A stretch of DNA of 64,000 nucleotides from Liolophura sinensis (lineage: Eukaryota > Mollusca > Polyplacophora > Chitonida > Chitonidae). The stretch is taken from NCBI RefSeq assembly GCF_032854445.1, contig NC_088295.1, positions 23,859,385 to 23,923,384 of the forward strand. The letters run 5' to 3'. Below, in pieces: positions 1 to 64,000 of this stretch; position 1 is the first letter of the stretch; every line of letters starts with the position of its first letter. Under the pieces are notes generated by a model that saw only the letters and a list, made by a program, of their open reading frames with translations, made no database searches and was not told the DNA's origin. The translations under genes and the position numbers were made by a program.

Positions 1-460
1 GTTATTTGGTTATCAGTGTGTACATGTAAATGGTGAGATTATGTGGTGTGTTATGTGTTTATCAGTGTGTAAATGTACATTAACATGTACATGGTGAGAT
101 TATGTGCTGTGTTATATGTTTATCAGTGTGTACATGTATATGGTGAGATTGTGTGGTGTGTTGTGTGTTTATCAGTGTGTAAGTGTACATGTAAATTGTG
201 AGATTATGTGGTCTGTTATATATTTATCAGTGTGCACATGTTTATGGTGAGATTGTGTGTTTATCAGTGTGTAAATGTACGTGTAAATTGTGACATTATG
301 TGGTGTGTAAATGTACATGTACATAGTGAGATTATGTGGTGTGTTATGTGTTTATCAGTGTGTAAATGTACATTAACATGTACATGGTGAGATTATGTGG
401 TGTGTTATGTGTTTATTAGTGTGTAAATGTACATGTATATGGTGAGATTATGTGCTGTGT
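1..460. repeat. Minisatellite, ~50-60 bp unit
   Basis: Tandem units built on TTTATCAGTGTGTAAATG, ACATGTACATGG and GAGATTATGTGGTGTG, of variable length because of internal insertions such as CATTAACATG. The array continues off the left edge. A remnant of the same array lies at 1210-1283, so the element at 461-1209 has split it. It probably sits in an intron of the FAM234-like gene. Confidence 0.85.
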
Positions 461-1209
461 TACTGTGAACTACTTAATTTTCGTGTGAAACTAATTTTTG
501 CGGATTTTGCGGTCAATAATTTACCGCGAAAAATAATTCCAGTGAAAAAAGTGTCCAGTATTGAATCATATACTCCAGGTAGTAGTAATAATGAAGTGAA
601 ATCCTTACCAGGGTGTCAGGAGTTGCGCTAAGAAAGCTCGACTGGCCAGCTACATTTTTTATCAGCAGGGAAGGAAATTCAACGAAATTCAACACAATGG
701 CCATTTGACAGTTACATCAATGTTTTCTGACCTGCTACATAGGACGATTTAAACTGAAAGCAATGCAAAACTTACCATGTTGCTTGATAAAGAATGGGTG
801 ACTGGCACTGATAATGGTGAATTCATATGTTTTGCGTTGAACTGCCCAGAAGATGACAGGTCACTTTGCCAGGTGTTTATAAGTGCTCATCAGTGATTCA
901 AAAAGAAGTGACACCTGTTTGAGTACTGCTCATGGTAGGTGCAAAGGTAATCTTCTTCCGTAGTGATAATTCATCCCCCATTGCTTTAATCTCTGATCCA
1001 GATCACCACAGGAAACAAAGAGGATTAAAGCCACCCATGATGATAGCTGTTTGATGTGCTTGAATAATTTTGGCCATACTGTATCTTGGCAAATTTTAAG
1101 ATCTGTTTTTCAGTATTCTCTTAAATACACAAATATTAATTCCCGCGAAAATATTTTTTCAGAAAATCGGCAAAAATGAATTCCAGCGAATAGTTAGTAC
1201 TTTACAGTA
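461..1209. mobile_element. Non-autonomous DNA transposon (MITE-like) with long imperfect TIRs and TA duplication
   Basis: The left end begins TACTGTGAACTACTTAATTT and the reverse complement of the right end begins TACTGTAAAGTACTAACTAT. Similarity continues for about 50 bp through ATTTTTGCGGATTTT versus ATTTTTGCCGATTTT. Both ends have TA. The minisatellite on both sides rejoins as GTGTTATGTGTTT, exactly its unit, if the element and one TA are removed, so the element body is ~745 bp. No transposase ORF is present, so mobilisation in trans by a Tc1/mariner-like (TA-targeting) enzyme is inferred. Confidence 0.8.
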
Positions 1210-1283
1210 TGTGTTTCTCTGTGTGTAAATGTACATGTATATGGTGAGATTGTGGGGTGTGTTTCTCAGTGTGTGTCCGATGG
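1210..1283. repeat. Right-hand remnant of the 1-460 minisatellite
   Basis: Repeats the CAGTGTGT and GTAAATGTACATGTATATGG blocks of the left array and continues it across the transposon insertion. From 1284 to 1606 I see only unique intron sequence with a poly-T run (about 1569-1579) feeding the acceptor of the exon at 1607. Confidence 0.75.
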
Positions 1284-1606
1284 TTTTTGTTTAGTTACTA
1301 TTTAAAGCGATGCACCTGAAGTTTGCACTAAGGTGACAGCCAGGTTTAAGGATGGGGGAACTGGAGTGCCTGGAGTGAACCATAATGACTCGCATTTTCA
1401 ACAAAAGGCAAGAAATCTGCAACATATACAAGAGAGCACTGTTGGCCACTTTTTGCCACCAAGGCAATGAAAGCAGGGAAATCTTTAAAATTCCTTGTCT
1501 TTGTGAACTTGTATCAGGGGGATGTTACTTAAATTTGTTAATTAAATCAACATACACTTGTTTGTTATTTTTTTTTTTTCACTTCCTATCCCTGGTTATT
1601 GTGTAG

Positions 1607-4600
1607 GAACATAATCGTCATGCTGGTCGGCTAATTGTCCTCTCTGGTAAGACCGGCAAGTGTTTGGGCAGGTATCTGGATATGCCTGACAGTAAGGAGA
1701 CGTACATGAGCTCTGTCATATACAGTATGCCAGACCAGTCACAGTACATACTGTTTGGTAGTGGAGGAGAAACTGTCCCAGGTAGGTCAGATCAGGATGT
1801 TTACATTGACTGGCTGTAATGTGTATTTTTAGTGTAGGTATACTTAAGTGTTTACATTGTGTGTCCACATCTAAATAGACAAGATCAGAACCAGTCAATC
1901 TATCCAAATGTTGCTCTGGATGTTCAGCCAGAGATTTACATATACATGTAATGCTGATCTAGAAACAGATTACCACTGACGTTTGATGTCAGTTTACTTT
2001 CTACTTTGAATTAATCCTAGATTGGGTAACATATCACTCTGTACAGTACATGAATAATAGACCTTCTGCCCAATTATGTTAAATACATTACAGCATTATC
2101 TGACTACTGATTTTGTCCTGTGTTCTTTATCTTTGTGATGTGTTTTCACATTGGAATTTTCATACTGTTGCACTAAAAGGTGATTTCATGGCAATCTCTC
2201 TACGAGACTTTTACCGTTACGTGATGAGCACAACAAAAGATGCCCCGACTATCAAGGGGAACTACTCTCATTGGTCTCATGTTCCCAAAGATGACAAAGG
2301 CATTATGAAGCTTTTCAGGTAGAGTGCACGTTTAGATCTGTAAACATGATGCTTTTTGTTCTGCCAATTTGTTAACCACAATTTATGGTCGAATGATGCA
2401 GGTTGTGAGTTTCATTTAAATAAAGAGGGTTTACTGTTTTCTGTAAAAATGGAAATTGATTCACATTGCTCTCTTAAACGTAGCTAACATCCACAGAATT
2501 TTATCATCGCTCATGTATATTTATATAAGTCAGCTACAAACAATCAGTGGTAATGTCATAAGGGGTTATGGTACCGCCAGTCATATCAGATGTAAACAAT
2601 GATAGCATTATATGCCATTTGTTACTGATCTGGGTCTGTTACATTGGTTGGCTTGGCCAATTTCAGGGTATCACAAAAAGCGAAGTTTTATCAGTCTACA
2701 CAGAATAATGCCTTCAGAATATGCTTGAATAAACACCTTGCAAGCATGCATAAGGTTGAACAATTACAGTCCCAATAGTCATGGCAGATGTGAACACTGA
2801 TGGTATCATGTCTCAGTTGTAACTGGTGTATGTCTGTTTTCAGTGGTAATGAGACAGGGGTTATGGTACCACCGGTCATGGCAGATGTCAATAATGATGG
2901 TATAAAGGACATTCTCATGACAGCCTTTGAGGGGAAGATGATACTGTTTGATGGCAAAACCTTGAATATATTATGGACATTATCACTGAAAGGATATCAG
3001 ACTTACAGGTAAGAACAGCCAAGCTAAAATGTATGTCAGTGTAAAAACCTTTGTCTGAAAAGCAGGGTTAAATGAAAGGATGGAGTTTGTTTAGTTGTTT
3101 TCCTGAATTATAAGAAACAGTGTACTAGAATTGCATTTGCAAGCTTCTAAGGATGAAACAGAAGTTTTCTGCCATTTCCACTTTTGCCTGGTATTATACA
3201 GGATAGGAACACGACGTTTCAACGTTCTTCATGTTCTCTTGACGTCATTCTTACTAATTCTTACCCAACTCATTGTCATGTCTGCCTGAGTCAATATCAT
3301 ATCTGCCTTAGTCAGTGTCACTTAAAGAATATTACCGCCTTACAACAGACAAATTTTACAGAAACTATCAGAGATTTTTTTTTTTGGAGAATCCTTCAAT
3401 TATAGGATTTAAATTATGTTCTTCATCCTATATCATTTTTAACCATGTTGTTAGCTCAGTGCCACAGGATTTTCTTCATATCCCAATTTGTGTGTTAAAG
3501 GTAGTGTGGAAACTTTATACATGTACTTTACCTATCAGTACATTTACAAGTATTTTGTTCAGCACACCAGCACCAGGTTATTTTGATGGGGATGATCACT
3601 TAGATTTCATGACTTCCTGGAACAGTGGCACCTGGCCCGAATACAAGCATGCAATGGTAAGATTTTCACATGTACATCTACATTCTCACTTTAGTCATGT
3701 CAATCAGACAGCTCATAGTGGAATATTGCCTGTTTTTGAAAAGCTTGTCAGCTTTGCTCCCACGTTAAACCACTCTTATTCAATGTATTTTAATGCAGTC
3801 CAGGGCCAGTAGATATCAGAGATCTCAAGACTTGAGTAAAAAGTTCAAAGACAAGTACAATTAATAAGTTTATTTCAGGATGTATACAATTTATACACAG
3901 AATGTTTACTTAGTGTAGAACACTTGTCACTTTATTAAACAGGTCTCCCCTAGTCTGAAGTTAATCTGACTTCATGTATTCAGTAACAAAATCTGGTAAC
4001 AATTTAAAACCCAAAACAAACCAGTAGCTTGATCCAGACAGCAGTCAAACTTCAGCTCCCAGTGTGAAATAACCATCTGTGTGTGTTGCCTTCCCCAGAT
4101 GATTGTAGTGTCAACTCCCACTTTGAAATAACCATCTGTGTGTGTTGCCTTCTCCAGACCAGATGATTGTAGTGTCAACTCCCAGTTTGAAATAACCATC
4201 TGTGTGTGTTGCCTTCTCCAGACCAGATGATTGTAGTGTCAACTCCCAGTTTGAAATAACCATTTGTGTGTCTTGCCTTCCCCAGACCAGATGATTGTAT
4301 TGTCAACTCCCAGTTTGAAATAACCATCTGTATGTGTTGCCTTCCCCAGACCAGATGATTGTAGTGTCAACTCCCAGTTTGAAATAACCATCTGTGTGTG
4401 TTGCCTTCTCCAGACCAGATGATTGTAGTGTCAACTCCCAGTTTGAAATAACCATCTGTATGTGTTGCCTTCCCCAGACCAGATGATTGTAGTGTCAACT
4501 CCCAGTTTGAAATAACCATCTGTATGTGTTGCCTTCCCCAGACCAGATGATTGTAGTGTCAACTCCCAGTTTGAAATAACCATCTGTGTGTGTTGCCTTC

Positions 4601-7600
4601 TCCAGATGATTGGGATTCATACATGTCGATTTTAGACTGCAGTATTCGGTGGTAAAATTCAGTTAAAAACTGAACACTGGGTAAAAAAAAACTCAAATCT
4701 GTCTTTTTCTGGTGCAAATACTCAAATTTTTGGATAAAAATTGAATGCGAATCCTATATGCATAGCATTTGACTGCGATCATCGATGGCTGGACCCTTGA
4801 CAAGCCGAAGTAGTCAGCCATAATTTTGAGGAGCAAGATGGCAAAAAACAAGGCCTAATTGTGCCGACATGGGCTGAGTAAATGGACTCAAGCTTTCCCC
4901 ACCAACAGTGTTTAGAGACTGATTGCCATCACAGAAGATTTGAGATCAAGCATCCTTTTAACATGTAATGCTAATGATATAACCATCTGTCTTCAGCAAC
5001 TTTATGGTCAGTGTGGCAGAATCAGGTCAATCTGGCTGGCGCATTAAATGTGCGTGTTGACCTGCGTAACTCAGTAGAAGTACAGAGCGTTGTCTGCTGA
5101 GCATGTGCAAATGTGATATTGATGCTTATTTACGATTTGTGGATTCTTTGTATCCAAAAAAAAAAAAAAGACAGCATACAGTGCACAATACCGTGTATAA
5201 TCATAAAAGGCACTCACATGTGTAGGTTCATATATGAAGCAGGCAGTTGTTTGAATCAATTGCTGAGCATACGCTGTGAATTATCTTTGATTTAAATTAG
5301 TTTAGTGATGGATGGATGTATATTTCTTTGGGCCAAGTGATTGGGACAAATTGAAACGCATTCATGTAGATCTTAAATTTTGTTGTAACAGGCTCAAAAT
5401 GGAAGAGTTTTGCATCAAACCTACATCATCAAAATATCCCCAGTGGTGTCCTGCTCTTCGGGTTGGCATCAGACAATGTGTTCTTCACAGCTTGAGCCCC
5501 TTGTTTTGGTGCTAGAAATGTACTGTTTGGGACATCCCATATTAAGCAAAAAAGTTAATCAGATGTAAGCATAATTTTTCTCCGGTCAAAAGTGGGTCGG
5601 GGATCGTATAATTGGCGTGATTTCTCGAGCTGTCAGTAACAATCTCCAGCCCTATAGAGGGGTTGGATGACCCATTGAAGTACTGCGGCTATACCAGCCC
5701 ATGTTAAAAGGGCTCCAATATGGCTGACTGGCGATTGTTCTGCCAGAATGATATCACATGTAACCTCTCTGTAATGCCAAGGAAAGTTTGATAGGAAATG
5801 TATCATTTTATTGATACATTGTTGCTATGTGAAAACATTAGTAGAGGCACTTGAAAGGGGCAGACCTGTGCACTTTCCAAATCCATACAGAGAAGCTCAT
5901 TTACAAGGACAAGGCTTATATTTAACCCTAAAACTTTATACAGGACATGATCTTGGCTCCCTTCTTCCTGAAGTATAAATGATTTACAGGCAAAGTAAAT
6001 TAGGTCAAAGGTATTTAGTGATCTGTGGTGAGGCTCCCTTGGTTGCTTACAACATAGCCAAGCACACAGTGTACCTGTAAGGAGGATTTTCTTGTGTTTC
6101 TTTGTTTAATATAACAACCAACAACTGAACATTAATGGTTTATAATTGTGTCATTATAATCATACATGTATCTCTGATCAGGATTAGCCCAGCCTTTGTT
6201 TTTGCATAAGTTGTTATTTTTGATGACACATGCAGGGTTTGTAACTGTTTTATTATGTACCTCTAGTCTTAGCAGGATAAGCCTCATCTCTTTATTTGCA
6301 CATGTTTACTTTTGATATAATGGTTGTTAGTTCCTTTTTTTTTCCCTTTGATATAACCACCAACAACTGAACATGCATTACCATGGTTTATATCTGTTTT
6401 ATTATATAATTTGTATCTGATCAGAATAATATACGTGTAAAATTATATGTGTGTACCGACAATAAAATCGTGATTAGAAATGAACCTCAAATGAAATGAA
6501 ACTTTCTTTATGTATATATGCATATTTCATATCTACTTTTACGTTCACAAAGTTACCAGTCGCTAAAGTGGAATTAAACTTGATACAAGATTAAAGTTAC
6601 AAGTAAATTCAATCAGAGAAACTGACCAGAGAAAAAAATGAATTTTGAGTTTCAGGTTGTAAAGATTTGGACTTCTATGAATCCCTGTTGTTGTATCAAC
6701 TCCTAGTTTGAACTAACCATCAGTGTGTGTTACCTTCCCCAGATGATTGTAGTGAGTGGTGCAGATGGGGTTATACTGTGGAAGACTTACTCGCAGGAGT
6801 ACAACATGGCCTCTCCTCTCTCCCTCCAAACCTCTCACTATCATCAGGATGCCTTCCTCTTCCAGCTGGTGGGTAGGACCGGCAAGAAAGTGAATGATGT
6901 AAACGGGGCTATCCATGGCATAGGAGCTCAGAGAAATGTGAGTATGCACTGAGATTCTGATCACAGTAAGATATCAAACCTTATTCAGATCAACGTTGCC
7001 TTTATTCAAGTTGTGAACACTGCTAAGTGTCTTACAGTTTGTGATTGGCATTATTAACCTACTTGTATAAAGAGAAGCAATTCAGAAAATATATTTTTAA
7101 TTCCATTCAGTGTTGTTGTAATGTTTGTATTAGTTTTTATTTGTCCCCTATCAGTGGTATTAACCTGATGTGACTATAGGTTTTCACTTCACCAGTTTGT
7201 CCCTCCTTAAAATATTCCTGCTTCTTTTTGTTATCCTTTATGATTTTAGTGCAAACTTTGCACATGTGTTTAATATACAAGTTCAACTTGGTAATCATTT
7301 ATGAATTTATGGGTTTTTTTGGAATTTTTCCAGTTTCACTCAATATATTCCACGTTGTTTTGGTTCTCGATTAGTTCTGATGTTATGTGATCATAAGACA
7401 TCATAACACAAGCAAGATTCCTGGAACTGCCTGGGACCTACATTGTATGTTTTGTTCATTATTACTTTCATAGTGCTTGTTATTTTGACATTTACCATTG
7501 TAAATGTGGTCCTTGTGTTGCAGCTGACGAGAAGATCATCAGGAAGTGAAAAGATGCAAGACTTCCCTACTTCTTATGGTGAAGATCAGCTGAGGCATAG

Positions 7601-10600
7601 TCGAAAAAATGGTTATAGAAGTCGTTTGCCTGTATATTCCACTCCACAGCCAACACTCCAATCAGCAAGGGAGAGAACTGCTGGTGTGTCAGCAGAACAA
7701 AGAAATTCAGCACAAACTGAGCCATATGAAGGTTACAGTAATACTAAATATATTCATTTATTCATACATGCTCATTATACATTTGCAATATCATATGAAT
7801 TTTGTAATCAGTGAATTGGTTTGTAAGAATGTCCTTCGTTTATTTTTAAGGTGAAAGAAGGCTTTTGAACAGAAACTGAAAATTCTGAGAGTGTGATTAT
7901 CATGTTACATTTTTCTATTATATTGTTGAGCGTTATGCAGTTTGTAGCTTATGTTTGACCAGAAATAAACCATGCAGATCTAGACTGTCTATAATTTGCT
8001 CAAAAGGCCATGCACTGTTTTGAACTTTTGGATTAAGGAACATCGTGACATCAAAGCAGCCCAGCTTCATTCTTCCAACCATTAACGTCAAAACGTCTAC
8101 TACTGATGGCGTCACAAAGCTCTAAAGACAAAGAGACATAAGTGATGAACATTTTCAGTAAAACGTTGCATTGGACAATTTGAAAGACTTATATTAGACA
8201 TACTAAATAAATTCTTTTCATATAGAAACCTTCCACTATTCTATACAATAATAAAGGACTTTTGTGAGTTTGAAAAATTGCAAAATTTGACAGTGTTGCA
8301 GTTTACTTTTAACAGTATTAAACTCAGCAAATGTCTTGCAGCACCATCTACATCTAGAGGCCATGAACAAACCGACCATCCTTCCCATCTACAAATGTTT
8401 GCCCTGTGATCAGCTTTTCATGTATGACACAAGAGTCGTTATCGCTGTTGTTGTTACTCATTCTCTGTGTCTGAATCACATGCCAGGGAGAGAACTTGCA
8501 GCAGGTTCTTTTTCTCAAAATGAATTCTTTTGTTGCATTTGTAAACTTGTAAACTCTGCCATGTCCTGACACAGTGCCTGAGAGCATTGAGGGAGCTGAG
8601 GAAGGTGAGGAGGGTGATTACCTGAACTGTGCCATGGATCTGTCCTCGGTTAGCTCTGAGATCTTCCTGATGGATCGCACCACACTTACAGCTCCTATCC
8701 TCATCTGGCAGAGGGCCGCTGAGATCTACAACTACAGTATGTACCCAGTCCTTCCACTTATCCCATATGTTCAAGAAGTTGCTTTTAATAATAAATACTA
8801 ATGATGTAATGAATATTTTTGAAGTCTGAGAAAAATTAAATTATTGTTTTATTATATTATTAGGTGTCCATGCTAGTATCCTAGCGGGACACCTTGAAAT
8901 CAGATTACTATTATCCTTTTTAGTCAAATTGTAAAATGGTAATATCTTGCAAAATGGTAACGGTAGAAAAAGCAAATTTTGGAGCATCCCTGAGGAACGT
9001 ATGAAGTAACTTTTGGTGTTTCCTGCTGTTTTTCCAGTCACAGGATTTAGTGGCCATTTTGAATTTTATTGATAAGCTAAAAAAATCTTCTTTTCTAAAA
9101 TGGCTAAGTTTATCGAGATAAACTATTCGTTTACAGTTTTAAGGTGGATTGCCCATATCACGATTACAAATCAGCATGAATTATTTTTGAACTTTGTATT
9201 GTACACAACAAAAATTTTACGAAACCATCCTATGTGAATAACATGGGAGCTTGATGCTAGGCTGCATGAAATCATTAACTGCAGTTTTCTGTGGGAACAG
9301 ACATCAGCTCTACAACAAATGTATTTTTTCTGTTTTATGTCCTCGGCCAGCAGCTAGTCCTCAATAATTGGCCATTTGTAAAAGATGCCTGGCAGTCTAG
9401 GGTTCAAATCCAGCTTTCCATTTTTTTTTCGTGGTTTTAGCCATTATCACGAACTGTATAGACACCAGGCTACCAGAAGTGCTAAAAGAATAGTGGCATG
9501 GACCCCAGCAACACTGTTGCATAACAGCTTGAATTTATGTAGTTATTTGTTTAAAGGGGTTTTACAACCTATTTGAATATTTCACTTACAAAAGGAATGT
9601 CAGGTTTATTTGGTAGCCCAGCACCATTTCCACTATAAACAGGAACTGAATTCAAGCATGTTACATGTACCTATTCTGTTGATAATGCATATTTATATAC
9701 ATTAACATACATTGTAAGTGAGTTACTGTGATACAGTTTAAATGCTGAGTCATGCAGTTTTTATTTACTGGTCCCCGAGGCTACTTATACTGGAGGGGTC
9801 TACATGTAGATGGTTACAGTTCGTCTGTTTTTCCGTCTGTTTGTCAGTATGCATTTTTAAAAAGATTTGTCATATTCAAATGGAACTTGGTACATGACTA
9901 AAGGTCAAGTTTCTCTATTTTCCACAATATTATGGCTGTTTTTGTCTTGTTTTTAGACATTAACATTTTTTCATAATGATTGTTTATTTTGAATTGAAAC
10001 TTGGTACATGGCTTGAACAAGACAAGTCACAGACCAGGTTCATGATCCGTGCTCTTTCATCCATTTTCAACAAAATTATCACGTTATTTACCCCGTCTTT
10101 AGACTTTGACGGTTTTCTGCACTTTTTCCAAAATGGTTCACTGTATTGAATTGACATATGGTATGTGGCTTCAAGTTACAGATCAAGCTGATGTTTCTGC
10201 CATTTTAGTCCTTTTCCAACAAATGTATGTTTTTTACACTGTTTTGGACTTTGGCAGTTTTTCAGATTTTTTCCTAAAACTGTTGGTTATTTTGAATTTA
10301 AATGCTTACATGATTTCATCAATAAAGGTTACAAAGTTTAAGAATTGGGCAATTTCTTCCATACATGTACTTTACAAAATTTTGGTCATTTTGTTTGGTT
10401 GTTGACTTTGACACAGCTATCATTCTTGATGGCAGCAACTAAAATGGGACTTTCACAATACTCCCAGAATATGCATGTTACATGGTCTCTTTCCTATATT
10501 CCCTTGATCATCATGTTCACCAGAAAACAATACCATGGGACAAATGGCCATCAGTGGATAAAGCTCCAAATGTTGGAAAGTATACTAAGTAATGAGTAAT

Positions 10601-12250
10601 GTTGTCTGCAACCCTCCCAAACTACAAATGACATTGTTTCTTTTAATTGCATTTTACAAATCTTAAATATTTTCTATAACTCAGTTTTAGGTGACAGCAA
10701 GTTAGGAATGAACCAGAACAGTGTTGGGTTTAAACCTGCAAACTAAATGTAATTTCCATGAAATTTTAACTTACACTCATCCTTTTGTTAAGTTTGTAAC
10801 CCCGTGGCAATAACTGCCTTCTTGGGATTATTTGGGAATATGGATTTCTCTTCAGGATGCCATGTAGCAGTGATGTTAATATCATGATTTTATCTCTTGA
10901 CTCTTTTCAGCTCTCACAGATGAAGACAGAAGTTTGATATTGGCATCTCTAAATAAACACAAAGAGCCCGGAAAGCAACCTTTAACAGAATTATCAGAGT
11001 CATCAGTAAACGGTACTCTGGGGGACTTTTGTACAGTGTTGTCAGCTGCTGTACTCACAACAGGTAGGTCAGAATTCTCATCAAATTACTGGAATTATCA
11101 GAACAATGTAAACCGGTCTATAGGAAGGTTATGAACAGGGTGTTTTGTTTGTGTACTCCAGCAAGAAGGGTATTGATAACTGGCTTCCTCTGGCAATTTT
11201 ACGAGTTTGTCATCAGTTTCTGTTTTCTAGACTTCACTCTGGTTACACAGATTTCTATAAGCTTTTCATGTAGGGCTTCATTTTCTTATGCAAATACTTG
11301 TCTAGAGAAGCTTATTCTCTAGCCTATTAGCCTATAACCATAATGACCATGGCAGATGCATGTGCCTTTATAGACGACGACAGAATATATAAAACATTCA
11401 TCCATGAAGGCAGTAACTGTTGTCAGCTGAGTATTTGCTCTGCCAATCATTGAATTTGAGTGGCCGCTCAGGGTACGTGGATGGTCAGTTTTGAGTAGCG
11501 ATTTGCATATCAAAGACCACTCAAGTAAGTTGGTGCTCGGACTTCGGGCAAGGAAGTTTTTTTACTACCATAGCTGAACATTTGTTCAGACATTCACAGG
11601 GTTGCAATTACCACCCATAGTACACAGATTGCCTAATGCATTTCATGATTTGAATAGAAACTTTTACCACCATTACATCAAATTACACTTTTACCACTAC
11701 AACAATTTACAACTCTATTATAATAATGGCACTGCTCTGCAGTCTTTATGTAGACGATAAACATTTATATTTATGACAGTATGAGAGTGTTGTTTTTACT
11801 TTATTTTGGTTTAGAGGGCAGTGTTTGAATGTATCCCCTCACACGTACATTATGCAGCTTTATGAGCTGTTTAGTCAGGTGTTCTACTGGTGTTCTCTGA
11901 ATGCCTTGTATTAAGATTGTCAATCCTTTATAGTGAAATGTACTAGTTATTTTGGCCTTCCAGGAGCTGTTGGTGATGTAGATGGGGATGGCAGCCTGGA
12001 CTACATTGCCTTGGATGGGATGATTGGACTGATCAAGGACAGACTGGGTAGTTACATCAGGATGCAGGCCAAGACCTATGTGAGTAAGGTAAACCTGGTG
12101 GCTGAGGTGAGGAGGTTACACACCATTAACATCAAGACAGGGGGCGCTCTGCACCACACAGGCTCCTCCGGCAAGAGATTCCAGTTCCTGGATTATGACC
12201 AGCAGAAGTGGACACAGTATTTGGGGAAATTGGGCAATGGGGTTTACTAG
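1607..12250 (+). CDS. FAM234: FAM234 (ITFG3)-like FG-GAP membrane protein, 3' part of gene (nine exons)
   Basis: Exons joined by phase: 1607-1781, 2180-2318, 2844-3008, 3563-3656, 6743-6937, 7524-7731 (or 7737), 8575-8736, 10911-11063, 11964-12250 (TAG stop). All have AG acceptors and GT donors, and together give 525 codons plus stop with no internal stop. Visible motifs are GRLIVLSGKTGKCLG and two FG-GAP calcium loops of DxNxDGxxD type: DVNNDGIKDIL in exon 3 and DVDGDGSLDYI in the last exon; FDGDDHLDF in exon 4 is a third, weaker one. This pattern fits the FAM234A/B family, single-pass type II membrane proteins with an integrin-alpha-like beta-propeller outside the cell and no settled function. 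The N-terminus and membrane segment should lie in exons left of the window. Exon 7524-7731 is hydrophilic, Ser/Arg/Gln-rich and probably a disordered insert. The family call rests on remembered motifs, not a search. Confidence 0.8.
2545..2620 (+). pseudogene. Decayed partial copy of FAM234 exon 3 in the preceding intron
   Basis: From CAG at 2545-2547 the sequence follows the true exon at 2841-2915: CAGTGGTAATG, then GGGGTTATGGTACC, then a degraded form of the FG-GAP loop (GATGTAAACAATGATAGC). The acceptor CAG is kept, but the loop Gly is replaced and the match fades after about 70 bp with no donor. Confidence 0.75.
2768..2812 (+). pseudogene. Second decayed copy of the FAM234 FG-GAP exon
   Basis: CAGTCCCAATAGTCATGGCA followed by GATGTGAACACTGATGGTAT matches the true exon segment at about 2868-2903. 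It ends ~30 bp upstream of the real acceptor at 2843. Confidence 0.65.
4045..4613 (+). repeat. 64-bp minisatellite carrying a 3' splice site and exon start
   Basis: About nine units lie inside the FAM234 intron 3657-6742. Each contains TTGCCTTCTCCAG (or TTCCCCAG), an optional ACCAG, ATGATTGTAGTG, TCAACTCCCAGTTTGAAATA and ACCATCTGTG. The real acceptor and exon start at 6705-6755 read ACCATCAGTGTG, TTACCTTCCCCAG, ATGATTGTAGTG, preceded by a TCAACTCCTAGTTTGAACTA block, so the unit covers the real splice junction. Reading from a decoy acceptor meets TAA within 11 codons. Confidence 0.85.
4614..6742. other. Rest of FAM234 intron; diverged duplicate blocks
   Basis: No exon seen. AACCAACAACTGAACATTAA near 6115 and CACCAACAACTGAACATGCA near 6357, each followed by a GGTTTATA block, indicate an old ~250-bp duplication. 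A poly-A run lies near 5157-5168. Confidence 0.4.
8862..8894. other. Two-stem hairpin in FAM234 intron
   Basis: AGGTGTCC pairs with GGACACCT (8 bp), and inside it GCTAG pairs with CTAGC around a TATC loop. It is too short for a microRNA precursor and is perhaps the end of a degraded element. Confidence 0.4.
8895..10910. other. FAM234 intron with degenerate internal repeats
   Basis: From about 9830 to 10300 there are several diverged copies of a block containing GAAACTTGGTACATGGCTT or similar, alternating with TTTTAGAC(A/T)TT motifs. This looks like an old dispersed element with ~150-bp internal periodicity. GGGTTCAAATCCAGC at about 9402 resembles a tRNA B box and may mark a decayed SINE. No coding exon is supported. 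Confidence 0.35.
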
Positions 12251-15200
12251 TTATCTGGATATTTATTGTGAGATTGTATGTAGTAAAACGAGTATTGTTT
12301 CTTGACCTCTCATAGGATGTTTAAGTTTTGTTTCATTTTAATGCCTTCACAAGATCGCAGGAAAAGTGAATTTAAATATTTTTAGCTGGCCTCTACAAAG
12401 TACGCCAAGCATCAGCATCATAAGACATCTGAAGTCAAGTTCAGGTGGCTTGTTAAAGTGAACATAAAGTCTGCCAGTATTTATATATAGGAAAAAGGAT
12501 ACAGGACACAGTTATTACAGAAAAATATCTAAAAAAAATTCTCAAACATTTTGAAAGCCAAGAAGATGAAGCTCAGCATTGAGGACATGTTACTGGCAGA
12601 CAATTCACTGAGAGTAGCCATATTGTAGAAGCTCTTATGAACTTGGTCAATCACTGGCGCTGAAAGCGTCATGTGATAATTGGCTGTCACGTCAAAAAAC
12701 CTGCTCATTTGTCAGTGTGGTTTGTTATAGTGGATAGAAACATAGGCCCTTTGAATACAGAACAGAGTTGATACTCTCTCATTTGGTATCAGACGTGTTT
12801 GTTTGTATTTTCTCATTGTCACAATGTTTAATACCGATGATACAGGAGAGCTCCTAGGTTTTGTGATGTCACCCTAGATAGCTATAACATGGCAAAATTC
12901 ACCAATTGAATTGAAAGGTGCTGACAATCATTTGCTATTTATTTTGTTGTTCAGGGGTGTAGAATTTTTAAAATATTTTTAGAACATTTCTAGACAACTA
13001 CTTTATTAGTTATTAGTTAATTCAGGTTTAGTGGCTGACTTTATGTTCACTTTTGGTGTGGTATTTCAAAAGTATTCCCTCTATTGAGCTCAAATTTTAC
13101 TGAATATAAAGTACATTAATATGAGGGGTGCTCTATCATTGATGTTTTTTATCCTTGTTAATTATCATAAATTGCATTGTCTTATGAGTTAATCTTCTGT
13201 GTATTAGAATCAGTTTTAAGGTAAATGTTAAGGGTGGTGTCCCAGAAATTTCCCAGCTTGTGTTTTGCATACATGCATGGTACAATGACGTCAGATAGAT
13301 ACATGTATTCCATCGTTGATGTGCCAAATGCATGTTAATTAATACAGCTAAAGTTTTGCATTCATGTGTCTCCTATAGGTGAGCTCTTTGGTTATTTTTT
13401 ATACCGTCTGTAAAATATCAAGGTTCCACATTCCTTATATCCTAGAGAAATGTAAATTTTTATTGAAATATAGAAGATTACCTCCATTTGAAGGTATAAA
13501 TGAATTTGTATTATTGTTGTAATGTAGCTTATGTCATACAGTGTTCAGGTAAATGTTATGGATGGTGTCTTAAGAAGTGCTACATGTATGGATCTCAGGT
13601 TTTGCTGTGTGCATATTGCTGTAAATTGCAAAATTTAGGACTTGGTATCTTGTGTATTAGAATCAGGCAAATGTTCGGGATGATATCTTAAAAATACTCC
13701 ATGCATTATTCAGCTCCAGTTTTGCATGAATGTACAATAACAGGGTGGGGATGTTCCATCATTGATGCCCTGCATGTGTTTTAATTGCCAAACTTACAAA
13801 ATTCATGACCTTCGTGTCTTTTCTTGCTTTGTATTAGAACCATTTTGGTAGTGTTGCTACGTTGTCATGGAATTTTAATGAAGGAATTAACAAAGGTTTT
13901 AAAATCTTCAGTTTCACTTTTTTTGACATCCATATACATGAATGAAAAAACACAGGTGCAATGAGACCTCCAGTCTAAAGTATATGTGTGGTATTGAGCA
14001 TATCGTGTCTTCTGTGTATGTAAACACCTAGCATGTACTGGTGGCATCCATTTCCTTGCTTCACACACCTGCACTGAGTGTACTCATGTATATATTAAAG
14101 TGAGATGTTTTCATTACGATGGTGTTCAGCATTAATGATGGGGCCAAGAGATTTTATATAATTACTGAAAAAATCTGTACATTTTTATACGTACAGTATT
14201 TCTAAATATTGGGAAGATTTTTTTTTTTTTTGATATTTTTATTGCGAATTGTACATACATTTATTTAAATACTTGATAATCAAAGAAGGGCACAGTACCA
14301 GTAATTACTGTAATAGTGTACCCTGTGTGTATGGTGCCATGATCTTCAGTCAAGCATATCATCTTTACTTTACGTCTATCTAAGGATTGTTGATCTTCTG
14401 TTTAAATCCAGTATGTTTGACATACTCAGCTGATTGTGATATGTTGTATTGAACGTTATAGATGTTTCTGTTAAACAGAGTAGTAGTAGTGGTATACAGT
14501 AGTCACATGCATGTCATGCCTGTCAGTGTGAAAACTACTGACTTGTCTATAAAAATTTTTATAAACATTTATAGACATATTATTGCAGGTATGTTATATC
14601 TGTGGAAACTATACAAAGAAAATGATGGACAGATGTCTGATTTGTATACTTTAGATGTCATGTCATTTACAGGCTCACAAGTAAGTGTAGGTAAGTAAGT
14701 GACTCACAAGTCTGCATGGTTTTGTGTATTGCAGTATATGTATGTATGCTCTGGTAGCCAGGGATGGTAAGGTTAGGGTAGTCATGGTACTACAACCAGG
14801 CTTAAGGTTTGCAGTATCAAACATTTCTAATTTGTGTAATTTTTTAATCAAAATTACATTTTCAGTTAAGTTCTGTTATTGATACAAATAATTCATGTAT
14901 TGAAATTGATGTTTATTTCTTTGATTTTTTAGTCAATGGCTAATTCTTTTATTTGTTTGTTCAAATATTTCATTGATGTTTTTTTTTCATTTATTGATAT
15001 ATTGATAAGTCATTTTTATGATTTTTAACTCCTTAATCACATAGTTTTTTGTTGGGGGATTTTATTTTCTTTTATTCATATGATTTTCTTTTATTCATAT
15101 GATTTTCTTTTATTCATATGATTTTCTTTCATTCATGTGATTTTCTTTCAGTTTAAGGGTTTAGGTTTTTATCTCCTTTTCTTGTGAATCTGTATATTTT

Positions 15201-17840
15201 ATAAGCCTGTCTTCACCAGGAAATGAAGTCCAGGCTATATGAGGAAAATACTTTGCAGTAACTGGTGAGAGTTATGGTTAATAGTTGCTTTAAAACCTGG
15301 TATGCAGACTAAATTCTTTGTAACTTACTCATATTTTTGTAGTACATGCACATATCTGTGCAGAAAAAGGTGGCAGGCTGTTATATTATGTTTTATTCTG
15401 CATGTGTAAAGATTTGTTAGGAAAGAGTTTTGCCCATCGAAAGTTGAGTTATTGTTTGTGCACAAAGAAGTATGTGTTTGTTCTGCAGTGCACTTTTCTC
15501 AACAGTCTTATCGCTTGTATAACTGCTATTGAATAAAGGAAATAGTCTTGATGGTTAGAATTTTGTAACAGGTCACAATTAATGATAAATACATGTACTT
15601 AATGCTTCTGCCAGTTTAATTGACTGATGGAAATACTTTGAAACTGTGCAAGTTGTGTGGGAATGTGAACTGCCGAAACGACAGCCATCTTTGGCTTACA
15701 GTTGCTCGTTGACATTTTACTGCTCGTGTTGTCAGGTGTTATATGCCATTCCCATAACTTAAATGACAGCTGGTTTGTTTAGGTTAATCTAATTTCCACT
15801 CGTGAAGAGAATAGATTGTTTTGAGGCAAACTGCCCCTTTTACAGATCTCAGATCTTATATGTATGCTCAAAAATAGTGAATATATTATATGGCTTTTGC
15901 TTCTGATATTGGTGTTGCCTTATTGTGGCATCCAGGCAAAATACTTGTTTTTGTAGTGATCTTTATGGTTTACTTGTACAACATAAAATTCGAAAAAAGC
16001 AATGTCATTTAACATTTTGATGGACATAAGTGGTTTGCCATGTTTGAGTATGTCGTGTTACGAAAAAAATAATTCTCTTCCATAATCTTGATGTAAATAT
16101 GACCAGAATAATAAATTAAGGTTTAATTGTCTTCATATATTCATTTATATTTCTTGTAACTTTATTTGCTGTGCTGTTTTATTGTCTGTATGAATTTAAA
16201 TAATAACATTCCAAAATTTACAATTATATGTACATATTGTGTGAATACTTTTGTTGTGCCTGTAGCATGTATTTCTTCCTTGGTTTCTCACTCAGCCACT
16301 GGTTGGTTTGATCTGTCTCTTTCATGAAAGTCAAATCTTCCTTGGAGATGCCTGTGTGCCAATAAAATCTGTATGTAACTATGTTAACATTTATGTATCA
16401 ATGTTTTGTTGTAATTCTAAGCATTGTACTGTATATGTATTAATGGGATGGGGTCGTGACTTTTTCAGTTTAGACTACTATGGCTTTTGAGCAATTATGT
16501 CACATGTTACCACCTTCTGGTGCATGTAATTTGCATGTGCAAGATAGGGGAAAAAATAGCAATTTAAGAATAGCATGAAGTTAATGAAGTATGAAGGGGA
16601 GAATGACTTGTGAACACAGGTCGATCCAAGTGGTGAGCTCTTCTTAGATGTGTCACTGTCTCTAATATTTTTGCTCGTAAAGCAAAGAGGTACATTGTAG
16701 TTCACAAGCGCTGCAGCGTAACAACAAACAATGATATATTTTTACACAACTTGAATTGAGTAGGCATGAAATAGTGAAAGATCACACCCCTTCAACTGAC
16801 ATGATATTACATTTTCAAATATATTTCGATCACCTCTCTCGCCAGTTTTGCAGATGAGGCTCGACAAAATGTTTAATTTTCGATCGCTTGTCTTCAATTG
16901 GCTTGAGAACAAAAATTGCATTAAATTCAAGCAGATTGAAAATGGTCGTCATGCGTATTAACTGACTAGTTGTAAAGTGCACAGTTCCTTGACATTTGAC
17001 GAGCATTACTGATTTAGGCCGAGTTAAGAAGTCCTGGTTCTAATAACCACAATTTATCTGACGCAAACATCTTGGCGACAGTTTGACTGATTGATAATAT
17101 TTGCTCATTGAATGCGAGATCTGCACCGGAGACAAGAAGTGCACACAGCGATACCGTAGTCCTGATAACGTCTTGTCCCATTCTATATTACAGCTGCCGG
17201 TGAATTTTAACAGAGCACTGAGGTTATATCGTTTGCTCACGATAGCGTTCAAAACAACAGGTTGTACCCACCGTTCAATATGCTTGCCTGGATATGTTTT
17301 ACCCAAGGGCCATCAGTGTGTGTCGGACGTACAAATCTATAAACTGATCACATCACCTCACCAGTGCGATTAAATCGTATCTGACTGAATCTGTCAATTC
17401 AATGAAGGAGGATTGTCAATCATTGGTCAGCCTTGTATGTTGACGCTGTTAGCAGGTAGGTTGCCATAGAGACGCTCAGAGACGCTGCGTGTAGACGTGA
17501 TGTAGGTAAAAGTCCAACTATGCCTGTCTACCAAAGTCGAAAATATGTGTAATAGTTGGAAGCAGTGTCCTGTTGAAGTTGTGTGAAATTTTGGTTGTTT
17601 TCTACGACAAATCAGGCCATGAAGACGATATGCCTAGGCATGCATGTAGTGTCATACATTTAACCGACGAACAACTAAGACTTATCAAGAACAATGGCTA
17701 AAAATTATATCACGCAGCAGCACTTAGACGTGTGGATCCAGGAATTGATACCATGTAAATAGGTGCCATCGACACCGTATACCACATGTTTCAGTCATAA
17801 CTCGATCTCAGCTTGATGTAAATATGAGGCACTTTTCTGG
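12251..17840. other. Intergenic: FAM234 3' flank and gene-poor AT-rich DNA
   Basis: No gene supported. Probable FAM234 3'UTR at the left. Diverged duplicated blocks lie at 13130-13850, containing TTGTGTATTAGAATCAG at about 13197 and 13648. From 15061 to 15152 there is a 19-bp tandem repeat (GATTTTCTTTTATTCATAT) of about 4.5 copies. Possible polyadenylation hexamers occur, for example AATAAA at 15532, with no evidence of use. Confidence 0.4.
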
Positions 17841-17843
17841 CAT

Positions 17844-17845
<2 letters not shown>

Positions 17846-17890
<45 letters not shown>
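17846..17890. repeat. (TA)n microsatellite
   Basis: About 22 uninterrupted TA dinucleotides. Confidence 0.95.
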
Positions 17891-17893
<3 letters not shown>

Positions 17894-18199
17894 GACATCA
17901 TTTTCATAACATTTATATTAGGAGCAAACGAAGCCGAAAGTACAAGATCATAAATGATTTTTAAAGTTGCTTAAATGTTTTGAAATCCTTGGAGTTCATG
18001 TCCATTACGCACATAGTAAAATGTCATAAATCCCCTAGGACAAAATACAAACTGGACAAAGCACGACGAAGAGGCAGCTAGATTGTTTCTGGGCTACCAT
18101 ACGTATTCTCGTTGCTACAAGGTTTGTGCAATAGTGTCCATTATCTGTCCAAGAATTGATACGATGTAAACCTAGGTGCCATCGACATAGTATACCACA

Positions 18200-18545
18200 T
18201 TGAAGTCTTGTCAGATTTTTGTCCATGACGGTCTGTACCGCACCGAATTACTAGTAAATCCTGTCAGTTTCTTGTCCTTGGCGGTCTATTCCGCATCGAA
18301 GTAAGTGATATCAGCTTCTTGTCCATTGTCTATAACGCATCGAATTACGTCTTGTCAATTTCTTGTCCATGGTCTATACCGCACCGAATTACGTCTTGTC
18401 AGTTTCTTGTCCATGGTCTATACCGCACTGAATTACGTCTTGTCAGTTTCTTGTCCATGGTCTAGACCGTGCCGAAGTAAGTCTTGTCAGCTCCTTGTCC
18501 CTGACGGTCAATTTCGTATTGAAGTAAACCTTGTTCGCTTCTAGA
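18200..18545. repeat. ~44-bp minisatellite, block A
   Basis: About seven degenerate copies of GTCTTGTCAGTTTCTTGTCC, ATGGTCTATACCGCACCGAA, TTAC. The unit shares its first half and the CACCGAA(T/G)TA end with the array at 19305-19755. Confidence 0.8.
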
Positions 18546-18915
18546 CGCTCATTATCCGTGAGGGCACGATGTTCCAGGATCTTCAAGTCATGAAGGAGGA
18601 AACAGTGGATGCATTCCATTGTTGTCATATGATTGTTTATTAAGTGTGATGGCAACTGAGCTGTTTTGCGTTATTCTAGACTAATGACTTAAGAAATTGC
18701 AGTCAACGTCACTGCATTTTTTTTTTTACCTAACTATGCTCAAGACCTGGTGGTAGGGGTCGTATATGTTGGTTCTAATTAAGCATTTAACAACAATTAT
18801 AGTAAAACCTTAACCATAAAGTAAACTGACAAGAAGCTGGGTTTTACCTATTAAGATAGACCATTTGTCAACTATCACTTGGCCGTCACTGCTCTGATTT
18901 TACTCTTTATAATCC

Positions 18916-18990
18916 ATTATTTATTTATTTGACTGATGTTGAACCCGGGGAAAACCCAGGGTCATCCACAGGTTGATGCCAGACCTTTCT
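18916..18990 (-). mobile_element. Truncated SINE 3' part (internally deleted)
   Basis: TTATTTATTTGACTGATGTT, then GGGGAAAACCCAGGGTC, CCACAGGTTGATGCCAGACC. This is the reverse complement of the SINE body seen at 18999 with the central block missing. It is adjacent to the + strand SINE. Confidence 0.6.
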
Positions 18991-18998
18991 GCGTACAA

Positions 18999-19257
18999 GG
19001 GCCTCCGTGGCTCAGTCTGTTAGGGCGCTAGCGCAGCGTAATGACAGAGGAGTCTCTCACCAATGTGGTGGCTTTGAGTTCAAGTCCAGCTCATGCTGGC
19101 TTCCTCTCCTCCCGGACGTGGGAAGGTCTTCCAGCAACTTGCGGATGGTCGTGGGTTTCCCCCCGGCTCTGCCCGGTTTCCTTCCATCATAATGTTGGCC
19201 GCCGTCGTATAAGTGAAATATTCTTGAGTACGGCGTAAAACACCAATCAAATCAAAT
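18999..19257 (+). mobile_element. tRNA-derived SINE, near full length
   Basis: Starts GGGCCTCCGTGGCTCAGTCT (A-box-like) with a B box GAGTTCAAGTCC at 19076-19087, a body containing CAGCAACTTGCGGATGGTCG and GGCCGCCGTCGTATAAGTGA, and the tail AAATATTCTTGAGTACGGCG, TAAAACACCAATCAAATCAAAT. It is the most complete copy here and the reference for the other copies. Confidence 0.85.
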
Positions 19258-19304
19258 CCTACGTACAGCCGGAGAGGTTGCTCTTTATGCTGTAGTCTGT
19301 TATA

Positions 19305-19755
19305 TTGCATGCTTGTCGACGACCATCAATATCCCACCGGAGTAAGTCTTTTCAGCCTCTTGTCCACGGCCATCAATATCCCACCGAAGTAAGTCTTGTG
19401 AGCTTCTTGTCTACGGTCATCAATATCCCACCGAAGTAAGTCTTTTCAGCTTCTTGTCCACGGCCATCAATATCCCACCGAAGTAAGTCTCGTCAGCTTC
19501 TTGTCCACAGCTATCAATATCCCACCGAAGTAAGTCTCGTCAGCTTCTTGTCCACAGCCATCAATATCCCACCGAAGTAAGTCTTGTCAGCTCCTTGTCC
19601 ACGGCCATCAATATCTCACCTGATCTTCTTGTCCACGGCCATCAATATCACACCGAAGTAAGTCTTTTCAGCCTCTTGTCCACGGCCATTAATATCTCAC
19701 CGAAGTACGTCTTGTCAGCTTCTTGTTCACGGCCATCAATATTCCAGAGGCCACG
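19305..19755. repeat. 47-bp minisatellite, block B
   Basis: About nine copies of AAGTCTTGTCAGCTTCTTGT, CCACGGCCATCAATATCCCA, CCG. Related to block A at 18200-18545; the two are separated by two SINE fragments and about 370 bp of unique sequence. Confidence 0.85.
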
Positions 19756-21717
19756 ATGTAGGCCTGTCCTGATCTTCATCTCATGGCATGTCTGGACACA
19801 TAAATAGTGAGTGGATTCATGCCTTGGTTAAAAGTTTTTCTCCATTTGGTATAATTTATGGTTCGAATTGGCTTGTTTGCATTCTGTTTTTGAGAGAATC
19901 TTTTTAATTTATTGACCGTAAAACACTTTTCCAACTCTTCATTTGGCGTTTTTTCGTACACTTGTACCAACAAAACAACCTGCGCTTAGTACATACGGTA
20001 CGTATTATTACTTTTACGCGCAAAGTGCATTAATAAATCGTCATCTTATCTGATTGCACCAGCACACGAAGAAAACTTCACAACAGATGGCCCTTGCTGA
20101 TAGTCCAGTAATCTATAGTTGATAGCCAGTGTTCCACAGAAGGTGAGGCAGATACATTCAACGTCCATCTCGCATTAAAGCCAATTTTTCCTCTATATGT
20201 TAACATATAATGTAGCCAAGGAAACAATAAATATATTGTTTGTCAAGTGATGGTTACCTCAACCCTTTTCCATCCAATGTCATAACTGTGTATTGAAAGT
20301 ATAAAACACATATAACTAGAACAGCAACAGTAGTGTGATATAAGGTAGGCAAATAGCCACACTTAACCGATGGAATCCTGTGTTTTGTCATCTTTAATAT
20401 ATCTCAGTTATCGTTATATTCAAACTGTTCATGTACATGCTTAAAATTAGCAACTTATACGCCATCTTACTACCATGGATGCTTGAAGAATTAGGTAAAA
20501 AAAAAAATGCAGTGATGTTAATTGTACTTTACCAGACGTCTCTGGTGGAGAATAACTCAAAATGGGTCATCTTCACATTCTCGCTGCTACACGCTTTGTC
20601 CAGTAATTACCCTTATACTTTGGCCTTACAGACGAATTAAAGCAGTATACATGGGTTTGATGAACGGCCGTTACACAATGTGTTTTTATATGATGGTGTA
20701 TGAGAAGATTGGTAAAATACTTCTTTTTGAGATATGTTGCAAATGGTCAGCACACTAATTCTGTACCCGCCTTCATATTCTTAAATTGTACGAAAACTTC
20801 AAGACGCGACCTAGTATACAACTTAGTAAATGACAATTGTCAATAAATAATGGTAAATATATGTAAGGGAAATTGTTTAAGTTTGCGGCTTGAAATATTT
20901 CTGAATGTGTATATGATCACAGTTTCATTGTGTATGGGTTATAATCTTATCGGACTCCTGCTTCATGGTTAATAGTTGTCCATAGCTCAGATAGTAAGAG
21001 GGTGTGCTCAACGCCATCTGTTGCCGATTATACCCCGACGTGTCATCGTCCTGACCGCCTGTCCACATGTGTACACAGAACGGTCTCAGCAGCAGTCCCA
21101 TGGCTTTGATTGTATTGATTTCTTGTCATCGAGACAGATTCAGCAGGAGAATTTTACCCGTATTTAAACACAGACATATTTAAAAGTTAACCGTATGCAG
21201 TTTTCCCAACACCCCCAGTGCTGATGACGACAGTCTTCTCGTAACAAGATTGTATCTATAACTATTCTAAGTCAAATGAAAACGATATATCTTAAGTACG
21301 TCATGCGTCAGTGGCATTTGTTATATTACTGTAATGAAATGACACGTTTTCAGTCCAAGTCACCTGTGGGTGAAGCCTGCCAGTGGGTGAATGACGATGA
21401 TATATCAAAAAGGATAAACCAGTCTTCTTAGTGTTTAAGGTTATAACATTCTGGCCCCAGAACATGGACCTTTACGGTAAAAGTGAGTGGTTTCAGGCTT
21501 TAACAAACCCATAACCTATGTAGGGCATAGCGTATTCAGGTTACCGCGCAGAAATCTGCTCACCGACCGCATTTCTCGTCTTATCGATCTTGAACTCGAA
21601 CAAACCTTCAGAATAATTTCTCACTTTAAGCCGAGCGGTGTGCATTGTGACAGAGGAGAGGAGTTTACCATGACGACCAATTTGATTTCTTCCCAAAATG
21701 TGAGGATCGGTTAAGAC
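19756..21717. other. Intergenic, no gene seen
   Basis: Unique sequence with only short stop-bounded ORFs. A weak A-box-like TAGCTCAGATAGTAAGAGGG near 20981 could be a decayed tRNA-type SINE, but no B box follows. CpG content rises near 21500-21720, which would suit a promoter for the candidate exon at 21718. Confidence 0.3.
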
Positions 21718-21859
21718 ATGGCTCGGCCGATCGTGAAGAAATCTGCAGGTGAAAACAGGGCTGTAAACCAGTCCAGTCCCTCCCCTGTTGTCAGCAATAC
21801 TCCAGCCAACCAGGCTAATGGAGCTTTACCTGTCGTCAAACAAGACACGTGGCCCGACG
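21718..21859 (+). CDS. Candidate orphan first coding exon
   Basis: An ATG in good context (G at -3 and +4) opens 47 codons rich in Pro, Asn, Ser and Val (starts MARPIVKKSAGENRAVN) and ends at a strong donor ACG|GTAAGG. Low complexity of this kind occurs in extracellular N-termini of synaptotagmins, and the next coding exon on this strand is the SYT15-like TM exon at 33026. However, this exon ends in phase 1 and the TM exon needs phase 0, and the direct splice meets a stop, so at least one more exon would be required. It could equally be the start of an unrelated gene or a chance ORF. Confidence 0.3.
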
Positions 21860-22054
21860 GTAAGGTCTCCCAACATATTATATACTTGTACTGAATATAA
21901 TATACATAGCCATCATCAAGTACGTTGGTAGTGTAAGCTAAAAGAAGCCACGCAAGTTAAATCGCGACTGTAAACTTGCGTAGTTCAGAGATGAGCTACT
22001 TACACGATGCCTCACAGTAAAACTTCTGTAACGGTACATTGTTTTTGCTCCGCT

Positions 22055-22200
22055 TATATTCAAAAATATTTCACTTATACGATGGCGAACAGCAGGTTGC
22101 TGCCAGACATTCCCACGTACGACCGAAGGGGAAGCCAGTGTGAGGTGGACTTGAACTCACAGAGAACGCATTGGCGAGAGTTTCCTGAGTCATTATGCTG
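22055..22200 (-). mobile_element. Degenerate SINE copy
   Basis: Contains AATATTTCACTTATACGATG, GCAGGTTGCTGCCAGACATT, then GTGGACTTGAACTCA (reverse-complement B box) and CGCATTGGCGAGAG. The middle is shortened compared with the copy at 18999. Confidence 0.65.
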
Positions 22201-22623
22201 CTCTACAGCCACTACATATTAATCTGTTACTTTCACCATATATTGACTAAGATATACTACAAAATATTGACTATTTTAAGCACATGAAAGTAAGTTCAGC
22301 CATTCGATAATTAAGAGCTTTCCTTAGATTATGTACGGTTATAGAGAGATTTGTCTACAACTGATCATGAAGTGATCTGTATTGTATGACTTTGAGAGAA
22401 AATATGGTGTTGTTCGAGTTAAAAGAAATTGTTCAAATTGAAGATAATTCAGAGAGATAAAGGTGGTGTTAAATAACAGTAGAGCACTGTACAAATACAC
22501 ATACATCATACGAAATCCATATGTGTTAAATCTTCATATATTTTTGCCAAAACCACTACTTGCTTGAGAGTCTGCGTGATTTCCCAATTCACGCGTAGTA
22601 GTACATTGTGTTAACTGTTCTTG

Positions 22624-22869
22624 GGGTCTCCGTGGCCGAGGGAGGTTAGCACGGTACAATGACCCAGGAGCCTTCCACCAATGCGGCCGCTGCGAGTTCA
22701 AGTCCTGCTAATGCTGGCTTCCTCTGCAAGGGAAGGCCTTCCAGCAACCTGCGGATAGTCGTAGGTTTCCCTCGGGTTCTGTCTGGTTTCCTTCTATCAT
22801 AATTCTGGCCGTCGTCGTATAAGTGAAATATTCTTGAGAATGGCGTAAAACACCAATCAAATAAATAAC
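22624..22869 (+). mobile_element. tRNA-derived SINE
   Basis: GGGTCTCCGTGGCCGAGG start, B box GAGTTCAAGTCC, body CAGCAACCTGCGGATAGTCG, tail GTGAAATATTCTTGAGAATG then CACCAATCAAATAAATAA. Confidence 0.85.
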
Positions 22870-24904
22870 TGTTGTCATGATCCTCAAACAGCCGCAGTTG
22901 TTATATTCAGTAGAGACGGTTTTGAAAACACAGTCAACCTAAACTCAGCACAATAATTCTAAATGTTAGCATCAGTTACTGTATAGATAGGCCTATGTTA
23001 TTCCGCACTGAATTTAATACCTCAGAATAAGAAAATAAGTAACACGAGTGACCAGTGATATAGTGAACAGTTTCTTCCTGATGATTTTATTGTGGAAAGT
23101 TGTAAATATTCTGTGGCATCAACTATCTAAGAGCGAGTCGTAATTTTGCCCTCAAGGAACTAGCAGCAATTAAGCCCATATATGTACGCCTTTAGGCCTC
23201 CGAACAGAGGTAAGACGTCTTCTTCCCAATCGCTTAAAAGATCAACCCACCTTGATATCTTGAGTATATCGTTTGACGTCATAAATCGTCATCAAGTTCA
23301 CGTCCCGCAGTCATAAACATAGTACACATCTGGGAAGCTCCAAATGATGCAGCAACGATCAGTCGTGTCAGACTGACTAATATGTATGGCTACTATCTAA
23401 ATATATCCATTATTCAGCACGATATACTTTTGACCTTTCAGTTCCTGTATTTAAACCCGATTTCACTTTGATGTTTGATTTCATAACACGGTGAAAACAG
23501 TTAATTGTTAATGGTCATTCACTCCTGGTCCTAAACATTTTAGAGCCGGTGAGTTTGAATGTTCTGCATGTACAGGGTAAAGAATATCTGGAAATATGAA
23601 ACAAAGAAAACACTATTTGAGCAAGTAACGTTTCGTATCTTTGCACTTTTACTGCACATCTTCTCGCATTCATGCAAGTTTTATTAAAACAAGGTTGTTT
23701 TAACTGTTTAAAATGAGGGATTTGTCATTTTACAGCTAAAATTATTGCCTTATCCTCAAAAATACTGAACCGATGTGGCGTTAAGCCATAATCATTCATT
23801 CATTCATTCAAAAATACTGAAACAGTATATCCTTCCACTGTAATATTTAAAAAAAGAATAAGGGCTGTAGGTAAATATAGCTGGTACACACAAAATACTG
23901 GTAATATTTCCAGCAAAATTATCAATTTATGAATATAAAAAGTGATGAGCTGACCTTTAATGTGAATTGATTAAACAGATTTAAGTGGTTAGAAACTTTT
24001 TTATCAACAACATGATCCTTAACTCTGTTCATATATATGGACTAGTGGTAAAAATAAAAAAAACTAATGATGAAGATGTGTTATGAATGATGACATGTAT
24101 AAAACATTCCCATTTAATCTATGCATTTATGCATCTCTACAATGCATTTCTCAAAATGTCCTACGTCTATCTGGTCGAAAACTCCGATTTAAACATGCGG
24201 TGTATGTCCACCTGTAATTTTCACAATGAACTGACAGTGGTTATTGTTACATTATTTCTCTTCTATTGATTATACGTCTATACTACAGCTGTGATACGTG
24301 AAATATTATGAGACAGGCTCTAATAGGCCATTCTCCCCTTCCCTGATAAATATCCACTTAAAGTTGGCGCTGGGTTATAACCCTATAGATCGATTAACCT
24401 ACAACTAGCCCATCTCATCTGTTTCAGAAATATATTCGGACTTTTCGTAATGTATACATCCTTCGTATATGTTACTTTACACCACACTTTGCAGAGCAAA
24501 TATATTGAACAGTGGGCTTATTTAAGATACAAAGGTGCATTTAGTGGTTGATCAGATAGTTTATATTGATTCCAAAACATTAATGGTACACGTCTATGCA
24601 TGGATATTTTCAAACTGTATAAACAGTGGGTGTATATCAAAGGTTCGCATGAAAGAAGTATTTACCCGCCAGATTACAGCTGTGGCAAATGGTTTTTTGT
24701 CTGTTCATCCAAAATGCAATATTGATAAGAAAACCTCGGATTGAATACATGTCTATATACACAGCCCACTGAAAACATGTGTGTAACTTGGGGCTAGCTA
24801 TTTCGTCCTTTGATAGGGCTATTACTTTTGCGATGACGAAAAGTAGATATCAGACATGTTGCTGCCGGTCCAGATGCTCTTATAGGTCTACTATTGACTT
24901 ATTA
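22870..24904. other. Intergenic, no gene seen
   Basis: Unique AT-rich sequence with a short (CATT)n run near 23788-23808 that follows GGCGTTAAGCCATAAT, like the 3' end of a mollusc-type SINE tail. No ORF has splice sites or composition suggesting coding. Confidence 0.3.
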
Positions 24905-25285
24905 CCACGCAAGCGTGGTTAGACTAATGGTTAGGAGCACCTACCTTTCACTCGCAAGGAAACAGGAGATGCAGGTTCAAACCCGGTCTTGGACAGGGAC
25001 TTAGTAGATTCCCCCGCTCTCACTGATGTGGGGCCTTGGTGACAATAGACTATTGAAGACGTTCGCATGCGGCCCTTAATTGGCACGGTCCTACGTGGAC
25101 TGACGACCAATTGTCTCCCACCAATATGCTGTACATCTGCAGGTCACACGTGAGAAAGCTCGTCAGAAACTAAGGTCGGTGGTTTATACACCTAACACTC
25201 CAGTTTCCTCCACTCATAACACTGACCGCCAAAAAGTGAAAATTCTTCAGTATGGCGTTAAACAACACAAAAAATAAATAAACAA
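24905..25285 (+). mobile_element. Second type of tRNA-derived SINE
   Basis: The head contains GCGTGGTTAGACTAATGGTTA (A-box region) and the B box GCAGGTTCAAACCCGG. A ~300-bp body ends AGTATGGCGTTAAACAACAC followed by an A-rich tail. The 3' part (AAGTGAAAATTCTTCAGTAT) is a relative of the tail of the SINE at 18999, while the tRNA head differs. Confidence 0.6.
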
Positions 25286-26196
25286 ATACTGATTATTGTT
25301 ACCATGGTAACCCAGTGTAAAGATATTTGTGTAGATGCTTCATTACAAGTATGTTCGATTAGGAAACTCGATATTAAATGGGCTTGGTCTTCTCATTCTA
25401 GCAAGACACTGTCAGCTGTCTAGCGAAATAAAAGAAAAACAATAAATTAATCCACAAATCACCTTCTCAGCAAAGATTTGTACAATGCTGTATACTCTAA
25501 AATCTCTTTCTGTGAAGGTATCCATTGACTTTTTGAAACATTCTTTTAAAATTCTAAAAACACTTTGTAGCACATAAATATATGACGCGGGTCCTCTCAT
25601 ACAGAGAGGTGACTGCTGTAGAGCTTATGTGTCTCTCATCTCACCTCATTTGGTACCTTTCTGTTACGTCATAAATGTGTGTCAGTTACTCCGGCTTTCA
25701 TGTGATTGGTCTTCATTCAGACATAATCATCAGGTAACTAAAAAGTCATCGGTAAAACAAGACATGAATCATCTAGCCACATGTTAGTTCTCATTTTGAT
25801 GCACCAGGAGCTTATCAATCAGACTTCCAGATGCACCTATAGGTCTATATATGTCAGTACCTTCTCAGTCAAAGCTTCAATAGCCGGATTATGTTAGAAG
25901 AGAGTTTGGACATTTTTCTAGGATCTAATGGCTTTGGGAAGTGTAAACTAGACATCAGGAACGACTCTAGTTGTAAAGGGAGGAACATTTTTTTGCTTTT
26001 CGTGAATGGGACCAGAATGAAAACTGTTGTTTAATGAATTCAGGAATTTAATTTTCTGCTATCAGCAGTGTTTTGTGGTATTTGTTTAAATGCTCGGGAA
26101 TGTCAAGTCTGACTCATTGTTACGCAGACCAAAAGTTGTTAAACAAAAATATTCTTACAACTAAATAGATTATGACACTGGCCTGGAAAAACCCTG

Positions 26197-26317
26197 GGCC
26201 CAGTTTCACAAAGCCGTGTACGACTTTTTTATCATACATTTGCCGCACGATATTTTGTTACCGTATTATTACATGTGCGATTATCGTACATGTACGACAT
26301 CTTTGTGAAACTGGGCC
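26197..26317. mobile_element. 121-bp foldback (MITE-like) element
   Basis: Perfect 17-bp terminal inverted repeats: GGCCCAGTTTCACAAAG at 26197-26213 and CTTTGTGAAACTGGGCC at 26301-26317. Inner sequence is also partly self-complementary (GTGTACGACTTT / ACATGTACGACAT). No ORF. Confidence 0.8.
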
Positions 26318-29169
26318 AAGATCTGCATGATTCCCATGATGTCACCAGATTACCCTACCAAATATGATCTCATCGGATACCTGTACCATGCAGACCGAAG
26401 AGATTCTAGCCCACCACGGCATGTCGATGACCAACCGAGAAAAGACCAAGAGGCATAATTTGAAATTGTTTTTGGTTTGACATGATTCCAGACTCCAGAC
26501 TGATGAGTACTTAAAATGAGTACTTAAAACTGGCGTATCATCATGTGATGTGTGTCAACTGCAGAAGTACTAACACTAGCCGTATTAAACACAGTTCCAC
26601 TGCAGAAGAGGTGGACAAACTAATCACCCGCACACGAAGCGGACAAGAAACGGAAGAGCTATTTTGCGGTTCGAATCCAGCTCCTGTGCTGAGGGCTGGA
26701 TTTGCGGCTTTGCGTCAGTGTGTACCTGCACAATTGCGATTCGATTCCTTGACCCACACACCTGTTCATCTTTATATACCGGAACTTAAAATCATTTTGG
26801 GAAGACTGTAAAACACTGATCAAATAAATCTCATAAAGATATTCGTGCTGGACGTTAATTTATATTCAATACCTCTCATATCGCCGATAGCTGAATTCCG
26901 TTACTTAATACATATTTAGATCTTCCTGCTTTTGCTTAATAAATAACCCATTTGTGCTTTGTACTCTATGAACTCACAAACAGAATTGCCTCCTCTCACT
27001 ATCATGTTAGAAGGCTGGGACACTAAATGTAAACAACTTTCAAGGAGTGCGCTGATTCTTTATTAAATTAATCAGTAAGCCTTAGTTTTAAAATTCGTCA
27101 CACAAACCTACAACTATATTACATGGTTTTTTAAACAATGCTGTGCGAAAAAGATAGCGTTGCATAAATTATATAGGTATTAGTAATGATAACTATGAAA
27201 AAGGAGAAAAAACGTAGACTATAACTATGGAAAACGGAAAAAAAAGAAATTAAAAAGGAATGTCGTAGATTTAACCCGAGAGAGGTATCACGTACAATGG
27301 GACTAGTACTATAGGCCAGCATATTGATTATGTGGCTTTGATCTTCTGTTCATGGCCGCGAACAAAAGACAGGAAGAACACACTGTTGCAAGCGTTATGC
27401 CCGTTCCAACGGTAACTGACGTTCAATGCGGTTTTATGCAAAGCCGGTATATTAAATTTTTATTTTTGTTTTTGGCGATTACGTGAAGACCACACCATGA
27501 ACGGGAATAACTCTATGAAATTCATAATCTTGAAATCAAGTAGGCCTCAGAAATGTTTTTGTTTGATTCAATTGTGCTATTTTCATTGACCATCCCAAGC
27601 CTAATCTACATATGGAAAGGAATCATATTAAGACGTTTTAACTGCCGTTCAACTATAGTCAATTGTGGCAAATTTAAAAAAAAATAGTGTCGATGATTCA
27701 GGAGGAGGAGATTCTTGGAGTGTTTTCAAATCATTTGACATAGGGCGAAGCATTTTTATATGCACTTATTCAGACTATAGATAAGCACATTGTAAAGGAT
27801 CAGCAGATTTGGTCCGGCGGTTTTCTCTGTAGCGGGCGTACATAATTATGCACAGCTAATAATCCTGACAATTCCAAGAGGGTATCGTCCAGAGGGCCGA
27901 TTCCCTACTTACAGTGACTATCGGTGCCTACAAAAACAATACAGGAATACAAAGTCATATCACAAAGAAACTGTAGCTTTGGTTATGTAAATATACTGAC
28001 TTAAATATATTCAGTCTTATGTATGAACATTTTACCACTCGTTCCATTCATTCCTCCTGTATGGTAGTTCATCGCGTCTATTTCTGACCACGACCTTCGC
28101 GACCCCCGTTTTTTTTTTAATCCGCACCATCCACGGAGTGGATAAGGTGGCGGTTTAGCCATCATATTCTTAAGTCTTTTGTCACACGTTAAAGTTATTT
28201 AGTACCCCTAAATATGTACATATGCCTTTCTGAATATGTACACACCAGAATACCCTGCAACTTCAGTGACACATGGCAAAATGCACGCTTCTACGCTGAA
28301 CTTGGTTCTCGTCTGGCACAGTCTTACCTCTGACAGAAGTTACTGCTTAGTCAGAGAAGTCACAGCTCTCCTTTAAGGCCCTGAATCGTAAACCTGACGA
28401 ATCAGCAGTTCACCAGTATCGCACTCTCTGTATCCTCCAGTGTATACTGTTTATGTATGTATCTTGAGCGATGAAGAAGACAAACACTCTTCTCCCAAGA
28501 ATGACCTTCGATTAGCAACACCGGTTTGACGAACTGTGGCTACTTACCTTTAAATATTACAAAAGTGGAATGTTCTCTAAATTTATGGACTCGAAAAGTT
28601 TTGAAACCTCTGAAGCTTTGTTTACACTTCACCCTTGCCGAGGCGGCAAACATCAAATGAATGCCTCAACATTGGACTGTGATGATTGACAGGTCGGTTG
28701 GCCAGACACTTCTTACTCGAGGACATCAACAAACATTACTGTATGCAAACAATTAAATTTGCAAGGTAATGAAATAAATCTAGGGTACATACCATAAAAA
28801 ATCTCTTTTTTTCTCTTGTATTTTACCTGGGGACCCGAATTGCATGACAGCAGGTAGTTATGGGCATGCTGTTTACAGCGCCTTATAGTAACAAATGGTT
28901 GAACATACTGCAAATAAAAGAGCCTACTAGCGCATGATTGTTGGAGATACAAAATAATGTATGTTATACATTTGTCTATAATATAAATTGTTTAATCTGG
29001 TCCTTCGTCTTATGTGTGTATCTGAGGGTGTTCCACCAGAGCACAACCGGTAAACAGGAAGTAGCTACTGGATTAGGGAAATAGCTCCCACAGGACTGAT
29101 AATACTGTATTTAAGCCATTACAAACATACCTGAGTGACCAACGTGAGTTATGATTGTTCAAAAGTTGC

Positions 29170-29275
29170 CATCAATACTTCTCCTTTCTATGTGGTACTT
29201 CTCTTTTCTATGTGGTACTTCTCCTTTGTATGTGGTACTTCTCCCTTCTATGTGGTACTTCTCCTTTATAAGTAC
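29170..29275. repeat. 20-bp tandem repeat, about 5 copies
   Basis: Units of TATGTGGTACTTCTCCTTTC with single-base variants. Confidence 0.8.
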
Positions 29276-31789
29276 AACTATGCGATAACAACTATATTAA
29301 TACATCCTTAATATTTCAAGGTCAGCTTTTGTCCCAAATAAGCATTCCATCTGACGGGTGATAGAAATCCCTATTTTCACTCTACATCTAACAATTTCAG
29401 GATGAATGTCTCGATCATCCTGTCAAGACATGCGGTGTTGAAACGGACCGTTCACGTTTCTGATCATTGCTTCTATAGAATTGCCCTACTGGCAATTTGT
29501 GGCCAGTGAAACAAAGGTAGGATATTTGTGTATAGAAATGAGGGTTGTAGAGAAGCGCAACTAAAGATGACAATATGGCAACAATAACTGCACAAATATT
29601 TAGAAACAACCATGCTATGTATAAGTGTATGCAACTGAAAGCAACATGCGTGTAGGTCATGGTGCCTCTGAACAGATATTCAGAAATATACAGAAATACA
29701 TTCAGAGGCATCAGTGGCAGGGACATGTGTTGAACATTCTTTATCGTGACACCATAATGACTTGGGCAGGTTAATAACGTTATTCAGCGTATATTTCCTT
29801 CTGTTTTACGTTTGTAAGCGGAGCATTTTAAAAGTCATTTTAAAAACAATGTGCCGGTAAATGCGTGAAGAACACGTCTCCATACAGTTAGCGCAAGGAA
29901 GCGCTTATTCTATTTCATGAGCTCTATTAGTGAGGATTCTCTAACTCAATCTGTTAGATGGGTTGTGTACAGCACAATTCGTCTTCCCTGGATGTTGCAC
30001 TTGACCGTCATCCTTCCTGCATTTCCTTCACGACTAATGCATCTATCAAGCCGAGTGAATCCCCAGTTTCAGGACATAAAAAAGAAGAGTGATGATGATT
30101 TTTAAAATCCGTAGAACGGGACCTTGACATTAAAGGTGTATTGCTCCAAGCTGTTTCTTCTCTCTTAACACTTTAATATGATAACAGAGCTGGAGATTAG
30201 ATGGAGCAAACCACTTTTCCAAGAAATAACTGTTTTGGAGTTTTAAGCATCTTGCCAGGGGCGCGACTTATAGTGTTTCAGAGTTTTTAGTTCAACATTC
30301 TTTACATAACTATAAAAAATTAAGCAAGTATTTCAAAATGCCAAAACAAAAATATAAGAGAAGAGAAAGACAAGTTATGTATCTTTTTCTCCAGGAATTT
30401 GTACATTTTATTGTAGAACGGATATTGTAGACTACAGCATACAATCTGACAAATAAATTCATCAAATGCTGTAAATATGGAATACCTGGTGCATGTGCTC
30501 AACCGCGTGCTGGTCATTGTGCCTCTGAACAGATATGTTGGCAATGAGCAAAGCTTTTCTATAGCTTCACTTCTACATCATATGGAGATATGTTGTGCTC
30601 AGTGTATCAGTTGTCGTTGTTATACACCCCATCGGGTTGAGCCCAGCATGATTAATCAGTTAACAAATGGTCCATTTTGGTCCATCAGGAATTCAAAGTA
30701 TTCTCTTCAGGCTCATATTAAATGACCAGAAAACTAAAAATTACAAGTTAAGAGCTGTCGCACCATGAGGCATAAGAGGTATTTGTGCTCAGAATTTGAT
30801 CGCAAATTGTCTTCTTCCTGTCAATGCCCTCAGTAACAAAGCGGAGTGTCAATGGATCTGTGAAATGATCTGCATGGTTAACTAGCTAAAATTCAACAAC
30901 CAACTTATAAATACTCTTCATTCGTTTATTCAAAAACGCATCCCAACAGTAAAGGTTGCATATCCGCCAGTATGCGATATTGTAGAAGGAGAAAATCGCT
31001 TTAAGAGATGAGATTAACGAACAAACACACAAAGTCAATAAATGGTAATTGTTGTTATATATAGGGCCGTTATCATCCATAGGTTGACCGATTTCACTGA
31101 CCACGCTGCAGCAGATGGCGGGCAGTTCTCAGATCTCACGTTATAAAACGAACAGTCATCACAAAAGTCCCTGAATTTACAAACCTCCCTTATATACATC
31201 CTCGCATTTTACCTTGAAAAGAGTTTTAATATGTTAACAGCTGTGTACTTACACGAGATTTCTTTGTACACATGCCACTTTACCATGCATATAGATACAC
31301 AATAACGTTTTCACTTAAGTCTCACATGAAACACTATTGTAGTAAAATACGCTATTGATTTTAGCGGACGATCACGCACATAGATAACTTCTATAAATCA
31401 TCAAATGACTTTCTTCATAAATGTACATGTAAATCGTGATACAGCGGATCGATAGTCCCTACGGCTTGGTTAATAGATGTAATTAAAATTCAATCAAGCT
31501 GACAGTCTCAACATGTGGAAACGACATACCGAAATGGGAACAAATGTTACTGCACTGAGGTAAGACGGTAGAGAAATTGCCAACTGATTCGCGCACCTCT
31601 TTGTATTTATAGAGGAATTCTGCAATTACTCTACATATAACTGTTAAGAAGATGAAGTTATCCAACTATACCATTTAGGAAGAGATCAAAACCAAATTAT
31701 CGAGGTATTTTGGTTACGGAAATTAAATAGCCCTTTCGTCAGCATGATTTCGATCTACAAATATAATATACAGTTTTGGGCTATACTCC

Positions 31790-32565
31790 TTACCCCGAAT
31801 TCGCTGCTCTCAAAGTTCGCTTTACATCACTAGCAAAATTTTTAAAGAATTCTTGAACAACGCCCAGGTAACCGAGATCGTGGTGATTAGGCAGCAAGCA
31901 CAAAAACTTTAAACGTTTGAACGTTTGTTTCTAATAATACTTTATACACATGTATTCTTTTTGTCTAACATATGCACAACGCCAACAATTTCATTGACAA
32001 ATGCTGATTAAGTAGCTCCATGCGAGGACACCAGTGCTGAGGTTAAGCCTAAACCATACTTCTTACAGAACGTGCGTCGCTCTCTACCTTTCGCTTTACA
32101 TCACCACCAATAGACAAGCTTGACCGTTGGAGCATGTGAGACGAACGAAGGCTTCTTTAGGATTAGCCTCATCACTTGTGTCCTCCCGCGGAACTATTTA
32201 AACTGAATTCATCACTAAAATTATTTCAGGCGTTGGTTAGAATCATGTTGAACATTCTCTTGATAAAGAGAATGCACGTGTATAAAGTATTACTAGGGAC
32301 GAAGGCTGAGACGGACTGCTTGGGTTTTCTTACGTCACTTCCTGCCTCCAGTGACCCCGGCGTTGTTCAAGCTTTGTGTACAAACTTTGCTATTGTTGGC
32401 AGTGATACACTGCGAAAGTTATAGAGCGACGCATGCGCTGTATGGAGTATGAGCCTAAACAAGCTTCTATACATGCGTCGCCTAGGCTCTAATGGCCAAG
32501 CTTGCATGTTGGTAGCAGTAATGTAGGCGTGCGTAGAGAGCGGTACGTGCGCTTTAAGGGGGCAT
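31790..32565. repeat. Direct and inverted repeats, possible decayed foldback transposon
   Basis: GCTCTCTACC, TTTCGCTTTACATCACCA and CAAGCTTGACCGTTGGAGC (about 32071-32136) recur inverted and diverged at about 32480-32562 (GCTCTAATGGCCAAGCTTG and GTAGAGAGCGG). A related direct copy, TTCGCTTTACATCACTAGC, is near 31818. GAGCCTA at 32451 and TAGGCTC at 32483 pair as an inner hairpin. Confidence 0.45.
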
Positions 32566-33025
32566 CAGTTCGGGTATTAAAGTTGTCATACCCTTAACTG
32601 TTTGGGGACACACATGCTAGATGAGACGGTTAACCAATGTAGAGGCGGAGCATGGTTTCTATTCTGGTCTTCTTGTCCCCCTCCTCCACACGCCGAATAA
32701 ATCTAACCATCTTCAATTAAGGCTGAAGGAATAAAAGTAGGACAGGAATAGATATTTCTCGCCAGCTTGAATATATATCTACATCTGTTAATAAGCCCTC
32801 AAAAATCATAAACCATCCACACCAAGTCATGAATTTTGCTGTGTTAAAAATAATGTTTCACACTATAAAAGTTTTGAGGCTCACAATAAGGATTTGATGA
32901 GTGTTTGTATGAACCTCCACTGTATACACTTTTGATACAGATACAATTTAGTTCCTTTCCTTTTTTATGACAAGTACACATGGTAGTTTTGTATCTAATT
33001 CACATCGTTTCGTCTGTATTTCCAG

Positions 33026-36000
33026 TGCCAACCCTCGGCCTTAATGATCGGAGGCTGTGTTGTCGGACTCCTCTTCGTATTCTTCCTCGTCGTTTTAATA
33101 AGAAAATGGCGTCGTCCAAAGAAGAATTTCTTTGATCTTGATTTGGAGGAATTCAGTGATTGTGAAGTTTCCCGTTCCGCTCCGATTTCAAGGTGAGCAC
33201 GATCGTGAAAATGTAAAATTATAGTGACAAACATAAGACACGATACCAACAGCGTGAGAGACAACATATTGCGTATACTGGGGAGTCAAAAGTTGTAACA
33301 CATGAGAACAGTTGAGCACGACAGTTTAGGTGTAGGTCCTTATACCATTCACTTGATAAAGCTGTTAAGGCTTAGGCCGAAAATGTCGTACAAATTAACC
33401 CAGATATTGTTATTCTTGAGAAAATTTGTTTTCTCTCTCATTCCTTGGCTAAGTGAAGTCATATTGTACGTGTTCAGCACAAGAGTAATCAGTATCAGTA
33501 TAAAAGCCTACAACGTGGAGAGTAAAACCAGCGACGACATAATCAACGCTACCACTTGTAATTTTTACTATAGTATAGAAGGCTATACAGAATAGAGAAT
33601 AAAACCAGAGCAATGACGACAGTGTGACACACGTCCTGCAGCTAAAACGGTATCCCATTTAAATGACAGTTACATATTCATTCCAGACAAGCTTCTCCAA
33701 GGCTTCACAAGAAACGAGGATCTTGCCCAAACACAGCCGAACTCGTCAAACAGAATATCTTAGTTCGCTCGGTCACATCTGAAGCAATTCCAAATTTTAC
33801 CCTCCCTCCTGAAAGAATCCAGCCCCGCTCCCCGTTTGAGAGGTCAGCAACAAGTTCTGCCTTCCAGTACCAGCAAGATTTCCTAGAGTCCTTTCAGCCT
33901 GAACTTTATCTGTAAGAAATACAAATTTGCTCTGTGTGCATTGAATATAAACGTAAGGCCTTTATGGGTACAGTACATTTTCGGGTCCATCAGCAGGCCC
34001 ATTGTAGTCAGGCAAGAGGGGGACTTCAATGACTGCAGGAGCAGAAAACATTTTCAGTGTTTCTTACACCAGTATGCTATAGTAACAAACAGGACAGGCT
34101 ACAACCTAACATATAGTAGAATGTACTCATACTATCTTGGTACCATTACACAACAGCACGATTGCCAAACATAGGCCTACTTAACATGCAAATTATACAT
34201 TCTTGTATAGGCCTTCTTGTAAATTTATGGTCTATAGTTTGTGTGCATAAGAAACAAACGGGTTTAGATTTAAAGGCTTGTTTTGAATCTTTTTTAATAA
34301 TTGAACATTGTGAACACTCTTTCTTGTTTGGTATGTTAGGAACACCTGGCCGAGCGACGAGAGCGAACACGAGTTAGCGGCCAGCCGTCATGGACGCCTG
34401 TGGTTCTCACTGATTTACGACGCGACTGTGGAACAACTCTCTGTCACACTCATCAAGGCGAAGGAACTGCCAGGTTTGTGCCCAATGCAATATACCAGAC
34501 GTATGCATTTAGTGTCATATTCTTGACTGATATAATACCGACAGGAAACTCAAATGAATTAGGGGCCTCGGTGGCCTCGGTGTTTAGCGCGCCAGCACTG
34601 CGCAGTGACCCAGGGATTTCTCACCAATGCGGTCGATAGGAGTTCATGTCCAGCTCATGTTGGCTTCCTCTCCGGCCGTACGTGGGTGGTCTTGCAGCAA
34701 CCTGCGGATGGTCATGGGTTTTCTCCGGGGTCTGCCCGATGTGCTCCCACCACAATGCTGGCCGTCGTCGTATACGTGAAATATTCTTGAGTACGGCGTA
34801 AAACACCGATCAAATAAATAAGTGACTCAGTTGAATTAACTAGTGTGTATTCGGCATGTATTTTTTTATACGAGAGAGCAACCATTGACCTCTCGCTGCA
34901 TACAGTAGGCTACGTGTGAGCGTCCACTTGTTTAGGTGCTTTTAATTATTGAAATCAATGTATCAATTACATCGCTCGACAAGAAAGTTTATTTTGACCT
35001 CACAAAGAAAACATAACTATTGATCCTTATAGCAAGCGAGCTGGGGGATTGTTTACTGATGCCAAACTTAACTGACGCACAGCATACACATGTTAACTTA
35101 CCTCAATACGGAATCTCTTTGTCCCGATATCTTGATCAGAAAACAGATGGACATATACCATCTGGCGCCGTGCCTTTAAATTCCACTTTATCAAGAAAAT
35201 ATGCATATATATAAATCTAATGGCGTTATGTATCTACTTGATCAAGATTTTCTGGGATGCTGCCAAAGGAAATATATAATTGCTCATGTCTTTTCATTCG
35301 GATGAAGCATTCATATTTTCTTCTAATTTAACCAAATAATAGGAATACACGAATGGATATATAAAGTATTCAAGTATTCAAATGTCTCACATAGTTAGCT
35401 TCCGTTCTGGCGCTTTAGTCTTTCTGGAGGTCTTTATACCACATAATTGGGTAGTCGTGTAGTTCAATTAAATAGACATGATCTATATTCTGTAGCTTTT
35501 TGTCTGTTTTTTTTTCTCACCATATCATATTTTGTTTTCTATTCCAAAATTTGTTTTCACCCATATCACTCATTTGTTTTTCATTCGTATCAATCTGATC
35601 AATCGTATAAACTATTGTTCTAGCCGACGGTGCTTTTCCGACCAAAGACTCTATTACTTGTATCTTCCCTTTTTTCTTATAATGAACCTACTCGCTTAAA
35701 CCTTGATTACACTTACTTTCCATGTTTTTTTGTCTCATCTCTATAGTAAATAACACCGTTACATGTATTTTTGAGGTTGTAGTCTTCAGAACTGGATTGT
35801 TGTGAAAAGACAAAGCCCAAAATCTACAACTAAGCACGAAAACTGCCAATGTATATTCTGGAACTCTGTGCAACCCATACACAGGAATGGCAGGACCTTG
35901 GTATGAGTGACAGTAAATCAGGTCATTGACAATCTTTCCCATGTACAGACGCAGGCCAATGTCAAGGCGTGAACACTTAAATAGTGAAAACAAAACTGGT

Positions 36001-39000
36001 GATGTTAAACAAGGTATTTTACAACCGAGAGTGAACTCGCATGCTATATTTCTGTTTTAGGTCGTAATAGAGCCAATTACACCAGAGACCCGTTTGTAAA
36101 ACTGTTCTTACTACCTGACGAAAGGACATGCAGAATCTCGAAAATGAAGAAGAAAACATTGTCTCCGATCTTTAACGAGACTTTCGTGTTCCAAGTGAGT
36201 GTTTCCTGCTAGCCCAGAAAGGTTTTGCCATTAACTAGTCATGATAGTCAAATATACTGTATAAATCCATTTCGATATAAGAAGACACGACGTGCACGAT
36301 GTATTACAAGTGAATATAATAATATAATACCAGCGCGGTTCAATGGCCCAGTAGCCTTTCATCAGTGTGAGTTCCTAGTCCATGCAGCTCATACTGCAGA
36401 TGGTCGTGAATTTCCCCGAGGCTCTACCCGGTTTCCGCACACCATAATGCTGGCCGCCGGCATAGGGCCTATAAGTGAAATGTTCTTGAGTATGGCGTAA
36501 CACACCAATGAAATAAATAAATAAATATCTGTTCAAGGCATTTGTTACTAAAACAGTATATTGCTTGTACCGGTACCGAAAACATGTAAATATATATAGT
36601 CTGTTACTATTTGATCTATCTTCCATGAAGGTACCCCCGTCCGATCTGATGAATCGATCTCTCAGACTCTCGGTCTACGACGTGGATAGGCGTAAAGTGC
36701 GTCATTCTTTAGGCCACGTGGTTGTCTCGCTTAAAGAGTGCGACCTGTCGAAAGGCGATGTGTTGTGGCGAGACTTGGAAACTATGGCTCAGGTAATTTC
36801 AGGGATAATCTTCTGTCTGGTAATCCTCTGTCTGCATACATGGATTCATATCATTATCCTTACAGATTAACGCCTGTATAAACTGTTTAAATTCTCGAGA
36901 AATGTTCATAAATTTTTTCTTTCTCGGGGAATATATGCGGGCGAATTTATATGCAGGCTACATACGCTGGACTTTGAATTAGAGCGCAGGATGAATAGAT
37001 TACATAGACTATAGACTATAGGCCTCATTTATACTTACCCATATGGATCACTTTGCATTTAAAACTGTAATGTTCATATGTGTTTGTCCATCTACCTGAT
37101 AAATTTGAGTAGACCGAATTTTCTGGAGTAAGCTGGTCAATTTCCCGCCAGAACTGGACAAAATCCGAAAAGGCGGGATCAATTGTGAAAACTGTGTTGT
37201 GAAACTTTGAGATCGGAAGCACATGTTGCATGTGCATATCGTGCCAATCGTTATAAGCCAAACTTTTTAGAAAGCTAACGATACCGCGAAGGGAGCAGGG
37301 ACAGCCAGCACAACTTGTCACTCACGACCGGTACTGTTATTGCTGCAGCCACCATTCCAGCGCTCTCACCGCTTGCAGGACTAGTGACAATAAGCTGTCG
37401 ACGATGCAGAAGTAACGACTGTTACCCTCAATGCTGCAGCCACGACTGTTACCGTTAATACTGTAGCCACGACTGTTACTGTTAATGCAGCCCGAACGAC
37501 TGTTACCGTTAATGCTGCAGAAGCTATTGTTACTGTTAATGCGGTAGCCACGACTGTTACCGCTAATACTGTAGCCACGACTGTTACCGTTAATGCTGCA
37601 CGAACGACTGTTACCGTTAATGGTGCAGCCACGGCTGTTATCGTTAATGCTGCAGCCGCGGCTGTTACCGTTAATGGTGCAGCTACGACTGGTACCGTTA
37701 ATGGTGCAGCCACGGCTGTTACCGTTCATGGTGCAGCCATGACTGTTACCGTTAATGCTTCAGGCACGACTGTTACCGTTAATGCTGCAGTCACGAATGT
37801 AACCATTAATGCTGCACCCACGACTGTTACCGTTAATGCTGCAATCACGGCTGTTGGATTTTAAAGTTTCGGCTTTAATTGTTCCGTTTGTCCTTTTTGC
37901 ATTATTGATCTGCCATTCTTCTGTTTTTTCCCCTTTCTCTGCAGTATTAATCTGCCCCTGAGCTTCCTGGAAGTTTGTGAAAATCCATTAAAGGATACAG
38001 GATTTTGCCAGATAAATATAGCCTCTAGACTATACTGTAAAATAAATATTGACGAAGTTTACTCCCTGTTTAGCAAGGCTTTCCTTGTGACAGGTTTCAT
38101 TTTGACCGAAACACATTTTGGCTTGCGTTTAATCATGCACAGATCCTAAAATTCAATGAATATGAACGGTCCAATACTGACAATACTTTTAACGTACTGT
38201 TATTTGCTTACATGACATTCACTCAACCTCATATATTTATTTTATTTTATTTATTTGATTGGTGTTTTACGCCGTACTCAAGAATATTTCACTTATACGA
38301 CGGCGGCCAGCATTATGGTGGGAGGAAACCGGGCAGAGCCCGGGGGAAACCCACGACCGTCCGTAGGTTGCTGACAGACCTTCCCACAACCTCATATGTA
38401 GCATGATATCTTGCCCTTTAACATCCTGAAATGTCCCCGTTTCATTCGGTCATTATTTAATTTCTCTGTTGCAGCCATCTGTAAACATGGGTGAAGTGCA
38501 GTTTTCCCTTACCCACATGCCAAACTTTGAGAAGGTAAAAGTCACCATCCACCAGGTTCGCAACATTCACCTGTCCCAGTGTGACATGGACTCCGGTAAG
38601 TCAGACTCACTAGGCTACAGAAAAGTCTGTTCACTTGTTTCTACAAATGAGAGGCCACCTATGTTCATGTTCACTACGTTAAAAGAAATGTATAGCCTGA
38701 CTGGAAATTGCTCTCATGCCCTGATTCTGTGCAATTTCTTCCAACAATAAACAGCTATACCTGATCAGAAATGTTCTTCGGTAGGGTACATACATGGAGT
38801 TATTAAAACAAACAACTTTTAAGTTAATAAGGACGAGGAGTACGGCAGAGTAACCGTATAGCCGTATGTGTCTGTCTGAGATCGGGTCATCGAATAATTT
38901 TCTTTTTCGGATACAGTCTTGCTGTTTACCCTTGGCCAACGAGGCCAGGTGTTTGATTGATAGATCTTGGTGGTTAGGTTATGGCTTTAAGTCCGGTGAG

Positions 39001-39424
39001 CAAGGGAGGTGATAAAGCGACCAATGCCTGTTGGACATCGCAGGCCCTCTACCTGTTCCTGAAAGGTGTAAAATACTTTCTTCTCCTTACAGGGGCATTC
39101 GTCAAAGTTCAGCTGATCCACGGAAGGAAGGTTTATAAGAGCAAACACACAGCTGTGCGCAGAGGAGTGACGGATCTGGAGTTCAACGAGGGCTTCTCCT
39201 TTACGGTACCTGGTCGACAGTTTGACTCGTGCAATATCATCGTCTCTTTAATGACCACTGGACAGAAGTACCGGCTGGGCAAGGACGAGGAGTACGGCAG
39301 AGTAACCGTAGGGCCGTTCATGTTTGCCAGGGGAGAGGAATTGATTCACTGGCAGGAGATGCTCAGTCAACCTCGTCACGCCGTTACTAAATGGCACGGC
39401 TTCGTACCACCCAATGGCCACTAG
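33026..39424 (+). CDS. SYT15: Synaptotagmin-15-like protein (TM segment, C2A, C2B)
   Basis: Exons 33026-33192, 33687-33911, 34340-34473, 36061-36194, 36631-36792, 38475-38595 and 39093-39424 (TAG) join in phase to 424 codons plus stop. Starting at the first in-frame Met (33044) gives 418 aa, close to the 421 aa I recall for human SYT15. Order: hydrophobic segment (residues ~1-22) followed by KWRRPKK as a stop-transfer signal; a ~100-residue linker; C2A beginning GRLWFSLIYDATVEQLSV; C2B beginning MGEVQFSLTHMPNFEKVKVT; and a C-terminal block with GPFMFARGEELIHWQEML and KWHGF, typical of the SYT15/17 group. The protein probably acts at membranes in trafficking. Several calcium-binding aspartates are missing, so calcium-independent binding is expected. 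The first exon shown needs an upstream exon or 5'UTR exon ending in phase 0, not found; translation may start at 33044 or slightly upstream. Confidence 0.85.
34562..34821 (+). mobile_element. tRNA-derived SINE in synaptotagmin intron
   Basis: GGGGCCTCGGTGGCCTCGGT head, B-box-like GAGTTCATGTCC, GCAACCTGCGGATGGTCATG, tail CTTGAGTACGGCGTAAAACA, CCGATCAAATAAATAA. Inserted between exons 34340-34473 and 36061-36194. Confidence 0.85.
34822..36060. other. Synaptotagmin intron, nothing further seen
   Basis: AT-rich unique sequence with a degenerate TTTTCACCATATCA-type duplication near 35515-35590. No exon. Confidence 0.3.
36331..36527 (+). mobile_element. SINE copy, internally shortened
   Basis: CAGCGCGGTTCAATGGCCC head, GAGTTCCTAGTCCATGCAGC, GCAGATGGTCGTGAATTTCC, GGCCGCCGGCATAGGGCC, GTGAAATGTTCTTGAGTATG and an (AAAT)n tail. 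It lies ~100 bp upstream of the exon at 36631, in the intron. Confidence 0.75.
37395..37860. repeat. 27-bp minisatellite in synaptotagmin intron
   Basis: About 17 copies of GTTACCGTTAATGCTGCAGC with CACGACT. Because the unit is a multiple of three, long apparent ORFs appear on the minus strand (9-residue periodic); they have no other coding sign. The array is GC-richer than the surrounding intron. Confidence 0.9.
38236..38387 (-). mobile_element. SINE 3' part, reverse orientation
   Basis: TTTATTTGATTGGTGTTTTA, CGCCGTACTCAAGAATATTT, CGACGGCGGCCAGCATTATG, then the reverse of the GCAACCTGCGGATGG block. 5' truncated. Confidence 0.85.
38829..38858 (+). repeat. Copy of a segment of the last synaptotagmin exon in the preceding intron
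   Basis: Thirty bases starting AAGGACGAGGAGTACGGCAG are identical to 39281-39310 in the last exon (coding for the KDEEYGRVTV region of C2B). Similarity drops sharply on both sides. Confidence 0.9.
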
Positions 39425-40929
39425 TCAGGTTATGTAATAAATTTACATACATGTTTATTTATAAGTTTTCATACGTGTATATGACATACACGTCCACAGG
39501 CCTCACAAAGAAATATAGTTACTAATTTATTGAGAGTTTATTATCTGCCAGAATACATGTTATATTATATATATTTTATAACATATTCACAGGTAATCGT
39601 GCAGAATTAAAACTGTTTACAACATGGTATATTTGAATGGCTTGAAATGGCGATCGCTAAAACTGCCCGACTATACTTCACTTGATGCCACAAATGAGCA
39701 ATCAATCTCTTTGCTTACAATCTGGGAAGAAAGTTGAAGGTGTTTGGATAGAAGTCTTCAACGGGTTTAAATGACGTTAAACAACAATCAAAGAGTTTAT
39801 ATCTTTTTGCCTTTTTAAAACATTTTTACAGACGTCGGGATAATTTCAAAACAGTCTGTACGCTGCTTCACAATGCTGTTACCAGTTTTCTTTTAGGATC
39901 AGACGGGGATGAAAGTACTGACATTTTTTGAATGATGAGCGTGTGACATTGCCATTTTTTACGCAAATTTACGTAGAATCTTGCGACAATGCTAAATGGA
40001 CCTTATCTATTTAAAAGCGACAGACTTAAAGCCACAGATAAGGGAGAAAGGATAAGCAGATCACTCCATGCAGGGTATGCTGTAGACCGGGAATCAAACG
40101 GACAGACTATTTGTATTACATGTTGTTTGGAGCTGTTTATTTTTGATGTGCCATATACGTAGGTAATAAAATATATACAATTGTGATTGGTTGTGGAATA
40201 TTTAGACCGGTATTATAAATATGTCAATTGCCTAAACCAGGCATTTATAGTAGATAAAGTTATCCTAAATTAGTATGCGAGGGATACACTATAGATATTT
40301 GGTATGTAGAAATGCTTCTGTTTGAAACTGCAAAGCAAACTGTAACATGCAGATAAACTGTTAATGCGTTTGCTTACAAATCAGTAATTAAATGTTAAAA
40401 AATGTTTCCATTTTAGGTTGTAAAAACATACTAGTGATGTTGTGTAATGATATATGAGTGATATTAAGATTATGACAACTCTATAAATCCGTGGCATCAG
40501 TATGCACCTGTTCTCTACCGTAATCCGTGTCGTAGCAGCAATCTGCCCATTTTGTGTCACAACCACAATGATAGTATCATAAGCTAGCTTATTCCGCAGG
40601 GGAGACTACTGGGTGTGCATCGGCATCCGAAGGGCGTATTAGTAGTTTTGGGGTAGACAAGTCATGTGAATAAACCCAGTGTTAAAAAATACCAGAGTTG
40701 TGTCTTTTACATTTGACTGAATAGTTTACCTTGTTTAACTTTCGATTTGTTGGTGAATATTCTCACAGGATGCACAATTAAAGAGAATATACCAGGGATT
40801 TTTAGCAAATTTTTGTAAAATTTAATTTGATTAGTGAATATGGATTTTTGGCCAAAAATCTTCGGTACAGCCTTTGTAAGTGCTGCTAGGATATGCCTAA
40901 GTTTCTACGTTGTTTGGAAACTAAATTAA
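39425..40929. other. Synaptotagmin 3'UTR/3' flank
   Basis: No ORF of interest. AATAAA hexamers lie at 39436, 40165 and 40669; any could be the polyadenylation signal and the sequence cannot choose. A short CGTTAAACAACAATCAAA near 39775 resembles a SINE tail remnant. Confidence 0.35.
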
Positions 40930-41600
40930 TGGTGTAGGCCTAAGGTTGTGTTTTTCCTTAGTATTCTCCCACAAATAAATACGTGTATGGTTGTGTTTTT
41001 AATGGTTGTAGTGTGCTTTCACAGCTAAATGAATGGTGTATGGTTGTGACTTCGTGAATGGTCTTCAGCGCTCTTGGATTTTTGAAAGGTGTATGGCTGT
41101 GTTTTCCTGACTGACCTTTTTCCTGTCCTGGACAATTAAAAGATGTATGTTGTGTTTTCCGGATGACCTCTAATATATTTGGACCTATAAACATGGATGG
41201 TCGGGTTTTCCTGGATGACCGCTCATGGACAAAATTAACATGTATGCTTGTGCTTTCATGGAGGTCTGTTTTATGGTCTTTTCAAAGACCTTCAGTGTTC
41301 TTGGATAACTAAAGGGTGGATGGTTATGAAGACCTACAGCGTTCTTGAATACCTTAAATGTGTGTGTCTGTGTGTTCATTGAGATGATCTTCAGTGTTCT
41401 TGGGCAACTAAAAGGTGCATCGTTGTTTTCATTGATGACCTTCAGTGTTCAGGACGGTATAAAATGTAGTTGCCTGGATGACCTTCATTGTTCTTGGAGG
41501 ACTAAGTGGTGTATACTTGTGTTTTAGCGAAAGTCATGAGAGTTCTTCGACAACTTAAAAGTGTTCTGAAAACTAGAAGTATGGTTGTTTCCATGGGTGA
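40930..41600. repeat. Highly degenerate ~60-bp tandem repeat
   Basis: Recurring words GGTGTATGGTTGTGTTTTC, GGATGACCTTCAGTGTTCTTG and GGACAACTAAA, at roughly 60-bp spacing with many substitutions. A second block of the same type lies at 42325-42540. Confidence 0.6.
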
Positions 41601-42324
41601 CAAGGGTCATTCCTGCCCGACTTTTAAAGCACATGCTCACTGCAAATGTCAATCCCTTGACCAATGACGTATGTTCAATTCCAGCTCTTGATTCTTTGAC
41701 TGCTGCGCTATATTAGCAGGTTTGTCAGGTACTGCTCTGGTTTAATTACTCAAAAACTTTACCACCATCGTATAGCTGAAGAATTCTTGAGCACAAAATT
41801 GGGGGATGATGGCATTTGGATACAATACAGAAATAATTCACTTGCTTCTGAGACACCAAAGGCGTAAAACTGGAAATATTCTTAAAAGTGAATAAAAACC
41901 ACATAAGGATAACTAAAACACCTGTGGTACTGGTCACATACAAATGTTTTATTTTCTTGTAAACTGAAACTTATACATGTACATTTTATTTGATAACAAA
42001 CATTTGTGAAGTAGTCACTGGAATGTGCAAATGACAGGGAATACCACCATTTATAAATGAACATGTTATCGTGGAGGACATAAGCCAAATATTGTTGGAG
42101 AAAAACTTCTTGTAAAGGCTTGGTCTACTGCTACTACGCACACACAACACTATCACATAGTGTCTGCTAACATGCACATTACAAGTACCATAGTTCTTCC
42201 AGCCAGCTGGATAGAGACCATTTGAGTTTTCAGGCCCGAATAGAAAATACATGAACATTTATTATAAGCAGGTATACACACGTGTAATTATAGAGACAAA
42301 TGTAAACTGCAATATAATGGCTTG

Positions 42325-42540
42325 TACATGTATAGTGTTCTTGTATAGCTAAAATGTGTATGGTTGTGTTTCCATGGATGACCTTCAATGTGTTCAGCCA
42401 ACTAGTGCACGGATGCGATTACAAGGTGCATGTGTTTATCTCGTCACTAATCTAGCAGTCTGAGTGTTTTAGTTTTATATGTGGATCTCTGAGTTCTCGG
42501 ACAATTAGGTGAGGAATGCTTGTGTTTAGATATGTTCATT
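42325..42540. repeat. Second block of the degenerate ~60-bp repeat
   Basis: TGTATGGTTGTGTTTCCATG, GATGACCTTCAATGTGTTC and CGGACAATTAGGTG match the array at 40930-41600. Between the blocks, near 41745-41800, is a decayed SINE-like stretch (CCACCATCGTATAGCTGAAG, ATTCTTGAGCAC). Confidence 0.5.
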
Positions 42541-44082
42541 ATGGACTGAGATCATTTATGCCACTTGCTGGTCATTATTTTTAATACATATTTAAAGAAA
42601 AATTTTTATGAAATATTGGTGGCAGAGTGATAATTGAGCAACAGTACTTATGGAGCAATGAAACAGATATTTGAATCAGAAAAAAATCAAGTTTATGTAA
42701 TTCACAAGTAAAATAACGTTATGTTCATTTTCATAATTATTTTTCCTTCACAATGTTTAGTTAACTACACCTATAATTGTTTCACGGAGGCTGAGATAAT
42801 GTATACAATATAAGGAAAGATGAACTTGGGGCCCAAAGAGGCCTTTTGTTGCTACTTTTGGAGACATTTTAATAACAAAGTGAAAAAATTCAAAAAAGGT
42901 ATTTATGGAGGAAAAGCAATTTAGTTCAAATGTAAATTTGTTTATGAATTTGAAATGCATGCCTTTGATGAACTCATTACAAAAGTCTACAAAAATACTC
43001 ATACAATCAATACAATCTTAAATTTTTATCTAATCATAAAGAATGTCCAAATCATTATTTTTTACTCTAAAAGTTGAATAAACTTGGAAACACATTTCAT
43101 AGACATCTAATGGGTATAAAGAGACACCTTAGCTTTCATACATGTATGTGCAAAGACAGTAGAAATTTTCTGCATGCAAGCATTACATATTGTCAGATGG
43201 CAATATATCTTATACAATGTTATTAACTTTGTACCAACAGTAATGAGACATATGCATGATTTCCATTTGTTTGCCTCTTATAGCACCATTGAACATGCAT
43301 AAACTCATATTTCACTACATGTTCTTATGTAATTCATAAATATACAAACATTAACTAAATAAATACATACATATGTACACAACCAATATTTATATTCCTT
43401 AAGAACTGAACAGGTTCTGTACATTTCTTGATAGAAAGTAACTTCTCAAGGTAATGAAAGACAAATCCATGCAATTTGTACTCAATAAAAAGTAAATGTA
43501 AAATATTACAGCTACCTGTATCTATTGTTATACATGAAAATGTAAGTACTAGTACAATGATTTTTATAAACAGTCATCATGTTTTCAGTGTGATCATGAT
43601 TCTAAAGCTAAGTGCTATTGAATAAACAGGGAATTCAACAATTTTTTTACAGCAGTCTTGCTCCACAATAAGTTCAATGAAATGATACATACAGGTTAAG
43701 TGTATTACATTTCTACACTAGAAATATTCGGTTGACAACGGGCCAGTTTCATGAAGCTTACTTGGTGTTAAGTTGCCCTTAGCTAAATGCACTTTACATC
43801 TCTACAACATACGTTGCCATGGCAGTTAAGTAAACTTCATGAAACCGACCGAGACACTACTGAGGCACTGCCTTCTAAACGTACAAAATGGAAGCTGTTT
43901 GATACAATACATCACAGTCCCTGAGCCTTTACTGCATCAATGTCATAAATCTATCCAAACAAACTATAAGGTTCAAGATCAACCCTACCTACTTGTGATG
44001 TGCAACTAGTAAATGATTAGTCTTCTTTCATCTACCTGTGTACATCTGTAGAAACAGTTAACCTTTGAGGTGAATTTTACTG
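42541..44082 (-). other. Cadherin 3'UTR/3' flank
   Basis: No ORF beyond chance. On the minus strand a possible AATAAA lies at 42263-42258. The 3'UTR may therefore extend about 1.8 kb, but the end cannot be set from sequence. Contains the foldback element at 43741-43850. Confidence 0.35.
43741..43850. mobile_element. 110-bp foldback (MITE-like) element
   Basis: Left end GGCCAGTTTCATGAAG; the reverse complement of the right end is GGTCGGTTTCATGAAG (14 of 16 match). The inner arms TTACTT and GTTAAG also pair. It sits in the presumed cadherin 3'UTR. Confidence 0.7.
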
Positions 44083-44665
44083 TTACAGTCTAGTTACCTC
44101 ATCATTATGACCTCTTAAATTATGACCCCTGACTATGGACAAAGGCTTTAGGTCACCCACAGCATCAATATTCTCTTCCCCATCCACTGTTCCTTTCACA
44201 CTACTGTTACGGCTGGGAGCTTTTGGAGAGGTTTTACCAAGAGGAGACAACTCGTGGTCACTCTTTCTTGTGTGGACTTCTGACTTTGAGGGGAAAGAAC
44301 TGTTGTTGTCCTCGAAGATGAACGCCTGATCAATGACACCAAAGCTGGTGGGTGGTTTGGGCCCTAACTGATCACTACTATTGGAATTCTTGTCACTGTG
44401 GGCCTCTACCTCAGTGACATTGCCCGAGTCCCCAACAGGCTGTCCTCTCTCCGCGAAAGGTGGGCCTGAGAGGGCCTCCTGTACCACTACATCTATAGGG
44501 CCACCTAATGGCTGACCGTCCCCGGACACAGAACTGTCAGCCTCCTCAACATAGTCAGACGTCTCCGAGAAGAGATCCATGGTCAACTCCTGCGACTCAT
44601 ACAGAACCATTTTCTTCATCTCTGAGCTCATGTCATGCCTGAAACATGTAGATATAAAACTGAAG

Positions 44666-44700
<35 letters not shown>

Positions 44701-47700
44701 GCTGAGAATTCACGGCTAGGTCATCACTTTACACTCAAATACAAATATGTAGATGTGTACTACTGCAACTTGACATGTAAATGGTAATTAATCATAGTCC
44801 AAACTTACTTATCATACATTGACCCAGCAGAGAGCCTAAATACATCCATTTACTGAAACAAGGAATCAGAACTTTGGCAGATCATAAAACATATGCTAGT
44901 CAAGACTGAGCTGAATTTTGGCATGACAAAGGTTATTGACTGTGAAGAATACAACACAATAATTGTACATTTGCTCGCCCAGAGACCTCACCGGATATAG
45001 TATACAGCATACCACAAATAATAACAGATGCCTTATTACAGGAAATTTACAAATATACATGTACAAGCCACGAGCAACTGTCAGCATGCAAATAGATGAC
45101 ACAGTCTACAAAAGAATTAGTCATTCAAAGGGTTAAAGGGGGAGTGAGGGGAAGGGGGGAATGCATTTAAATATCATGTTTGATCGATTTTTACGTGTCC
45201 ACAATATTCAAAACACAACAAGTTACAAATTTTTGTCAGTTTGCTTTAAAGACTGTACAAACAAGCTCTATACTTATAACAGGCTTGGTTTTTTGATGTT
45301 CGTTTGACCTGAAGAGAAGGGCAATCACATATTTTGTCAAAAGGAGCAGTTGCCCTCTGATTGATGAAACTGAATCTGTAGTGTAACTAGAAATGGAAGG
45401 TCAGTGTAAGAACCAGGACAGATGGGTGTTGTTCAGCCAGGAGAGAGTACAGACTATCTCATACTGAATCTGTAGTGTAACTAGAAATGGAAGGTCAGTG
45501 TAAGAACCAGGACAGATGGGTGTTGTTCAGCCAGGAGAGAGTACAGACTATCTCATACTGAATCTGTAGTGTAACTAGAAATGGAAGGTCAGTGTAAGAA
45601 CCAGGACAGATGGGTGTTGTTCAGCCAGGAGAGAGTACAGACTATCTCATACTATCAGCTACTAGCTATTCAGTGTCATGGCTGTGGAGATAAAAGGTCC
45701 CAAGATCATGAAGTCAAACTTCAAAATACTTAATTGAGCTAAAATTGTGATTTACTCCAGAAATTTTTCCTGCGGTACTAAGAGTTGTCTACTTTTGACA
45801 GAACTGAAAATTAGTGTCAAAGTTCAAACCTAAGTTGAGGAATTATACCACAAGTAAAGATTCCAAGTGTAAGTCTGACAAAAGTCTAAGACAGTTTTAT
45901 GATCCAGGGACCTGTCCTACTGAAAAACGAAGAGCTAAAATTAGTAATCAGCAAATAAAATCTCGGCAAAAACAAGCAGGAGAAACAAAAACAACATGTA
46001 CGAGCTAAATGTTTTAAACAGACTCTAACAGCTTTTGGTACAGAAATGACCATCACAAAACTAATTAAGGTGCAGTTATAAAGAAATTATAAACTATTGG
46101 GGAGAGCATTTAAGTTCAAATAACACAGAGCAAGCACAGGATACAGCTATGGTACAGCTATGGTTTAAACGATAGCTTTTTGAGTTATAAAGACTGCCAA
46201 ACTAGTCAAAATGCTGAACACTATGTACATGTAGCTACATATACATGCATGTAAAGGCACATTTGTAGCTAATATGCTGCAGTTGATGAAATACAAGAAA
46301 CATGACTGAAATATACGATGTAGACAAATATGTACAGGTACAGCTGCTACATGCCTATGACCATATTACAATATACCTTACAGTTCTGTCTCTGCCAGTT
46401 CAGACATGGCTGCGTAGCCTGAGAAGGGCAAGACAGTCATGGTATCATCACACAAATCTTCTATACATACATGTATGAGATAAGGGAAGATAAAATTAAA
46501 GATTTCATATCGATGTTAGCACGCACCCTCCCAATGGAGACCTAGCAAATGGTCATAGGAAGAATTCTGATGCCAATTTACTGATGCCATTTCTGCCTTT
46601 TTTGCTCATAACAGATGCAAATTTCAGACATTTTGCTGTGAACATTAGCAATGTAACAGTAGCTAAAGGTCTTATTTAATTCACACTAGCACCAATTCAA
46701 TGGATTAAAAAAATGGCACCCTCCCATTGGGCACAGGTTGACATAAATGTTGATGTTGACATTACCTTAAGGAGCCTGTTCTTATCACATATAAAACATA
46801 CTTGAAAATTTATGCACGTAACACTGATATGGAGCAAAAAACATATGGAGTTACCTATATAATATATAAATTATATACTAAATACTTAGAAGAGCCAGAA
46901 AAAAATATATTTTTTAGAATACAATACATTTAACCTTTAATTCTCTTCCTGCTGTACCTTCAGAGAAAACAAACAAAAGTTCAGTCTTTACTGGGCATAA
47001 CCCGACTAAGAAAAAATAGGATTGGTTGGTAGGCTTTCTTTCTTTCTCTCCTATTGTTCTAGCTAATGAAAGAGATAGAGGGAAAAAAATTAATAATAAA
47101 AAAATCAGAAATCAAATTCAAATTTAGAATAGGACCCTGTTTTGGAGGGTCAGTTAGGTTATGCCCAATGAACGTATATTCAAGGATGACCTGACATCCA
47201 CATGTGGGTATTTGGGGCATGAACAATCCTCTCACCTGGATGAACATCCATTAACAACATGGCCTTCAGTGAAACTCTGGGAAGGAAACGATGACTGGGG
47301 CTCAAAGTAAAAGAACAGGCTGTGTACATGTAAAACCAAAGGGGAATAAACTACAGCTACAATATGTGGATGGTGGAGGGCCTCCGTGGCCTCATGATTA
47401 GTGTGCTACAATGAACCAGGAGCCTCTGACCAATGCGGTTGCTGGGAGTTCAAGCCTGGCTAATGCTTGCTACTTCTCCAGTGGTATGTGAGATGATCTG
47501 CCAGCAACCTGTGCATTGCTGTGGGATCCCGAGCTTAGTTTTCCACAATAATACTGGCATAATATTCTTGAGTACTGCATAAAACACACCAATCAAATAA
47601 ATAAAAACATAAATAACGAAATCATATGGATGATTGTCTGAACCGTTACACACATATTTACATGCAGCGGGTTAATACACGGAGACCAGGTAACCACTGC

Positions 47701-50365
47701 CTACAGGTACTCTACATCATGCAACATTAATTCATCTAGCATTCAGCAAGCTCACAACACCAACACACAGTTCTATCGTATGATACTAGGAAAATGACTT
47801 CAACTGGTATAGGGAAATAGTGATTTTAATACAGACAATTTATAAAACCTACAGACTTCATTGGCAAAAGTGAAATTAAATTTTAGGTAAATTTCTATTT
47901 AGTTAACAAATTCATCATCTTAACTGAGCATCTAAAATTGGTATACACTTTCTAGAGCCCTACACAAGTATTAGTGGTTTGGAAAAACTGAGATCTATTT
48001 ATGAAATACGCGCAAGTAGTTTTTCATGTAATAAGAAAATTAAAGACCTAATATTTTGTACTACCTTATGGTTGAACAGAAGCTGTAAATAACCGACAAT
48101 CATACCATCTTGTACATACAAAAACTCCTCTATGACAGTACATATAAATATTAAAATTAATACAACATACACATACAAGGTTTGAGAAAATTAACAGATA
48201 AAAGGTATATAAAAAAAAAACGTTAAAGGGCTTGTACAAAAAATAAAACATCTACACTACAAAAACATAAAAAATTTTTTTTACCTCAGTAGAGGACGCT
48301 GAGAAAACGTAACATGAAACATTTTACAAGTGTATATATATAAATCCAACTTCAAATGACATTTATTAAAGTTTGTTTGTTAAATAAATTTATCTGTAAT
48401 ACTGTCCATGATATTATAAACTAAAGATATATTTTAACATATTAACATTTTTTTGAAGTAACATAAATAAATCCTAGATTCATTTTAGGTCAACTTTGAA
48501 ATATAAAAACTATGATATCAAAATGTGCAAATGTTTGATATATCCAATAAGCTCTACATTAATATATTCCCATGGACATTATCAGAGTTATTCCTGGAAG
48601 TCATTCCTTCTGAGAAACATGCTTACTTGGATAATCCATTTTCAGCGTAAAATGAGGATTCTTGTGTGTCATCTTCATACTGTCCTATATTTCCGTTGAT
48701 GAACAGTTGTCCATTGTTAGGGTCTACATCACTAAGTGAATAACATCAATGTTATAAAACAGGATATGTCACACAGGTGAAGGCTGTCAATGACTCACTG
48801 TAACATGTCGTAGTCATGAAGAACCATACACAAATATAATGTATTATTAATGTCTGTCACATGTCACATAATATAAATAACTAGATTTTATTAATCTAAT
48901 AAAATTAATCCCACAAAGATGTCAAGTTCCCCCCCACAAAAATACAAAGAAGATAGAAATAAATTATACCTCACATGCACCTTTACCAATATAAACCATT
49001 CTAACAGAATGTACCAAAGCAGATATTTTTTGTGATTATCAAATCTTTTCACATATACAGTACTTTTACTATTAGCAGGCAATCTACACATAAAGCAAAC
49101 AAGTGGAATCAGAGCATATTAGCTCCTCCTTTAGTGGTATCATATATATATTCAGTATGGAAAGGCCTTGCATCATTACTCTGCATACCACACAAGGCAA
49201 TATCTGATTAGACTACTACTGTATATTTAGCCTTGCCAAGATAAGGCTGGCTATTTTTTGTTGGTTTAGAGTGTTGGAATAAGTACTGATTATGGACACC
49301 AGGTGCTGTTTAAACCACAATGTAATGCAACACTGCAAAGGCCAAAAGTAATCTGTATTTGGCACCTAAGCTGCTCAAACCAGTACCCTCTATTTTGGCA
49401 CCTAAGCTGCTCAAACCAGTGCCCTGTATTTTGGCACCTAAGTTGCTCAAACCAGTGCCCTGTATTCTGGCACCTAAGCTGCTCAAACCAGTGCCCTGTA
49501 TTTTGGCACCTAAGCTGCTCAAACCAGTGCCCTGTATTTTGGCACCTAAGCTGCTCAAACCAGTGCCCTGTATTTTGGCACTTAAGCTGCTGAAACCTGG
49601 TCCCTAAAGCCAATTCTGACCACATGCACAGGCTCAGTAACTCACGAATGTGGATAAACTTTCACAGAATCAGGACAAACATGAACTCCAGAGAGTTCTA
49701 TGTCGTCAATTCGATGCAATTCCTCAAAGGCACAGATATCACTGCTGAAATCCACCAAGTGCAGACAAAGTAACATTAGTGATACCCAATCATATCGCAC
49801 ATACAGACGTGAGAGCTTTCTGGTTTTAGCAATAATACCCAGTGCTTTGCTGACAACCTCTGAGCTTCTAGCATGAACATGTACTGTTGTAACCTTTGCT
49901 CAGTGCTGGAAACATGTTTATCATGATATTAAGCATGATTTTAAATTGCCTGGAAACAGAACAGAAAATTAACTTTGTTTAAATTGTAAAGTAATGTAGT
50001 TAATTTCTCATTCCTGATGTTATTATCTCATTAAAAGCATGGCTACTATTTGACAGCAAGGCTTGTAGGCCTGTTGTCATACTGTCTGTGTTGGACACCT
50101 GTTGCTGTACTTACAGTTCCAGTGGCTCAGCCGAGTCATTGTCAAACTGGTTCTCCACTGTCTGGGTATACGCAGGGTTGTTCACAAGCTCAGAGGCCTT
50201 GGCTCGTGCATTATTTGCTTGTTGACTACGCAGCTTTTCAAACTCATATCTGTAAAGTTTGTGACAGAAGAAAATACATGTATTCTTGAAAGGCAGTTAT
50301 TTCTCAGCCACCTTTAAAATGACGTTAATAAATAAGGTAACACTTCTAACAGCCAAGTGTAAGTA

Positions 50366-50429
<64 letters not shown>

Positions 50430-53400
50430 TGCTGTATTCATTTACATCATCTACTAGTATTTACTTTACACAAGCTCACTCATTTATATGTCATATTACT
50501 AAAGCAGACAGCTTTTGTCCTCAGCCAATTTTCTCGTGTTTGTTTTGTCATCTCTGATTCTAAGGCAAATATTTATTGTGTTTGATATTTTCTGCCAAAT
50601 GTGGAGAAACCTTACTGTTTGCAAAAAGAATGCTTCAATCACTACTGATGTCACATGTGGTAATGACAACACAAAATGACTGACATCAGGAACCTGGAGG
50701 ACAACTTGATGGTTTTGTGCCTGACTACCCAGGCCTGTCATCAAGTCGATAGTAGCAGAATTTCTCAGGGTCTTCATCATTCATGTCCTGATGCGCAAGG
50801 TTAAAAAATGAAAGCTGCTCATGTCTTCTCATGATCTACCACTCTGTCTAATTCTTGCGACATGACATTTTAAATCTCAATGGTAAAAAGCAAAACCTCC
50901 TCTACCTCGCTGCTGGTGGCACCCACTTTTCTGTGCCTTGTGACCAGTACACAACCTCAAAATTAAATATAAGCACAAAGCCTTTGTTCAGTGGACACAG
51001 CAAGACATCTTCCAAGCATGGCAGAAACGACTAAAAACACCAAGGGTGTTGTATGGACATGAAAGCTACAGTGTCTGCTTACCGCATCTGCGTCTGGGTG
51101 AAGCAGAGAGCTAATGTGTGCACCAGTGTGAGATGAATTTGAAATGGTAGTCAAAAAACAGAGGAAACTGGCCTTTAACCCAACTACTCAACAACTGCCA
51201 GACTTGTACATGTAAGTAAACCATATAAGCACAACAGCAGGAGCAGCACACAAAAAGAAAAATGCTGTGTTTGCTTACTGCCTGGAGGAGTAGATGACCA
51301 CACCAATGGACAAGATGGAACCCACAAATATGACAGCCGCTAGACACAGCAGTGCGATCTCTGACAATGACATCGTGTAGGCATCATGACTCACAGTCAA
51401 CCGAGTCAATTCCTTAATCTTAAAACGACTAAAAAACTCTTCTATTTCATCAGTCTTTTCCGCCAGTCTCCTGAAAACAAAAATAAAATATGTAACAGAA
51501 ATCATCCCACAAAAGGCGTTTCTTTGGTAATTAAAAACATGTAAACCTAACAACATACTTTTAGAATTTTTTCAAATTTACCATAGTGTTCCATTTTATG
51601 GGTGTAGCTTTCCCATGTGACATACACATACATATGTGTACTATACTGTACATGCATGTACGCCATGCTGGTCAAAGACAAATGGGTAAGTGGTCTTCAA
51701 CAAACATTACACTTTTCTTGTGGACATGTGATCGTTGGCAACTTGTGATTGTCAACAAAACTCAAGGAACAGTGAGAGTAGGGGAACATAACAATTTGTG
51801 ATTGTCAACAAAACTCAAGGAACAGTGAGAGTGGGAGAACATAACAATTTGTGATTGTCAACAAAACTCAAGGAACAGTGAGAGTAGGGGAACATAACAA
51901 TTTGTGATTGTCAACAAAACTCAAGGAACAGTGAGAGTGGGAGAACATAACAATTTGTGATTGTCAACAAAACTCAAGGAACAGTGAGAGTAGGGGAACA
52001 TAACAATTTGTGATTGTCAAACAAAACTCAAGGAACAGTGAGAGTAGGGGAACATAACAATTTGTGATTGTCAACAAAACTCAAGGAACAGTGAGAGTAG
52101 GGGAACATAACAATTTGTGATTGTCAACAAAACTCAAGGAACAGTGAGAGTGGGAGAACATAACAATTTGTGATTGTCAACAAAACTCAAGGAACAGTGA
52201 GAGTAGGGGAACATAACAATTTGTGATTGTCAAACAAAACTTAAGGAACAGTGAGAGTAGGGGAACATAACAATTTGTGATTGTCAACAAAACTCAAGGA
52301 ACAGTGAGAGTAGGGGAACATAACAATTTGTGATTGTCAACAAAACTCAAGGAACAGTGAAAGTAGGAGAACATAACAATTTGTGATTGTCAACAAAACT
52401 CAAGGAACAGTGAGAGTAGGGGAAGATAACAATTTGTGATTGTCAACAAAACTCAAGGAACAGTGAGAGTAGGGGAAGATAACAATTTGCTCCTGAAGGT
52501 CTGCACTGAACCCGAACCTTGTGTGTCCCAGATACAGAAATAACGTCTATATAACTACTCTGCCATGACTATTATATCTCTGTATTACCTGCAGATACCA
52601 CAACACAGCATGTTCAACATGCTTCCCTATACATCACATACCTTATCCAGCAACTCAACCGCCAGATAATAATCTGCTGAGTTATATCTACTGGATATGT
52701 TCAAGTCTTATGCATTCAATGCTACAATGATAACCCTATGAAGCTGTGGTGAAGATGAATGCTACATATGTAAAACTTAAATGCACGGATACGACTGGTA
52801 TTCATACCTGATCTGATCTGACACAGTATGAACATGATCACAACCTTTCATCAAAAATCAGACAACATATGCCAAATTTATCTTCCAGGAAGCAACAACC
52901 CATCAGAATTAAGTAAATTGCTATAACATGCCAACTTATTAATGGTTCCTTCTGGTCTTCAAAATTAAAGGATATGGGTTCACATTTTGCTCCTGGTCCT
53001 AATTATAAAGATTATAATCTGTTTAAACATCATTCTATTACTGGGAGGGTCTCTGAGAAATGTAATAATGACTTTAAATCTACCAAAAATAGCTAGCCAA
53101 TCTCCAGCTATCTGGGCTGTATAACCTGGAAATTTGTATCAAAACGATGTCATTTCTGAAATGGATTCTAGCTATGCAGAAGAAAATATACTGTTGTATC
53201 AATGTGAACAACTAGTGGAAGGCGCCAAAGTTCTGATTAATGACACTGACATCTCTGGCCAGACTTCATATTCCGAATTTTCAGACAGTAAATTTAATCT
53301 TCGTCCTGGCATTTCCAACAGCACTGGCAACAGGGACTGGTAAACTCCAGCTTTATCCTGCAATACACTGTACATTTCATGTGTTAACCTTGAAAATTAA

Positions 53401-56400
53401 TACTTATTTGCTGTTCTTTCCATCTGCCTGCTTCACAACAAATATCATTCTAGTCCCCAAGGTATTCTAAATTCATACCTACATGTATGTGATAACAACT
53501 GCATATTGTCAGCCTTACGAATAACCTACACCTATATAGTTGTATACAATATAAAATTTGTCGCCTGACAAATCTTTTAGATTAATGGAATCTTAAAACT
53601 ATGTATTTACTCATATACTGTATCACATATCTATTGACAGTGAGATAATGTTAAATGTTTGTAAACACTGAGCTAAATGGCAAGCTGACAGCTGATAATG
53701 TTTGGACATGTACATATATGATGTACATGTTGTTCAGAGATTACCAAGTGTTGGCTGAAAACATGCATAAAACCTCATTATCTACTGGTTTTAAATGCCA
53801 TATTTTACTCAGATTAATGCACCCTTTTTTAAATATTTTTTAATTTCAGTTTAACGATATATACAGGTGTAACTAATTATGAGTAGATAATAAATCTGGA
53901 CACCAGTCTCTTATTATAATCTTTCTTAAAATGAACATGCAAACAAAAGTTTATAAAGTTAAAAGCAAATTACTGCCCACAAACCAATGACCAATCATAA
54001 TTAAAACTGTATATAACATCAGACTGGTTTTCGAACTTGATCTGAAGTTAACCACCAATTTAAGTGCAAGATCTCACAAACTCAGGGTAACCTGTTAATT
54101 TCATGACTCTTCTCTACTTTTCAAGGTGTGATAAACCTCATCCAAGAATCCACCAACCTATAGAAACTGCCACTGCTAAAGGGCAGAAAAATACTTTGTA
54201 GACAACGAAAACCCTTGACTCAAGTTAATGTTCAAAAGTAATGTTTAAATCCGAAAGTGTCGATCACATTAGGCTTATCATGATTGGTGTAAAATTATGT
54301 TCTTAAAGTTGACAACTCAACAGTAAATTAGTAAATCAGTGAATGTATGAACCCCAAAAATACAGTCTAAAGATTGCACCTAAATCTGCACCTTATCTTT
54401 AATCTGTGTTAAGTGAGTTATAATAAAGTTTATGTGAATCATACAAGTGAATCAATTAACAGCTTCAACAAGTGACCTACATTGCAAATGATCACATATG
54501 AACACATCTGAAGACAATTAAAGTATAGCTTTTCAACTGACTGTAATCAATTTACATACCTGAGAAGGGCATCTTGGGAAACCACCTCTCCTGTCTTAGG
54601 ATCAATAGCATGGATGTATATATCTGACCTATTGAGATAAAGGACAATATGTTTTAATGCACATTGATACAATGTTACAGTACATAAATAAATATAAAAA
54701 GGCCTAATGCCTGACTACAACATCAGAATTTTCAATCATCGAACATGTCTTTTGCCTAATTGTGTCACCCACAACAATGACGTAGAGAAGTCAAATATGT
54801 GCAGGCCATATTTGAAGGTGTTAAACAGGCTACTGTATAATTACATGGATATGGTTACTGAACTGTGTAGTGTAACTGTCTATGCACTGGCTTCCATTCA
54901 GGGTTAATACATGTCATTAACGCTGGTTTTGTACGGACACATGCTTATAACGCAGGGAGCATCTTCATGTTCATGCATGTGTTACAAGCCATTTGACGCT
55001 TCATCATGATATGAAAGGAAATCTTACATTTCTGGGTTAAGCTTGGAGCCAGTTTCTGAGTGGGCGATGTGAGGCTCAACTGACTCTACCTGGACATTAT
55101 AGGCAAGGATGGCACTCAGGTTACTGAAACACAGGTACATGTACATGTTAAGATAACAACACAGTGAAACATTCCTGCAGACAGCACTGATGGTAGTGAG
55201 GTTACTGAAACATAGGTAGATGTACATGTTCAGATAACACAGTGAAACATCTCTGCAGACAGACAGTATCAATGGTGGTGAGGTTACTGGAACACAGGTA
55301 CATGTACATGTTCAGATAACAACACAGTGAAACATGCCTGAAGACAGCACTGATGGTGGTGAGGTTACTTAAAACACAGGTACATGTACATGTTCAGATA
55401 ACAACACAGTGAAACATCCCTGCAGACAGCACTGATGGTAGTGAGGTTACTGGAACACAGGTACATGTACATGTTCAGATAACAACACAGTGAAACATCC
55501 CTGCAGACAGACAGTATCAATGGTGGTGAGGTTACTGGAACACAGGTACATGTACATGTTCAGATAACAACACAGTGAAACATGCCTGAAGACAGCACTG
55601 ATGGTGGTGAGGTTACTGAAACACAGGTACATGTACATGTTCAGATAACAACACAGTGAAACATTCCTGCAGACAGCACTGGTGGTAGTGAGGTTACTGA
55701 AACATAGGTAGATGTACATGTTCAGATAACACAGTGAAACATCTCTGCAGACAGACAGTATCAATGGTGGTGAGGTTACTGGAACACAGGTACATGTACA
55801 TGTTCAGATAACACAGTGAAACATCCCTGCAGACAGCACTGATGGTAGTGAGGTTACTGAAACACAGGTACATGTACATGTTCAGATAACAACACAGTGA
55901 AACATTCCTGCAGACAGCACTGATGGTAGTGAGGTTACTGAAACATAGGTACAATGTACATGTTCAGATAACAACACAGTGAAACATTCCTGCAGACAGC
56001 ACTGATGGTAGTGAGGTTACTGAAACACAGGTACATGTACATGTTCAGATAACACAGTGAAACATCTCTGCAGACAGACAGTATCAATGGTGGTGAGGTT
56101 ACTGGAACACAGGTACATGTACATGTTCAGATAACACAGTGAAACATCCCTGCAGACAGCACTGATGGTAGTGAGGTTACTGAAACACAGGTACATGTAC
56201 ATGTTCAGATAACACAGTGAAACATCTCTGCAGACAGCACTGATGGTGGTGAGGTTACTGAAACACGGGTACATGTACATGTTCAGATAACAACACAGTG
56301 AAACATCCCTGAAGACAGCACTGATGGTGGTGAGGTTACTGACACACAGGTACATGTACATGTTCAGATAACAACACAGTGAAACATGCCTGAAGACAGC

Positions 56401-59400
56401 ACTGATGGTAGTGAGGTTACTGAAACACAGGTACATGTACATGTTCAGATAACAACACAGTGAAACATCCCTGAAGACAGCACTGATGGTAGTGAGGTTA
56501 CTGAAACACAGGTACATGTACATGTTCAGATAACAACACAGTGAAACATCTCTGCAGACAGACAGTATCAATGGTGGTGAGGTTACTGAAACACAGGTAC
56601 ATGTACATGTTCAGATAACAACACAGTGAAACATCCCTGAAGACAGCACTGATGGTGGTGAGGTTACTGACACACAGGTACATGTACATGTTCAGATAAC
56701 AACACAGTGAAACATCCCTGAAGACAGCACTGATGGTAGTGAGGTTACTGACACACAGGTACATGTACATGTTCAGATAACAACACAGTGAAACATGCCT
56801 GAAGACAGCACTGATGGTAGTGAGGTTACTGAAACACAGGTACATGTACATGTTCAGATAACAACACAGTGAAACATCCCTGCAGACAGCACTGATGGTA
56901 GTAAGGTTACTGAAACACAGGTACATGTACATGTTCAGATAACAACACAGTGAAACATCCCTGCAGACAGCACTGATGGTAGTGAGGTTACTGAAACATA
57001 GGTACATGTACATGTTCAGATAACAACACAGTGAAACATCCCTGCAGACAGACAGTATCAATGGTGGTGAGGTTACTGAAACACAGGTATATGTAAATGT
57101 TCAGATAACAACACAGTGAAACATCCCTGAAGACAGCACTGATGGTGGTGAGGTTACTGAAACACAGGTACATGTACATGTTCAGATAACAACACAGTGA
57201 AACATCCCTGAAGACAGCACTGATGGTAGTGAGGTTACTGAAACATAGGTACATGTGCATGTTAAGATAACAACACAGTGAAACATCCCTGCAGACAGCA
57301 CTGCTGGTAGTGAGGTTACTGAAACACAGGTACATGTACATGTTCAGATAACACAGTGAAACATCCCTGAAGACAGCACTGATGGTGGTGAGGTTACTGA
57401 AACACAGGCACATGTACATGTTTGGATAACAACACAGTGAAACATCTCTGCAGACAGCACTGATGGTAGTGAGGTTACTGAAACATAGGTACATGTAAAT
57501 GTTAAGATAACACCCCAGTGAAAACCCCTGCAGACAGACAGTATCAATGGTGGTGAGGTTACTGAAACATAGGTACATGTACATGTTAAGATAACACCCC
57601 AATGAAAACCCCTGCAGACAGACAGTATCAATGGTGGTGAGGTTACTGAAACATAGGTACATGTACATGTTAAGATAACACCCCAGTGAAAACCCCTGCA
57701 GACAGACAGTATCAATGGTGGTGAGGTTACTGGAACACAGGTATATTTATACGTTCAGATAATGGTACAGTGACAGTGTCCTAAGTGTTTCCTCCACCCA
57801 CCATAATGCTGGCCGCCGTCGTATAAGTGAAATATTCTTGAGTACGGCGTAAAACACAAATCAAAAAAAAAAAAAAAAAAAAAATAAGTGTTTCCTAAAT
57901 GTACACGTAAAGTTAAGTAAACTATACAGTCCCATAAGAATTGCATTCAGTTTCCAACAAAACTTACAAATATGTAAGTGATGTTTAGACAGCTCCTAAC
58001 AATAAAGTAACATCACTCTCCTCAAACAGGGGATTGAAGTGAATCATATAAATGCTTGTGGCTTACCCTTGTATGTCTGGGACAAAGTCCTTCACTGCCC
58101 TGACTGGGTGACCAACCACTAAGATAGCCCTGTCACTGTCAGACACCACAGCAACCTGTTCAGCATGGAGAACACTCAGTGTTAACCATGTTGAGTACTT
58201 AAACTGCACATACATATATACAGCTCTATTCTAACCTCTTTGTCTTACCATTTATAACCTTGACAAAATTTCACTCTTCCATAACTGATTCCTACATGTA
58301 TGAAGCCAAAAGCAGACATAGAGGAATTTAGTCGGTTTCTTTGCTTAAATATACAAATAAATATATACCAAAACAAGTGAAGATATAAAGTGTATACAAG
58401 CAAAAAATCATTTCAGATCATCATTATAATGACGTAAGTCATCCAAAAATATAAAATCTTAATGCAACTACATTCAGAAGACCACAGTAAATGATGTGAA
58501 TTGATGTGATATTCTTTCCATCTTTCTAAACGCAGACATAAAAAGCCATTACCGTGACGGCCACTTGTACACTATGTCCCTGACCCATATTGTCAGTAGC
58601 ATTCACCACAACACTGAGTTGATTGATCAGAGTCTTAGCCAGGTCACGAACACAGCGAAGTTCTCCTGACAAGGTGTCAATGTTCAGGGTGTTTGTGTCC
58701 CCTTGGCTCAGGGAGTAGAATATAGCACTGTTGTTACCCTCATCCAAGTCTGTGGCCTGTGGAAAAGACAACACAGGAGGCATGCTTCAGAACAGCTCTA
58801 ACAATTTATGTGTGTTTATTTATTTGATTGGCGTTTTATGCCGTACTCAAGAATATTTCACTTATATGATGGCAGCCAGCATTATGGTGGGAGGAAACGG
58901 TCAGAGCTCTGGGGAAACCCACGACCATCCGCAGGTTGCTGACCAACAGTCACATATTACTAGATCTACATAGAAAGAGTGCTATCATTTACTTGGTGTT
59001 TTTCTCTGTCACATGTGCACATGCACTATAAACAAACTATAAACATTTATGGCACTTGTACAAAGCTTGTCTCTACAGCAAAGCTATAGTAGGAACTATT
59101 TCCACACATACCATTTATACTTTCTTGAAAACTCTTTTCAACAAATTACACTTTCAAATTAATGATTTTAATCAATTATCTTGAAATTCAATCTCTAAGA
59201 CAATGATATATCACCCTGGAAATTGCACAAAGGTGTTTCTCACTGTAATATAAGGACTCACAGTGAGAGTAGCTATCAGGTAGTTAAAACTGGAGCTTCT
59301 CGGAAGACCAAAAGTCAGCTTATTTGTATTAAATTTAGGTGCATTGTCATTTTCATCTCCTACATCAATCACAACACGAATATCTCCAGGATTATCTGAA

Positions 59401-61119
59401 AGTACAAACACAGCAATACTTAGAACAGCAAATTTAACCTAAAAACAAAAGTAAATATCATGGAAATACATGAATACATTCAGTTATCAATGGTAAATTT
59501 ACACCCACAAACCACTATCTATCAACTAAGGCAGAAATGTTTGGATATACATTAGCTGACATAGATGTGTGATAACTGGTAACAGTTTTTTACATGTTTG
59601 TCCAGTCTTACCCCCAAATGCACGCTTTCTTCTTGAGCTTTTGTGGGTCACCTGTCCATGGACCAAAAGCACATATTCACTCACTTCCTCTCTGTCCAAC
59701 TGTTGTAGGACATAAATTTTACCAGTGGAGCTACTTATGTTGAATAGATCTACAACACAGAATCAACAAAAATGTAACAACCCATGTACATATTGTATTT
59801 ACATTTGGAAAATGTGGAGTTAAAGGGTGAGATACCCAAGCATGAAGTGATGACAAATGCTGAAAAAGGGAGACAAAACTTTGCTTTAACAAATACAACA
59901 AATTTGTTTTTTTCCTTCTCGCTCTTGGCACGTACCATGTGCATGAAATACGTTGCCATTCTACTAACATATACACACACATACAACATTTTGCTGTCTG
60001 CTTTGATGTCGGAAATAACAGCTGTACGATGCAGTCAGTCAATGTTACTATATTATGTAAAATTATTATTATGAGGACATTTTCATGTACAACTGTTCTT
60101 CAATGCTTTTGAATGTGATACGGTCAAGAAAGGCCACGGGACAACTCCTTGAAGGTAGTTGTATACATGTGTATCACCTGACCTCACACGCACCCTGTCT
60201 ACTTTATCAGTTTTATATCTGAAATATACTCTGTATCGCGATAAATTCATGATATGATGACCTGCATGTACACGTATATACTGATTGATATCTGTCTGTC
60301 GATCAATAATATTCTTCCTCTGCATTGCCTCGTAAAAACATTATGGACCTCAGCCAAATATCCACCTGTACACGTCCAGAAGGTCTCCATATCACAAATA
60401 ATGTAGATGTATACGTCCAGAAGGTCTCCATATCACAAATAATGTAGATGTATACGTCCAGAAGGTCTCCATATCACAAATAATGTAGATGTATATGTCC
60501 AGAAGGTCTCCATATCACAAATAATGTAGATGTATACGTCCAGAAGGTCTCCATATCACAAATAATGTAGATGTATACGTCCAGAAGGTCTCCATATCAC
60601 AAATAATGTAGATGTATATGTCCAGAAGGTCTCCATATCACAAATAATGCAGATGTATGTGTCCAGAAGGTCTCCATATCACAAATAATGTAGATGTATA
60701 CGTCCAGAAGGTCTCCATATCACAAATAATGTACATGTAGATGGCTTTCATCAATACATAAAGGATTGAAAACTAACCAAGTTGTTACCGGACTATAATT
60801 ATACACTTTTCATCTTTACAATATATAGTATATGACAAAATGACATACTGTAACAAAAATGTACTTTGCCTCTGTTAATTCAAATCGAATAATGTAATGC
60901 CCTTTTTAGTGAATGGTCAGTATTCAAGTTTACACTACATGTACAGCCATTTTGCTGCTGTTTCTGTCTCATACCTGGATAACTGAAATCGACAAAGGTG
61001 TAAGTGACAGGCTGGCCAGCTAGCTCCTCTGTTGTGTTGATGTCCACAACTAGCTGATACGGTTCCTGGTTTTCTAAGTGGACCACAGTTAACACTGTAT
61101 TTTCAATGTGGATCAGCAC
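44083..61119 (-). CDS. Large cadherin, cadherin-23/protocadherin-15 type, C-terminal 653 residues (twelve exons)
   Basis: Exons in coding order: 61119-60975, 59749-59612, 59395-59262, 58756-58553, 58155-58067, 55123-55028, 54628-54560, 51470-51279, 50249-50115, 49744-49646, 48731-48627, 44638-44083 (TAA). Phases agree at every junction and give 653 codons plus stop. EC-repeat hallmarks are visible: DENDNAPKF linker, ATDLDEGNNSAIFYSL, DTLSGELRC, NATDNMG. After the last EC comes a membrane-proximal domain (VAVVSDSDRAILVVG to KELTRLTVS), then a TM helix (IALLCLAAVIFVGSILSIGV) and a ~300-residue acidic/Ser-rich tail ending VTRL, a class I PDZ ligand. Long ectodomain, proximal domain and PDZ-ending tail resemble CDH23/PCDH15, adhesion proteins of actin-based cell protrusions. 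The N-terminal EC repeats lie beyond 64000. Cadherin membership is firm; the CDH23/PCDH15 subclass is inference. Confidence 0.85.
44670..44697. repeat. Poly-A run (28 nt on + strand)
   Basis: Homopolymer 32 bp intron-side of the last cadherin exon's acceptor, which reads as poly-T on the coding strand and so forms part of a long pyrimidine tract. Confidence 0.95.
45369..45651. repeat. 94-bp tandem triplication
   Basis: Three almost identical copies starting ACTGAATCTGTAGTGTAACT at 45369, 45463 and 45557. Near-identity suggests a recent expansion or strong homogenisation. Confidence 0.9.
47376..47605 (+). mobile_element. tRNA-derived SINE (diverged)
   Basis: GAGGGCCTCCGTGGCCTCAT head, B-box region GAGTTCAAGCCTGG, CCAGCAACCTGTGCATTGCT, tail ATTCTTGAGTACTGCATAAA, CACCAATCAAATAAATAA. 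Antisense to the cadherin gene. Confidence 0.8.
49368..49610. repeat. 36-bp minisatellite
   Basis: About 6.5 copies of TTTTGGCACCTAAGCTGCTC with AAACCAGTGCCCTGTA. Multiple-of-three length creates periodic ORFs in several frames on both strands; none is a gene. It lies in the cadherin intron 49645-48732, ~36 bp beyond the donor. Confidence 0.9.
50369..50427. repeat. (AT)n microsatellite
   Basis: About 29 dinucleotides in the cadherin intron 51278-50250. Confidence 0.95.
51737..52490. repeat. 53-bp minisatellite
   Basis: About 14 highly similar copies of TTGTGATTGTCAACAAAACT, CAAGGAACAGTGAGAGTAGG, GGAACATAACAA. Variants alternate AGTAGGGG and GTGGGAG, hinting at a two-unit higher-order duplication. 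In cadherin intron 54559-51471. Confidence 0.9.
52491..54559 (-). other. Remainder of cadherin intron
   Basis: Unique AT-rich sequence. No exon needed by phase and none seen. Confidence 0.4.
55124..57740 (-). repeat. 81-bp minisatellite containing the 3' splice site and start of the next cadherin exon
   Basis: About 32 units immediately abut the exon 55123-55028. On the coding strand each unit contains TGTGTTTCAG, TAACCTCACTACCATCAGTG, CTGTCTGCAGGGATG, TTTCACTGTGTTGTTATCTG, AACATGTACATGTACC. The real junction is TGTGTTTCAG|TAACCTGAGTGCCATC, so each copy repeats the acceptor and about 16 nt of exon. Variants lack three bases (78 bp) or carry a GACAGACAGTATCAATGG form (4 bp longer, shifting frame). 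Multiple-of-three length creates ORFs of up to 226 codons with a 27-residue period (NLTTISAVCRDVSLCCYLNM...), which are repeat artefacts unless decoy acceptors are used. Confidence 0.9.
57790..57885 (+). mobile_element. SINE 3' fragment with poly-A
   Basis: CCTCCACCCACCATAATGCT, GGCCGCCGTCGTATAAGTGA, CTTGAGTACGGCGTAAAACA, then a ~21-nt A run. It directly follows the 81-bp array. Confidence 0.8.
58814..58943 (-). mobile_element. SINE 3' part, reverse orientation
   Basis: TTTATTTATTTGATTGGCGT, CCGTACTCAAGAATATTTCA, CAGCCAGCATTATGGTGGGA, CGACCATCCGCAGGTTGCTG. 5' truncated; sense to the cadherin gene, ~60 bp upstream of the acceptor of exon 58756-58553. Confidence 0.85.
60366..60738. repeat. 41-bp minisatellite
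   Basis: About nine nearly identical copies of ACGTCCAGAAGGTCTCCATA, TCACAAATAATGTAGATGTAT in cadherin intron 60974-59750. Confidence 0.9.
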
Positions 61120-61252
61120 CTGCAGGATATAATACATGGCAATAACGAAGACATGGAAGACAGGTAAATGTATACCAAGAGTTAATTGCACAGCACATCA
61201 TGTTTCCTTTATACCTTAAGACTGGAGCAAAGACAATGACCCATATACATTA

Positions 61253-61450
61253 GGCCCTGGAATCACAAAGCGGTCTTGGACTTAAGTCAAAATTACACAT
61301 CACTTTAAAAGTGTTATTTCTCGTATAACAAGGTCAAAATGTTGCTTGCCAATGTAAGTTCTGGCTAAGCTATTGTAAAACAAATTTCAGCTACAATAAC
61401 AGAAGAGAATGATTACCTAAGCCGAAGATTGCTTTCGTGATCCGTGGGCC
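61253..61450. mobile_element. 198-bp foldback (MITE-like) element
   Basis: Left arm GGCCCTGGAATCACAAAGC; the reverse complement of the right arm is GGCCCACGGATCACGAAAGC, and pairing continues for ~35 bp (GTCTTGGACTTAAGT versus ATCTTCGGCTTAGGT). No ORF. Confidence 0.7.
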
Positions 61451-61483
61451 AGATCATATGTGTTTCAAGTTAGCTACATGTAA

Positions 61484-64000
61484 TACAGCTTTGTGCATGG
61501 TTGTGAAGTAAGGACTACATTCAGCAGTCCTTCAGATAGAACTGATGAAGGTTTGTGCATGGGTGTGAAGTAAGGATTACATTCAGCAGTCCTTCAGATA
61601 GAACTGATGAAGCTTTGTGCATGGGTGTAAAGTAAGGATTACATTCAGCAGTCCTTCAGATAGAACTGATGCAGCACTGTGCATGGGTGTGAAGTAAGGA
61701 TTACATTCAGCAGTCCTTCAGATAGAACTGATGAAGCTTTGTGCATGGGTGTGAAGTAAGGATTACATTCAGCAGTCCTTCAAATAGAACTGATGCAGCT
61801 TTGTGCATGGGTGTGAAGTAAGGATTACATTCAGCAGTCCTTCAGATAGAACTAATGCAGCATTGTGCACGGGTGTGAAGTAAGGATTACATTCAGCAGT
61901 CCTTCAGATAGAACTGATGAAGCTCTGTGCATGGATGTAAAGTAAGGACTACATTCAGCAGTCCTTCAGATAGAACTGATGCAGCAATGTGCATGGGTGT
62001 GAAGTAAAGATCACATTCAGCAGTCCTTCAGATAGAACTCATGCAGCACTGTGCATGGATGTGAAGTAAGGATTACATTCAGCAGTCCTTCAGACAGAAC
62101 TGATGAAGCTTTGTGCATGGGTGTGAAGTAAGGACTACATTCAGCAGTCCTTCAGATAGAACTGATGAAGCTTTGTGCATGGGTGTAAAGTAAGGATTAC
62201 ATTCAGCAGTCCTTCAGACAGAACTGATGCAGCATTGTGCATGGGTGTGAAGTAAGGATTATATTCAGCAGTCCTTCAGATAGAACTGATGCAGCACTGT
62301 GCATGGGTGTGAAGTAAGGATTACATTTAGCAGTCCTTCAGATAGAACTGATGCAGGTTTGTTCACGGGTGTGAAGTAAGGATTACATTCAGCAGTCCTT
62401 CAGATAGAACTGATGAAGCTCTGTGCATGGATGTAAAGTAAGGACTACATTCAGCAGTCCTTCAGATAGAACTGATGCAGCACTGTGCATGGGTGTGAGG
62501 TAAGGATCACATTCAGCAGTCCTTCAGATAGAACTGATGCAGCACTGTGCATGGATGTGAAGTAAGGATTACATTCAGCAGTCCTTCAGACAGAACTGAT
62601 GAAGCTTTGTGCATGGGTGTGAAGTAAGGATTACATTCAGCAGTCCTTCAGATAGAACTGATGCAGCACTGTGCATGGGTGTGAAGTAAGGATTACATTT
62701 AGCAGTCCTTCAGATAGAACTAATGCAGCTCTGAGCATGGGTGTGAAGTAAGGATTACATTCAGCAGTACTTCAGATAGAACTAATGCAGCTCTGAGCAT
62801 GGGTGTGAAGTAAGGATTACATTCAGCAGTCCTTCAGATAGAACTGATGAAGCTTTGTGCATGCGTGTGAAGTAAGGATTACATTCAGCGGTCCTTCAGA
62901 TAGAACTGATGCAGCACTGTGCACGAGTGTGAAGTAAGGATCACATTCAGCAGTCCTTCAGATAGAACTGATGAAGGTTTGTGCATGGATGTGAAGTAAG
63001 GACTACATTCAGCAGTCCTTCAGATAGAACTGATGAAGGTTTGTGCATGGATGTGAAGTAAGGACTACATTTAGCAGTCCTTCAGATAGAACTGATGCAG
63101 GTTTGTGCATGGATGTGAAGTAAGGATTACATTTAGCAGTCCTTCAGATAAAACTCATGCAGGTTTGTTCACGGGTGTGAAGTAAGGATTACATTCAGCA
63201 GTCCTTCAGATAGAACTGATGAAGCTTTGTGCATGCGTGTGAAGTAAGGATTACATTCAGCGGTCCTTCAGATAGAACTGATGCAGCACTGTGCACGAGT
63301 GTGAAGTAAGGACTACATTTAGCAGTCCTTCAGATAGAACTGATGAAGGTTTGTGCATGGATGTGAAGTAAGGACTACATTCAGCAGTCCTTCAGATAGA
63401 ACTGATGAAGGTTTGTGCATGGATGTGAAGTAAGGACTACATTTAGCAGTCCTTCAGATAGAACTGATGCAGGTTTGTTCACGGGTGTGAAGTAAGGATT
63501 ACATTCAGCAGTCCTTCAGATAGAACTGATGAAGCTTTGTGCATGCGCGTGAAGTAAGGATTACATTCAGCGGTCCTTCAGATAGAACTGATGCAGCACT
63601 GTGCACGAGTGTGAAGTAAGGATCACATTCAGCAGTCCTTCAGATAGAACTGATGAAGGTTTGTGCATGGATGTGAAGTAAGGATTACATTCAGCAGTCC
63701 TTCAGATAGAACTGATGAAGGTTTGTGCATGGATGTGAAGTAAGGACTACATTTAGCAGTCCTTCAGATAGAACTGATGCAGCTCTGTGCATGAATGTAA
63801 AGTAAGGATTACATTCAGCAGTCCTTCAGATAGAACTGATGCAGCTCTGTGCATGGATGTGAAGTAAGGATCACATTCAGCAGTCCTTCAGATAGAACTG
63901 ATGAAGGTTTGTGCATGGATGTGAAGTAAGGATTACATTCAGCAGTCCTTCAGATAGAACTGATGAAGCTTTGTGCATGGATGTAAAGTAAGGATTACAT
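61484..64000. repeat. 62-bp satellite, runs off the right edge
   Basis: About 40 units of GATGAAGCTTTGTGCATGGG, TGTGAAGTAAGGATTACATT, CAGCAGTCCTTCAGATAGAA, CT. Variants (GAAGGTTT, GCAGCACT, GGACTACATT, GGATCACATT) recur in the same order over several units, suggesting higher-order blocks. It lies in the cadherin intron upstream of the exon at 61119. Confidence 0.95.

Follow-up and report, generated by a model that had tools for sequence, protein, structure and literature searches.

A minisatellite derived from a 3' splice site adjoins a cadherin exon in the chiton Liolophura sinensis

How does a gene find its exon when the preceding intron ends in dozens of look-alikes of the 3' splice site? 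The question is raised by a cadherin locus of the chiton Liolophura sinensis, located in the 64,000-nucleotide stretch analysed here (the window; contig NC_088295.1, positions 23,859,385–23,923,384). TRF identifies an ~81-bp tandem array on the minus strand (32.5 copies, period 81, 91% matches), the edge of which adjoins the putative 3' splice site at 55123. Cutting the array at AG/TAACC yields 33 acceptors of one type (class I), i.e., 32 decoys and the exon-proximal site, in agreement with the original prediction of about 32 decoys abutting the real acceptor. The unit spans the intron–exon boundary and comprises the intron end, the AG and a copy of the exon start, which upholds the view that the array was built from a 3' splice site; the copy, described earlier as the first ~16 nt of the exon, is not exact, since in a typical unit 13 of the 16 positions agree with the real exon start. 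No other position among 143,984 on the minus strand matches the exon start this well (144 kb scanned, array excluded). The mismatches fall at positions 7, 9 and 11 in 32/32 units, as would be expected under homogenization of the array and selective constraint on the exon.

Mean identity between units is 0.893 over all pairs, and among lags 1–15 the highest mean value (0.927) is found at lag 6, with a matching six-unit periodicity in TRF (period 490, 92%). A search of the 609-Mb assembly that passes over simple repeats and very common words, with 425 bases from the exon-side edge of the array as query, returned 10 matches, all at the single locus C1:23914420–23917124. Since 81 bp equal 27 codons and long frames cross units, a coding array was considered; it is ruled out by unit lengths of 78, 81, 82, 84 and 85, which break the frame, and by stops met from nearly all entries. 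No Rfam family matches the window at the gathering threshold. The short interspersed element-like insertion beside the array has 23 matches in 144 kb, its own copy counted.

The exon following the array (acceptor TGTGTTTCAG/T, donor AAT/GTAAGA) joins the upstream exon in frame as ...DIQ-G-NLSAIL..., and the upstream donor at 58067 scores 9.47 vs a median of 8.30 for the 27 other donors of the gene. On the exon-joined peptide, Pfam detects PF23206 (PCDH15_12th; E 2.1e-8, 34.6 bits, cut-off 27) in a match that crosses the 58067/55123 junction (91 residues over 95 profile positions), consistent with the original assignment of this exon to the membrane-proximal domain of a cadherin. An upstream exon matches PF00028 with 108.2 bits, and the order is cadherin repeats, PF23206 and one transmembrane segment, the last judged by eye. 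To go by these predicted domains, the gene is a long mollusc cadherin with a membrane-adjacent domain of the PCDH15/CDH23 type; more than 20 cadherin-repeat motifs were recognized by eye, a number presumably closer to that of CDH23 than of PCDH15. Alignments with PCDH15 (E 0.039) and CDH23 (E 0.42) from the PDB are both weak; in that with PCDH15 there is no query insertion at the junction, and four residues past it PCDH15 is longer by 5 residues. A PF23206 search of the genome for a paralogue with the same intron but no array gave 0 matches, and missed the cadherin gene itself as well.

Table 1 Features of the cadherin locus and of other boundary arrays (a slash marks a splice junction; scores are from the dynein matrix)
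Feature	Position	Strand	Basis or remark
Exon upstream of the array, VAVVSDSDRAILVVGHPVRAVKDFVPDIQG, donor ACAAGG/GTAAGC	58067–58155	-	Exon frames
Putative intron holding the array	55124–58066	-	Predicted from exon frames
Insertion resembling a short interspersed element, between AGGAAACACTTA direct repeats (by eye)	57787–57860	-	Sequence matches
Minisatellite, units of 3' splice site and exon start	55118–57762	-	TRF; unit alignment, 32 units of 78–85 bp
Class-II decoy (-129), in frame, open, +43 residues	55253–55270	-	Score 7.44
First class-I decoy (-81), in frame, open, +27 residues	55205–55222	-	Score 6.68
Nearest competent decoy, class II (-51), in frame, open, +17 residues	55175–55192	-	Score 8.54 vs 7.27 real
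Putative authentic acceptor catgtacctgtgtttcag	55124–55141	-	38th percentile of 154 dynein acceptors
Exon after the array, NLSAILAYNVQVESVEPHIAHSETGSKLNPE, in PCDH15-like membrane-adjacent domain	55028–55123	-	Pfam PF23206, frames
Next exon, SDIYIHAIDPKTGEVV...	54560–54628	-	Exon frames
Exon encoding the membrane-proximal end and the transmembrane segment (the latter by eye)	51279–51470	-	Frames, translation
Second acceptor-derived array, neighbouring gene, 64 bp x 8.8, 84% match to 6696–6754	4052–4606	+	TRF
Exon start ATGATTGTAGTG..., source of the 4052–4606 array, ~2.1 kb downstream of it	6743–6760	+	
Further boundary arrays	89585–89659; 116920–117458; 120448–120521		Numbering continued past the window

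Minisatellites at splice junctions are a known kind, represented by the lancelet mirages. These are described as minisatellite-like tandem duplications across an intron–exon boundary, 5' or 3', that repeat the splice signals and undergo copy turnover from which the cluster boundaries are left out; they occur in Branchiostoma Adh3, the globins BflGb6 and BflGb9, troponin C and PGBD5, and regular splicing is reported to be undisturbed (PMC3087553, PMC3902484). The chiton array likewise extends across the boundary and repeats the splice signals, which are kept in many units according to the acceptor scores given below. Lag-6 identity and the three common differences, seen in one haplotype, point to concerted turnover inside the array with the boundary copy left out, and the genome holds both 5' and 3' boundary arrays. 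What is new is the host, a mollusc and not a cephalochordate, and the occurrence of five arrays in 144 kb. For BflGb6, 6 and 3 units are stated for two haplotypes, compared with 32 decoys here; furthermore, unlike the lancelet mirages, the units of the cadherin array contain an extra, stronger acceptor, and several arrays reside in one gene. One minisatellite study, by its title, concerns a multiplied splice site, reportedly donor sites giving alternative transcripts, whereas acceptors are multiplied here. Potato RdRp (PMC4974935) and human internal tandem repeats (PMC2812944) likewise provide tandem duplications in which splice signals are carried or activated; however, those accounts concern new introns in coding sequence, and the cadherin duplicates lie within an existing intron.

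Four of the five boundary arrays are in the cadherin gene, at 5' and 3' sites; the fifth, at 4052–4606 in the neighbouring gene, multiplies the 3' splice site of the exon at 6743 along with the first 12 nt of that exon. Another array, at 92981–93652 in continued numbering, resembled a boundary array and was left uncounted, as no exon boundary could be assigned to it. A boundary-directed mutation process that actively places arrays at splice junctions, as opposed to arrays born anywhere and seen there by chance, seems unlikely to us. A splice junction is present in 5 of 35 arrays in 144 kb, where unit lengths would predict 0.83 (P 0.0017, or 0.010 without the given array), and ~84 boundaries of the cadherin gene carry 4 arrays vs 1 at 402 boundaries of dynein genes (Fisher 0.0036, or 0.017 without the given array), but boundaries were counted approximately and, in the neighbouring plus-strand gene, for the most part not at all, which makes the excess look larger. 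The dynein regions (180 kb), where 10 + 6 stretches near exons were read by eye, hold one boundary array, of two copies; this corresponds to 1 of 29 arrays at a junction vs 3.0 expected, and pooling with the cadherin region gives 6 vs 3.84 expected (P 0.19). Array units from the first 104 kb, 29 dynein arrays and 8 extension arrays were compared with outside sequence, and no displaced boundary copy was found among the matches listed for the dynein and extension units; those listed near dynein exons span 13–24 nt with E 8e-5 or weaker. Three of the compared arrays have A/T-rich low-complexity units with more than six outside matches each.

Acceptors were scored with a matrix derived from 154 of 201 dynein exons, namely those with one clear acceptor. 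The real site scores 7.27, above 8 of the 30 acceptors of the cadherin gene; it falls below all 30 with a gene-specific matrix of 30 sites, which was set aside as small in favour of the larger and independent dynein matrix. The original prediction counted one acceptor per unit, which captures class I but overlooks a second, higher-scoring class, GTCT[G/T]CAG, present in 32/32 units (class II). All 64 decoys reach at least the 5th percentile of the 154 dynein acceptors (32/32 in each class), and the score of the real site is equalled or exceeded by 13/32 class-I and 32/32 class-II decoys. The fit of the decoys to the acceptor profile of the genome is thus comparable to that of the real site, so that the original reading, in which the gene must choose among equivalent acceptors or uses them variably, is supported in part. 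The first class-I decoy, at 55204, does lie exactly 81 bp upstream and does stay open in frame, but it is not the closest, the class-II site at -51 being nearer and likewise open. From the next class-I decoy, at 55286, the frame is lost and a stop follows, as anticipated; its unit, however, is not 4 bp longer but measures 82 bp, a 4-bp insertion being offset by a 3-bp deletion (net +1). Of 95 AGs examined, only the decoys at -51, -63 (weak), -81 and -129 are open; a stop is met from the remaining 91, among them 31/32 class-I and 30/32 class-II decoys. As far as the sequence alone can tell, exclusive use of 55123 is not predicted, because all class-II decoys equal or exceed the real acceptor and those at -51 and -129 are open in frame.

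The donors tell a different part of the story. None of the 334 GT dinucleotides inside the array reaches the median of the 27 real donors, which would leave any decoy dependent on the donor at 55028, an arrangement that would favour the nearest acceptor. Selection on the decoy AGs is not detectable, with 53 of 81 core columns invariant and a P of 0.18 for four invariant AG columns. At the branch point, CTTAAC is found ~24 nt upstream of the AG of the real acceptor and at 4 far-upstream decoys, with CTGAAC at 27 of the 33 sites and another motif at 1. Upstream of 183 acceptors in the genome, TTAAC is enriched 1.42-fold (11 occurrences) and CTGAA is not; this difference between the real site and the decoys is suggestive, and since the enrichment is weak, the branch point is kept only as a lead to the choice of site. 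Recursive splicing is rejected, as the units have CAG/TAACC and not AG/GT, and the spliced AAGG/TAACC, read by eye, would restore a donor (GTAACC) shifted upstream by one base, with loss of the frame.

Could the array be a working splicing device, its acceptors used variably to add 0, 17, 27 or 43 residues, and its farther decoys leading to premature stops? The scores of all 64 decoys, at or above the 5th percentile of real acceptors, and the open frames of the three nearest competent ones are in line with this; the lack of visible selection on decoy AGs beyond general invariance, the stops met from nearly all decoys of both classes and the normal splicing reported for the published lancelet cases, as far as these describe it, make it quite improbable. 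If true, copy number, which is expected to vary between individuals, would set the share of functional and premature-stop transcripts, and the presence of four boundary arrays in a single adhesion gene could then amount to a dial for splicing, heritable and fast-evolving.

It is likewise doubtful, and in our estimate decidedly improbable, that the annotated acceptor is mistaken, the exon having expanded into the array and its main acceptor being a class-II site at 55174 (+17) or 55252 (+43). Both are in frame, open and higher-scoring than 55123, but neither PF23206 nor the weak PCDH15 alignment needs at least 17 extra residues at the junction (PCDH15 itself has 5, just past it), and the added residues would be array-derived and rich in cysteine and tyrosine. 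Arrays of such size are often mis-sized in assemblies, but a mis-assembled array or a wrong copy number is highly improbable here, given that the units differ, the flanks are unique, the array lies within a 96-Mb contig and the same region has further boundary arrays with other units.

We consider it likely that the array is a mirage-type minisatellite that arose from a duplicated 3' splice site and expanded into the intron, with 55123 as the main acceptor. A tandem duplication would once have covered the 3' splice site of the cadherin exon (~65 nt of intron end and 16 nt of exon) and then grown by unequal exchange or slippage, partly in six-unit blocks. Since the intron took up the growth, the exon and its adjoining acceptor would have been kept whole and the array tolerated. 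The gene probably still uses the exon-adjacent copy: the array has no competent donor, decoys would have to pair with 55028, and exon definition would favour the closest competent acceptor. Any leakage would be expected first at -51 and -129, then at -81, and nearly all remaining decoys would lead to a premature stop.

The cadherin locus extends splice-junction minisatellites from lancelets to a mollusc, with several in one gene and at both intron ends. It offers a natural test of how the spliceosome chooses one acceptor among 64 competent-looking others, of which 32 are near-copies of the site and the other 32 equal or surpass it in score, where no good donor competes, and such arrays may be material for the intron-gain model proposed for mirages (PMC3087553).

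The main array, an ~81-bp minisatellite in an intron of the cadherin gene, was resolved by TRF as 32.5 copies of period 81 with 91% matches, and an alternative period of 490 (92% matches) points to six-unit blocks. Splitting the array yielded 33 acceptors of the form AG|TAACC (class I), 32 of them inside it and one at 55123, where array and exon meet and which we take as the real acceptor; this bears out the original prediction of ~32 decoy acceptors adjoining the real one. The units are 78, 81, 82, 84 or 85 bp long. They do carry the exon start, as predicted, but the copy of its first 16 nt is imperfect, with 13 of 16 positions identical in a typical unit. With the array excluded, no other site on the minus strand matches the exon start at 13 or more of the 16 positions in 144 kb, i.e., the window and the next 80 kb of C1, the assembly sequence that holds it, upstream in the cadherin gene. 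Searched against the 609-Mb assembly, 425 bases taken at the exon-side edge of the array gave ten matches, all within C1:23914420-23917124, a single locus. Directly upstream of the array lies a short element (57787-57860, minus strand) with 12-bp flanking direct repeats and 23 matches in the 144 kb.

The reading frame across the 58067/55123 junction is DIQ-G-NLSAIL, and the exons joined there match Pfam PF23206 (PCDH15_12th; 34.6 bits, cut-off 27). An exon farther upstream matches the cadherin domain (108.2 bits, Pfam), PDB gave weak matches (PCDH15, E 0.039; CDH23, E 0.42), and a transmembrane segment was judged by eye in exon 51470-51279, downstream of the array exon. A furin-like KSSRRKR motif was seen by eye in the cadherin exon at 59529-59762 (minus strand). 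Another intron of this gene holds a 62-bp array of ~139 copies (8.6 kb; from 61486 through 64000 to ~70223), in which no splice site was recognised by eye. Elsewhere in the window, a 27-bp array of 16 copies (37415-37855) has long open stretches in frames of both strands; close to it is an open frame whose C2-like match falls short of Pfam's cut-off. Mollusc haemocyanin (PF14830), to our knowledge a family restricted to molluscs, gave eight matches within 11.4 kb of assembly sequence C8, all above cut-off, which marks the genome as that of a mollusc; its absence from 14 control genomes carries little weight, as the control names seen are prokaryotes.

Splice-junction arrays, the exons flanking the main array, and decoys open in frame. 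Numbers greater than 64000 run on from the window along C1; exon boundaries were set by frames and homology.
Feature	Position	Strand	Description
Array (a), main array	55118-57762	-	
Exon after main array	55123-55028	-	from frames
Upstream exon	ends 58067	-	from frames
Array (b), 64 bp x 8.8	4052-4606	+	copies of acceptor and first 12 nt of the exon at 6743
Array (c), 27 bp x 2.8	89585-89659	-	three in-frame acceptors
Array (d), 115 bp x 4.7	116920-117458	-	real donor GATCAG|GTAAAG and four downstream copies
Array (e), 37 bp x 2.0	120448-120521	-	identical copies across donor ATCACAG|GTATG
Dynein junction array	C7:57232662-57232701		21-bp two-copy array across donor; TACAG|GTAAAG, TACAG|GTGAAG
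Open decoy	-51 nt from real site		class II, +17 residues
Open decoy	-63 nt from real site		weak AG, open in frame
Open decoy	-81 nt from real site		class I, +27 residues
Open decoy	-129 nt from real site		class II, +43 residues

Acceptors were scored with a matrix built on four dynein heavy chain regions. It uses 154 acceptors (those of 201 exons with one clear acceptor), and their selection by a generic score biases it toward good sites. At 7.27, the real acceptor ranks at the 38th percentile; with an earlier matrix, drawn from 30 cadherin-gene acceptors, it fell below all 30. Class-I decoys have a median of 6.69, and 13 of 32 equal or exceed the real acceptor. Each unit also holds a second, class-II acceptor, GTCT(G/T)CAG (median 8.83); all 32 reach the real site's score and 25 the dynein median, and none of the remaining 31 AGs, which are weak, equals the real acceptor. 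Among 334 array GTs none reaches the median of 27 cadherin-gene donors and three reach the 10th percentile; the array exon's own donor (55028) scores 7.13. The main array is thus rich in acceptors and has no good donor.

Once joined to the upstream exon, 31/32 class-I and 30/32 class-II decoys run into a stop, and four of the 95 AGs examined are open in frame. The decoy at -81 is in frame and open, with the insertion originally predicted for it; leakage is more likely to be expected at the stronger sites, -51 and -129. Any decoy would have to share donor 55028, so that splicing would yield either the 96-nt exon or a longer one, and under exon definition the nearest pair of sites would be preferred. 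The last acceptor (55123) probably wins. The PF23206 match spans the junction with 91 residues on 95 profile positions, and the weak PCDH15 alignment shows no query insertion at the junction, PCDH15 having five extra residues four residues past it; there is thus no need for an insertion of 17 residues or longer. About 24 nt upstream of the real site's AG stands CTTAAC, and CTGAAC occupies this place at 27 of the 33 sites, among them all decoys from 55204 through 57156; four decoys far upstream also have CTTAAC and one has another motif. Since the enrichment of TTAAC upstream of 183 acceptors is no more than mild (1.42-fold, 11 occurrences), this difference is a lead at most.

Mean unit identity over all pairs is 0.893 and peaks at lag 6 (0.927; lags 1 to 15). 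Positions 7, 9 and 11 differ from the real exon start in all 32 units: homogenisation acts within the array and leaves the exon untouched. In both acceptor classes the AG columns are invariant or nearly so, one unit (TTTTAAG) shifting the class-I alignment; because 53 of the 81 core columns are invariant anyway (P 0.18 for four invariant columns), this invariance is no evidence for selection keeping the decoys.

Splice-junction copies occur in five of the 35 TRF arrays in the 144 kb, four of the five belonging to the cadherin gene. The exception, array (b), lies in a neighbouring plus-strand gene, with ~2.1 kb of other sequence between it and exon 6743. At array (c), a single cadherin exon has its acceptors spaced by 27 bp, and choice among them would add 9 or 18 residues. 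The dynein regions (180 kb, 201 exons used) hold one junction array among 29 arrays. When each array unit from these regions and from the extension was compared with the sequence around it, as in the first 104 kb, no further displaced boundary copies came to light. If arrays are born at random, 0.83 would be expected to have a unit spanning a junction in the 144 kb, where five are observed (P 0.0017; P 0.010 without the main array), an excess that is overstated because exon counts are approximate (34 cores + 8) and the plus-strand gene's boundaries mostly uncounted. A local excess of junction arrays is possible. In the dynein sample one is observed vs 3.0 expected, and both samples together give P 0.19; random birth and tolerance suffice to explain the overall counts.

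Precedents are the mirage, a lancelet minisatellite spanning an intron-exon boundary (PMC3902484), and, as a paper title has it, a minisatellite with multiple splice donors in the human interferon-induced 6-16 gene. No mollusc case was among the matches listed, which cover open-licence papers, and one may exist in print. The main array is a real feature of the mirage kind, for which the phylum is new, and its marks within that kind are the many copies and the second acceptor in every unit.
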